Source: Nitrospirae bacterium JdFR-86 | Lineage (GTDB): Bacteria; Nitrospirota; Thermodesulfovibrionia; Thermodesulfovibrionales; JdFR-86 | Reading direction: 5' to 3' | Length of the DNA stretch: 43,926 nucleotides | Assembly: GCA_002011815.1 (NCBI GenBank) | Contig: MTOV01000005.1 | Span: 1-43,926, forward strand | In this document: positions 1 through 43,926 of the stretch, in pieces | How the letters are laid out: each line of letters begins with the position of its first letter | Position numbering within the stretch: the first letter of the stretch is position 1 | The notes under the pieces: model-generated | Told to the model about the DNA's origin: nothing | Databases searched by the model: none | The model's input: only the letters and a program-made list of their open reading frames with translations | Made by a program: the position numbers and the translations under genes

Positions 1-155
1 AAAATTTTTTGTGTCTGAAACCCGAAGGGTTGAGTTTAAAAAATTTTACCGGAGGCAGACCGAGTAAGCCGCCCGGAAATTTTCACAGGGCGCCCTTTTT
101 GCGCTACTTTTTGGGCGAGCAAAAAGTAGCAGAGGTTTGAGGCGGAGCCCCATAA
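1..155 (+). repeat. Structured dispersed repeat, copy 1 (5' end cut by window)
   Basis: This gene-free stretch upstream of argG is a second copy of the sequence at about 22911-23066. It folds into nested hairpins. The outer stem is 1-10 with 38-47 (10 bp, perfect), the inner stem is 19-23 with 27-31 around a GAA loop, and a third stem pairs 103-113 with 120-130 around the loop GGCGAG. The linker at about 46-97 is nearly identical in both copies, whereas the stems differ in sequence but stay paired. It has no credible coding frame. The family is not one I can name. It resembles short intergenic repeats in which only secondary structure is kept. The 5' boundary is unknown because the window starts inside or at its edge. 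Confidence 0.75.
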
Positions 156-176
156 ACATAAAACCCTTGCTGGTGT

Positions 177-206
177 TTTACATTTATTTTTATTTTATGC
201 TATGGT
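177..206 (+). promoter_or_regulatory. Probable sigma70 promoter of argG
   Basis: TTTACA (177-182) is followed after 18 bases by TATGGT (201-206), and the TGC just before it makes an extended -10. Transcription would start near 213 and leave a leader of about 37 bases with GGAGG at 241-245 before the argG ATG. No attenuator or arginine operator was recognised. Confidence 0.45.
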
Positions 207-249
207 TTAATTTGTCCTGAAGCCTGACTAAAAAGACTTTGGAGGCCTT

Positions 250-1431
250 ATGAAAAAAATCGTTCTTGCTTATTCAGGCGGGCTTGATACTTCTGTAGCC
301 ATCAAGTGGCTCAAAGAGGAATACGGTGCCGAGGTCATCGCCTTCTGTGCAGACCTGGGGCAGGGCGAAGACCTGAAGGCGATAAAAAACAAGGCGCTTA
401 AAACCGGTGCCTCGAAAGTCTATATGGAAGACCTCAGAGAAGAGTTTGTAAAAGACTATATATTCCCCATGCTCAGGGCAAATGCAGTGTATGAAGGCGG
501 ATATCTCATGGGCACATCCATAGCAAGACCGCTTATTGCGAAAAAGCAGATCGAGATCGCAAAAAAAGAAAAAGCCGCAGCAGTTGCACACGGGGCAACA
601 GGCAAGGGGAACGACCAGGTAAGATTTGAACTCACTTACTATGCCCTTAAGCCGGACATAAAGGTCATTGCACCATGGCGTCTCTGGCCCTTTGATTCCA
701 GACAGTCTTTAATCGAGTATGCACAGAGCCATAACATTCCCGTGCCTGTTACAAAAGAGAAGCCTTACAGCACAGATATGAACATATTCCATATAAGTTA
801 TGAGGGCGGTATACTCGAAGACCCGTGGGCAGAACCACCTTCTGACATGTATACAATGATAGTGCCACCTGAAAAAGCACCCAACAAGCCTACCTATATT
901 GAAATCGGCTATGAAAAAGGCAATCCTGTTTCTGTCAACGGCAAGAAGATGAAACCTGTAAAACTCCTGCAGAAGCTCAATGCCATTGCAGGACTAAACG
1001 GCATTGGAAGACTCGATATTGTAGAGAACAGATACGTAGGCATGAAATCAAGAGGAGTCTATGAGACACCCGGTGGCACAGTGCTTCATGCTGCCCACAG
1101 GGCAATCGAGTCTATTACCCTGGACAGAGAAGTCCTGCACTTAAGGGACTCTCTTATTCCAAAGTATTCCGAACTTATATATTACGGTTATTGGTTTTCG
1201 CCGGAAAGAAGCGCCCTCCAGAAGTTTATTGATGAAGTACAGGAAAACGTTACAGGCACGGTCAGACTCAAACTGTACAAAGGTTCTGTGACTGTCGTGG
1301 GAAGAAAGTCACCAGTATCGCTTTATCGTCCTGAACTTGCAACATTTGAGGCAGAGGAGGTTTATAACCAGAAAGACGCCGAGGGGTTTATAAAACTCAA
1401 CTCCCTGAGACTGAGAATAAAACAGATGTAG
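250..1431 (+). CDS. argG: Argininosuccinate synthase
   Basis: Cytoplasmic enzyme that joins citrulline and aspartate using ATP to give argininosuccinate, the penultimate step of arginine synthesis. The 393-residue protein has the N-type ATP pyrophosphatase loop SGGLDTS at residues 9-15 and the family motif GATGKGNDQ at about 115-123. Its length matches the usual ~400. The start is supported by GGAGG four bases before the ATG. No other arginine gene is nearby. It is followed after a short gap by dprA, so grouping with DNA-processing genes reflects position rather than pathway. Identification rests on strong motif and full-length similarity recalled for the family. Confidence 0.97.
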
Positions 1432-1471
1432 ACGGCAGAAAGGGCATTTGCCTGCCCGCAGCACCCGTGTT

Positions 1472-2557
1472 ATGCATAACGACATACATCTCATAGCACT
1501 TTGTTCTATTCCTGACATAGGTCCTGTGACTGTAAGAAGGCTTGTCTCGGTCTTCGGCTCGGCAGAAGCAGTCTTTAAATCAGGGGTTAAAGAGCTTACT
1601 GGAGTTGAAGGAGTTGGGAAGAAAAGGGCGGAGGCTATCAAAAACTTCTCCGGATTCAGTGGAATCGAAAGAAACTTAAAGAAACTAAAGAATCAGGGGG
1701 TAAAAGTTATCGCGCTTGATTCAGACAGATACCCTGAGATGCTCAGGAACATACAGGATCCACCTCTTGTTATTTACATGAAAGGCGATATGACACCAGA
1801 AGACAAATACGCCATAGCCATAGTGGGTTCAAGGAAACCCACTCCGTATGGCATATCTGTAACCGAGACCATGGCCTCTGAGCTGGCTTCGATGGGTTTT
1901 ACCATAGTAAGCGGTCTTGCACGGGGCATAGACACTGCTGCGCATAAAGGCGGGGTAAGATGCGGCGGAAGAAGCATTGCTGTTTTAGGCTCAGGCATAG
2001 ATGTGCCGTATCCGCCTGAAAACAAAGGACTCATGGAAAGAATCTCAAAGGCAGGATGCGTGCTTAGTGAGTTTGCGCCTGGAACTCCGCCTAACAAAGA
2101 AAACTTTCCCCGTCGTAACAGAATAATAAGCGGGCTTTCCCTTGGTGTGCTCGTGGTGGAGGCAGCAGCAGAAAGCGGTGCTCTTATAACCGCACGCTAT
2201 GCACTTGAGCAGGGAAGAGAGGTCTTTTCAATCCCTGGAAACATAAATTCCAAAGTATCTTCAGGCACAAACGAGCTTATAAAACAGGGTGCAAAACCTG
2301 TAGTAAAGGCAGAGGATATCGTGGAGGAACTTGCACCACTGCTTAGAGGCTTTATAAAATCAAAGGAAAAGGTTAAAATTTCTGTTTCTGACGAGGAAAA
2401 GGCTCTCTGCAAGATAATGACCGGAGAGCCAAAACACATAGACGACATCTCAAGGGAAAGTGGAATGCCTGTCTCAAAGGCCCTTGCAGTACTGCTTGGG
2501 CTTGAGCTCAAAGGCATTGTAAAACAACTGGAAGGAAAGAGGTTTTATCTGGCATAA
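1472..2557 (+). CDS. dprA: DNA-processing protein DprA (Smf)
   Basis: DprA binds incoming single-stranded DNA and loads RecA during natural transformation, acting in the cytoplasm. An N-terminal helix-hairpin-helix pair (IPDIGP..., GVEGVGKKRAEAI) precedes the Rossmann-like core, which has GSRKPTPYG, VSGLARGIDTAAHKG, PRRNRIISGLS and GALITARYALEQGR. A C-terminal winged helix (last ~65 residues) is also present. The start is uncertain. ATG 1472 gives the usual family N-terminus but has no ribosome site. A TTG at 1448 would add eight residues and has AAAGGG just upstream. A comF gene lies at 27695, so two competence genes occur in the window, though comF homologues are common outside competence. 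Confidence 0.94.
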   Translation: MHNDIHLIALCSIPDIGPVTVRRLVSVFGSAEAVFKSGVKELTGVEGVGKKRAEAIKNFSGFSGIERNLKKLKNQGVKVIALDSDRYPEMLRNIQDPPLVIYMKGDMTPEDKYAIAIVGSRKPTPYGISVTETMASELASMGFTIVSGLARGIDTAAHKGGVRCGGRSIAVLGSGIDVPYPPENKGLMERISKAGCVLSEFAPGTPPNKENFPRRNRIISGLSLGVLVVEAAAESGALITARYALEQGREVFSIPGNINSKVSSGTNELIKQGAKPVVKAEDIVEELAPLLRGFIKSKEKVKISVSDEEKALCKIMTGEPKHIDDISRESGMPVSKALAVLLGLELKGIVKQLEGKRFYLA

Positions 2558-2559
2558 AC

Positions 2560-2730
2560 ATGGCTAAGGCATACAGTGGTGAAATAAACCTTGCTGAGTA
2601 TCTTGATGCTGACGAGCTTGATGCCGTCAGAACAGTGCTCGCTTACATTCTGATGAAGAACACCGACCTGGACGGAGAGACGATATATTCGCTGGTCTTT
2701 CAGGGCGGAGACAAAATAATCTGGCATTAA
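2560..2730 (+). CDS. Small conserved-looking protein between dprA and topA (56 aa)
   Basis: An open frame of 56 codons (ATG 2560, TAA 2728-2730) fills the dprA-topA gap exactly, beginning two bases after the dprA stop and ending 12 bases before the topA start. The product starts MAKAYSGEINLAEYLDADEL and ends DKIIWH. It is acidic, probably a two-helix domain followed by a short strand. Codon choice looks like its neighbours, and translation could be coupled to dprA since no Shine-Dalgarno sequence precedes it. I do not recognise the family. The precise fit in an operon with same-strand neighbours argues that it is real. Confidence 0.6.
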   Translation: MAKAYSGEINLAEYLDADELDAVRTVLAYILMKNTDLDGETIYSLVFQGGDKIIWH

Positions 2731-2742
2731 AGAGGTGCGCTG

Positions 2743-5028
2743 ATGAACTCACTGGTTATTGTAGAGTCGCCTGCAAAGGCAAAAACCATAAATAAGATTC
2801 TGGGGAAGGGGTTTAAAGTCAAGGCATCTGTAGGTCATGTAAAAGACCTGCCTGCCAAGGAACTCGGCGTTGACGTGGAAAACGACTTCAAGCCTGCCTA
2901 CGGGATAATCCCTGGCAAGGAAAAAATCATAAAGGAACTCAAGCGCGCTGCAAAGGATGCAGACCGTGTTTATCTTGCCCCGGACCCTGACAGGGAAGGA
3001 GAGGCAATAGCCTATCACATAGCAACTGAAATCGCAGGCAAAGACAACGGGGATAAGATATTCAGGGTCACATTCAACGAGATAACAGAGCGGGCAGTAA
3101 AAGACGCCATAAACAATCCCGGCAGAATAGACATGAACAAGGTTGATGCCCAGCAGGCAAGAAGGATTCTCGACCGGCTTGTGGGCTATGGGTTAAGTCC
3201 GCTTTTGTGGAAAAAGGTAAGAAGAGGGCTTAGTGCAGGAAGAGTTCAGTCTGTTGCCGTAAGGCTCATAGTCGAAAGAGAACGGGAAATAGAATCTTTC
3301 AAGAAAGAGGAATACTGGTCTATAACCGCAGAACTTGAAGGCACAGCACCACCTGCCTTCAAGGCAAGGCTTTACAAATACGGGGATAAACTTGTCATAA
3401 ACCGGGATGCCCCTGAAGGACAGAGATTTCTCATCACCAATAAGGAAAGTGCCGACAGGATCGCTGCTGAGGTCAGAACAGGAGAGTTTACCCTAGACAA
3501 AATAGACAAGAGGCTCCGGAAGAGAACACCGCCTCCGCCTTTCATAACCAGCACCCTGCAGCAGGAAGCAGCACGGAAGTTAGGTTTTACAGCAAAGAAA
3601 ACCATGCTCCTTGCACAACAGCTTTACGAAGGCATAGAACTTGGCAAGGAAGGCTCTCACGGTCTTATAACATATATGAGAACAGACTCAGTAAGGGTTG
3701 CCGAAGAGGCGCAGAAATGGGCAAGAGAATATATAGAAAAGACCTTTGGCAAGGAATTCGTTCCTGATAAACCACCGAAATACAAGAGCAAGTCCTCTGC
3801 ACAGGAAGCCCACGAAGCCATAAGACCAACCCTTCCTGAGAAGACACCGCAAGAGGTAAAACCTTTTCTTTCAAGAGACCAGTACCGTCTTTACACGCTC
3901 ATCTGGAACAGGTTTATTGCAAGCCAGATGAAGCCTGCTGAGCTTGAGCAGACCACACTGGAGATATCCTGCCGGACGGAAACCGGCTCTTCGGTTTTCA
4001 GGGCATCAGGCAGTGTCGTAAAGTTTCCGGGCTTTACTGCTCTTTATACAGAGACGCTCGACGAGATAGCGGAAGAGGAAGGACTCCTTCCTCCGCTTAA
4101 ACAGGGAGAGATACTCAAGGTCATTGGTATTGAACCCAGACAGCACTTTACACAGCCGCCTCCGAGATACACAGAGGCTACCCTTGTAAAGACACTTGAA
4201 GAGAAAGGCATTGGAAGACCGAGCACATACGCAACAATACTTTCAACCATTACAGAAAGGAAATACGTGCAGAAAGAGCAGGGCAGGTTTGTCCCGACTG
4301 AACTCGGCATCGTGGTCAATGATTATCTGGTCGAGAGGTTTCCGGAACTTCTGGATGTAGGGTTTACTGCAAAGATGGAGGATGAGCTTGACCGCATAGA
4401 GACAGGCAAGTTCAAGTGGGTAAAGGTAGTCAGGGACTTTTATAAGCCTTTCAGCCATGACCTTTCCGAAGCGGCACAGGCTATAGGCAAGATACGCCCG
4501 AAGGACATTCCCACAGACTCTGTGTGCGACAAATGCGGCTCGCCAATGGTCATAAGGTGGGGAAGACACGGCAGGTTCATAGCTTGCTCCAGCTATCCGA
4601 AGTGCAAGAACACAAAACCCCTTGAAGGAGAAAAACCGGAGGCAAAACCAGAACCCACAGAGGAGAAATGCGAAAAGTGCGGTGCACCAATGCTTCTGAG
4701 GACAGGAAGATTCGGAAAGTTCCTTGCCTGCTCAAGATACCCTGAATGCAAAAACACAAAACCCATTCCCACAGGTGTGAAATGCCCTGAGGACGGCGGC
4801 GATATAATCGAAAGGCGCTCCAAGAAGGGAAAGGCGTTCTGGAGTTGCTCCAACTATCCTGACTGCAAGTTCGCCTCCTGGTACAGACCCATCCCTGAGA
4901 AATGCCCGAACTGCGGCGCTGATTTCCTGCTTATCAAAAAAGACCGTGCAGGAACCCTTATAAAGTTCTGCCGTAACAAAGAATGCGGACACAAGGAAGA
5001 GATAATCGAACAGGAAGAGGCAGCATAG
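2743..5028 (+). CDS. topA: DNA topoisomerase I (type IA)
   Basis: Relaxes negative supercoils by transient single-strand cleavage. The 761-residue protein begins with a TOPRIM domain (VIVESPAKAKTI, then PDPDREGEAIAYH at about 82-94). The catalytic tyrosine is in GLITYMRTDS (Tyr about 311). The C-terminal ~165 residues carry four zinc-ribbon-like modules starting near residues 596, 643, 681 and 721. The third opens CPEDGG and so lacks the second cysteine of a CxxC pair, while the others have complete pairs. AGAGGTG precedes the ATG at good spacing. Pairing of dprA and topA on one strand is common in bacteria. Confidence 0.97.
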   Translation: MNSLVIVESPAKAKTINKILGKGFKVKASVGHVKDLPAKELGVDVENDFKPAYGIIPGKEKIIKELKRAAKDADRVYLAPDPDREGEAIAYHIATEIAGKDNGDKIFRVTFNEITERAVKDAINNPGRIDMNKVDAQQARRILDRLVGYGLSPLLWKKVRRGLSAGRVQSVAVRLIVEREREIESFKKEEYWSITAELEGTAPPAFKARLYKYGDKLVINRDAPEGQRFLITNKESADRIAAEVRTGEFTLDKIDKRLRKRTPPPPFITSTLQQEAARKLGFTAKKTMLLAQQLYEGIELGKEGSHGLITYMRTDSVRVAEEAQKWAREYIEKTFGKEFVPDKPPKYKSKSSAQEAHEAIRPTLPEKTPQEVKPFLSRDQYRLYTLIWNRFIASQMKPAELEQTTLEISCRTETGSSVFRASGSVVKFPGFTALYTETLDEIAEEEGLLPPLKQGEILKVIGIEPRQHFTQPPPRYTEATLVKTLEEKGIGRPSTYATILSTITERKYVQKEQGRFVPTELGIVVNDYLVERFPELLDVGFTAKMEDELDRIETGKFKWVKVVRDFYKPFSHDLSEAAQAIGKIRPKDIPTDSVCDKCGSPMVIRWGRHGRFIACSSYPKCKNTKPLEGEKPEAKPEPTEEKCEKCGAPMLLRTGRFGKFLACSRYPECKNTKPIPTGVKCPEDGGDIIERRSKKGKAFWSCSNYPDCKFASWYRPIPEKCPNCGADFLLIKKDRAGTLIKFCRNKECGHKEEIIEQEEAA

Positions 5029-5040
5029 ACTAAAACCCTA

Positions 5041-5568
5041 ATGAATCCTTTCATCATAGGTGTAGGCGGAGACAAAAGCGGTGCAGGAAAAACCAGCCTG
5101 GTCTGCCGGTTGCTTCAGAGCCTTAAAGGATGGGGAGCTGTAAAATGTACTCCCACCCCTCTTTATTCAGCCGTAATTGACGACATTGAAACCTTAGCCC
5201 AAAAAGACAAAGATACAGCAAGATTTCTTGAGGCAGGAGCAGAAGAGGTCATATGGGTTCAGTCCACAAAAGAAGACCTTGAAGAAACCCTCCGCATAGC
5301 AGTTGACAGGCTTTCGCATCTAAAAGGCGTTATAGTCGAAGGCAATAGCGCAATTGAGGTTTTAATGCCTGATATTGTAATATTTATATTTAAGGGTGAG
5401 TCTGAAGGTTTGAAAGAAAGTGCAAAAAACACTCTGAAAATGGCAGACCTTGTTATCTACAAAAAGGAGCCCTCCATAAAGACTCCTGCAAACGTTAGAA
5501 AATTTCATATCGAGGACAAAGACGGGTATCTAAACTACATCCGGGGAATCATAGATGGAAAAGCTTAA
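5041..5568 (+). CDS. MobB-like P-loop nucleotide-binding protein
   Basis: 175 residues with an N-terminal Walker A loop, GVGGDKSGAGKTS, at about 7-19 and the layout of MobB-type SIMIBI GTPases (FIIGVGG... start, later GVIVEGNSAIEVLMPDI). MobB proteins assist insertion of the guanine-dinucleotide molybdenum cofactor. However, the His and Cys motifs usually cited for MobB are not clear here, no moa/mob/moe genes are adjacent, and the middle differs, so only the P-loop class is secure. It begins 12 bases after topA and overlaps the next small gene by 14 bases, suggesting co-translation. A dethiobiotin-synthase-like role is a less likely alternative. Confidence 0.65.
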   Translation: MNPFIIGVGGDKSGAGKTSLVCRLLQSLKGWGAVKCTPTPLYSAVIDDIETLAQKDKDTARFLEAGAEEVIWVQSTKEDLEETLRIAVDRLSHLKGVIVEGNSAIEVLMPDIVIFIFKGESEGLKESAKNTLKMADLVIYKKEPSIKTPANVRKFHIEDKDGYLNYIRGIIDGKA

Positions 5569-5722
5569 ACAGCAGCTTCAGGAAAAGGCAACCGACGGCA
5601 GGATTTCCTGTGCACTCGCAAGAAAGATTGCCGAAGACCTCGGTGTGTCATACAGGGAAGTCGGCAAAGCTGCAGACGAACTCCGTATAAAAATAACAAA
5701 CTGTGAACTGGGCTGTTTCTGA
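5555..5722 (+). CDS. Small HTH-like protein ending in CELGCF (55 aa)
   Basis: ATG 5555 to TGA 5722 encodes 55 residues. The start overlaps the preceding P-loop gene by 14 bases and the stop shares TGATG with the ccsA start, so it is embedded in an operon. The centre, ISCALARKIAEDLGVSYREV, looks like a helix-turn-helix. The end, IKITNCELGCF, has two cysteines four residues apart plus one more near residue 19. I recall similar short proteins with a C-x-LGCF tail in sulfate-reducing and related bacteria, function unknown. A metal-binding or molybdopterin-linked regulatory role is speculation based on its neighbour. Confidence 0.6.
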   Translation: MEKLKQQLQEKATDGRISCALARKIAEDLGVSYREVGKAADELRIKITNCELGCF

Positions 5723-6537
5723 TGGCTACACTGACATTTGAAATTGCACTGACTCTTTATTTTGCCGCAGTGATAACAGGCATAATAGAGCTTCTTAAGA
5801 GCACGAAGACCACATCAAAGGTTATGCTCTTTCTGGCGGGGATTGGTTTCTTCTCCCACACGCTGAGCATTGCATACCGCTACATTGCCGCAGGACACAT
5901 TCCGATATCCAGTCCTCATGAGGCGACATCGTTTTTTTCATGGTGTATTGTCCTGTTGTTTTTCCTTCTTGAAATCAGATACAAAATCGGACTGCTTGGC
6001 TCTTTCATAATGCCTGTTGTGTTTGCGCTGATGCTTGTCTCTGCGATGCTTCCGCGGGAGATTAAACCTCTGAGTCCTGTGCTTCAGAGTCACTGGCTCG
6101 GCATACATACGCTTTTTGCCTTCCTTGGCAACGCTGCGTTTGCACTGGCGTTCGGCATAGGCATAATGTATCTTGTTCAGGAACATTATGTAAAGTCAAA
6201 GCATCTGGGCGGGTTGTTTCAGCGGCTTCCGAGTCTTCAGTCACTGGATGAGATAAACTACAGGCTCATAACCATTGGTTTTCCCCTGCTTACCATTGCG
6301 ATAATCACAGGTGCACTGTGGGCGGACACTGCATGGGGAAGCTACTGGAGATGGGACCCGCGGGAAGTCTGGTCTCTCATCACATGGCTCATCTACGCAA
6401 TAATACTTCATGCACGGCTGATGGCAGGCTGGAGAGGTAAAAGAGCAGCAGTGCTTTCGATAATCGGCTTTCTGACTATTCTCATTGCATTCTTCGGTAT
6501 CAAACTCCTGGGCAAGGGGATGCATATATTTCCATGA
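5722..6537 (+). CDS. ccsA: Cytochrome c biogenesis protein CcsA (CcsB/ResC/HemX-like)
   Basis: Polytopic inner-membrane protein, 271 residues with about eight predicted membrane spans, of the haem-handling family that presents haem for attachment to c-type cytochromes (system II) or, as HemX, influences glutamyl-tRNA reductase. The tryptophan-rich haem motif WGSYWRWDPREVW lies at about 206-218, followed by a membrane helix with a histidine. The start overlaps the preceding small gene by one base and its stop overlaps hemA (ATGA), so it is translated together with haem synthesis. No ResB/Ccs1 partner is adjacent, so a HemX-like role cannot be excluded. Confidence 0.85.
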   Translation: MATLTFEIALTLYFAAVITGIIELLKSTKTTSKVMLFLAGIGFFSHTLSIAYRYIAAGHIPISSPHEATSFFSWCIVLLFFLLEIRYKIGLLGSFIMPVVFALMLVSAMLPREIKPLSPVLQSHWLGIHTLFAFLGNAAFALAFGIGIMYLVQEHYVKSKHLGGLFQRLPSLQSLDEINYRLITIGFPLLTIAIITGALWADTAWGSYWRWDPREVWSLITWLIYAIILHARLMAGWRGKRAAVLSIIGFLTILIAFFGIKLLGKGMHIFP

Positions 6538-7799
6538 AGATTCTCACCGTAGGGCTTAACCACAACACTGCCGAGGTTGAAGTCAGGGAAAAACTGGCGT
6601 TTGAGGGTCCGAAACTTGAAGAAGGACTGCTCAAGCTAAAGGCGATCCCTGAGATAGAGGAGGCAGTCGTGCTTTCCACCTGCAACAGAGTTGAGATATA
6701 TACGAACGTAAAGGATGCCGACAAGGCATCAGAGGCTATAAGGGCTTTTATCTCCGAGTTTCACGGCATAGACGACAGGCTGCTTGAAAACGCACTTTAT
6801 TACTACAGGGACAAGGACGCAGTAAGACATATCTTCAGGGTCGCATCAAGCCTTGACTCTATGGTAATGGGCGAGCCGCAGATACTCGGACAGTTCAAGG
6901 ACGCATTCGAGTTCGCACTGGAGAAAAAGACCACCGGCGTGCTCCTTAACAAGCTCATGCGGAAGGCAATTTCCGTGGCAAAGAGGGTAAGGACAGAGAC
7001 AAGGATTGCTGAAAACGCAGTCTCGATAAGCTTTGCCGCAGTGGAACTGGCAAAAAAGATATTCACAGAGCTTCAGGAAAAATCAGTCATGCTTCTTGGG
7101 GCAGGCGAGATGGCAGAGCTTGCTGCAAAACACCTCATAAGTAACGGAGTCAAGGAAATTGTCGTTGCAAACAGAACATACGAACGCGGCTGTGAACTCG
7201 CAAAAGAGATGAACGGCAGGGCAGTCAGGTTTGACGAATTTATCAGCGAGATGGTTCATACAGACATCGTAATATGCTCTACAGGCGCTCCGACATACGT
7301 CGTCACAAAGTCCCAGATGCACACCGTCATGAAGGAAAGAAAGCAGAAACCGGTTTTCATTATAGACATCTCAGTGCCGAGGAACATAGACCCTGAGATT
7401 AACGACATGGACAACGTTTATCTCTACGACATTGACGACCTGCAGGGCGTGGTTGACACCAATATACTCGAGAGGACAAAGGAAGCAGAAAAAGCAGAAA
7501 GGATTATAGAAGAGGAGATAGAAACATTTCTCAGGTGGCAGTCATCTCTTGATGCCGTGCCTACCATCATTGCACTTAGAGAAAAAGCCGAAGCCATAAA
7601 AAAGGAAGAAATCCAGAAACTGATTAACAGGATTCCAACCCTCGGCGACAAAGAAAAAAAAGCAGTAGAGCAGATGGCAACCGCCATAATCAACAAGCTC
7701 ATACACCCTCCCACTGCTGCACTTAAAGAGGACTCTGAAGACAAAGACTCACTCATCGCAACCATAAAACGGCTCTACGGGATTAACGAAAAGTCTTAG
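6534..7799 (+). CDS. hemA: Glutamyl-tRNA reductase
   Basis: Reduces glutamyl-tRNA(Glu) with NADPH to glutamate-1-semialdehyde, the first committed step of tetrapyrrole synthesis by the C5 route. 421 residues, with the N-terminal catalytic domain containing STCNRVEIY (nucleophilic Cys50) and the motif GEPQILGQFKDAF. An NADP-binding domain follows with GAGEMAELAAKHL, and there is a C-terminal helical dimerisation domain. The ATG overlaps the ccsA stop by four bases. The two other haem-related genes either side make this a haem locus, although hemB, hemD and hemL are not in the window. Confidence 0.97.
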   Translation: MKILTVGLNHNTAEVEVREKLAFEGPKLEEGLLKLKAIPEIEEAVVLSTCNRVEIYTNVKDADKASEAIRAFISEFHGIDDRLLENALYYYRDKDAVRHIFRVASSLDSMVMGEPQILGQFKDAFEFALEKKTTGVLLNKLMRKAISVAKRVRTETRIAENAVSISFAAVELAKKIFTELQEKSVMLLGAGEMAELAAKHLISNGVKEIVVANRTYERGCELAKEMNGRAVRFDEFISEMVHTDIVICSTGAPTYVVTKSQMHTVMKERKQKPVFIIDISVPRNIDPEINDMDNVYLYDIDDLQGVVDTNILERTKEAEKAERIIEEEIETFLRWQSSLDAVPTIIALREKAEAIKKEEIQKLINRIPTLGDKEKKAVEQMATAIINKLIHPPTAALKEDSEDKDSLIATIKRLYGINEKS

Positions 7800-7842
7800 T
7801 TCCTCTTCTTCATCCCTTAAATGGCATGCAAAATCTGCAAAA

Positions 7843-7851
7843 TGCTATAGT
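7843..7851 (+). promoter_or_regulatory. Extended -10 element just before hemC
   Basis: TGCTATAGT forms an extended -10 (TGn plus TATAGT at 7846-7851). It lies eight bases before ATG 7860, so a transcript would begin at or beside that codon with no room for a ribosome site. No good -35 hexamer is visible at the expected spacing. hemC may instead be read through from hemA. Confidence 0.4.
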
Positions 7852-7859
7852 ATATGGAC

Positions 7860-8804
7860 ATGCAAAAAACCAGGGTCATAATCGCAACGCGCGGAAGCAA
7901 ACTTGCGCTCTGGCAGGCAGAGCACGTAAAGAGCGAAATCCTGCGTTTGAACCCTTCTGTTGAGGTCGAACTCAAAAAGATAAAGACCACAGGGGATAAG
8001 ATTCTCGATGTTCCGCTTGCAAAAGTCGGTGGCAAAGGGCTTTTCGTCAAGGAAATAGAGGAAGCCATGCTCAGGGGCGAGGCTGACCTTGCAGTGCACA
8101 GCATGAAGGACGTGCCCACCGAACTGCCTGAAGGGCTTCACCTCGGTGCAATCCTTAAAAGAGAAGACCCTCGAGATGCATTCATCTCAAGGGACGGGAA
8201 AGTCTCTTTCAAGGACTTACCTCAGGGGGCAAACATAGGCACATCCAGTCTGCGGAGGTCATGCCAGCTTAAAAGCATAAGACCGGACTTGAAAATCACG
8301 ACACTCAGAGGCAATCTCGACACCCGCCTGAGAAAGCTCGATGAAGGACAGTTCGACGCAATAATACTTGCCTCCGCAGGAGTAAAAAGACTCGGGGTTC
8401 AGGACAGAATCACAGAGATACTCGAGCCAGAGACAAGTCTTCCTGCAATAGGTCAGGGGGCAATAGGCATAGAGTGCAGAATTGACGATGAGTTTATAAA
8501 CGGACTCATAAAGCCGCTTAATCACACAGAAACTGCAATATGCGTAAGGGCAGAGCGGGCATTCCTCAGAAGACTGGAAGGCGGCTGTCAGGTGCCAATA
8601 GCAGCATATGCACGGCTACTTAACGGAAAGCTCGTAATGGATGCCCTTGTGGGAAGCATCTCAGGCGACAGGATTATAAGAGGGCACAGGGAGTCAACTC
8701 CGGATGACCCTGAGACATTGGGCACCAAACTCGCTGACGAACTTCTCGAAAAAGGCGCAGACCAGATACTTAAAGAAGTCTATGGAAAAGAAACGCCTCT
8801 GTAA
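7860..8804 (+). CDS. hemC: Porphobilinogen deaminase (hydroxymethylbilane synthase)
   Basis: Polymerises four porphobilinogen units to hydroxymethylbilane. About 314 residues, with [11 protein letters not shown] at the N-terminus, [36 protein letters not shown] and the dipyrromethane-cofactor cysteine in GGCQVP (about Cys243). An ATG at 7854 would add two residues. I chose 7860 because the -10-like TATAGT ends at 7851 and neither ATG has a ribosome site. hemD, the usual partner, does not follow. A zinc-ribbon protein is next. Confidence 0.95.
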
Positions 8805-8825
8805 ATAACTGGATATCGGGTTGAT

Positions 8826-9152
8826 ATGTCAAGATTCGTTATCTTTCCAATCATTACAGGCATTATAGGTGCTATCGTCGCAGACAGAAAAGGCAGGAAC
8901 TGGGCGATATGGGGAATCCTGTGCGCGCTCTTCCCCTTATTGCTGATTGTAGTCTTCGCCCTGCCTCCGGTGCTTAAAAGAGGGGTAACAAAAAATTGTC
9001 CTTACTGCGGACAGATAATACGCCACGGTGATTCCAAGTGCAGACACTGCCGGAGGGAACTGCCCATCGAGATGGTGCTGTGCCCTAACTGCAAAAAATT
9101 CGTCCCTGACAAAGACTACTGCATAGAATGCCACAGAAGCCTGAAAATATAG
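8826..9152 (+). CDS. Small membrane protein with two zinc-ribbon pairs (108 aa)
   Basis: The N-terminal half (about residues 3-50) is hydrophobic and could form one or two short membrane spans split by a DRKGRN turn. The C-terminal half carries four Cys pairs: CPYCG, CRHCRRE, CPNCKKF and CIECHRS. These match two small zinc ribbons facing the cytoplasm. No catalytic motif is visible. It begins 21 bases after hemC, in the place often taken by hemD, but has no resemblance to uroporphyrinogen synthase. Function unknown; real gene by composition and cysteine pattern. Confidence 0.75.
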   Translation: MSRFVIFPIITGIIGAIVADRKGRNWAIWGILCALFPLLLIVVFALPPVLKRGVTKNCPYCGQIIRHGDSKCRHCRRELPIEMVLCPNCKKFVPDKDYCIECHRSLKI

Positions 9153-9184
9153 TATCCGACAGGTCGTAGAAACCGCAGCAGCAG

Positions 9185-9214
9185 TTGACAAAGAATCTTG
9201 TTACCCTCTATACT
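9185..9214 (+). promoter_or_regulatory. Sigma70-type promoter giving a leaderless TPR-gene mRNA
   Basis: A perfect -35 TTGACA (9185-9190), 18-base spacer and -10 TATACT (9209-9214) end seven bases before the ATG at 9222. Transcription would be expected to start at about 9220-9222, i.e. at the start codon. No Shine-Dalgarno sequence is present between them. Confidence 0.7.
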
Positions 9215-9221
9215 TTTTTCC

Positions 9222-9926
9222 ATGTCAGGCGGAATCAGGGAGCTTTACGAGCGCGGAAGAGAACTTTTTGAAAAAGGCAACTATACAGAGGCAGAAGGGC
9301 TGCTTAAAGAAGTCATAAAAGACCATCCTGGATATGCAGACGTTCTTAATAAACTCGGTGTCATTTCCCATCTTAACGGCAGGTATGAAGAAGCAGTAGA
9401 GTATTTCAAAAGTGCCCTTGAAATAAACCCCAAATACACAGAGGCTTCTCTTAATCTGGCTATAACATATAACGAAATGAACAGGTTTGAGGAAGCACAG
9501 GACGTGCTAGAGAAGGCTACGCGCATAGTGCATACAGACTCAGGCAATCTCGACCCTTATGTAGCCGGAAAGCTCGCAAACGAACATTACAAAATAGGCA
9601 ATATATACTTTGACTTCGGACTGTATGAAGAAGCTGTTGAGGAATACAGAAAGGCACTCAAGCTTCGTCCCGGACTTGCGGACGTTCATACCCGGCTCGG
9701 TGTTGCCCTGAGATACAGGGAACTCTATGACGAAGCCATCAACGAGCTTTCAAAGGCAAAACAAGCCAATCCTTATTACGGACCTGCCTGGGTTCAGCTC
9801 GGCCTCACCTACTATATGAGAGGACTCCCCGGATTAGCCTTCGAGGAATGGGAAAACGCACTGAAGAAAAACCCAAACCTGAAAGAGGCAAAAACCTTTC
9901 TTCATCTCCTTAAAAGAGAGGAATAA
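9222..9926 (+). CDS. Tetratricopeptide repeat protein
   Basis: 234 residues made of about five to six TPR units of 34 residues, for example ELFEKGNYTEAEGLLKEVI, then units with YADVLNKLGVISHLNGRYEE, YKIGNIYFDFGLYEEAVEEY and LADVHTRLGVALRYRELYDE. No signal peptide or membrane segment is evident, so it is probably a cytoplasmic protein-protein scaffold. An upstream in-frame TTG at 9198 is rejected because it lies inside the promoter. The gene ends seven bases before the ABC ATPase pair, so it may be co-transcribed with them. Its partner is unknown. Confidence 0.85.
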   Translation: MSGGIRELYERGRELFEKGNYTEAEGLLKEVIKDHPGYADVLNKLGVISHLNGRYEEAVEYFKSALEINPKYTEASLNLAITYNEMNRFEEAQDVLEKATRIVHTDSGNLDPYVAGKLANEHYKIGNIYFDFGLYEEAVEEYRKALKLRPGLADVHTRLGVALRYRELYDEAINELSKAKQANPYYGPAWVQLGLTYYMRGLPGLAFEEWENALKKNPNLKEAKTFLHLLKREE

Positions 9927-9932
9927 CCAGGG

Positions 9933-10907
9933 GTGTCTCTTCTTCAGGTAAGGGACCTTAACATATTCTTCAGAACACAGTCCGGCTCAATAAATATCGT
10001 AAACAATCTGAATTTTGACATCGAAGAGGCTACTGTTTTTGGACTTGCCGGTGAAAGCGGCTCAGGCAAAAGCCTCACAGCACTGGCCATAATGGGGATA
10101 CTCCCGCCTAATATCTATGCAGAGGGAACCGTTAATTTTAAAGGCACAAACCTTCTGACATTAAGCCCTGAGGCTATCAGAGACCTGCGGGGCAGAGAAA
10201 TCTCCATGATATTTCAGGAACCAATGACTTCGCTTAACCCTGTTTTGAAAGTAGGGCATCAGATAAGAGAGGTAATCACCACCCATCTGAAAGTCACGAA
10301 GAAAGAAGCCGATAAGATAACCCTCGGGCTTATGAGGGCGGTTAAGATTCCTGCTCCGGAGATAAGGATGAAGGAGTATCCGCATCAGATGTCAGGCGGA
10401 ATGAGGCAGCGCATAATGATGGCAATGGCAATTGCCTGTAGCCCCTCCCTTCTGATAGCTGACGAACCGACGACTGCACTTGACGTCACAATACAGGCAC
10501 AGCTTCTTGAACTCTTAAGAGACCTCAGGCAGCAGAAGAACATGGCAGTGCTGCTTATTACGCATGACCTCGGGGTTATCGCGGAAAACGCAGAGAAAGT
10601 CGCCATCATGTATGCAGGCAGGCTTGTTGAACTTGCAGACGTGCATACCCTTTTTGAAGAGCCCAGGCATCCTTATACCATTGGACTTTTACGCTGTCTT
10701 CCAAGAGGAAAAGGAACGCCTCTTAAGCCCATACCCGGCACAGTCCCTAAACCGAACCACCTTCCGCCAGGATGCAAGTTCTCAGACAGATGCGGGTTCG
10801 CAATACCGGAATGCAAAACAAAAGAACCTGCACTCAGAAAGATCAAAGACGGGCATCTTGCACGGTGCATAAGAGCAGAGGAAATTGAACAATACAAGGT
10901 TGCTTGA
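9933..10907 (+). CDS. Oligopeptide/dipeptide ABC transporter ATP-binding protein (DppD/OppD type)
   Basis: Cytoplasmic ATPase subunit that energises peptide (or nickel) uptake. 324 residues from a GTG start. Walker A GESGSGKS at 40-47, signature MSGGMRQR near 153, Walker B LLIADEPTTALD near 173, switch LITHDLG. The C-terminal oligo_HPY extension has the usual cysteine cluster (PPGCKFSDRCGFAIPECK and a later Cys), thought to bind a metal or cluster in this subfamily. It is followed at once by the partner ATPase. No permease or substrate-binding gene is in the window, so the substrate cannot be told. Confidence 0.93.
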   Translation: MSLLQVRDLNIFFRTQSGSINIVNNLNFDIEEATVFGLAGESGSGKSLTALAIMGILPPNIYAEGTVNFKGTNLLTLSPEAIRDLRGREISMIFQEPMTSLNPVLKVGHQIREVITTHLKVTKKEADKITLGLMRAVKIPAPEIRMKEYPHQMSGGMRQRIMMAMAIACSPSLLIADEPTTALDVTIQAQLLELLRDLRQQKNMAVLLITHDLGVIAENAEKVAIMYAGRLVELADVHTLFEEPRHPYTIGLLRCLPRGKGTPLKPIPGTVPKPNHLPPGCKFSDRCGFAIPECKTKEPALRKIKDGHLARCIRAEEIEQYKVA

Positions 10908-10909
10908 TT

Positions 10910-11863
10910 ATGAAACTAATAGAGGTAAAGGCGCTTAAGAAATACTTTCCGGTTAAAAAGACCGCTTTTGCACGCCATGAATGGCTCAAGGCGGTGGATG
11001 GAGTAGATTTTTCCCTTGAAAAAGACAGGGTCTTTGCACTGGTCGGAGAGAGCGGATGCGGCAAGTCCACAGTCGCAAGGCTTCTCTTAAGGCTCATAGA
11101 GCCGACTGAAGGAGAAATAACCTTTAAGGGAGAGAATATCTTCAAGCTTAAAGGGCAACGTCTTAAGGCATTCAGGCGGGCAGTGCAGATTGTATTTCAA
11201 GACCCTTTTGCATCATTAAACCCTCGAAGAACCGTATACGATACTATTTCGGAGCCCATGAAGATCCATAAGATTGCAAAAGGCTCGGAACTGAAAGACC
11301 GGGTTGTAGAGCTTCTCAGGAAGGTAGGGCTTCAGGACGTGCTTAACCGTTATCCTCATGAATTCAGCGGAGGACAAAGACAGAGGATATGCATTGCAAG
11401 GGCGCTTTCGGTCTCACCAGAGGTGATAGTGGCTGATGAGCCGCTTTCTGCCCTTGATGTCTCCATACAGGCGCAGATACTGAATCTCCTTATGGATTTA
11501 AAGCAGCAGTCCGGCATCTCGTTCATCTTCATAAGTCATGACCTCAAGGTCGTGGAATACTTCAGCGATGAAGTAGCAGTGATGTATTTAGGCAAGATAG
11601 TCGAGTACGCACGCACAGAAGACATATTCAGGCAGCCGTATCATCCTTATACGGAAATCCTTCTTAATTCAACACCGGGGATAAAGCCGGGCACCAAAAG
11701 GAGACAGATTCTTAGTGCAGAGGTGCCAAGTCCGATAGACATACCTCCAGGATGTCCGTTTCATCCGAGATGCCCTAAAAGGTTTTCTCCCTGCGACAGG
11801 ATTGTCCCGGAGCTTGAAGGCTCAGGTGGCAGACTTGTTGCCTGCCATCTCCGAACAGGTTAG
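10910..11863 (+). CDS. Oligopeptide/dipeptide ABC transporter ATP-binding protein (DppF/OppF type)
   Basis: Second ATPase of a peptide-type ABC importer, about 317 residues. Walker A GESGCGKST near 46-54, signature FSGGQRQRICIA, Walker B VIVADEPLSALD, switch FISHDLK, and an oligo_HPY tail with PPGCPFHPRCPKRFSPC. ATG 10910 lies two bases after the DppD stop. A TTG at 10904 overlapping that stop is possible but less likely. The two ATPases normally form a heterodimer under two permeases. Here they stand alone behind a TPR gene and face the convergent tlpA-like gene three bases downstream. Confidence 0.93.
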   Translation: MKLIEVKALKKYFPVKKTAFARHEWLKAVDGVDFSLEKDRVFALVGESGCGKSTVARLLLRLIEPTEGEITFKGENIFKLKGQRLKAFRRAVQIVFQDPFASLNPRRTVYDTISEPMKIHKIAKGSELKDRVVELLRKVGLQDVLNRYPHEFSGGQRQRICIARALSVSPEVIVADEPLSALDVSIQAQILNLLMDLKQQSGISFIFISHDLKVVEYFSDEVAVMYLGKIVEYARTEDIFRQPYHPYTEILLNSTPGIKPGTKRRQILSAEVPSPIDIPPGCPFHPRCPKRFSPCDRIVPELEGSGGRLVACHLRTG

Positions 11864-11865
11864 CT

Positions 11866-12414
11866 TTATCTAAGCAGTTCTTCTATTTTTCCGGTCACCT
11901 CAGGCGATGTCCAGTCTGTTTCGCCGAGATACCTCTCTACTATAAGCCCGCTTCTGTCTATCAAAAACGTTGTCGGGATGGAATAGACCTTATACTGTCT
12001 TGCCACTTTTGTCCCTTTGTCAAAAAGCACGGTAAAGTCAACGGAAGTCGTTTCAAGGAAGTCCTTCACCTTCTGCACAGAGCCGTTTGTGGCAAGTGCC
12101 AGCACCTCAAGCCCTCTGTCTTTATACTGGTTATAAAGGCTGTTTAAAGAAGGCATTTCATCCTTGCATGGCGGACACCATGTCGCCCAGAAATTAAGCA
12201 CTATAACATTTCCCCTTAAAGCAGTGATGGACACAAAATTACCGTTTATGTCCCTGAGTGTGAACTCAGGTGCCTTTGCACCCGGAAGTTCGTCAACCTC
12301 AAAGGGGCTTATGCCTGAAAGAAACAGAAACGACAAAAGGAGTAAAACCCTTTGAAAACACCACGATAGCCTGTTACTTTTCACGTATCCATTATACTTT
12401 TTAAAAAATTTCAT
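11866..12414 (-). CDS. TlpA/ResA-type membrane-anchored thioredoxin
   Basis: 182 residues. An N-terminal uncleaved or cleaved signal segment (VLLLLSFLFLSGI, about 20-32) sends the thioredoxin domain to the periplasm. The active site WATWCPPCKDEMP has the WCPPC form typical of TlpA/ResA reductants used in cytochrome c maturation, with the cis-proline loop YSIPTTFLIDRSG. A longer frame from 12510 would overlap the upstream gene and put 32 unrelated residues before the signal, so ATG 12414 is preferred. No ribosome site is visible. ResA-like reduction of apocytochrome haem sites is inferred and would fit ccsA in this window. Confidence 0.85.
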   Translation of the reverse strand: MKFFKKYNGYVKSNRLSWCFQRVLLLLSFLFLSGISPFEVDELPGAKAPEFTLRDINGNFVSITALRGNVIVLNFWATWCPPCKDEMPSLNSLYNQYKDRGLEVLALATNGSVQKVKDFLETTSVDFTVLFDKGTKVARQYKVYSIPTTFLIDRSGLIVERYLGETDWTSPEVTGKIEELLR

Positions 12415-12469
12415 AGCAAGACAATGCCAATCTCCGTTTGAGTGACCGGACAGCAGACAAAACCCTTCA

Positions 12470-15334
12470 CTACTTAATTCTGATGCCGATAGTGTATTGT
12501 TCTTCATCATCCAGTGTTACGATAGCCTGCCATGTCCCTACTGAAAGATTCTTTGTCGAGAGATTGTAAATATACTGGTTGCCCTCCAGGTCATAACGGA
12601 AGGTGTTTCCTGAATCAGGCACATTGCTTTCAGCCTCAATAGGGTCACCTGTGGGCTCTTCTCCTGAGAGGGCTTGCAGTGTCAATGTGGCAGTGGCATC
12701 TGAAACAAAATTGCCGCATCCGTCCGTCAGTGTAAACTTAACAGGTATTGTGCTTCCAAGCTTGAACGCCTTATCCAATGTAACAGGCTTCTGGAATCCA
12801 CCGAATGAATATATGACTTTATATGTCACAGTCTCGGTGGCGGTATTGCCTGCCGTATCGGTTGCCGTTACTTCATATGTAAATACACCTACGTTGTTTT
12901 CATTCCCGCCGGTAAGGTTTGCACTGCTTGTGCTGACACCGGATGTTGCATCCGTCACTTCATAATCCGGAGACGGAGGACTGCAAACAGGATATTTCTC
13001 TCCTTCAGAAACCCCGGTTACAGTAATCTCAGGAGGCGTCTTGTCGATTTTAATCTCAAGAACATTCGGCTGCTCCGCATTATCCAGATTGTCCACAGCC
13101 CAGAATGTTACAGTGTGCACGCCGTCTTCTGCTATCGTGAATCCAGCTGAATCTCCATTGACAGCAGGCTGTTCAACACCGTCTATGGTGTAATGTATCT
13201 CTTTTACTCCTGAACAGTTGTCTGTTGCAGTAAGGGCTAATGTAACAGCTGAGACATACCAGTCGTTATCCCCTATTGCTCCTGAAAGCATGGCGGATGT
13301 CGAAGAAGGAACAGCATCCTGAACAGAAACCACCACTGTGTCTGAGTCCACTCCGCCGTTTCCGTCATCAACAGTCAGGGTTATGGTGTAAGTGCCAAGA
13401 GGGATAGTAACGGTCGGGCTTACTCCTGTAGCCATCCCGAAGGGACCTGTCCATGTATATGTAAGGGCATCCCCGTTAGGGTCAGAAGAGCCTGAGCCGT
13501 CAAGCGTAACTGCTGCGCCTTCAGGACCTGTGCAGTTTACTGTCCGGTCAGAGCCGGCATCGGCTGTGGGCACGCCTCCTCCCAGACCTTCAAAGACCTG
13601 TATCCTGTGATTATAAGTGTCTGCCACATAGACGTTGCCGTTTGCACCTACTGCTATGCCTCTGGGATATTTGAACTTCCCGTCTTCAGCACCGTAACCT
13701 CCCCATTTGGCTATGAAATTCCCTTCACTGTCAAAGACCTGTACCCTGTGATTATAAGTATCCGCAACATAGACATTACCGTCTTTATCTATTGCTATGG
13801 CGTTCGGCTGGTAGAACTGACCATCCCCTGTGCCGTAACCTCCCCATCTTTCTATGAAAGTCCCTGTGCTGTCAAACACCTCTACGCTGTGATTATAAAT
13901 ATTCGTCACATAGACATTGCCGTTTGCGCCTACTGCTATGCCAGCAGGAGAATAAAGCAGATAGTCTCCATAGCTGTAACCCACCCACTCGGTTATAAAC
14001 ACTCCGTTACTGTCAAACACCTGCACTCTGTGATTATAAGTATCTGCCACATAGACCCTGCCATCTCTATCTGTTGCTATACCCCAAGGGTGGCTGAACC
14101 AGTTATCCCATATGCCTATAAACTCTCCCTGAGCGTTAAACACCTGCACTCTGTGATTATAAGTGTCTGCAACATAGACATTGCTGTTTGCACCTACTGC
14201 TACGCCTTTAGGGGAATAAAACAAGCCTTCTCCGGAACCATAGCCTCCCCATTTCCTTATGAAGTTCCCTGTGCTGTCAAAGACCTGTATCCTGTAGTTT
14301 CTGGTATCAACCACATAGACACTGCCGTTTGCGTCTACGGTCATGCCCCAGGGATGGTTGAACTGACCGTTCCCAGAGCCAAAAGTGTCCCATCTGGCTA
14401 TGAACGCGCCTGTGCTGTCAAAGACCTGTATCCTGTGATTATAGGTATCAGCCACATAGACATTGCCGCTTGCATCTACGGCTACGCCCCAAGGGCGGTT
14501 GAACTGACCGCTCCCGGAACCGCGGCTGCCTAATTTAGTTATAAACGCACCTGTGCTGTCAAAGACCTGTATCCTGTAGTTCCAATAATCAGACACATAA
14601 ACGTTGCCATCTGTATCCACTGCTATGCCTCTGGGATATTTGAGCTTTCCGTCTTCAGCACCGTAACTTCCCCATTTGGCTATGAAATTCCCTGTGCTGT
14701 CAAACACCTCTACGCTGTGAGTATAAATATTCGTCACATAGACATTGCCGTTTGCGCCTACTGCTATGGCAGCAGGAGAATAAAGCAGATAGTTTCCATA
14801 GCTGTAACTCACCCACTCGGTTATAAACACTCCGTTACGGTCAAATATCTGCACCCTGTGATTATACGTGTCAGCCACATAGACATTACCGTCTGCATCC
14901 ACTGCTACGCCAAAAGGATGGTTGAGCTGACCTGCACCAGCGCCATAACCGCCCCATTCAGTCACAAACGCCCCTGTACGGTCAAAGACCTGCACTCTGT
15001 GATTATAAGTGTCAGCTACATAGACATTACCGTCTGCATCCACTGCTATGCCAAAAGGAGAGTTGAACTGACCTGCACCAGTGCCATAACCACCCCATTC
15101 ATTTATTTTCGTTCCGCTGCTGTCGAAAACCTGTATCCTGTGATTATAGGTATCTGCAACATAGACGTTGCCGCCTGCATCCACGGCTACACCGCCCGGA
15201 CGGTCAAACTCGTATCCCGTACCCAGTTTGAAAAGAAAATCCCCTAAAGCTGCCTCTGCCCTGAGCGGCAAAAGCGAAAGCACAGACAACAGTGCAAGCA
15301 TTAACAATACATAAATGCCGTATCTTTTCACCAT
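12470..15334 (-). CDS. Secreted NHL beta-propeller protein with PKD-like and PxKF domains
   Basis: 954 residues. Signal peptide at 1-27 ending RAEA. Residues ~30-600 hold 12 NHL repeats, each built on GNVYVADTYNHRIQVFDSTG plus a GQFNxPxGIAVD strand, enough for two six-bladed propellers. A PKD-like domain follows (DAGSDRTVNC, GSGSSDPNGD), then two Ig-like modules (DNCSGVKEIHYTIDG; DATSGVS, TDTAGNTATET), and a final PxKF domain (FKLGSTIPVKFTLTDGCGNF). The start at 15334 has GGGGGG just upstream; an upstream TTG or ATG would place 22 residues before the signal. No PEP-CTERM or LPXTG tail is seen. Probably a cell-surface or exported binding protein; ligand unknown. The adjacent tlpA-like gene is downstream on the same strand. 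Confidence 0.88.
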   Translation of the reverse strand: MVKRYGIYVLLMLALLSVLSLLPLRAEAALGDFLFKLGTGYEFDRPGGVAVDAGGNVYVADTYNHRIQVFDSSGTKINEWGGYGTGAGQFNSPFGIAVDADGNVYVADTYNHRVQVFDRTGAFVTEWGGYGAGAGQLNHPFGVAVDADGNVYVADTYNHRVQIFDRNGVFITEWVSYSYGNYLLYSPAAIAVGANGNVYVTNIYTHSVEVFDSTGNFIAKWGSYGAEDGKLKYPRGIAVDTDGNVYVSDYWNYRIQVFDSTGAFITKLGSRGSGSGQFNRPWGVAVDASGNVYVADTYNHRIQVFDSTGAFIARWDTFGSGNGQFNHPWGMTVDANGSVYVVDTRNYRIQVFDSTGNFIRKWGGYGSGEGLFYSPKGVAVGANSNVYVADTYNHRVQVFNAQGEFIGIWDNWFSHPWGIATDRDGRVYVADTYNHRVQVFDSNGVFITEWVGYSYGDYLLYSPAGIAVGANGNVYVTNIYNHSVEVFDSTGTFIERWGGYGTGDGQFYQPNAIAIDKDGNVYVADTYNHRVQVFDSEGNFIAKWGGYGAEDGKFKYPRGIAVGANGNVYVADTYNHRIQVFEGLGGGVPTADAGSDRTVNCTGPEGAAVTLDGSGSSDPNGDALTYTWTGPFGMATGVSPTVTIPLGTYTITLTVDDGNGGVDSDTVVVSVQDAVPSSTSAMLSGAIGDNDWYVSAVTLALTATDNCSGVKEIHYTIDGVEQPAVNGDSAGFTIAEDGVHTVTFWAVDNLDNAEQPNVLEIKIDKTPPEITVTGVSEGEKYPVCSPPSPDYEVTDATSGVSTSSANLTGGNENNVGVFTYEVTATDTAGNTATETVTYKVIYSFGGFQKPVTLDKAFKLGSTIPVKFTLTDGCGNFVSDATATLTLQALSGEEPTGDPIEAESNVPDSGNTFRYDLEGNQYIYNLSTKNLSVGTWQAIVTLDDEEQYTIGIRIK

Positions 15335-15537
15335 ACGCCCCCCTTTATAAAAACCTGTACCCCCCAATTCCTCACAACTTACCTGCAGGCGGATACACAT
15401 AAAAGTTGCTATATTACATTAATCACCAACATTTCTAAGTCAAATTTATTTTATTTATGGGTTTAATAAATTCCTTAAATGAATTTTGGGCAATGTCAGG
15501 TTTGACTTGTTTATTTATAAAGTTATAATATTTTCCT
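15335..15537. other. Divergent intergenic region between the NHL gene and dnaE
   Basis: About 200 AT-rich bases. The right end carries the dnaE promoter. On the minus strand a TTGACT-like -35 lies about 125-130 bases before the NHL start codon, with only weak -10 candidates (TAATGT or TAATAT) behind it, leaving a leader of roughly 90 bases ahead of the GGGGGG ribosome site. I compared the leader by eye with c-di-GMP, cobalamin and glycine riboswitch cores and saw no match. Confidence 0.4.
15502..15529 (+). promoter_or_regulatory. Strong sigma70 promoter immediately before dnaE
   Basis: TTGACT (15502-15507), 16-base spacer and a perfect TATAAT (15524-15529) stand eight bases before the dnaE ATG at 15538. 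The predicted start point falls at or within two bases of that ATG, and the bases between (ATTTTCCT) contain no ribosome-binding sequence, so a leaderless mRNA is implied. Confidence 0.75.
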
Positions 15538-18500
15538 ATGCAACATGCTGATTATGTTCCCCTCCACCTGCACACTGAATACAGTCTGCTCGACGGTGCA
15601 ATAAGGATAAACGAGCTTGTAGAAGCCGCAAAAGATTTCAAGATGCCGGCTGTTGCGATTACAGACCACGGAAACATGTTCGGAGCCGTCGAGTTTTACA
15701 AGAAAGCCGTAAAAGCCGGCTTAAAGCCCATTATCGGCTGTGAGGTCTATGTAGCGCCGAAAAGCCGCACTGAAAAGACAAAAGGGTCTCCGGAGGAGGC
15801 ATCGTTTCACCTCATACTTCTTGCCAAGGACAATGCAGGATACAGAAACCTCATCACCCTCGTCTCAAGGGCATACACTGAGGGGTTTTACTACAAGCCG
15901 CGCATAGACCACGAACTCCTTGAACAATATAGCGGCGGACTCATTGCACTCACCTCGTGCCTGAAAGGCGAAGTCCCGTATTATCTAAGACGCGGTGAAA
16001 TAGACAAGGCAAGGGAAATCGCCCTTTTCTACAAGCATATACTTGGACCTGAAAACTTCTATATAGAGCTTCAGGAAAACGGCATCCCTGAACAGGTAGA
16101 GGTAAACCGAAAGCTCATTGACCTTTCACAGGAACTCCACATCGGTCTTGTTGCAACAAACGACTGTCATTATCTCCGGCAGGAAGACGCAAAGGCGCAC
16201 GACATACTCCTGTGCATACAGACAGGAAAGACCGCTTCTGACCCGAACCGCCTTAAATTCGAATCCACAGGGTTTTATTTCAAGTCCCCTGAAGAGATGA
16301 AAAGGGCGTTTAAAGACATTCCAGAGGCAGTGCTCAACACAAGAAAGATTGCGGAGATGTGCACAGTGGAGTTCCGCTTCGGCGAAAACCTCCTGCCGAA
16401 GTATGACCTGCCTGACGGCTCAAAACCCTACACCTTTCTTGAAAACCTTGCTCTTAAAGGACTCAGGGAAAGGTTCGGGCAGAACCCGCCGGAAAACTAC
16501 ATGAAAAGGCTGAAGGAAGAACTCTCCGTGATTAAAAAAATGGGCTATGCTTCTTATTTCCTTATAGTCTGGGACTTCATTAAATACGCAAAGGAACACG
16601 GAATGCCAGTAGGTCCAGGCAGGGGTTCTGCCGCAGGAAGCCTTGTTGCATACTCTCTGGGCATAACAGAGATAGACCCTATAAGATACGGTCTTCTGTT
16701 TGAAAGGTTTTTAAACCCTGAAAGAATAAGCATGCCTGACATTGACGTGGACTTCTGCAAGGACAGAAGGCAGGACGTCATAGCCTATGTAGCTGACAAA
16801 TACGGCAAGGACCATGTTGCACAGATAATAACCTTCGGCACCATGGCGGCAAAGGCAGCCATAAGGGATGTGGCAAGGGCACTGGATTTTCCCTATGCCG
16901 AAGCTGACAGACTGGCAAAGCTCGTGCCCGAAGGAGCAAAGATAACGATTGACGATGCACTCAGGCTTGAACCCCAGCTTAAGGAAGCTTATGATAAAGA
17001 CCCGAAGGTAAAAGAGCTTCTTGACATCGCAAAAAGACTTGAAGGGCTTTCAAGGCACGCATCCACGCATGCCGCAGGCGTGGTCATATCCCCGGAACCG
17101 CTTACTGAATACACCCCGCTTTACAGAAACCCGTCGGATGAAACCATCACCACGCAGTTTGACATGGGTTCTGTGGAAAGCCTCGGGCTTGTGAAATTCG
17201 ACTTCCTCGGGCTCAAGACCCTCACCATCATAGACAAGACCTTGAAATACATAAAAGAAAACGGCATTGATTTCTCTCTTAAAGACATGCCTCTTGATGA
17301 CAAAAAGACTTATGAGCTTTTAAGCTCCGGGCAGACCACAGGTGTGTTCCAGCTTGAAAGCGCAGGCATGAGAGATTTGCTCGTAAGGATGGCACCGAGC
17401 AGGTTTGAAGACTTGATAGCACTTGTTGCGCTTTACAGACCTGGTCCGCTCGGAAGCGGAATGATAGACGACTTCATCAAGAGAAAACGGGGGGAAGTGC
17501 CTGTAAAGTACGAGCTGCCTGAACTCAAGGACATACTGGATGAGACCTATGGCGTGATTCTTTATCAGGAACAGGTCATGAGCATTGCAAACAGGCTTGC
17601 GAACTTCACGATGGGACAGGCTGACATCCTCAGAAAGGCAATGGGCAAGAAAAAACCCGAAGAAATGGAAAAACAAAAAGAGGCGTTCATAAAAGGCGCA
17701 GTAGCAAACGGGATATCAGAGAAAAAGGCCTCCAGACTTTTCGACCTCATGGCGTTCTTTGCAGAATACGGGTTTAACAAGTCTCACTCCGCTGCCTATG
17801 CGTATCTTGCATACCAGACCGCATACCTGAAGGCACACTATCCAGTGGAGTTCATGGCAGCCACGCTGAGTTCAGACCTCGACAGCACTGACAAGATAGT
17901 CAAGTCCATAAAAGAATGCAGGAACATGTCCATCGAGATACTTCCACCTGACATAAACCAGTGCGGCAGAGAGTTCAAGGTCATCGGAAGAAGCATAAGA
18001 TTCGGTCTCGGCGCAGTAAAAGGCGTTGGCGCATCTGCACTGGAATCCATTCTGAAGACGAGGGAAACAGCAAAATTCACTTCCATTGAAGACTTCCTCG
18101 CAAGGGTGGATACAAAGAAGGTCAACAAAAAAGTCATCGAGAGTCTTATAAAGGCAGGTGCGTTCGACTCACTCGGGAAAACAAACGGAGACTCAAAGAA
18201 CATCCGCGAGCTCTGCCGTTTAAGGGCAAAGGCAATGAAGATGCTTAATTCCCAGAACGGTGCAGCAGCATCTTTGAGCCTCTTCGGCCAGACTGAAAAA
18301 ACAGAAGACACTGAAGAATGGGACGAGGCAGAACTCCTGAGAAACGAAAAAGAAGCACTTGGTTTCTACATCACAGGCAACCCGCTGACAAAATACAAAA
18401 AGATACTTTCATACATGAACATCAGGGGCATCTCGGAACTTGAAGACTTTGAAGACAAAAAAGAAGTCAGCACCGCAGGCATACTCGTCGGCATGCGAAA

Positions 18501-18948
18501 AATAAGAACCCGCGGCAAGGCGGAGATAATGGCATACCTTACTCTGGAAGACGACGAAGGCAGTGTGGACGTCATAGTCTTCCCTGAGCTCTACAAAACC
18601 CATGTGGCACGGCTGGCAAAAGACACCCCGCTTCTGGTCAAAGGCACTCTGGATAAGACTGAAAAAGGAGCAAAAATCATAGCAAGAGAGCTTACAGGAC
18701 TCGACGACCTCATCAGAGAAAACGGAAACGGGATGAAGGTCGAAATCAGCATAAACAATGAAAACAGCGACCTTAAGAAGCTTAAAGCACTGCTTTCTGA
18801 AAATTCAGGCAAGCTCCCCCTTTATCTGAGAATCAGGACTAATGACATAGAAACCCTGATTCTTACATCCCTTGGTGTCGAACTTAACAATCATCTTGTA
18901 GAAAGAGTGGAGAACTTCTTGGGAAAAGGAACACTAAAGGTAGTATAA
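15538..18948 (+). CDS. dnaE: DNA polymerase III subunit alpha
   Basis: Replicative polymerase of 1136 residues. The N-terminal PHP domain opens with YVPLHLHTEYSLLDGAIRI and has DHGNMFG, SCLKGEVP and TNDCHYL. The C-family polymerase palm shows GPGRGSAAGSLVAYSLGIT and the catalytic aspartates in PDIDVDF (about residues 401-405). Fingers, HhH (VKGVGASALESIL) and a late OB-fold (about 980-1060) follow. Length and order fit the dnaE1 class, not PolC. A leaderless start is indicated by the promoter just upstream, and accA follows by 12 bases. Confidence 0.97.
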   Translation: MQHADYVPLHLHTEYSLLDGAIRINELVEAAKDFKMPAVAITDHGNMFGAVEFYKKAVKAGLKPIIGCEVYVAPKSRTEKTKGSPEEASFHLILLAKDNAGYRNLITLVSRAYTEGFYYKPRIDHELLEQYSGGLIALTSCLKGEVPYYLRRGEIDKAREIALFYKHILGPENFYIELQENGIPEQVEVNRKLIDLSQELHIGLVATNDCHYLRQEDAKAHDILLCIQTGKTASDPNRLKFESTGFYFKSPEEMKRAFKDIPEAVLNTRKIAEMCTVEFRFGENLLPKYDLPDGSKPYTFLENLALKGLRERFGQNPPENYMKRLKEELSVIKKMGYASYFLIVWDFIKYAKEHGMPVGPGRGSAAGSLVAYSLGITEIDPIRYGLLFERFLNPERISMPDIDVDFCKDRRQDVIAYVADKYGKDHVAQIITFGTMAAKAAIRDVARALDFPYAEADRLAKLVPEGAKITIDDALRLEPQLKEAYDKDPKVKELLDIAKRLEGLSRHASTHAAGVVISPEPLTEYTPLYRNPSDETITTQFDMGSVESLGLVKFDFLGLKTLTIIDKTLKYIKENGIDFSLKDMPLDDKKTYELLSSGQTTGVFQLESAGMRDLLVRMAPSRFEDLIALVALYRPGPLGSGMIDDFIKRKRGEVPVKYELPELKDILDETYGVILYQEQVMSIANRLANFTMGQADILRKAMGKKKPEEMEKQKEAFIKGAVANGISEKKASRLFDLMAFFAEYGFNKSHSAAYAYLAYQTAYLKAHYPVEFMAATLSSDLDSTDKIVKSIKECRNMSIEILPPDINQCGREFKVIGRSIRFGLGAVKGVGASALESILKTRETAKFTSIEDFLARVDTKKVNKKVIESLIKAGAFDSLGKTNGDSKNIRELCRLRAKAMKMLNSQNGAAASLSLFGQTEKTEDTEEWDEAELLRNEKEALGFYITGNPLTKYKKILSYMNIRGISELEDFEDKKEVSTAGILVGMRKIRTRGKAEIMAYLTLEDDEGSVDVIVFPELYKTHVARLAKDTPLLVKGTLDKTEKGAKIIARELTGLDDLIRENGNGMKVEISINNENSDLKKLKALLSENSGKLPLYLRIRTNDIETLILTSLGVELNNHLVERVENFLGKGTLKVV

Positions 18949-18949
18949 T
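18944..18949 (+). promoter_or_regulatory. Perfect -10 hexamer overlapping the dnaE stop, before accA
   Basis: TATAAT lies across the dnaE stop codon, 11 bases before the accA ATG, and no Shine-Dalgarno sequence precedes that ATG. The best -35 candidate is TTGGGA at 18919-18924 with a long 19-base spacer, so this is weaker than the dnaE promoter. Read-through from dnaE is equally possible. Confidence 0.4.
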
Positions 18950-18960
18950 ATTATTTTGCT

Positions 18961-19941
18961 ATGGGCTATTATCTTGAATTTGAAAAACCTATAGAAGAGC
19001 TTGAACTGAAGATAGAAGAACTCAAGCGTCTTTCAGACGGAAAAGACATAGACATCACCGCAGAGATAAAGAGGCTTGAGAAGAAGGCAAAAGACTTGCG
19101 CTCTGATATATTCAATAATCTGAGTAGGTGGCAGAAGACACAGCTTGCCCGTCACCCTGACAGACCATACACCCTCGATTACATAAGCATGATTGCCGAG
19201 GACTTTGTGGAGCTTCATGGAGACCGGATGTTTGCAGATGACCCTGCGATTGTAGGTGGTCTCGGAAAGATAAACGGCACCAGTGTAATGCTCATCGGAC
19301 ATCAGAAGGGACGGGGCGTAAAAGAAAGAATCAAGCGGAACTTCGGACAGCCTCACCCTGAAGGCTACAGGAAAGCCCTGAGACTTATGAAGCTTGCCGA
19401 GAAATTCAAAAAAATCATAGTAACTTTTATAGACACTCCGGGCGCTTATCCGGGTATAGGTGCTGAGGAACGGGGACAGGCAGAGGCAATAGCCAGAAAC
19501 CTTATGGAGATGTCCCGCCTGAGAACTCCTATCATCTCAATTGTAATAGGCGAAGGCGGAAGCGGAGGAGCAATAGCCATCGGCGTGGCAGACAGGCTCT
19601 ATATGCTTGAGCATTCTGTATACTCGGTCATATCCCCGGAGGGCTGCGCCTCTATACTCTGGCGTAAAAACGGAGACCTTAAAACAGAGGACTTCTCAAG
19701 AGCAGCAGACGCACTTAAGCTTACAGCACAAGACCTGCTTGGATTTAAAGTCATACACGACATCATACCTGAACCCTTAGGCGGCGCACACAGAGACCCT
19801 GAAGGCGCTGCAAAGAACATAAAAGATACCATCTCCAAGGCAATCGAAGAGCTTAAGACAAAAATGCCAGGCAAACTCATTGAGGAAAGATACAGAAGAC
19901 TGAGAAAAATCGGCGCTTTCCTTAACGGCACACAGACATAG
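18961..19941 (+). CDS. accA: Acetyl-CoA carboxylase carboxyltransferase subunit alpha
   Basis: With AccD, transfers carboxyl from biotin to acetyl-CoA to form malonyl-CoA for fatty-acid synthesis. 326 residues. The N-terminal helical region ([19 protein letters not shown]) is followed by the crotonase-like carboxyltransferase fold with [36 protein letters not shown] and [11 protein letters not shown]. accD is not in the window. It ends three bases before the convergent methylase gene, with no terminator between them. The dnaE-accA order is found in many bacteria. Confidence 0.96.
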
Positions 19942-19944
19942 CCA

Positions 19945-20736
19945 CTACTTTGCAAACCTCTGCCTTAACGCCTCATAAAGACACACTGCCGCAGATGATG
20001 CAACATTAAGGCTTTCTGCCCTGCCTGTAATCGGGATTTTCAATCTTATGTCAGACGCTTTCTTTAGTTCAGGGCTTATGCCTCTGGATTCATTGCCGAA
20101 GACAAAGGCAATGGGCGGGCTTAAATCAACATCGAAAACCGACTCTTTGGCATCAGGCGTCATTGCGCAGATTTTAACCCCTTTTTTGCGCAGATGCCCG
20201 GAGATTTTTTCCCTTTTTTCGTAGATTACAGGGATGTTAAATATGCTTCCTGCCGATGCCCTTAATGCCTTGGGCATGAAGGCATCGCATGTGCCAGGAA
20301 GAAGTATCACGGCATCTGAGCCTGTGGCATCCGCAGTGCGTATGATTGTGCCGAGGTTGCCAGGGTCTTGAATCCCGTCGCATACGACAGCAATGCCTTT
20401 GATTTCAATATCATCAAGTTCTAAAGGCTTATACGATGCGATGGCTAAAATACCCTGCGGGGTTTCAGTATCCGAGAGCTTAAGCAGTATGCGGTCTGTG
20501 ACTTCAATCATATTCACACCTTTTTCTGCAAGACGCCTGAGGAGTGCCTTATCCTTGAATCCCTCTGTGAAAAAGACCTGTTTAAGCTCTGCCCCTGTAT
20601 CCAGTGCTGACTCTATGAGGTGCTGTCCCTCAATGAGGAAGGCTTCATGCCTGTAGCGGGAACGCTTTTCTTTTATGTTTATCGCTTCTTTTATTAATGG
20701 GTTCTGTGGGCTCTGGAGTTTTTTGGGTCTCAACAT
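19945..20736 (-). CDS. SpoU (TrmH)-family RNA 2'-O-methyltransferase, RlmB-like
   Basis: 263 residues. The N-terminal substrate-binding domain starts PQNPLIKEAINIKEKRSRYR with FLIEGQHLIESAL. The C-terminal SPOUT knot has the three family motifs: DGIQDPGNLGTIIRTADATG, AFVFGNESRGISPEL and IPITGRAESLNVASSAAVCLYE. SAM-dependent methylation of a ribose in 23S rRNA (RlmB or TsnR-like) is the likely job; the exact site cannot be told from sequence. Its promoter would lie in the ~220 bases to the right, where no gene is seen. Confidence 0.9.
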   Translation of the reverse strand: MLRPKKLQSPQNPLIKEAINIKEKRSRYRHEAFLIEGQHLIESALDTGAELKQVFFTEGFKDKALLRRLAEKGVNMIEVTDRILLKLSDTETPQGILAIASYKPLELDDIEIKGIAVVCDGIQDPGNLGTIIRTADATGSDAVILLPGTCDAFMPKALRASAGSIFNIPVIYEKREKISGHLRKKGVKICAMTPDAKESVFDVDLSPPIAFVFGNESRGISPELKKASDIRLKIPITGRAESLNVASSAAVCLYEALRQRFAK

Positions 20737-20957
20737 TTCTCAGAGTAATGACTACCTTATTGATTGGATTATAAGGAGTGCGGTAATTACTATCAGAAAT
20801 CACCTCTTATGGTAAAGACTGTAGTTCAAGTGTAATGGCTGAGTTGCGTGGCTGTCAAGGGATAGGGGTGTTTAATAGGGTGCTGTGGAAAGTGAGGCAC
20901 TTCAATTGCCACTTGGGATAGCTCCTTTTTGTTTGGTGTCGGATGAGAATATCTGAT
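20737..20957. other. Gene-free stretch between the methylase and the RNase H-like gene
   Basis: No credible frame or tRNA. A modest hairpin (AAGT-GA-GGCA pairing with TGCCACTT, about 20895-20920) followed by CTCC and five T residues could act as a weak terminator on the plus strand, but no plus-strand gene ends here except accA, 950 bases away. Treat it as the left edge of the accessory region. Confidence 0.35.
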
Positions 20958-21404
20958 TTAAATTTTTAAATTGCGGAAAAGCCCTCTTCCTCTTTTTACT
21001 AAGTTATCAATTTTTGAGTATTTTGGATCACCTCTTGGAATATATTTATATTTAACAGGGCAGCGATAATTTTGTTCTATTTTCTTTACTTGCCTATAAA
21101 AAGGCATCAATTCAGTCCCCGAGGGATTTTCATTATTTATATGATTAATTACGATTTTGCAATCTCCATAGATTGTTAACTTATCTTCTGGGTGACATAT
21201 ATACCAACAAGATTGTAATATTCTTATCACTCCATCATAGAAGGCTTTATTTGGTCCTTCCTTTTTAAGGTATATAAGCTCCGCTCTAAGAGGAGTTCCT
21301 TTAACCTGATTCCACCAAGCCGCCCAAGCAATAGTGCTTTCCCCATATTTTCCGTGTTCCCTCTTGGTTGAACTATCAATTAAAACAATGAGGTTATTCC
21401 TCAT
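20958..21404 (-). CDS. Ribonuclease H-like protein
   Basis: About 148 residues with the RNase H fold order: first strand LIVLIDSST (Asp), helix AELIYLKKEGPNKAFYDGVI (Glu), strand LTIYGDCKIVINHIN (Asp) and a late KIDNLVKRG (Asp). These place the four acidic residues expected of an active RNase HI/RVT_3-type enzyme. No HBD or reverse-transcriptase domain is attached. The gene is clearly more AT-rich than the flanking housekeeping genes, suggesting transfer. ATG 21404 is preferred; TTG 21425 would overlap the upstream gene. It follows the 70-residue protein gene by about ten bases, so the two form an operon. Confidence 0.72.
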   Translation of the reverse strand: MRNNLIVLIDSSTKREHGKYGESTIAWAAWWNQVKGTPLRAELIYLKKEGPNKAFYDGVIRILQSCWYICHPEDKLTIYGDCKIVINHINNENPSGTELMPFYRQVKKIEQNYRCPVKYKYIPRGDPKYSKIDNLVKRGRGLFRNLKI

Positions 21405-21414
21405 AAGAATAGCT

Positions 21415-21627
21415 TTACTCCTCAATATCAGAGGATACTATTTTTTCCATCTGCTCTATAAGGGATTCTCTTAGTTGTTTATGGTTAAAATTCTCAGGAA
21501 GTTTATCTGTTCGAATGTTGACAGCTACCACAAACCCAACTTCCTTTTTATTATTTCTACCACCAACTTTCCATGGACCAGTCCATATCCTCCAAATACT
21601 ATTTTTACTCTTTCTAACAAGCGGCAT
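21415..21627 (-). CDS. Unknown 70-residue protein upstream of the RNase H-like gene
   Basis: A basic N-terminus (MPLVRKSKNSIWRIWTGPWK) followed by a beta-type stretch, GFVVAVNIRT, and an acidic helical end. GAGAGGTG precedes the ATG, supporting a real gene. AT-rich composition matches the next gene and not the surrounding region. I do not recognise the family. The tryptophans and lysines in the first 20 residues could suit nucleic-acid binding, but that is guesswork. Confidence 0.6.
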   Translation of the reverse strand: MPLVRKSKNSIWRIWTGPWKVGGRNNKKEVGFVVAVNIRTDKLPENFNHKQLRESLIEQMEKIVSSDIEE

Positions 21628-21909
21628 AAAACACCTCTCTCAAATCATCATCTTCAACTAAATGTACGAAAAATAGGACACGTTATCACCAAAAACCGTT
21701 TTTCTCATCCGCATTTTATTTCACCGTGGAGCAATTTCAACTAACTCTGTAATATCCTGTATATATTCCCAACTTGATATTACAAACAAATAATTAGTTT
21801 CTCTCGATTATATCCTGCTGGTTGTAATATACGCCATTTTAACATATTTCAAAAGTGACAATCTCAAAAAAACCTTACCCACCACCCCAACCCCCTACGG
21901 GAAAAAACC
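21628..21909. other. Non-coding AT-rich spacer
   Basis: About 280 bases with no believable gene. The minus strand of 21867-21900 contains G runs (GGGGG, GGGG, GGG within 20 bases), a possible but incomplete quadruplex motif. The upstream signals of the 70-residue gene must lie near 21640-21700 on the minus strand. No clear promoter hexamers were seen there. Confidence 0.35.
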
Positions 21910-22014
21910 GACATCCTCTCTATGGACGATGTCCGCAAATCAGTGATACCGTAATGCGTGACAAGCTGGCTTGCTTAAAACTGAATTCCAACTGCTGAGC
22001 TGTTTCATGTGGAC
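21910..22014 (+). repeat. Imperfect direct repeat flanking the toxin-antitoxin pair, left copy
   Basis: Begins GACATCCTCTCTATGGAC and ends TGAGCTGTTTCATGTGGAC. The first 25 bases contain an inverted pair GACATC/GATGTC. The same two blocks, in the same order but with a spacer 24 bases shorter, occur at 22704-22784 on the other side of the PIN toxin operon. Not recognised as a named element. Confidence 0.65.
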
Positions 22015-22030
22015 GCTTTACAAGAAAAAA

Positions 22031-22060
22031 TTGTAAATCAGATTCGTAAAAGAATATAAT
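22031..22060 (+). promoter_or_regulatory. Promoter of the toxin-antitoxin operon
   Basis: TTGTAA (22031-22036), 18-base spacer and TATAAT (22055-22060). Transcription would start near 22067, leaving a short leader with GGAGGAG at 22079-22085 before ATG 22089. No clear operator dyad overlaps it apart from the flanking repeat upstream. Confidence 0.65.
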
Positions 22061-22088
22061 AGGACAAGAAACCTGTGTGGAGGAGATT

Positions 22089-22319
22089 ATGGTTGAGGTT
22101 GCAGTAAAACTACCCAAAGAAAAATTGATTGAAGGACTGGCAAGCCTTCCTTTCAAGGAGGTTAAAGAAATAATAGATGCCATGATTCAAAAGAAACTGT
22201 TCCAACCCCCGACAGCTAAACGCCTGTATGAAAAAGCCTCTAAACGTGTAAAGACAAAAAAATTGCCCCCCGCAACTGCCAGTGAGGCTGTCAAGTGGGC
22301 AAGGTCACGAAAGTCGTAA
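22089..22319 (+). CDS. Putative antitoxin partner of the PIN-domain protein
   Basis: 76 residues from ATG 22089 (a GTG at 22077 lies before the ribosome site GGAGGAG and is rejected). Predicted almost wholly helical: VAVKLPKEKLIEGLASLPFKE then EVKEIIDAMIQKK, with a basic C-terminal tail rich in Lys and Arg that could wrap the toxin. No AbrB, RHH or Xre motif is obvious, so the class is not assigned. The toxin GTG lies inside its last codons (25-base overlap), the classic arrangement for a co-translated antitoxin-toxin pair. Confidence 0.7.
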   Translation: MVEVAVKLPKEKLIEGLASLPFKEVKEIIDAMIQKKLFQPPTAKRLYEKASKRVKTKKLPPATASEAVKWARSRKS

Positions 22320-22705
22320 TTGACAGCAACGTCTTTATCTCTGCCTTTGGATGGGGAGGCAAGCCATTAAAGATAATCGAGCTTTTAGAACAGGGAAAAA
22401 TCAAAAACTGCACATCTGAAAAAATACTGCATGAACTCAGCCTCTCACTTTCATATCCAAAACTTGCTTTTCCTCAAAGCCTCAAATCCGACATATTAGA
22501 ATTTGTCATTGCCTATTCAGATATCTATGAACCTGAGGAGCATTTATCTATAACGCCTGACCCTGATGACAATAAACTTATCGAATGTGCCCTGACAGCA
22601 GGAGCTAAATACGTTATAACAGGTGATAAAAGGCTTCTGTCCATAAAACAGTTCGGAGGAATAAAGATTTTAGCACCGACAAGCTTTCTGAGCAAGAAAC
22701 ACTGA
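22295..22705 (+). CDS. PIN-domain toxin (COG1569-like)
   Basis: 136 residues from a GTG start. The PIN nuclease core is visible: VVIDSNVFISAF (first Asp), an early Glu in KILHELSLSL, DPDDNKLIECALTAGA (central acidic pair) and YVITGDKRLL (last Asp). This pattern belongs to the putative toxin family with the IDSNVF-S-A start. Family members cut RNA and are held inactive by the upstream antitoxin. It overlaps the antitoxin frame and is followed by the right-hand flanking repeat. Activity is inferred, not shown. Confidence 0.85.
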   Translation: MGKVTKVVIDSNVFISAFGWGGKPLKIIELLEQGKIKNCTSEKILHELSLSLSYPKLAFPQSLKSDILEFVIAYSDIYEPEEHLSITPDPDDNKLIECALTAGAKYVITGDKRLLSIKQFGGIKILAPTSFLSKKH

Positions 22706-22784
22706 CATCCCTTCTATAGACAATGTCCTTTTCCTTTAATAGAATGAAAACTGGAATTCAGGCAGTGAACTGTTTTATATGGAC
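22704..22784 (+). repeat. Imperfect direct repeat flanking the toxin-antitoxin pair, right copy
   Basis: Starts GACATCCCTTCTATAGAC within the last codon of the PIN gene and ends GTGAACTGTTTTATATGGAC. The opening 25-base block and the closing ~38-base block (about 26 of 38 identical) match 21910-21934 and 21977-22014. The opening block has the pair GACAT/ATGTC followed by CCTTTTCC, which might serve as a weak terminator. Confidence 0.65.
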
Positions 22785-22870
22785 AGGTTCACACCCGTGT
22801 TGTTAAAACACGGCATATGGTATAGGTTTGCTCTTTAACAATAGCGGTTGCAACCCTTGCTTTTAATCCC

Positions 22871-23070
22871 ATCTGAAAATTTCAGGCTTGGGAGGTCTGC
22901 CGGAGGGTTAAAAATTTCAGCGTGTTTGAGGCACGAAGTGCCGAGTTTGCTGAAATTTACCGGAGGCAGACCGAGAGAGCCGCCCGGAAATTTTCACAGG
23001 GCGCCCTTCTTTGGTTACTTTCTTGGGCGAGCAAGAAAGTAACAGGTGTCTGGGGCAGAGCCCCATACAA
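22871..23070 (+). repeat. Structured dispersed repeat, copy 2 (fuller copy)
   Basis: Matches the element at 1-155. Hairpins: 22912-22921 with 22949-22958 (10 bp), inner 22930-22934 with 22938-22942 around GAA, and 23014-23025 with 23032-23043 (12 bp) around GGCGAG, then GGGGC/GCCCC at about 23052-23064. An extra upstream part (22871-22911) includes GGTCTGCC (22894-22901), able to pair with GGCAGACC (22965-22972). Short overlapping frames here follow from the repeat and are not genes. Function unknown. Confidence 0.75.
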
Positions 23071-23151
23071 CAGGACGCGAACAGGGTCAATTGACCCTAA
23101 CTATTTGAAATCAAAGGCAAAAACAGTGATTGACCCCTCAGGACGCGAACA
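23071..23151 (+). repeat. 13-base direct repeats bracketing a palindrome
   Basis: CAGGACGCGAACA occurs at 23071-23083 and 23139-23151. Between them is the perfect 16-base palindrome AGGGTCAATTGACCCT (23083-23098) and, near the right end, GATTGACCCC, a part copy of its right arm. The arrangement resembles a small repeat-derived insertion or the remains of a REP-like unit. It sits immediately after the structured repeat and before the aminotransferase gene. Confidence 0.55.
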
Positions 23152-23284
23152 TAAAAAACCGGTCTCATCCCCCCGCTGGTTTAAGCCCCCTGCAGGTTGC
23201 GGACTTGAACAAACATGCCTTGCTATGCTAACTTTAAAGGTTGTGATTTTTTAAATTTTCCACTCTGGATTTTGGAGGATTTTA

Positions 23285-24424
23285 ATGCTTAAACGATACT
23301 TGCTTGCTCCCGGACCAACGCCTGTGCCTCCGGAGGTGCTCCTGAGCATGGCGGCGCCTATAATCCACCACAGGTCCCCTGATTTCATACCTGTGCTGGA
23401 GTCGGCAAAAAACGGCCTTAAGTGGCTCTTCCAGACGAAAAACGACGTGCTGATAATCGCCTCCACCGGCACCGGAGGAATGGTAGGCGCTGTGAATAAC
23501 TTCTTCAGCGCAGGGGAGAAGGTCCTCGTGGTAAACGGAGGAAAATTCGGCGAAAGATGGACAAAAATCTGCCGCTCATATGGACTCGATGTAAAAGAAA
23601 TTGAAGTAGAATGGGGATATGCGGTAAAGCCTGAAGACATAGAGTCCGCACTGGAAAGCGACAAAGACATCAAAGGCGTCTTCATACAAGCATGCGAGAC
23701 GTCAACAGGCGTGTATCATGATATAGAGGCAGTAGGAAACATCGTTAAAAAGCACGAAGACGTGCTGTTTATCGTAGATGCCATAAGCGCTCTTGTCGCG
23801 CACGACATTAAGACCGACGAATGGGGCATAGACATAATGGTAGGCGGCTCGCAGAAAGGACTGATGCTTCCACCAGGTCTTGCCTTTGTAAGCGTAAGCG
23901 AGAAGGCATGGAAAAAAGCAGAGACATCCACTGCCCCAAGGTTTTATTTCGACTTCAAGAAAGAACGTGAAAGCCTCGCTAAAAACCAGACTAATTTCAC
24001 TTCGTCGGTCACGCTGATAATCGCTCTTAACGAAGCCATAAAGCTTCTTCAGAAGGAAGGACTTGAAAACGTATTCAAAAGGCATGCAAGGCTTGCCCAT
24101 GCAACAAGAGAGGCGGTAAAAGCCCTTGGGCTTACTATGTATACAAAGGAGTCTCCGAGCAACTCGGTCACTGCGGTTGAGGCTCCGGAAGGAATAGACG
24201 GACAGCTCATATATAAGACACTCAGGGAGAAATACGGCATTACAGGTGCAGGCGGACAGGGCAAGGCAAGAGGAAAGATATTCAGAATCGCCCACCTTGG
24301 ATATGCCGATACGTTCGATGTAATAACCGCAATAGCCGGTCTTGAGATGGTTCTAAAGTCACTTGGGCATCCGGTGACTTTAGGCTCAGGCGTGGCTAAA
24401 GCTGAAGAAATACTCATGAGGTAG
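23285..24424 (+). CDS. Class V aminotransferase (alanine/serine-glyoxylate or phosphoserine type)
   Basis: PLP-dependent enzyme of 379 residues. The N-terminus LLAPGPTPVPPEVL, the phosphate-binding STGTGGMVGAV, FIQACETSTGVYHDI, cofactor Asp in FIVDAISALVAHD and the Schiff-base lysine in VGGSQKGLMLPPG (about Lys195) are typical of the small-molecule alanine-glyoxylate/serine-pyruvate group. GGAGG precedes the ATG. Direct coupling to serA suggests it works in serine formation, possibly as phosphoserine aminotransferase by a non-SerC enzyme. Biochemical substrate is not decided by sequence. Confidence 0.88.
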   Translation: MLKRYLLAPGPTPVPPEVLLSMAAPIIHHRSPDFIPVLESAKNGLKWLFQTKNDVLIIASTGTGGMVGAVNNFFSAGEKVLVVNGGKFGERWTKICRSYGLDVKEIEVEWGYAVKPEDIESALESDKDIKGVFIQACETSTGVYHDIEAVGNIVKKHEDVLFIVDAISALVAHDIKTDEWGIDIMVGGSQKGLMLPPGLAFVSVSEKAWKKAETSTAPRFYFDFKKERESLAKNQTNFTSSVTLIIALNEAIKLLQKEGLENVFKRHARLAHATREAVKALGLTMYTKESPSNSVTAVEAPEGIDGQLIYKTLREKYGITGAGGQGKARGKIFRIAHLGYADTFDVITAIAGLEMVLKSLGHPVTLGSGVAKAEEILMR

Positions 24425-24426
24425 TG

Positions 24427-26004
24427 ATGAAGGTTCTTGTAAGCGACAATTTATCACCAAAAGGAATCGAGATACTCAAGAAAGCCGGACTTCAGGTGGA
24501 TGTAAAGACCGGCATGTCCCCTGAGGAGCTCAAGTCCGTCATAAGCGAATATCACGGCATAGTCATAAGAAGCGCAACGAAGATGACTGCTGATGTCATA
24601 GAGGCAGCAGAAAACCTCAAGGTCATCGGCAGGGCAGGTTCAGGTCTGGACAATGTTGACAAGGTAGCTGCTTCGAAAAAAGGCATCGTCGTGATGAACA
24701 CTCCGGGTGGAAACACCATTACCACTGCCGAACACACCATTGCGCTCATGCTCTCCCTGGCAAGACTTATCCCGCAGGCAACCGCTTCGATGAAGCAGGG
24801 CAAGTGGGAAAAGAAAAAATTCATGGGCGTGGAGCTCTTCAACAAGACCCTTGGCATCATCGGAATAGGCAATATCGGAGGACAGGTCGCTAAAAAAGCA
24901 CAGGGACTTCAGATGAACGTGATAGCATACGACCCGTTCCTGAGCGACGAAAAGGCAAAAGCAATGGGCATTGAAAAAGTGGAGCTCGAAGAGCTCTTCA
25001 AAAGGTCTGACTTTATCACCATACACACGCCTCTTACAGCAGAGACCAGAGGGCTTATAAACGCAGAAACCATAAAGCTCATGAAAGACGGCGTAAGGAT
25101 TATCAACTGTGCAAGAGGCGGAATAGTCAATGAGAAAGACCTGTATGAGGCAATTAAATCAGGCAAGGTTGCAGGTGCAGCACTTGATGTGTTCGAGAAA
25201 GAACCGCCTGAAGACTACTCTTTACTGGAACTCGATAACGTCATATGCACACCGCATCTTGGTGCAGCCACGGCAGAGGCGCAGGAAAACGTAGCCGTCG
25301 CAGTCGCAGAGCAGATTGTAGACTACCTCGTGCACGGAACAATAAGAAATGCAGTCAATTTCCCGTCCATACCGCAAGACCAGCTGCAAAAATTACAGCC
25401 TTATATCACACTTGCTGAAAAACTCGGAAGCTTCGCAGCACAGGTGTTTGAAGGCGGCATTACAGAGGTCACCATCGAATACAGGGGTGATGCCACAGAG
25501 CTTAACACCGCGCCGGTTACCATTGCCGCGCTTAAAGGGCTTTTAACGCCTATACTTGAGGAGACAGTGAACTTTGTCAATGCACCATATATCGCAAAAG
25601 AGCGCGGAATCGAGGTCAAGGAGACCAAAAGCTCGGACGCTGGCGACTACCAGAGTATGCTCTCTCTAAGGGTTAAGACCAAAGACACAGAACATTATTT
25701 TGCAGGCACGCTCTTTAGCCGCAAAGACCCGAGAATAATAATGGTGGATAATTTCCAGGTGGAGATAATCCCCGAGGGCACCATGCTCTTTATGTTCAAC
25801 AATGACAAGCCCGGAGTCATAGGCAACATAGGCTCACTCCTGGGCAGTCATAATATAAACATCGCAAGAATGCACTTTGGGAGGGAATCAGCAGGAGGCA
25901 GGGCAATATCAGTCGTAAGCATAGACACCCCTGTTACCGCTGAGCAACTCAACGAGATTAAAAAACTGCCTAACATTCTTTCAGTCAAGCAGGTTTATCT
26001 TTAA
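24427..26004 (+). CDS. serA: D-3-phosphoglycerate dehydrogenase
   Basis: First enzyme of serine synthesis, oxidising 3-phosphoglycerate with NAD. 525 residues, the long form. N-terminal substrate domain (VLVSDNLSPKGIEIL), NAD-binding GIIGIGNIGGQVAKKA, catalytic Arg in NCARGGIVNE and His in CTPHLGAATAEA. An intervening allosteric domain (~330-450) and a C-terminal ACT domain (MLFMFNNDKPGVIGNIGSLL) suggest serine feedback. ATG 24427 sits two bases after the aminotransferase stop, while an overlapping GTG at 24424 would add one residue. purA follows after 15 bases. Confidence 0.96.
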   Translation: MKVLVSDNLSPKGIEILKKAGLQVDVKTGMSPEELKSVISEYHGIVIRSATKMTADVIEAAENLKVIGRAGSGLDNVDKVAASKKGIVVMNTPGGNTITTAEHTIALMLSLARLIPQATASMKQGKWEKKKFMGVELFNKTLGIIGIGNIGGQVAKKAQGLQMNVIAYDPFLSDEKAKAMGIEKVELEELFKRSDFITIHTPLTAETRGLINAETIKLMKDGVRIINCARGGIVNEKDLYEAIKSGKVAGAALDVFEKEPPEDYSLLELDNVICTPHLGAATAEAQENVAVAVAEQIVDYLVHGTIRNAVNFPSIPQDQLQKLQPYITLAEKLGSFAAQVFEGGITEVTIEYRGDATELNTAPVTIAALKGLLTPILEETVNFVNAPYIAKERGIEVKETKSSDAGDYQSMLSLRVKTKDTEHYFAGTLFSRKDPRIIMVDNFQVEIIPEGTMLFMFNNDKPGVIGNIGSLLGSHNINIARMHFGRESAGGRAISVVSIDTPVTAEQLNEIKKLPNILSVKQVYL

Positions 26005-26016
26005 TAAAGGGGTTAG

Positions 26017-27305
<1,289 letters not shown>

Positions 27306-27306
<1 letters not shown>

Positions 27307-27728
27307 TGCGTAAAAGACGGTACAAAAGATATATACGGCGACTTGAGACCGAGTTTACCATAGGAGGCAGCACATTCAGAGGCATATCCAGTGACCTGTC
27401 TGAAAAAGGACTTTTCATAAGAACAGGTAAGGGCTTTGTGCCCGGTAGTATACTCGACATCGTCATATACCTGCCCAACGGTGAAAAAGCAAAAGTAAAG
27501 GGCATTGTAAGAAGAACCATAAAAACCGACTCAACACTTGTCAAAAACGGCATGGGCATAGAGATACTCGAGAACGACGAAGTCTATACAAAATTTATCA
27601 AAGACCTGACAGGCGGCGACTTCATAATCGTAACATGCCATAACTGCAAGATTAAAAACAAAGTTCCAGCGGAAAAGCTCTCAATGGGACCGAAATGCGG
27701 AAACTGCAAGGAGCCTTTAAGAGTCTAG
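27306..27728 (+). CDS. PilZ domain protein with C-terminal TrxC-like zinc ribbon
   Basis: 140 residues. The PilZ domain (about 1-100) has an arginine-rich start RKRRYKRYIRR and the second c-di-GMP motif SSDLSEKGLFI (D-x-S-x-x-G). After residue ~105 a zinc ribbon with CHNC and CGNC pairs about 21 residues apart follows. Its spacing and the phrase KNKVPAEKLSMGPKCGNC resemble the N-terminal ribbon of thioredoxin 2. So it probably binds c-di-GMP and a metal, and acts through protein contacts. The purA stop overlaps its start by one base and comF begins inside its last 34 bases. Confidence 0.8.
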
Positions 27729-28417
27729 CTTACTCGATTCTTAACACAATATATCCTTTAAAATGTCCTGTATGTAAACGCCCTTCTAACAGTCTTTTAT
27801 ACTCTCCCATATGCAGAAACTGCTGGTCAGGCATAAAACGCTATGAAGGTGCTTCATGCAGGATATGCTCAGAGCCTTTTACATCAGATGCAGGAGACAT
27901 CTGCGGCAGATGCCTCATGGAAAGACCACCGTTTGCCGGTGTTATAACCTATGGTCTTTATTCAGACACTCTGAAGGAAGCCATCAATCTTTTGAAGTTT
28001 TCATCAGTTAAAAGACTTGCAAAGCCTCTGGGCATGCTCATTGCCAAACTCGACATCCCTCAGGTTGACATGATAGTGCCTGTCCCGCTCAGCATAAAGA
28101 GACTGAGACAAAGAGGATTCAACCAGACACTGCTTATCGGAAGAGTTGTATCAAAGACCCTTGATATCCCCCTGTCCTCAGAGCTTCTTTACAAGAAAAA
28201 GGAGACTCTTCCACAGGCAGTGCTTTCTGCAAGCGACAGAGCCAGGAATCTTAAAAATGCGTTCGCCACAAGAAGCAGACTCAAAGGCGAAACAGTCCTG
28301 CTCGTTGACGATGTGATGACCACAGGGGCAACAGCAAGGGAGTGCTCAAAAACACTTCTTAAAGCAGGTGCTGGCAAGGTATTCGTAGCCACAGTGGCAA
28401 GAGCAGTAATGCTCTAA
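27695..28417 (+). CDS. ComF family phosphoribosyltransferase-like protein
   Basis: 240 residues. N-terminal double zinc finger (CPVCKRPS, CRNCWSG, CRICSEPF, CGRCLMERP), then a type I PRTase fold with VDMIVPVPLSIKRLRQRGFNQ and the PRPP-binding loop VLLVDDVMTTGATARECSKTL. ComF takes part in DNA uptake in competent bacteria; homologues elsewhere have uncertain roles (GntX-like). The ATG lies within the preceding gene, overlapping by 34 bases, and no other start codon precedes the first cysteine. dprA in the same window makes a competence role conceivable, but no comEA/comEC was seen. Confidence 0.88.
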   Translation: MRKLQGAFKSLAYSILNTIYPLKCPVCKRPSNSLLYSPICRNCWSGIKRYEGASCRICSEPFTSDAGDICGRCLMERPPFAGVITYGLYSDTLKEAINLLKFSSVKRLAKPLGMLIAKLDIPQVDMIVPVPLSIKRLRQRGFNQTLLIGRVVSKTLDIPLSSELLYKKKETLPQAVLSASDRARNLKNAFATRSRLKGETVLLVDDVMTTGATARECSKTLLKAGAGKVFVATVARAVML

Positions 28418-28422
28418 AGAAA

Positions 28423-29637
28423 CTAAAACCTCTTATGGTATTCCTTCAGTCTTTCTGCGAACTGCCTGCCGAACTCATAGCATCTTTTTTCGTCTTCTTT
28501 CGACGCCTTGTAATTGACTCCAAGTCCGGGCTCTACTGTCTCAAGCTTCATATTCTTAAAGCTCTCCAGTATTTCTTTAACTGCACCGCCTCCCCAGCCG
28601 TAACTGCCAAATGCACTGACAATCCTGTTTTTTGGTCTTAATCCTTTAAGGTAGATAAGAAACTCACCTACATAAGGGAATATACCATTGTTCAGTGTAG
28701 GAGAGCCGACAAGACACCCTCTTGCCCGCCAGAACTCTTTTACTGCAACACTTGTTGAAGTGGCTCTGAGCTTTAGAACCTTGCAGTCCACGCCTTCAGC
28801 CCGCACGCCTTCCATAATTGCCTGCGCCATCTTCTCTGTGCTGTGCCACATCGTATCGTATATTATTACAGCTCTTTCTTCTGCCTTTCCGTTTGCCATG
28901 TCAAGATACATCTGAATGACCTTCTCAGGGTTTTCCCGCCAGACAACTCCGTGGTCAGGAGCGATGATGTCTATCTGAAGACCAAGTTTTCCGATTTCAG
29001 CTATCTTCTGCTTAATCAGTGAGCCGAACGGCATAAGAATGTTTGCATAATAATCCCAGACAGCATCTTCAAGCTCGAACATAGAGGCACACCGAATGAA
29101 CTCATCATCAAACCTCTGCGAGGATGCAAGGTGCTGACCAAAGCCGTCCTGACTTACAAGTATTTTGTCTTCCTTTATATATGTCATCATAGAGTCCGGC
29201 CAGTGAAGCATCGGGGTTTCTATGAAGAGCAGAGTCCGCTTTCCTATGTTAAGCTCGTCACCTGTTTTTACGACCTTAATGTTCCACTCTGATGTATCAA
29301 AAAATCTCTCCAGCCCTTTTTTACCCTTCTCCGTGCAGTAGATGGTAGCCTGCGAGGTAAGCTTCATTATCTCATCAAGTCCGCTTGCATGGTCAGGCTC
29401 TATGTGGTTTATCACAATGTTCTTTATTCTGCGCGGGTCAGTAAGGCTTTTTATCCTGCTAATGCTTACATCCACGAAGTCGTGTTTTACAGCATCAAGG
29501 AGTGTTATGTTCTCATCCAGTACCAGGTAGTTGTTGTATGTTGAGCCTCTTGGTGTTATGTAACCATGAAAGTCTCTTATAGCCCAGTCGATTGCACCAA
29601 CCCAGTATACATCAGGTTTTATTTCAACTGCATCCAT
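28423..29637 (-). CDS. Flavodiiron protein (FprA/NorV family)
   Basis: 404 residues. The N-terminal metallo-beta-lactamase domain binds a di-iron centre through H78-x-E80-x-D82-H83 (NHIEPDHASGLDE), later MLHWPDSM, SQDGFGQH and APDHGVVW. The C-terminal flavodoxin domain starts near residue 255 (VIIYDTMWHSTEKMA) and has FGSYGWGGGAV for FMN. Such enzymes reduce oxygen to water or NO to nitrous oxide in anaerobes. No rubredoxin domain is fused. GGAGG precedes the ATG. The upstream region has a good promoter and an FNR-like dyad. Confidence 0.95.
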   Translation of the reverse strand: MDAVEIKPDVYWVGAIDWAIRDFHGYITPRGSTYNNYLVLDENITLLDAVKHDFVDVSISRIKSLTDPRRIKNIVINHIEPDHASGLDEIMKLTSQATIYCTEKGKKGLERFFDTSEWNIKVVKTGDELNIGKRTLLFIETPMLHWPDSMMTYIKEDKILVSQDGFGQHLASSQRFDDEFIRCASMFELEDAVWDYYANILMPFGSLIKQKIAEIGKLGLQIDIIAPDHGVVWRENPEKVIQMYLDMANGKAEERAVIIYDTMWHSTEKMAQAIMEGVRAEGVDCKVLKLRATSTSVAVKEFWRARGCLVGSPTLNNGIFPYVGEFLIYLKGLRPKNRIVSAFGSYGWGGGAVKEILESFKNMKLETVEPGLGVNYKASKEDEKRCYEFGRQFAERLKEYHKRF

Positions 29638-29674
29638 ATAACTGCCTCCTGTTTATTTGAAATAATCAATGTAA

Positions 29675-29703
29675 GGTATATCATAATGCCTGCCCTATTG
29701 CAA
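29675..29703 (-). promoter_or_regulatory. Promoter of the flavodiiron gene
   Basis: On the minus strand TTGCAA (29698-29703), a 17-base spacer and TATACC (29675-29680) with TGA just before it as an extended -10. The predicted start is near 29668, leaving a leader of about 30 bases that contains the ribosome site GGAGG. Confidence 0.6.
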
Positions 29704-29706
29704 GCA

Positions 29707-29722
29707 TATGACACAAGTCATA
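29707..29722. promoter_or_regulatory. FNR/CRP-type dyad upstream of the flavodiiron promoter
   Basis: The 16-base dyad TATGAC-ACAA-GTCATA has 6-base arms and a 4-base centre, the geometry of FNR/Dnr/NnrR sites (TTGAT-N4-ATCAA type). Its centre lies about 46 bases upstream of the predicted start point and directly abuts the -35, close to the class II activator position. No regulator gene of this family is in the window. Confidence 0.5.
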
Positions 29723-29743
29723 AATGGACTTTTTGTGGCTTTC

Positions 29744-30580
29744 CTAAAACGGCAGGCGGGTGAAAGAAACAGGGTTTACATTTACAGCAGTCACTTTTAC
29801 CCCGAAGTGAAGATGAGGGCCTGTGGCTCTGCCTGTAGAGCCCACGAATCCGATGATATCGCCTTTTGATACAATCTCCCCATAAGTCACATTGAACTTT
29901 GAAAGGTGCATATAAACAGTATAGATTCCTTGCCCGTGATCAATTATAACCGTGTTTCCTCCGAAGAACAGCTCTTCGGCTAAAACTACTCTTCCTGTGT
30001 TTGCTGCTTTTACTGCCTCGCCGTTTTTACCTCTTATGTCAATCCCGCGGTGTATGCTTTCCTTCTTTCTGTTCATTATTCGCTTTATGCCAAACCCGGC
30101 TGATATGCTGTTTTCAAGAGGCATGATAAATTTTCCATCCCAGAGTCTGTCTGATACTTTTCCCCATATCAGTGAAAGCCTTGCCTTCTCTTTCTCCACT
30201 CTTTTAAGGTTTTCACTGCTCAGGGTCACTTTGTCCTCTGGAAGAGTCAGTCTTCGCACTGGAAACTCTATATGTCTTACATGCAATTCTAGTCTTTTTT
30301 TATTTTCTCCGTTTGAAACCACTATTTCATAGACTCCAGGTTCTGTCCTGACATCCACTGCTCCAACGGCAATGTAGCAACTGTCGCCGCAGTTTTCAAA
30401 ATAAAGCCTTCCGTTGTCTGAAACAGCAAGGGGTTCGCCCGGACTGCCGGTTACCTTGACCAGAAAGGCATCTCCGGGGTTTATCTCAGCAGGCAGTATC
30501 TCTGCGTGAAACGCATCCGCAGAAGTATATGCAAGCAGAACCAGAGCTAAGACAATCAAGACAGGCTTTACTCTGAACAT
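29744..30580 (-). CDS. M23-family peptidase (LytM domain), exported
   Basis: 278 residues. A signal peptide (VLIVLALVLLAYTSADA) sends it to the periplasm. An Ig-like N-terminal region contains the pair CGDSC. The C-terminal LytM domain shows zinc ligands in HRGIDIRGKNG (H and D) and HLHFGV (second His of HxH), plus GNTVIIDHGQGIYTVYMHLS. It probably cleaves peptidoglycan peptides or serves as a scaffold for envelope division. The -10-like TATACT lies eight bases before its ATG and there is no ribosome site, so it may be leaderless. Confidence 0.9.
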   Translation of the reverse strand: MFRVKPVLIVLALVLLAYTSADAFHAEILPAEINPGDAFLVKVTGSPGEPLAVSDNGRLYFENCGDSCYIAVGAVDVRTEPGVYEIVVSNGENKKRLELHVRHIEFPVRRLTLPEDKVTLSSENLKRVEKEKARLSLIWGKVSDRLWDGKFIMPLENSISAGFGIKRIMNRKKESIHRGIDIRGKNGEAVKAANTGRVVLAEELFFGGNTVIIDHGQGIYTVYMHLSKFNVTYGEIVSKGDIIGFVGSTGRATGPHLHFGVKVTAVNVNPVSFTRLPF

Positions 30581-30631
30581 CGGTTTTAAGTATAACCCAT
30601 ATACCGATGCTTAGGCTACCTCTAATGCTTC

Positions 30632-31285
30632 TTACAGACCCCGCTTGAAAAAACTTCTCATTCCCTTAGTGCCTGAAAGAGCTACTTCATGAGGCATTTC
30701 TCTGGAGATTTCCTTCTCAAAGTTTTTCACATCTATGAAATGCAGTGTTTTTAAGCCGACGTCTTTGGCTCTTTTTATGTTTTCGATTCTGTCGTCCACA
30801 AAGAGCACTTCTTCGGGTTTAAAACCCATTACATTGCAGACATCAATAAAGACCGACGGATCTCTCTTTCCTTTCTTAAGCTTGAATGAATTAAAGATAT
30901 AATCAAAATGATGGTAAAACGGTGTCTTTTGATTAATCTCATCAAGCCAGTTGGTCTGGTCGCTGAGGATGGCGGTAACCATGCCTGATGCCTTCAGCCC
31001 CTGCACAAACTTTATCATATCTGTTCGCAATTTAAATCTCTTCAGGATTTCTTTTCTGAGTTCTTTATCGCTTCCTATAATACCTGTATTTTGTCTAAGT
31101 GCATTCCAGAAGGCTGATTCATTTGACATTCCGAGCACATAGCCGGTCTTATACATGAGTTCATCTGCTGTTCTGAAGACAATATCCGGGTTAAGGGACA
31201 TTTTCCTTGCAAGTGCCTTTATCCCTTCCTTAAAACCCTCCTCTGCGAGCACTCCGCCAAAATCAAAGACAACGGCTTTTATCAT
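30632..31285 (-). CDS. HAD-superfamily hydrolase
   Basis: 217 residues with the four HAD motifs: VVFDFGGVL (a D-x-G variant in which the second Asp is Gly), AILSDQTNWLDE, KKGKRDPSVF (Lys) and LFVDDRIENIKRA. Replacement of the general acid Asp by Gly is seen in the YihX/haloacid dehalogenase-epoxide hydrolase branch (DFGGVL), where alpha-D-glucose-1-phosphate phosphatases are found. Substrate unknown. GAGGGG lies nine bases before the ATG. It lies between an envelope peptidase and a divergent acs gene, with no evident functional link. Confidence 0.85.
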   Translation of the reverse strand: MIKAVVFDFGGVLAEEGFKEGIKALARKMSLNPDIVFRTADELMYKTGYVLGMSNESAFWNALRQNTGIIGSDKELRKEILKRFKLRTDMIKFVQGLKASGMVTAILSDQTNWLDEINQKTPFYHHFDYIFNSFKLKKGKRDPSVFIDVCNVMGFKPEEVLFVDDRIENIKRAKDVGLKTLHFIDVKNFEKEISREMPHEVALSGTKGMRSFFKRGL

Positions 31286-31422
31286 ATATTTTATCCCCTC
31301 ACAGTCTCTGTTTTATAAGCAAAGTGTCTCATGCAGGGGGCAGGGCTGTCAAGAGTATTGATGACTTTTTAAGCCTTCTTTGATAAACTTTCATGGGTAT
31401 AAATCTCTAAAGGAGGTATTCT

Positions 31423-33375
31423 ATGGTTGAGCGGAAGATATTTCCACCACCGAAGGAATTTCAGAAGAAGGCTTTTGTAAAAAGCGTAAATGAGTATGAG
31501 CGGCTTTACAAGGAGTCTATCCGTGACCCTGAGGGCTTCTGGGCGAAGATGGCTGAGGAAATCACATGGTTTAAGAAGTGGAACAAGGTAATGGAATATG
31601 ACTTTAAAAAGGCAAAGGTTTCATGGTTTAAAGGGGCAAAGCTGAATGTTTCATATAACTGTCTTGACCGGCATCTTACCACAGCGAGAAAGAACAAGGC
31701 AGCAATAATCTGGGAAGCCGAAACAGGGGAAAACAGGATATTCACGTATCAGGAACTTCACCGGCTGGTCTGCCGCTTTGCAAACCTTCTCAAGAAGCTT
31801 GGCGTGGGCAAAGGCGACAGGGTTGCATTCTACCTGCCGATGATACCTGAGCTTGCAATCGGAATGCTTGCATGCACAAGAATAGGTGCAGTGCACAGCG
31901 TAGTTTTTGGAGGATTCAGTTCTTCTGCACTGAGAGACAGAATCAACGACTGTCAGGCAAAGATACTCGTCACCTCCGACGGCTCGTTCCGTGCCGGAAA
32001 AGTGATTCCCCTTAAGAGGAACGCAGATGTGGCAATGGAAGAAACACCCACCATTGAAAAATGCCTTGTCTTCAAAAGGACAGGCATTCTCACAGACATG
32101 AAGCCAGGCAGAGACCTGTTCGCAGAAGAGGAGCTTGCAAAAGAGGACATATCATCCTATTGCGAGCCGGTCAAGATGGATGCCGAAGACCCGCTGTTCA
32201 TACTCTACACAAGCGGAAGCACAGGCAAGCCGAAAGGGCTCTTGCATACAACAGGCGGATACCTCCTTTATGCAACAGTCACATTCAAGTATATATTCGA
32301 CTACCACGAGGAGGACACCTTCTGGTGCACAGCAGACATCGGCTGGATAACCGGACATTCCTACATAGTTTATGGTCCGCTCAGTGCTGGTGCAACAAGC
32401 ATAATGTTCGAGGGCGTGCCCACATATCCTGCACCAGACAGGTATTGGGAAATTGTGGAAAAATACCGTGTAAACATATTCTACACTGCACCTACTGTTA
32501 TCAGGGCACTTGAGAGGGAAGGCGAGGAGTGGACAAAGAAGCATGATTTAAGCAGTCTTAGACTTTTGGGCTCTGTGGGTGAGCCCATAAACCCTGAGGC
32601 ATGGCTCTGGTATCACAAAAACATCGGAGGCGGAAGGTGTCCGGTAGTGGATACATGGTGGCAGACAGAGACAGGCGGAATACTCATTTCCTCGCTTCCA
32701 GGCGCCATACCCCTTAAGCCGGGTGCAGCAGGAAGACCTTTCTTTGGAGTAGTCCCTGTCATACTGAAGCCTGATGGAAAAGAAGCCAAAGTAGGTGAGG
32801 AAGGAGCACTCGTCATAGAGAACGCATGGCCTGGAATAGCACGAACCATCTACGGAGATCCAAAACGCTACTATGAAACATATTTTTCACAATACAAAGG
32901 CTATTACTTCACCGGCGACGGTGCAATGAAAGACAAAGACGGCGACTACCACCTCATGGGCCGTATAGACGACGTCATAAACGTCTCAGGACACAGGCTC
33001 GGAACAGCAGAGATAGAAAGCGCAATCGTCTCTCACAAAGCAGTGGCTGAGTCAGCAGTGGTAGGCTACCCGCACGATATAAAAGGCGAAGGAATATACG
33101 CCTTTGTCATACTTAAAAGCGGAATCGATGCAACCCCGGCTCTTAAAGACGAAATAATAGCTGCAGTCAGGTCCGATATAGGACCTATTGCAAAACCTGA
33201 TTACATACAGTTCGTTGACGGGCTTCCAAAGACCAGAAGCGGAAAAATAATGAGAAGAATCCTGAGAAAAATAGCAGCAGGAAAACCCGAAGACATAGGA
33301 GACACCACTACTCTGGCAGATCCCTCTGTCGTGGATAAACTCATTGAGGGAAGAAATATGCTCGTAAAAAAATAA
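31423..33375 (+). CDS. acsA: Acetyl-coenzyme A synthetase
   Basis: AMP-forming enzyme that activates acetate to acetyl-CoA. 650 residues. The ANL fold is shown by [61 protein letters not shown] and the hinge/[19 protein letters not shown] region. The C-terminal [14 protein letters not shown] carries the lysine that is reversibly acetylated in this family. AAAGGAGG precedes the ATG. The next small gene follows by 22 bases with its own strong ribosome site. Confidence 0.97.
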
Positions 33376-33397
33376 ATCCTGAAAGGAGGAAAGATAA

Positions 33398-33706
33398 ATG
33401 CTCTACATTGTAATACTTGATGCAAAAGAAGACACAACCATTGAGGAAATAAACAGGGAAAGGGAATCATGGATTAAAAAAGGCAAAGACAAAGTTTTCG
33501 AGCGGATGTGTAAGAGAATCGAGCGATACGAAGTTGTAGGCATATCCCCGATGAAAATTATCTTCCTCATAGAGACCGATGACCCGCAGGCTCTGAACGT
33601 CCTGACTCATCATTTTGAGGAGTACTGGTACTCAGTCGCATATCCTGTAATCCACCGTGGGATATATGAAGCGCTCGAAGAGGACAAAACCATAGTAGGT
33701 GGATAA
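33398..33706 (+). CDS. Small protein of unknown function co-transcribed with acs (102 aa)
   Basis: 102 residues, well supplied with charged amino acids. The first strand MLYIVILDAKED, a long helix (EEINRERESWIKKGKDKVFE), then YEVVGISPMKIIFLIETDDP and a second helix, NVLTHHFEEYW, suggest a ferredoxin-like alpha/beta barrel monomer. GAAAGGAGG precedes ATG 33398. I recall nothing certain. The layout resembles DUF3303/dimeric alpha-beta barrel proteins but motif proof is lacking. Position behind acs may mean a role in acetate metabolism or simply shared expression. Confidence 0.65.
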   Translation: MLYIVILDAKEDTTIEEINRERESWIKKGKDKVFERMCKRIERYEVVGISPMKIIFLIETDDPQALNVLTHHFEEYWYSVAYPVIHRGIYEALEEDKTIVGG

Positions 33707-33753
33707 TATAGATTATATAAAATTACAATTTACATGTTATTTAAATTTTTTCC

Positions 33754-33782
33754 TTGACAACTTCTTTAAGGTATGCTATCAA
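33754..33782 (+). promoter_or_regulatory. Strong promoter after the acs operon
   Basis: Perfect -35 TTGACA (33754-33759), 17-base spacer, and TATCAA (33777-33782) preceded by TGC, an extended -10. It reads towards a terminator only 30-60 bases away, with no open frame between. Confidence 0.6.
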
Positions 33783-33788
33783 AGTAGT

Positions 33789-33849
33789 AAGCGCCTCGTT
33801 ACCTCCCCTAAGCTGCTGTCCAGACCCCACGGGCAGCAGCCCTTTTTTT
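33789..33849 (+). ncRNA. Candidate small RNA of about 60 nt between acs operon and DUF362 gene
   Basis: Bounded by the promoter at 33754-33782 and a textbook intrinsic terminator. The body (about 33789-33811) is unstructured and pyrimidine-rich (TTACCTCCCC), which could pair with purine-rich ribosome sites such as GGGGAGG. No start codon lies within it. The family is not recognised. It might be only the terminator of the acs operon with a spurious promoter. Confidence 0.4.
33812..33849 (+). terminator. Rho-independent terminator
   Basis: GCTGCTGTCC (33812-33821) pairs with GGGCAGCAGC (33831-33840) over 10 bp including one T-G wobble, with a nine-base loop, and is followed by CC and seven T residues. 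It works only on the plus strand, ending acs-operon transcripts and any RNA from the promoter at 33754, just before the convergent DUF362 gene. Confidence 0.85.
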
Positions 33850-33851
33850 CT

Positions 33852-34979
33852 TTATATTTCAATAAGTTTGTATTGTCTTTTGCCAAGTCCGAGTCTTTCT
33901 GCCTCTTCGAGTTGCAATATATAAGGGCTTTTATTTAGTTCAAGGAGCACATCGTCGCCTGGCTTGATTTCCTTGTCAGATGCAGCAGACTGCGGCAATG
34001 GATCTGCCTTAAGCAGCATATCAATGCTTGCCTGTTCAATGGCAACAATGTCTTCGGAGATAAGTATACCCTGGTCCTGAATCACAGGGACATCGGCACC
34101 GGGCATGCAGTCACACTCCGGCTGTATCTCAGTAAGAAAATTTATATAAATCACTTTCCCCTGCTTGAATGTACTGAGGACTGCCTTTGCCGCCTCTGCC
34201 AGCGACCTGACAAACACCTCTCCGTCAGCGCCTTCCTGTATGACGGCTCCTTCAGGGCACACCCTTGTGCACCTTCCGCACCGCCAGCACCTTTCATCCT
34301 CGTAGTAGAACGTTTTGTCCCCTTCCTGAAACTTGATGCACTCAAGCGGGCATATCTCCTCACATTGATAACAGAGTTCGCATTTTTCAGCATCCCATAT
34401 GAGTTTGCCCTCACCTATGGCATGCATTGCGCCTCTTCCGCTCCTCCAGCCTGTATGCCTGTGGGCTGCGCTCACCGCACCCATCGCTATGTTCTTTATA
34501 GCTCCACCGTACCCTGAATTTATGTGCCCTTTGATATGACTGCAAACCACCATGGCAGGCACATCATGTATAAGCGATGCAACTGCTATCTCCCCTAAAA
34601 TCTCCCCTGCCTTTACGATTATGTTATCGTTTCCATAAAGACCGTCTGCTATTACAACAGGCGCACCTACAGAAAGATGATTTATTCCGTTTGCATTCGC
34701 TACTTCAAGATAATCAAGCCCTTTAATCCTCACCGTGTCCGTTACAAAAGGCTTTGCACCAATGGTTTTTAATGCCTCGACTACTTTCCTCAGGAAGACC
34801 GGACGCACAATCCTGTGCGCCCCTTCTGAGCCAAAATGCGTCTTTACAGCAACCCACTCTTTGGGCTCAAAATACCTGGCAAGGTCCATCTCCTTAAGAA
34901 GCCGCTCGAGTTTGCCAGGCATACTGTCGTCATACTTCCACTTATGAACCCGCGCAGAGGAATAATAAACAGTAGACAT
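33852..34979 (-). CDS. DUF362 domain protein with two 4Fe-4S clusters
   Basis: 375 residues. An N-terminal DUF362 domain (VAVKTHFGSEG, SHIKGHINSGYGGAIKN) is followed near residues 200-250 by a bacterial ferredoxin insert with two full cluster motifs, CELCYQCEEICPLEC and CWRCGRCTRVCP. Such proteins are common in anaerobes; a few have been linked to redox or cofactor chemistry but no general reaction is known. GGAGG lies before the ATG. It is the last gene of a minus-strand series beginning at nadE or rubrerythrin, 20 bases behind the holin-like gene. Confidence 0.9.
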   Translation of the reverse strand: MSTVYYSSARVHKWKYDDSMPGKLERLLKEMDLARYFEPKEWVAVKTHFGSEGAHRIVRPVFLRKVVEALKTIGAKPFVTDTVRIKGLDYLEVANANGINHLSVGAPVVIADGLYGNDNIIVKAGEILGEIAVASLIHDVPAMVVCSHIKGHINSGYGGAIKNIAMGAVSAAHRHTGWRSGRGAMHAIGEGKLIWDAEKCELCYQCEEICPLECIKFQEGDKTFYYEDERCWRCGRCTRVCPEGAVIQEGADGEVFVRSLAEAAKAVLSTFKQGKVIYINFLTEIQPECDCMPGADVPVIQDQGILISEDIVAIEQASIDMLLKADPLPQSAASDKEIKPGDDVLLELNKSPYILQLEEAERLGLGKRQYKLIEI

Positions 34980-34999
34980 AGCCTCGCCTCCAGCTAAAT

Positions 35000-35251
35000 T
35001 TACGCCTTAACCAGCTTATTATAAATCCAGCCTATAACCGTTCCGCTTACGAGCCCGTCAATAAACCCGTATACAAGTCCTAAGAAACTTCCAAGAGGCG
35101 TGATTGTATAGCCAGGATATATCGAGCCAGCAAGCACATCCAGAAAAAGCTTTCCATAACCTGTGTAATAAGAAACCCATGTGGTTATAAAAAGCGAACC
35201 TCCCCATACTATACCGAGTGAAACACCCAGGGCAACCGGCTTTAGTCTCAT
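35000..35251 (-). CDS. Holin-like small membrane protein (83 aa)
   Basis: Two hydrophobic segments (about 5-30 and 50-78) rich in Gly: LGVSLGIVWGGSLFIT and LGSFLGLVYGFIDGLVSGTV. This matches a chromosomal family usually labelled bacteriophage holin, found outside prophages in Nitrospirota and other bacteria, with unknown function. No phage gene is nearby. Its ATG overlaps the vanZ stop as ATGA, so the two are co-translated. Confidence 0.7.
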   Translation of the reverse strand: MRLKPVALGVSLGIVWGGSLFITTWVSYYTGYGKLFLDVLAGSIYPGYTITPLGSFLGLVYGFIDGLVSGTVIGWIYNKLVKA

Positions 35252-35589
35252 CTCTTCCTCCTTTGGGATATTACAAAGATTGCTCCTGAGACTGCACCAA
35301 GAATATTCGTAACCTCATCCCAGACAGAAAAGTCCCTTGCCGGTATAAAAGCCTGAACAATCTCCATCAAAAGCCCATACCCTGCGGAAAAGACTACTGA
35401 AAGGAGCAACGCCTTCTTTCTGACAGACAGTGACCGGTTTTCCTTAAGAACCGTGTAAAACAGAACACTCGTGATTCCGTAAATCATGAAATGAAAAAGC
35501 TTGTCTGCAAGCGGAAAGCGCTCGGCTCCTTCAAACGGGTATACAGAAAGGACAAACACAACAGCAAGCCATATAATAAGTGTTCTCAT
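35248..35589 (-). CDS. VanZ family membrane protein
   Basis: 113 residues with four membrane segments. Characteristic features are DKLFHFMIYGITSVLFY (with the conserved K-x-x-H region), GYGLLMEIVQAFIPARDFSVWDE and NILGAVSGAIF. The family is named after the teicoplanin-resistance gene vanZ, but most members are of unknown function in the envelope. It is co-translated with rsmI upstream and the holin-like gene downstream through ATGA overlaps. Confidence 0.85.
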   Translation of the reverse strand: MRTLIIWLAVVFVLSVYPFEGAERFPLADKLFHFMIYGITSVLFYTVLKENRSLSVRKKALLLSVVFSAGYGLLMEIVQAFIPARDFSVWDEVTNILGAVSGAIFVISQRRKR

Positions 35590-36404
35590 GCCTGAAGACT
35601 CCTGTCATAAAGCTCTTTTTTGCTGAGTCCGTACTGACTGGCAACAGTCTTTACAGCCTCTTTTCTTCCCATTCCTTTCTTCATCAAGGACATCACCTCA
35701 CTCAAAGCCTCATCAAGAGAGACCTTTTGTTTTGTTCTCCCCTCAATGACAATAACATATTCTCCTGCTATTGTGGATTTTTCAAGTCTGTCTAAAACCT
35801 CCGAGACTTTGCCTCTTATAACCTCTTCGTACATCTTTGTCAGTTCTTTTATAACAGCGATTTTTCTGTTGCCGAATATCTCTTCGATATCAATGAGTGT
35901 ATCAAGGATTCTGTGCGGTGCTTCGTAAAAAACCAGTGTTCTTGGCTCAAGGGCAAGTTCCGCAAGCTTTTTCTGCCTGTGCGTCCTCTTAGAAGGGAGG
36001 AACCCGACAAACGTAAATTCCTCTGTAGAAAGCCCTGATATGGAAAGTGCAGCAGTAAGAGCGGATGCCCCTGGCACAGGAACGACATCAATGCCTTCTG
36101 CCAGTGCCCTGCTTATAAGCACTGACCCAGGGTCTGATATCCCTGGTGTGCCTGCATCAGAGACAAGAGCCACCGATTGCCCTGAGGAAAGCCTTTTAAT
36201 CACCTCTTCAGCCTTTACTTTTTCTTTTTCTCCCCAGTAACTTATCAGCGGCTTGGATATTCCGTAATGTGTAAGAAGCTTCAGGGAGTGTCTCGTGTCC
36301 TCGGCTGCAATCACGTCAACTTCCTTGAGAATCTTCAACGCCCTCAGGGTGATATCCTCAAGGTTGCCTATCGGTGTAGACACTATGTAAAGTGTGCCCT
36401 TCAG
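35586..36404 (-). CDS. rsmI: 16S rRNA (cytidine-1402-2'-O)-methyltransferase, non-AUG start likely
   Basis: Methylates the ribose of C1402 in 16S rRNA using SAM. The tetrapyrrole-methylase fold is clear: STPIGNLEDITLRALKILKE, AAEDTRHSLKLLTHYGI, ALVSDAGTPGISDPG, VPVPGASALTAAL and FYEAPHRIL. The first usable ordinary start, GTG 36383, would begin inside the first beta strand, cutting off GTLYI. In-frame codons upstream are open to 36425 but contain no ATG, GTG or TTG. CTG 36404 (or ATT 36413) behind AGGAG at 36417-36421 would restore the family N-terminus. I give CTG with low certainty. The frame overlaps the rubrerythrin stop. Confidence 0.93.
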   Translation of the reverse strand: MKGTLYIVSTPIGNLEDITLRALKILKEVDVIAAEDTRHSLKLLTHYGISKPLISYWGEKEKVKAEEVIKRLSSGQSVALVSDAGTPGISDPGSVLISRALAEGIDVVPVPGASALTAALSISGLSTEEFTFVGFLPSKRTHRQKKLAELALEPRTLVFYEAPHRILDTLIDIEEIFGNRKIAVIKELTKMYEEVIRGKVSEVLDRLEKSTIAGEYVIVIEGRTKQKVSLDEALSEVMSLMKKGMGRKEAVKTVASQYGLSKKELYDRSLQA

Positions 36405-36871
36405 TTTTTTAATCTTCTCCTGAAATTAACAAGCCAGACTATGTGCTCGATTTCTTCTTTTATTATCTTATCAACCGTGTCTTTATCCTTCACTGCCCCT
36501 CTCAGTCCCACGAAATAAAGCATGGTCTCTTTCTCAAAGCCTAATGCGAAATTAACGGCATCTCTTACTGACTGTATATGCTCCATCGAAGGCAGGGACT
36601 TTCCGCTTCCCAGAAAGAACTCAGATTCCACCATTGCCCTGAAATAACTCTGTGCTTCTTCCCAGCCTTCTGGCTCGCTGTCACCTACTTTATCCTTCAG
36701 TTCGCTGAATGTTTTCTCATGCCTTTGTTCTTTCAAAGCAAGGGTTTCAAAGAGCTTTTTCAATTCTTCGTCTTTTTTGAATTTGTCTGCCATGGAAGTG
36801 TAAAACTGATATCCGAGCTTTTCCGTCTGCACCGCCATCTCGATAACCTCACCTATGGAAAACTTTTCCAT
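36401..36871 (-). CDS. Rubrerythrin/ferritin-like protein
   Basis: 156 residues forming a four-helix di-iron domain: EVIEMAVQTEKLGYQFY (first Glu), ALKEQRHEKTF (E-x-x-H), a later FALGFEKETMLYF, and KEEIEHIVWLV (E-x-x-H). The C-terminal rubredoxin domain of full rubrerythrins is absent, so electrons must come from elsewhere. Peroxide reduction is the usual role; iron handling is possible. AAGGGGG lies before the ATG, and its stop lies inside the rsmI start region. Confidence 0.88.
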   Translation of the reverse strand: MEKFSIGEVIEMAVQTEKLGYQFYTSMADKFKKDEELKKLFETLALKEQRHEKTFSELKDKVGDSEPEGWEEAQSYFRAMVESEFFLGSGKSLPSMEHIQSVRDAVNFALGFEKETMLYFVGLRGAVKDKDTVDKIIKEEIEHIVWLVNFRRRLKN

Positions 36872-36888
36872 AAAAACCCCCTTGGATT

Positions 36889-37134
36889 TTATTCAACCTT
36901 CAAAAGCTCTCTTAATTTCTTGTCCGCCTTTGTAATGTCCTCCACATTATCCCCTGTTATCTCCCACATGTACTTGCCGTTACTAAGGCGCTTGAGCTTA
37001 ATCCTGACTGGCTTTTTCGGTCTGACCTGCTCTATCTCAGGCTGGCTTTTGAACTGAAAGCCCCCCTTCTCGGCTGACCGGGCAGGAAATGCAAAAACCA
37101 GAAAAATAAATATAAAAATGGACAATACTTTCAT
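36889..37134 (-). CDS. Small exported protein of unknown function (81 aa)
   Basis: A signal peptide (KVLSIFIFIFLVFAFPARSA) is followed by about 60 basic residues: FQFKSQPEIEQVRPKKPVRI, then NGKYMWEITGDNVEDITKAD. Start ATG 37134 is preferred to a TTG six bases upstream. No lipobox or cysteine. I do not recognise it. The gene is followed 17 bases later by rubrerythrin on the same strand. Confidence 0.65.
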   Translation of the reverse strand: MKVLSIFIFIFLVFAFPARSAEKGGFQFKSQPEIEQVRPKKPVRIKLKRLSNGKYMWEITGDNVEDITKADKKLRELLKVE

Positions 37135-37188
37135 CAGCAATATCTCTTTCGCTTCTGATTATATCATGCCTGCCTGCAACAATCAAAA

Positions 37189-37244
37189 GGGGTCACAGAC
37201 CCTTTCTCTAGGGATCACAGACCCATTCTTAGGGATCACAGACC
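37189..37244. repeat. Three tandem 21-22 base repeats with internal dyads
   Basis: GGGGTCACAGACCC (37189-37202), GGGATCACAGACCC (37211-37224) and GGGATCACAGACC (37232-37244), spaced 22 and 21 bases. Each core can form a five-base stem (GGGTC/GACCC, imperfect in units two and three) around ACA. They lie after the nadE stop (minus strand) and before the small exported protein gene. No T-run follows on the minus strand, so they are not a normal terminator. Confidence 0.65.
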
Positions 37245-37265
37245 TTTTTTAAAGAGGTGTGTTTT

Positions 37266-38996
37266 TCAGTAACTTCTGTATTTGTTTGTAATCGGGAAGC
37301 GTCTGTCTCTTCCAAATGCCCTCTGGGTAATTTTAATTCCTGGTGGGGCTTGCCTTCTCTTGTATTCGCTTCTGTCTATCATTCTTATGACCTTTTGGGC
37401 GCATTCTATCTCACAGCCCATAGAGAGTATCTCCTCGAAGCTTCTGTCCTCTTCGATATATGCCTTGAGGATAGGGTCAAGCACAGGATAAGGCGGAAGG
37501 GTATCTGTGTCTTTCTGGTCTGGTTTGAGTTCTGCGGTGGGTTCTTTCCAGAGTATTCTTTCCGGGATTAATGCCCTGCCTGCCTTTTTGTTTCTCCACT
37601 TGGCAAGCTCATACACAGTAGTCTTTGGCACGTCTTTTATCACTGCAAAACCGCCTGCCATGTCTCCGTAAAGCGTTGCATACCCTACGCTCATCTCTGA
37701 CTTATTACCTGTGGTAAGCACAAGCCAGCCGAACTTGTTGGACATTGCCATAAGCAGGTTGCCCCTTATTCTTGCCTGAAGGTTCTCCTCTGTGGCATCA
37801 GGCTTAAGTCCCTTGAATTCTCTGGCAAGGGCATCAAGATAGCTCTTGAATATTGCTTCTATCGGAATCTCAATCAACTTTATGCCGAGATTTTTTGCAA
37901 GCTCAAAAGCATCCTCTCTGCTTTCCTTTGATGTATAGGGCGACGGCATAAAAAGACATCTCACCTTATCTTTTCCGAGTGCGTCAACTGCAATGGTCGC
38001 AACCATTGCAGAATCCACTCCGCCGCTGAGTCCTATAAAGCCGCCTTTAAAACCATTCTTTCTGACGTAATCAGAGACTCCAAGGACAAGGGCATTGTAT
38101 ATTTCTTCTTCAGGCTCCAGCTGCTGGACTTGTCTTTGTGGCAGAGCCTTCCTGCTTTTAGTCCTTTTTCTCACAGGCACAGATATGGTTTCGATAACGC
38201 CCTCTTCAAGGGAAAGCACCTCTTGTCTTCTTCTTGGGTCGTGAAGCCTTCTCATAAACACGGCTTCGAGGTTAAGGTCTATTATTATCAGGTCTTCCTC
38301 GAACAGTTTTCCCCTGGCGATGACCTTGCCGGTCTCGTCTATGACAAGACTTCCGCCATCAAACACAAGCTCGTCCTGTCCGCCGACCATGTTCACATAG
38401 GCGACTATTACAGCACTGTCTGATGCCCTTGTCGAGAGCATCTTTTCCCTGAATGAGTTTTTACCCACGGTATAAGGAGAGGCGTTGATGTTGATTATCA
38501 GTTCTGCACCGGCAAGTGCCTGAACCCTTGAAGGACCTTCAGGATACCATATGTCTTCGCAGATATTAACACCTACAACCGCTTCGCCAATGCGATAGAC
38601 CGGTTGCCTGCTGCCTATCTGAAAATACCGGTATTCGTCAAAAACACCGTAATTGGGCAGGTATATCTTATGATATACATCCACGATGTTTCGCTGAGAA
38701 ATGATTGCAGCTGCATTGTATATGTCATCTTTTTTGTCAACAAACCCCACTACTGCAGTAATCCCTTCGGTCTTACGGCGGACATCATCAAGAGCTTTAA
38801 GATTGTCTGCTATAAACTGTGGTTTAAGGAGCAGGTCTTCCGGTGGATAACCCGTAAGCACAAGCTCAGGAAAAGCCACCACCTCTGCACCATACTCTTT
38901 TGCCTTAGTGATATACTCGATTGTCTTTTTGGCGTTACCTTTGAGGTCACCCACGGTGGGGTTTATCTGTGCAAGGGCAAGTCTCAGTTTTTTCAT
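37266..38996 (-). CDS. nadE: Glutamine-dependent NAD+ synthetase
   Basis: Makes NAD from deamido-NAD, using glutamine as nitrogen source. 576 residues in two domains. The N-terminal nitrilase-type glutaminase has the catalytic triad in [10 protein letters not shown] (Glu), [11 protein letters not shown] (Lys) and GVNICEDIW (Cys). The C-terminal synthetase starts near residue 300 and has the PPi loop [14 protein letters not shown], then [22 protein letters not shown]. The -10 box lies seven bases before the ATG with no ribosome site. Long-form NadE is usual for this architecture. Confidence 0.96.
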
Positions 38997-39003
38997 GGAT
39001 AAA

Positions 39004-39032
39004 ATAATAATCTAAAGCCCCATCTTTGTAAA
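39004..39032 (-). promoter_or_regulatory. Promoter giving a leaderless nadE mRNA
   Basis: Minus strand TTTACA (39027-39032), a 17-base spacer and TATTAT (39004-39009). Seven bases (TTTATCC) separate the -10 from the nadE ATG at 38996, so transcription is expected at or next to the A of ATG. No ribosome site fits. Confidence 0.7.
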
Positions 39033-39107
39033 GAGCATCACAGACTCTTTTTATTCCAGATGGAGCAAACGTTTAGAAACATAATATAGAACATTCATCT
39101 TATAAGG

Positions 39108-39113
39108 TATAAT
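39108..39113 (+). promoter_or_regulatory. -10 box five bases before the TSUP gene
   Basis: A perfect TATAAT ends five bases before ATG 39119. No convincing -35 lies at 16-18 bases upstream (TATAGA at 39085-39090 is the nearest). A leaderless transcript, or one starting just inside the codon, would result if it is active. Confidence 0.4.
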
Positions 39114-39118
39114 ACGCA

Positions 39119-40018
39119 ATGGACTTTCTCGAGGTATTTTTTCCTGTCTCTGGCGTAAAGACATATATCTTTATTCCACCTCTTGTCGCCATGGTCATTT
39201 CGTTTTTCACCTCTATGGGTGGGGTCTCAGGTGCATTTCTTCTTCTGCCTTTTCAGATGAGCATTCTGAACTACACAACTCCTTCTGTAAGTGCAACCAA
39301 TTTTGTATTCAACATTATTGCCATACCAAGCGGTGTCTATCGCTATATAAAAGAAGGCAGGATGACCTGGCCTCTTATGTGGACAATCATTGTCGGCACA
39401 TTGCCCGGTGTGTTCATTGGATATTACATCAGGGTTTTGTATCTTCCTGAACCAAAGGCATTCAAGGTTTTTGCAGGGCTCGTGCTCCTTTATATCGGGA
39501 TTAAACTCTTTTACGAGACTAAAAAACCCAAAAGCCCTTCTGAAGGCAGGCTCAGCATGGAGAGACCGGAAAACATGATTGTCAAAACTGTTTCTTCAAA
39601 TCTCCTGAGGGTTGAATATGAGTTTCGTGGAGAAAGATTTGGTTTCAGTGTAATTTCTGTGTTATTGCTTGCTTTTGTAGTGGGCATTGTAGGCGGAACA
39701 TACGGAATCGGAGGCGGTGCGATAATCGCTCCTTTCTGTGTTGCAGTGTTTCGTCTGCCTGTCTACACGGTTGCCGGTGCTGCACTGGCAGGCACTTTTA
39801 TCACATCCATAGCAGGCGTGACGTTTTACAGTGTCATTCCTTCCGGCTTCAACACCTCACCTGACTGGCTGCTGGGTATGCTCTTCGGTGCAGGCGGCTT
39901 TGTCGGAATGTATCTTGGAGCAAGAGTTCAAAAATTCGTGCCGCAGAAAGCAATCAAACTTATGCTCAGTCTGGTAATTCTTTTTGTGGCGATTAAGTAT
40001 ATTGTTCAGTATTTTTAA
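39119..40018 (+). CDS. Sulfite exporter TauE/SafE (TSUP) family protein
   Basis: 299 residues with about eight membrane spans in two related halves. The first half has FFTSMGGVSGAFLLLPFQ and NFVFNIIAIPSGVYR, the second GIVGGTYGIGGGAIIAPF and AGAALAGTFITSIAGVTFY, the Gly-rich repeats of the family. A cytoplasmic loop of about 45 residues separates the halves. Members move sulfite, sulfoacetate, taurine-derived anions or other organic acids. The substrate here is not decided; a sulfur-compound role would suit a sulfur-metabolising organism. Confidence 0.88.
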   Translation: MDFLEVFFPVSGVKTYIFIPPLVAMVISFFTSMGGVSGAFLLLPFQMSILNYTTPSVSATNFVFNIIAIPSGVYRYIKEGRMTWPLMWTIIVGTLPGVFIGYYIRVLYLPEPKAFKVFAGLVLLYIGIKLFYETKKPKSPSEGRLSMERPENMIVKTVSSNLLRVEYEFRGERFGFSVISVLLLAFVVGIVGGTYGIGGGAIIAPFCVAVFRLPVYTVAGAALAGTFITSIAGVTFYSVIPSGFNTSPDWLLGMLFGAGGFVGMYLGARVQKFVPQKAIKLMLSLVILFVAIKYIVQYF

Positions 40019-40033
40019 ACGGCAGGCAGAATG

Positions 40034-40633
40034 CTAATTTTTCCCTGTCACGACAATAATGTCGAACACGGAAAACCATGTCAAAGGCTTAATGGCTGTG
40101 TTTTTGTCCAAGCCCTCTGCAATGCGTTTTGCCGCATTCTGAAAATTCTGGGAATAAAATACTACATTGCGTTTGAAATCAGAACGCGGAGCATAATCTA
40201 TCCTGACAACGTTGAAACCCATTTTTTTAAGTTTTTTGGACATCTTTTTTGCCGAAGAGAGCTTTCCATCTCCGCTTAGCACTTTTATCTTAGGGTTTGA
40301 GAACAGGGCTTCGATTTTCTGCTCAAGTGCAGCCAGTCTTTGCTCAATCTCCTGCTGTCCGTAGCTAATCCTCTGGGTCTCTTTCTCAAGGTTTTCTATT
40401 TTATAGACCTGACCGCTGAAGTCTTCGAGCTGGCTGTTCACGGATTCCATCTTGGAATCGAGGTCGTTTATCTGAGCATCGAGGCTTTCTATGTGAGTTC
40501 GCAGAGTCTCGCTTTCAGTTTCAAGGCTGGATATCTTCTGGGCATTAACGTCGATTCTTTTATCCAGATTTGCACAGGCTGAAATACTGAATCCCAAAAT
40601 CAAGGCAAGGACAATTAAAGATGCTCGCTTCAT
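40034..40633 (-). CDS. Coiled-coil lipoprotein with LytR C-terminal domain
   Basis: 199 residues. A signal sequence ends at the lipobox ISAC (Cys20 would be lipidated). A coiled coil with heptads of Leu/Ile runs from about 25 to 110 (ESLDAQINDLDSKMESVNSQ). The end (about 113-197) matches the LytR_C fold: IKVLSGDGKLSSAKKMSKKL, GFNVVRIDYAPRSDF, and WFSVFDIIVVTGKN. Likely an envelope protein anchored in a membrane and reaching towards peptidoglycan. It lies 38 bases after atpC on the same strand and may share its transcript. Confidence 0.8.
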   Translation of the reverse strand: MKRASLIVLALILGFSISACANLDKRIDVNAQKISSLETESETLRTHIESLDAQINDLDSKMESVNSQLEDFSGQVYKIENLEKETQRISYGQQEIEQRLAALEQKIEALFSNPKIKVLSGDGKLSSAKKMSKKLKKMGFNVVRIDYAPRSDFKRNVVFYSQNFQNAAKRIAEGLDKNTAIKPLTWFSVFDIIVVTGKN

Positions 40634-40671
40634 CGCACCTGTTTAAATTTTATGGCGTTGAAAATTCGAGG

Positions 40672-41076
40672 TTACCTCTTTTTCTCTGCCACCTGTATTC
40701 TTGTAATGGCTCTTTCCAGAGCTGCCTGTGCACGTGCGAAATCCACTTCTTCCTGCTTTCTCAGGCGTTCTTCAGCACGCTGCTTGGCTGCCTTTGCCCT
40801 TTCAACATCTATATCTTCTGCCTTCTCTGCACTGTCGGCAAGAATAACAACCTTGTCTGCTCCGACTTCTGCATACCCCCAGTTGACAAAGAAGTATTTT
40901 ACCTCGCTTCCGATTCTGCACGTGAACATTCCGATTTTCAGGGTTGTCACATAAGGTGCGTGTCCAGGCAGAACACCGAAGTCGCCCTCGCTTCCAGCAG
41001 CGGCAACTTCGTCTACATCTCCGCTAAACACAGTGCCGTAAGGCGTTATTATCTCTAATTTTAGTTTCTCACTCAC
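40672..41076 (-). CDS. atpC: ATP synthase subunit epsilon
   Basis: 134 residues from a GTG start with GGAG ahead. N-terminal beta sandwich (LEIITPYGTVFSGDVDEVAA, GDFGVLPGHAPYVTTLKIG) and a C-terminal helical pair (ERAKAAKQRAEERLRKQEEV), the parts that let epsilon inhibit reverse ATPase work. Last of atpA-atpG-atpD-atpC on the minus strand, 17 bases after atpD. Confidence 0.95.
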   Translation of the reverse strand: MSEKLKLEIITPYGTVFSGDVDEVAAAGSEGDFGVLPGHAPYVTTLKIGMFTCRIGSEVKYFFVNWGYAEVGADKVVILADSAEKAEDIDVERAKAAKQRAEERLRKQEEVDFARAQAALERAITRIQVAEKKR

Positions 41077-41093
41077 GGTCTAACTCTCCGTTT

Positions 41094-42554
<1,461 letters not shown>

Positions 42555-42572
42555 TCACCCGTGATTTTACAA

Positions 42573-43445
42573 CTAACCTTTGAGTGCCTCGACTCCACCA
42601 ACAATATCCATAAGTTCCTTCGTAATCGCTGCCTGTCTTGCCTTGTTGTACTGAAGCGTCAGGTTGTCTATCATCTCGTTCGCACTCTTTGTAGCGTTTT
42701 CCATTGCCGTCATTCTTGCAGCCTCTTCAGAGGCTTGAGACTCAAGCAATGCCCTGTATATCTGTATTTCTACGTTCTTTGGAAGCAGTCTTTCAAGCAA
42801 CGCCTGCTCTGAAGGTTCGTATATAAAGTCAGCAGGTGCTGCTTCTTCCTCCCCTACTTCCTCAGGGGTGATAGGAAGAAGCCTTACGACAGTAACGTCC
42901 TGTTTTACAACATTTCTGAACTTATTGAATATAAGATGCACTTCATCTATGGTTTCGTTAATATAGTTTTCGATAATATCTGTGGCTACTTCCTGTGCGT
43001 GTGCATAGTTGAGCTTACCGGAAAATCCAGACCAGCTGTTTCTAAGCTCAACATTCCTTCTCTTGTAATAATCACGTGCTTTTCTACCGATAGTGCTGAT
43101 TGTGATTGATTCAAAGCCTTCTTTTTTGAGGTTTGCAACGAGGTTTTCCGCTGCTTTAAGGATGTTCGTGTTGAATGCACCGCAGAGTCCCCTGTCGCTT
43201 GTAATCACAAGCACCTCGACCGTCTTTCTCGGTCTTTGCGTAAGCAAAGGATGTGCTTCGGTCTCGACCCCTCTTACGAGGCTGGAAATCACTGCATTCA
43301 ACTTATCCGCATAGGGGCGCATCTCGAACATACGGGTCTGCGCCTTCCTGAGTTTGGCAGCCGCAACCATCTTCATGGCTTTGGTAATCTGCCTTGTGTT
43401 CTTGACTGCCTTTATTCTTCTTTGTATGTCTCTTAAAGTTGGCAT
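42573..43445 (-). CDS. atpG: ATP synthase subunit gamma
   Basis: Rotor shaft of F1, 290 residues. The N-terminal coiled-coil helix shows DIQRRIKAVKNTRQITKAMK and MVAAAKLRKAQ. The central part has VLVITSDRGLCGAFNTNILK, and the C-terminal helix AARMTAMENATKSANEMIDN. A central insert around VGEEEAAPADFIYEP (roughly 200-215) is acidic. It begins 34 bases after atpA. Confidence 0.97.
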   Translation of the reverse strand: MPTLRDIQRRIKAVKNTRQITKAMKMVAAAKLRKAQTRMFEMRPYADKLNAVISSLVRGVETEAHPLLTQRPRKTVEVLVITSDRGLCGAFNTNILKAAENLVANLKKEGFESITISTIGRKARDYYKRRNVELRNSWSGFSGKLNYAHAQEVATDIIENYINETIDEVHLIFNKFRNVVKQDVTVVRLLPITPEEVGEEEAAPADFIYEPSEQALLERLLPKNVEIQIYRALLESQASEEAARMTAMENATKSANEMIDNLTLQYNKARQAAITKELMDIVGGVEALKG

Positions 43446-43479
43446 TTATCTAATCCGTTCTCCGGTTTAAATTTTAGTC

Positions 43480-43926
43480 TTAGGGCTGAAACCCTTTCTT
43501 GAATTCTTCCACTGCCTGTGTAATCTTTCCTCTAAGGTCCTCGTCTATCTCCTTTTTCTCTGCCAGTTCTTTTTTCAGGTCTTCCTTCCTGTCTCTGATG
43601 AATCTGAGGAATTCTGCCTCGAACTTCTTGACCGACTCCACTGGTATATCATCGAGATAACCCTGTGTTCCTGCAAACAGGACGAGTATCTGCTCTTCCA
43701 CTGGAAGCGGCACGTACTGGTCCTGCTTCAGAAGCTCGACCATTCTCTTGCCTCGTTCTATCTGCTGCAGTGTTGCCTTGTCGAGGTCAGAACCGAACTG
43801 TGCAAATGCAGCAAGCTCTCTGAACTGTGCAAGGTCAAGTCTCAGTGTTCCGGCAACCTGCTTCATTGCCTTTGTCTGTGCTGAGCCGCCGACCCTGCTG
43901 ACTGAAAGTCCGACGTTAACGGCAGG
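43480..43926 (-). CDS. atpA: ATP synthase subunit alpha, C-terminal part only
   Basis: Only the last 148 residues are in the window. The frame stays open to the edge at 43926, beginning [20 protein letters not shown], the beta-strand region with the arginine-finger loop (SRVGG). The C-terminal helical domain follows ([34 protein letters not shown]). An internal ATG at 43866 is not the start. The remaining genes of the operon lie beyond the window. Confidence 0.96.

Follow-up and report, generated by a model that had tools for sequence, protein, structure and literature searches.

A dispersed bacterial repeat with covarying helices and a predicted triple-helix pseudoknot at its 3′ end

What is the repeat that occurs twice in this stretch of the Nitrospirae bacterium JdFR-86 genome, and what keeps its loops constant while its stems differ from copy to copy? 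Contig C9, one of the 25 contigs of a 2.1 Mb genome, opens with the window, by which we mean the whole 43,926-nucleotide stretch analysed. A first-pass annotation had described two copies with a common linker, common loops and differing stems, and direct reading of the sequence confirmed both. A linker stretch of 29 bases is identical at 69-97 and 22980-23008 (0 expected from shuffles), and no shuffled sequence is as stable as the fold of 22871-23070, for which z = -5.8 as RNA and -7.0 as DNA. Copy 1 lacks its 5′ part, including helices P1 and P2, because the contig begins inside it. Many further contigs of this genome end within copies, as expected for repeats of this kind, which break short-read assembly.

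The element is about 175-200 nt long and is dispersed through the source genome in about 45-57 copies: BLAST finds 52 places, and the covariance model of genomic copies that the first-pass annotation had proposed, once built, finds 57 matches, some of which are pieces at contig ends. In an alignment of 22 copies the order is P1 (TGAAAATTTC/GAAATTTTCA), P2 with a tandem GA/GA, a short GG/CC, P3, the loop GTGTTTGA/GAGTTT and P4; 3′ of P4 come GGGYGYCC, a T/C linker, a hairpin with the loop GGGCRAGC and, in part of the copies, a GGGGC-AGA-GCCCC tail (Table 1). No protein is encoded in the element. Across this alignment 93.6% of cells are paired, and both partners vary at 36 of the 57 pairs, a result that none of 500 shuffles reaches; cells with both-side changes number 166, against 52 in the shuffled alignments, and pairing falls to about 50% when the partner is shifted by one base. 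The compensated stem changes first noticed between two copies therefore extend to the wider set, and one-arm changes, which would have spoken against them, are not the pattern: both arms change. The stem differences are subfamily differences that reach beyond these two copies, subfamilies having their loops in common and nearly all of their stems different. As for the architecture first described, all three hairpins stand, but the outer helices P1 and P2 had been overlooked. Similarly, the near-identical "linker" is shared but contains the 3′ arms of P1 and P2 plus a pseudoknot strand, and the third stem, read at first as a plain hairpin, is a stem whose loop is in fact paired and whose preceding bases match the third strand of a triplex.

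Table 1. Positions of the element's parts in the window
Feature	Position	Strand	Evidence or remark
Copy 2 of the element	22868..23066	+	covariance-model match 22868-23043 (191 bits, E 1.6e-44, own genome) plus tail hairpin
P1 5′ arm TGAAAATTTC	22874..22883, partner 22987-22996	+	both-side changes in 5/10 pairs; 98.6% of cells paired
P2 5′ arm, conserved GA facing GA (read from the alignment)	22885..22901, partner 22965-22981	+	both-side changes in 12/15 pairs; 82% of cells paired
P3 5′ arm AAATTTCAGC	22912..22921, partner 22949-22958	+	both-side changes in 7/10 pairs; 98.6% paired
Conserved internal loop GTGTTTGA / GAGTTT, around P4	22922-22929 / 22943-22948	+	columns near invariant
P4, GGCAC-GAA-GTGCC	22930-22942 (arms 22930-22934/22938-22942)	+	both-side changes in 5/5 pairs
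3′ arms of P3, P2, P1	22949-22958, 22965-22981, 22987-22996 (span 22949..22996)	+	fold and covariation
Pseudoknot 5′ strand CGCCC	23002..23006, partner loop 23025-23029 GGGCG	+	100% paired in 22 copies; both-side changes; cross-phylum covariation
Linker TTCTTT, putative parallel third strand on AAGAAA 23033-23038	23007..23012	+	three-strand covariation, 105 modules
Hairpin: stem GTTACTTTCTT 23014-23024, loop GGGCGAGC 23025-23032, AAGAAAGTAAC 23033-23043	23014..23043	+	
Tail hairpin GGGGC-AGA-GCCCC	23052..23064	+	in some copies only
Copy 1, 5′-truncated by contig start	1..155	+	
Copy 1 helices	P3 1-10/38-47; P4 19-23/27-31; third stem 103-112/121-130	+	
Copy 1 pseudoknot and putative third strand	91-95 with 113-117; 96-100 on 121-125	+	

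Several observations concern the surroundings of the copies. A separate short repeat, CAGGACGCGAACATAAAA or similar, lies 3′ of several of them (window 23068-23095; L002, L003, L007, L010), so that the intergenic regions resemble repeat mosaics. Neighbouring same-strand copies (L004/L013 on contig C10, L017 on C2) are joined by a common spacer of about 50 bp, TATCAATTTTTC(C/T)GATAAAGATA, and the true unit may therefore exceed 200 bp. The repeats are open in some reading frames and give rise to spurious ORFs (window 22922-23254, + strand; ORFs in L077, L091 and L192), with peptides such as LLFGYFLLGKQEKVTRP. An intrinsic terminator was considered for the third hairpin and rejected on sequence, the stem being A/T-rich with no T-run behind it.

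What does the loop of the third hairpin pair with? RNAalifold joins it to an upstream CGCCC (CGCCC:GGGCG), and this pairing is present in 22 of 22 copies, with C-G to T-A changes. The third hairpin and the upstream strand thus form an H-type pseudoknot in which loop and partner covary. In 132 elements, drawn from many genomes, the key pair, between the base 5′ of GCC and the loop base after GGGC, is T-A in 85 and C-G in 21, with C.A in 4, G.A in 16, A.G in 1 and T.G in 0. The covarying loop/partner sets include GGGCA/TGCCC, GGGCG/CGCCC, GGCGA/TCGCC, GGCCAC/GTGGCC, GCGGC/GCCGC and GCAGC/GCTGC. For example, in Pasteurella (L213) loop and partner are both replaced and remain complementary (TCGCC/GGCGA); likewise, the pseudoknot strands are GTGGCC/GGCCAC in Aeromonas (L212), GCCGC/GCGGC in Paraburkholderia (L211) and GCTGC/GCAGC in Caballeronia (L209). 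Against our preferred explanation, the outer pseudoknot pair is lost in 14 modules, where GGCC faces GGGCA.

The linker of an H-type pseudoknot follows the deep groove of stem 2 and has the same direction as the 3′ strand of that stem. The T/C-rich linker of the element matches the purine strand of the stem base for base in just this parallel sense (T.A-T, C.G-C, G.T-A), and the three strands change together: 105 modules give 688 of 735 possible matches, against a mean of 531 and a maximum of 565 in 2000 permutations. Stems of the class AAAGAAAA occur with the linker TTTCTTTT in 27 of 32 cases, those of the class AAGAGAAA with TTCTCTTT in 11 of 13 and those of the class AAAAGAAA with TTTTCTTT in all 12; further classes combine AAAAAA with TTTTTT and AAGAAA with TTCTTT. 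When the purine strand contains T, then the linker contains G (AATAGAAA/TTGTCTTT, AAATAAAA/TTTGTTTT), and the G.T-A triple is known from DNA triplexes. When each stem class is represented by a single example, the observed score is attained by 1 in 200,000 permutations. The mirror relation alone is satisfied by 21 modules, the direct-repeat relation alone by 1. A scan of 1.22 Mb of sequence, a non-random sample, asked for a hairpin of at least 9 bp and a pseudoknot of at least 4 bp, with any loop sequence and no condition on a third strand. It returned 131 modules, 97 of which have 6-7 of 7 third-strand matches, whereas shuffled DNA gave 2 modules with scores of 1 and 3; the third strand is therefore no artefact of how modules were selected. 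The Hoogsteen, pyrimidine and purine segments follow the order of a class IV intrastrand triplex, with matching bases, at the level of sequence, and we infer that the 3′ module can form such a triplex.

How widely is this structure distributed? The covariance model matches 9 of 41 related genomes, the source genome 57 times and the remaining 32 not at all, and it also matches a Latescibacterota MAG (74 bits), Desulfobacterales (62-63), Desulfuromonadales (58), Thioalkalivibrio (48 bits) and an Ilyobacter replicon (40 bits). A pattern for the 3′ module finds at least 119 stretches, in Pseudomonadota, Selenomonadales, Bacteroidota, Desulfobacterales/Thermodesulfobacteriota and Latescibacterota, with tens and up to 117 matches per genome elsewhere (overlaps counted) and 0 for the reversed control pattern. 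The module is present in at least six named phyla, and upstream of it lies a large multi-helix body that each lineage has to itself; the internal-loop motif TGTYTGAG..CGAGTT also recurs in other phyla. Every one of the 52 pairs shows both-side changes in a 28-row cross-phylum alignment that had been fitted to the model; the cells with such changes number 376, against 100 when shuffled. Since the fold is kept in related genomes and other phyla and covaries in the genome's own copies, in other genomes and across phyla, the selection on structure first suggested, at RNA or hairpin-DNA level, is supported. The window has 0 Rfam 15 matches at the gathering threshold and chance-level matches only at a permissive one, and the module was not matched in phage and E. 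coli collections. The literature searched, which covered few subscription journals, held nothing relevant on the module's sequence strings and no description of a triplex-pseudoknot shape for bacterial repeats.

Two features of individual lineages deserve mention. Gammaproteobacterial and Selenomonad bodies (L096, L099, L101, L133, L139, L155) carry A(T)GGA(T/C) hairpin loops closed by C-G, and these GGA hairpins, for example GACATGGATGTC and AAACAGGATGTTT, resemble CsrA/RsmA binding sites. In L084 (Dyella), L164 and L193 the module is interrupted on its 5′ side by an identical sequence, GGCGTTGCACTTGATATTAGAGAC(C/T)GCC, which probably marks the terminus of an insertion sequence with the module hairpin as its target.

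The arrangement of the copies bears on how the element spreads. Inverted pairs, in some genomes only, have their hairpins outermost in Paraburkholderia and Pasteurella, and in Taibaiella (L148) copies are arrayed in tandem about every 195 bp; other copies are single. Two sites are common to Paraburkholderia caribensis and P. largidicola, and P. phymatum is without the element at both orthologous sites, where its flanks are too diverged for the exact element ends to be read, as a test for the terminal inverted repeats and target-site duplication of a MITE would require. No insertion event with a target-site duplication was seen, nor did any enzyme emerge that would mobilise the element; both points count against our preferred explanation. 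The Paraburkholderia elements (L211 22640-23960; L217) lie between REP-like CGCTGGCATCCGCG / CGCGGATGCCAGCG repeats, and P. phymatum retains one pair of these repeats without the element. No protein family is enriched beside the copies, the clusters found being mostly translations of the repeat; likewise, host-like ORFs and no transposase lie between facing copies in Thiomicrospira (L089). A reverse transcriptase as mobiliser, or an RNA borne by a retroelement, was rejected, there being no RVT_1 in the source genome or in G005 and G010, which also bear copies.

We propose, with a probability of roughly 0.55, that the repeat is a non-autonomous dispersed element of mobile type, which folds as a single strand and whose triplex pseudoknot is its recognised end. 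Covarying helices, a pseudoknot, three-strand covariation, dispersal, patchiness across phyla and the lack of an encoded protein are what we observe, and the mobile repeat named in the first-pass annotation fits this dispersed, patchy, high-copy distribution. A lineage-specific multi-helix body, here P1-P4, would be followed by the conserved 3′ module, an H-type pseudoknot whose long A/T-rich stem would take up the linker in its major groove as a third strand, in parallel orientation. The element would fold when single-stranded, at a replication fork or in a transcript; the triplex pseudoknot may then be the end feature recognised by the trans-acting machinery that spreads the element, and copies could subsequently diversify through module exchange. 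The chances are even, in our estimate, that many unnamed lineage-specific repeats of bacteria make up one ancient selfish superfamily, spanning at least seven phyla and defined by a recognised triple-helix pseudoknot that three-strand covariation maintains and that an as yet undescribed mechanism, of mobility or RNA, uses.

Is the working form RNA or DNA? A structured RNA, in which the transcribed + strand forms the triplex pseudoknot, for instance for protection against 3′-exonucleases or for protein binding, and in which dispersal is secondary, is a possible reading that we hold tentatively. Telomerase RNA, SAM-II and preQ1-II contain H-type pseudoknots with U.A-U triples, which makes this a motif of RNA; the conserved internal loops with tandem GA and the CsrA-like hairpins of the gammaproteobacterial bodies point the same way, as does cross-phylum alignment A4, where G.U outnumbers A.C mismatches 49 to 13, favouring + strand RNA in an alignment that was itself fitted with an RNA model. 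Wobble pairs are scarce overall, however, an unfitted count has no excess of G.U over A.C (40 vs 49), and the key pair of the pseudoknot is never T.G and four times C.A. Similarly, the element agrees with co-directional genes 7 to 0 in the source genome, by rough gene calls, which would favour transcription, but element and gene orientations stand at 15 to 14 in other genomes. The comparison of gene orientations proposed at the outset thus yields a bias in the source genome that the wider set does not share, and a fixed-orientation cis-regulatory element, suggested by the former, is not upheld by the latter. The extremely patchy copy number among relatives and the lack of an Rfam family also count against a structured RNA. 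Because the distribution is that of a mobile element and orientation shows no preference, we lean, short of proof, towards folding of single-stranded DNA rather than RNA.

Two further explanations are unlikely, the second slightly more so. For REPs and TIR repeats, which form hairpins and stand in inverted pairs, an association with Y1 transposases is documented (PMC3733652); inverted pairs are common here as well, and in one case about 105 bp separate a copy from a Y1 gene (G037:C71:5260-5896); a REP-like element mobilised in trans by a Y1 tyrosine transposase, of the RAYT or TIR-associated type, would fit these points. Yet no Y1 gene is found in the source genome (57 matches), G005 (19 matches) or G010, nor in 13 of 40 further carrier genomes, one of these with 107 pattern matches, and we reject this enzyme as mobiliser on its absence from the copy-richest relatives and these 13 carriers; unit length and motif are also unlike those of GTAG/CGTC REPs. 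Alternatively, template switching or repair within the palindrome might keep the arms complementary, so that covariation is a mutational by-product with no selection involved. Arm correction is known for quasipalindromes, and the stems contain hardly anything but Watson-Crick pairs and few one-sided changes, but such correction cannot couple a pseudoknot strand to a loop or a linker to a stem in parallel register. The internal loops, moreover, are fixed while the stems vary, and the same architecture is retained across phyla.

Among known systems the nearest kinds are the BoxC/PIT intrastrand triplex repeats and the REP/BIME and TIR repeats, and the element lacks the defining features of both. 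BoxC/PIT elements (TMECO; Holder et al. 2015, PMC4666352), each a G/C-rich purine-motif (class II) triplex of about 36 nt linked to genome instability, are likewise dispersed bacterial repeats, often in inverted pairs, with a capacity for intrastrand triplex formation, which we predict for our element too, and no common flanking genes. In contrast, our element has a T/C pyrimidine motif (class IV order) and a structured body of about 150 nt, its 8-nt loop is held in place by the pseudoknot, and the purine-motif BoxC pattern CCCTCNCCC..GGGNGAGGG..GGGNGAGGG is absent from it. The TMECO search, which makes no mention of pseudoknots, permitted loops of 1-6 nt (PMC4666352), so that a motif with an 8-nt loop falls outside it; some family members may already be listed in the original PIT survey (Hoyne et al. 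2000). REP/BIME repeats (20-40 bp, a GTAG or CGTC tag, RAYT or TIR-associated Y1 transposases; Di Nocera et al. 2013, PMC3733652) are also short, palindromic, intergenic and patchy, occur in many phyla and form inverted pairs. They have no pseudoknot or triplex, however; the unit here is 175-200 nt with a conserved loop and linker instead of an unpaired tag, and the repeat-flanked Y1 gene of REP/RAYT systems is missing from the source genome, as from other copy-rich genomes. The stem-loop sequence families of PMC2267715 are similarly repeated, foldable and intergenic, some perhaps transcribed, but are species-specific, and the parts of that source available to us name neither this motif nor a pseudoknot. 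Finally, telomerase RNA, SAM-II and preQ1-II have the topology of the predicted module, in which loop 1 follows the purine strand of stem 2 in parallel along the deep groove and makes U.A-U triples; these, however, are single-locus RNAs or riboswitches, with no sequence kinship and negative Rfam searches.

Comparative evidence for a triple helix is seldom to be had; three-strand covariation supplies it here, in a bacteria-wide repeat. One testable structure unites repeats of Dyella, Lysobacter, Pseudomonas, Selenomonadales, Bacteroidota, Desulfobacterales, Ilyobacter, Burkholderiales and Pasteurella, and its descriptor (hairpin, pseudoknot, third strand) can be used to find more members and would correct spurious gene calls where ORFs run through the repeat. 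How bacterial palindromic repeats spread, and whether they do so as DNA or as RNA, becomes directly testable with short oligonucleotides, and the triplex-pseudoknot shape could account for the spread or the action of the repeats studied here.

Follow-up and report, generated by a model that had tools for sequence, protein, structure and literature searches.

The window, meaning the whole 43,926-nt stretch of DNA that was analysed, carries a short intergenic element between an acs operon and a convergent gene. Its features are as follows.

33398..33706, plus strand: 102-aa gene of the acs operon, upstream of the sRNA
33754..33759, plus strand: -35 box TTGACA (sequence and homologue comparison)
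33774..33782, plus strand: extended -10, TGc-TATCAA (sequence; TG and first T conserved)
33789..33849, plus strand: predicted sRNA transcript of ~60 nt (covariance model match and fold; ends predicted)
33796..33808, plus strand: predicted single-stranded seed TCGTTACCTCCCC (alignment of 62 homologues)
33812..33849, plus strand: intrinsic terminator with 10-bp stem, 9-nt loop and T7 (fold and compensatory changes)
33852..34979, minus strand: DUF362 and 4Fe-4S protein gene, convergent neighbour of the sRNA

The first-pass annotation had described a TTGACA-17-TGcTATCAA promoter at 33754 and a 10-bp terminator hairpin with seven Ts, with no coding frame between them, and the sequence agreed on each point. 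The spacer between TTGACA and the -10 hexamer (TATCAA, 33777-33782, which agrees with TATAAT at 4/6 positions) was 17 nt, and transcription was predicted from the sequence to start at ~33789. The arms of the terminator stem (33812-33821 and 33831-33840) formed 10 bp, including one G-U, around a loop of 9, and the T7 run lay at 33843-33849. The 62 nt from 33789 to 33850 folded at -19.2 kcal/mol (z -3.05), with 1/200 shuffles equally good, and the transcript contained no conserved ORF. A simple consensus scanner run over the window reported neither this promoter nor its terminator, because it accepts only -10 boxes with T as the sixth base and loops of <=8. The scanner found 3 promoter-like sites against 3.3 expected, a level at which a single-sequence promoter match is unremarkable; comparison across homologues lifts the match far above chance. 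Across the window, TTGACA-N10-18-TAT occurred 10 times, whereas shuffles gave an expectation of 3. Both neighbours were also as first annotated, with an AcsA match of 1004 bits in the upstream acs operon and the DUF362 gene convergent on the other side. The 102-aa protein behind acs was conserved in 9/61 relatives; it had no Pfam or NCBIfam match, and a protein search of viral contigs found nothing.

To follow the element through the order, 176 genomes of Thermodesulfovibrionales were searched with the leader pattern TNGTTACCTCCCCTAAGCTG, two mismatches allowed. The pattern occurred in 65/176 genomes, mostly once per genome, against 2 for the reversed-pattern control. The 65 genuine loci came from many genera and had unrelated upstream genes. 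An exact TTGACA stood 41-55 nt upstream of the core in 64/64 readable loci, the 65th being masked by Ns. The extended -10 TG was kept at 92-95% with the same spacing, and the first T of the -10 at 92%. G003 belongs to a different genus of the family. Its intergenic region, behind the homologous gene, retained the spacing of the promoter, the leader and the hairpin, and its stem differed from that of the window by a C-G to A-T double change. Compensatory changes were seen in 6/9 consensus stem pairs in the alignment of homologues. Promoter and hairpin were conserved together, as the first-pass annotation had predicted, and the outcome it had named as a refutation was looked for: no intergenic locus had lost the promoter while keeping the hairpin.

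A covariance model built from the alignment of 62 distinct homologous sequences matched 123/176 genomes of the order at E<1e-6. The window element matched at 33786-33849 (85.8 bits, E 2.4e-19), its sequence being itself part of the model. In other families the model also picked up loci whose seeds diverge (CTCGTTATCTCCCC and CTCGTTCCTCCCC); those of them that were examined had TTGACA upstream, or TTGACT in one. In a phylum sample of 396 genomes at E<=1e-3, matches were confined to Thermodesulfovibrionales and one sister-order genome. An exact 18-mer gave 44 matches among 84,980 named species, all of Nitrospirota/Thermodesulfovibrionales type bar one 'uncultured bacterium' MAG. No Rfam 15 family reached its gathering threshold for the sRNA, permissive thresholds returning chance matches only, and the literature searched on sRNAs in Nitrospirae/Thermodesulfovibrionales described no base-pairing sRNA. 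Judged from these sequence comparisons, the element is an sRNA family uncatalogued until now and kept across most of Thermodesulfovibrionales.

The 13-nt seed TNGTTACCTCCCC was nearly invariant in the 62 homologues, with 11/13 columns invariant and the remaining two at least 90% conserved. It was more conserved than the stem, which varied with compensatory changes. The mean unpaired probability of GTTACCTCCCC was 0.83, and the earlier proposal of a ~60-nt sRNA that exposes an anti-SD stretch is supported at this level. The ACCUCC within the seed is the 16S anti-SD core, and the conserved columns go well beyond it (CUCGUU...CCCUAAGC). The seed complement, GGGGAGGTAACGA or GGGGAGGUAACGAG, amounts to an SD plus spacer, and the seed CGUUACCUCCCC reaches past the SD complement into the SD-start spacer.

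The upstream neighbours varied by lineage (acs or a small gene, a CRP-family regulator, rRNA methyltransferase-like, ArgJ-like and MtaB-like genes) and were often oriented away from the element, which is therefore a gene in its own right. The hairpin could in principle be a mere acs operon terminator with a chance promoter match in front of it, for it lies just downstream of the acs and 102-aa genes, would also stop acs transcripts, and a lone promoter match in AT-rich intergenic DNA is nothing unusual. Most relatives, however, have other or away-pointing genes upstream and yet keep promoter, seed and hairpin, and seed conservation exceeds stem conservation. We find this explanation barely credible and, on the comparative record, take the element to be an independent sRNA gene. 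The DUF362-ferredoxin gene was convergent downstream in 58 pattern-found loci, its stop usually 30-40 nt past the core, an arrangement that would suit a cis-acting antisense or 3'-end regulator of that gene. The predicted window transcript nevertheless stops short of the DUF362 stop codon; at some loci the distance to DUF362 is 100-430 nt, or the neighbour is a different gene; and the seed finds no match in the DUF362 RBS. DUF362 was rejected as a cis target on the last ground, and such regulation is highly improbable. A riboswitch or attenuator of the downstream gene was likewise rejected, the downstream gene being convergent in nearly all loci. In one genome (G089, locus L261) the gene immediately preceding the sRNA was DsrH-like and resembled the one that precedes the SQR-like candidate target of the window genome described below.

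As in trans-encoded sRNAs, own promoter and intrinsic terminator are conserved as an independent intergenic unit, and the conserved unpaired seed has complementary sites in the initiation regions of unlinked genes. Candidate targets were ranked from pattern searches and chosen stretches, with GGAGGTAACGAG sought near start codons outside the sRNA loci. Rhodanese genes were among the matches, two of them already seen in an earlier, broader search, and one and the same YeeE/YedE-type (PF04143) transporter was matched in three families. Since rhodanese and YeeE matches recurred, the whole rhodanese and YeeE groups were collected. The mean duplex energy at the RBS was -22.1 for rhodanese (30 loci), -13.9 for DUF362 and -14.9 for aprB.

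We compared the real seed with 400 decoy seeds in which the CCUCC core was fixed and the flanks were shuffled, which separates the flanks from plain SD pairing. The YeeE clade-1 RBSs gave a mean of -27.9 kcal/mol against -17.1 for the decoys, and 0/400 decoys reached the real seed. The same was seen for the 11 YeeE clade-1 RBSs that the pattern had missed (-25.3 vs -16.8; 0/400) and for the rhodanese RBSs without the discovery cases (-21.3 vs -15.6; 0/400). These target genes were first noticed via pattern matches, so that leaving out such cases removes discovery bias only in part, and RBSs that are related do not count as fully independent cases. The controls were ordinary (aprB 130/400, DUF362 55/400, YeeE clade 2 226/400). 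The YeeE RBS variants AAUGAG and UAGCGAG preserved pairing with the seed by G-U wobble, and in G020 the match was lengthened toward the other side instead (GCTTAGGGGAGGT). The leaders with GGGGAGG-type sites, which the first-pass annotation had suggested as partners, thus include recurrent and specific ones.

YeeE and rhodanese share one sulfur cluster with a TusA-like gene, whose RBS pairs weakly. The recurrent targets are probably a YeeE/TsuA-like sulfur (thiosulfate-type) transporter, with thiosulfate as its presumed substrate, and an exported rhodanese; the scores of the YeeE-type proteins fall far short of the NCBIfam TsuA cut-offs. The target set varies between genomes, and many RBSs pair to some extent with the SD portion of the seed. 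A few sRNA-less genomes have the targets: RBSs of genus g19 were weak, and those of G015 and G022 were strong, although neither of these two had a confident covariance model match; G010, a congener of G022, has the sRNA. Sites of the form GGGGAGGTAA-ATG were also present in genomes without the sRNA. The gene aprB was rejected as a conserved target, the match being found in G075 only. Six genomes of family f12, among them genomes without the sRNA, had an RBS-like GGGGAGGTAA site at a distance of ~3.4-3.8 kb from aprB (G036:C64:45330, G016:C1:2142969, G066:C169:8952, G068:C9:7348, G045:C61:36933 and G071:C223:6833), and the gene behind it is probably an apr-qmo operon gene.

The window's own genome showed no excess of sites, with 35 at <=2 mismatches against 37 for the reversed pattern. 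Rhodanese was absent, and in place of YeeE clade 1 there was clade 2, which does not match the seed. Of the sites found at an RBS, the best was GGGGAGGTAACGTG, before a sulfide:quinone-reductase-like gene whose RBS ccggGGGGAGGTAACGTG paired with the seed at -33.6. The protein (394 aa, PF07992) had SQR type III as its best, sub-threshold NCBIfam match, and its gene stood directly behind DsrE and DsrH family genes (dsrE/dsrH). The RBS of a NapC/NirT-type cytochrome gene, TTTAGGGGAGGTAAAAAATATG, gave -23.3. Within the window, GGGGAGGTTACGG occurred twice on the minus strand, 141 nt apart (13692-13704 and 13833-13845) and in similar context; the copies are apparently repeat units inside a coding region.

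Two further explanations bear on what the seed does. As ACCUCC is identical to the 16S anti-SD core and perfect sites are not in genome-wide excess, the C-rich stretch might have no specific mRNA targets and act as a general decoy or sponge that mimics the 16S rRNA tail and titrates SDs or an RNA-binding protein. Against this, the conserved stretch is much longer than ACCUCC, and the seed flanks are matched by particular orthologous RBSs but not by those of aprB and YeeE clade 2, which have strong SDs; we think a sponge unlikely. It is less improbable, but still doubtful, that the true regulon of the sRNA is another one, made up e.g. of respiratory genes such as those for multihaem cytochromes, and that the sulfur cluster is one among several target sets with no relation to each other. 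Single RBS matches at the NapC/NirT-type cytochrome, DsrJ-like and c7-like cytochromes, OsmC-like proteins, ABC binding proteins and one aprB would fit such a regulon. Cross-family conservation, however, was found for YeeE and rhodanese and for none of these others, and aprB, when tested, was not a conserved match.

We therefore favour, with good though incomplete confidence, a stand-alone gene that encodes a trans-acting sRNA of ~60 nt, whose seed would cover the RBSs of sulfur genes. Transcription would start at the gene's own extended -10 promoter and end at the intrinsic terminator, and the 5' half of the RNA would remain single-stranded and present the seed CUCGUUACCUCCCCUAAGC. In the cell, the seed would pair with the Shine-Dalgarno and spacer of the target mRNA and block translation, presumably under a sulfur signal. 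Translation of sulfur-uptake and sulfur-handling genes is probably turned off in this way, because the invariant single-stranded stretch matches their ribosome-binding sites.

In families f7 and f13, the covariance model also found promoterless copies that start shortly after a stop codon, end in a terminator and carry the same seed (CUCGUUACCUCC or UUGUUACCUCCCC). They follow Spy/CpxP-looking small proteins, nucleotidyltransferase-domain membrane proteins and a small membrane protein. Four loci lie behind a small Spy/CpxP-looking periplasmic protein, a likeness judged by eye, the one tested having no Pfam match. Several copies occur per genome in these families (L084-L086, L244, L245, L247-L249, L251, L254-L257 and L260). 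Because they carry the same seed, the copies suggest 3'UTR-derived RNAs sharing the target set of the sRNA.

The mode of action is best read as akin to that of the alpha-r14/NfeR1 and 'cuckoo' sRNAs of Alphaproteobacteria, in which an ultraconserved unpaired anti-SD motif covers initiation regions and silences mRNAs, including those of transporter genes (PMC10746234). The Nitrospirota sRNA likewise has a conserved unpaired anti-SD seed directed at initiation regions. The alpha-r14/cuckoo RNAs have three hairpins, and each of these contains CCUCCUCCC in an unpaired part (PMC10746234). The present RNA has a single stable hairpin, which is the terminator, and a single seed, CGUUACCUCCCC, which matches the SD-start spacer as well; its host belongs to a different phylum, and it has no Rfam match. 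Membership of that family was rejected on hairpin number and seed. CpxQ is a 3'UTR-derived sRNA of the cpxP mRNA (PMC4817254), and the copies with seed and terminator directly behind a stop codon, four of them after a Spy/CpxP-looking protein, resemble it in layout; there is no sequence relation, and the window's member, unlike CpxQ, has its own promoter. YeeE/TsuA-YeeD/TsuB is a thiosulfate uptake system (PMC11073785), and the candidate target cluster similarly has a Sulf_transp (YeeE-type) protein beside a TusA-family protein; with TsuA scores as low as those given above, its transport of thiosulfate is a presumption.

More tentatively, and as a possibility short of even, an ancient stand-alone sRNA and lineage-specific 3'UTR copies may form an order-wide Nitrospirota network that jointly tunes the uptake and handling of sulfur (thiosulfate/sulfane sulfur), the seed moving between genes as an exchangeable regulatory cassette. 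Thermodesulfovibrionales are mostly uncultured bacteria, many of them sulfur-cycling, and the family supplies a promoter, a structure, a seed and named candidate targets for the order. If the preferred reading is true, sulfur uptake in Nitrospirota would be under post-transcriptional control, anti-SD seeds would have evolved convergently, and one seed would be common to intergenic and 3'UTR RNAs.
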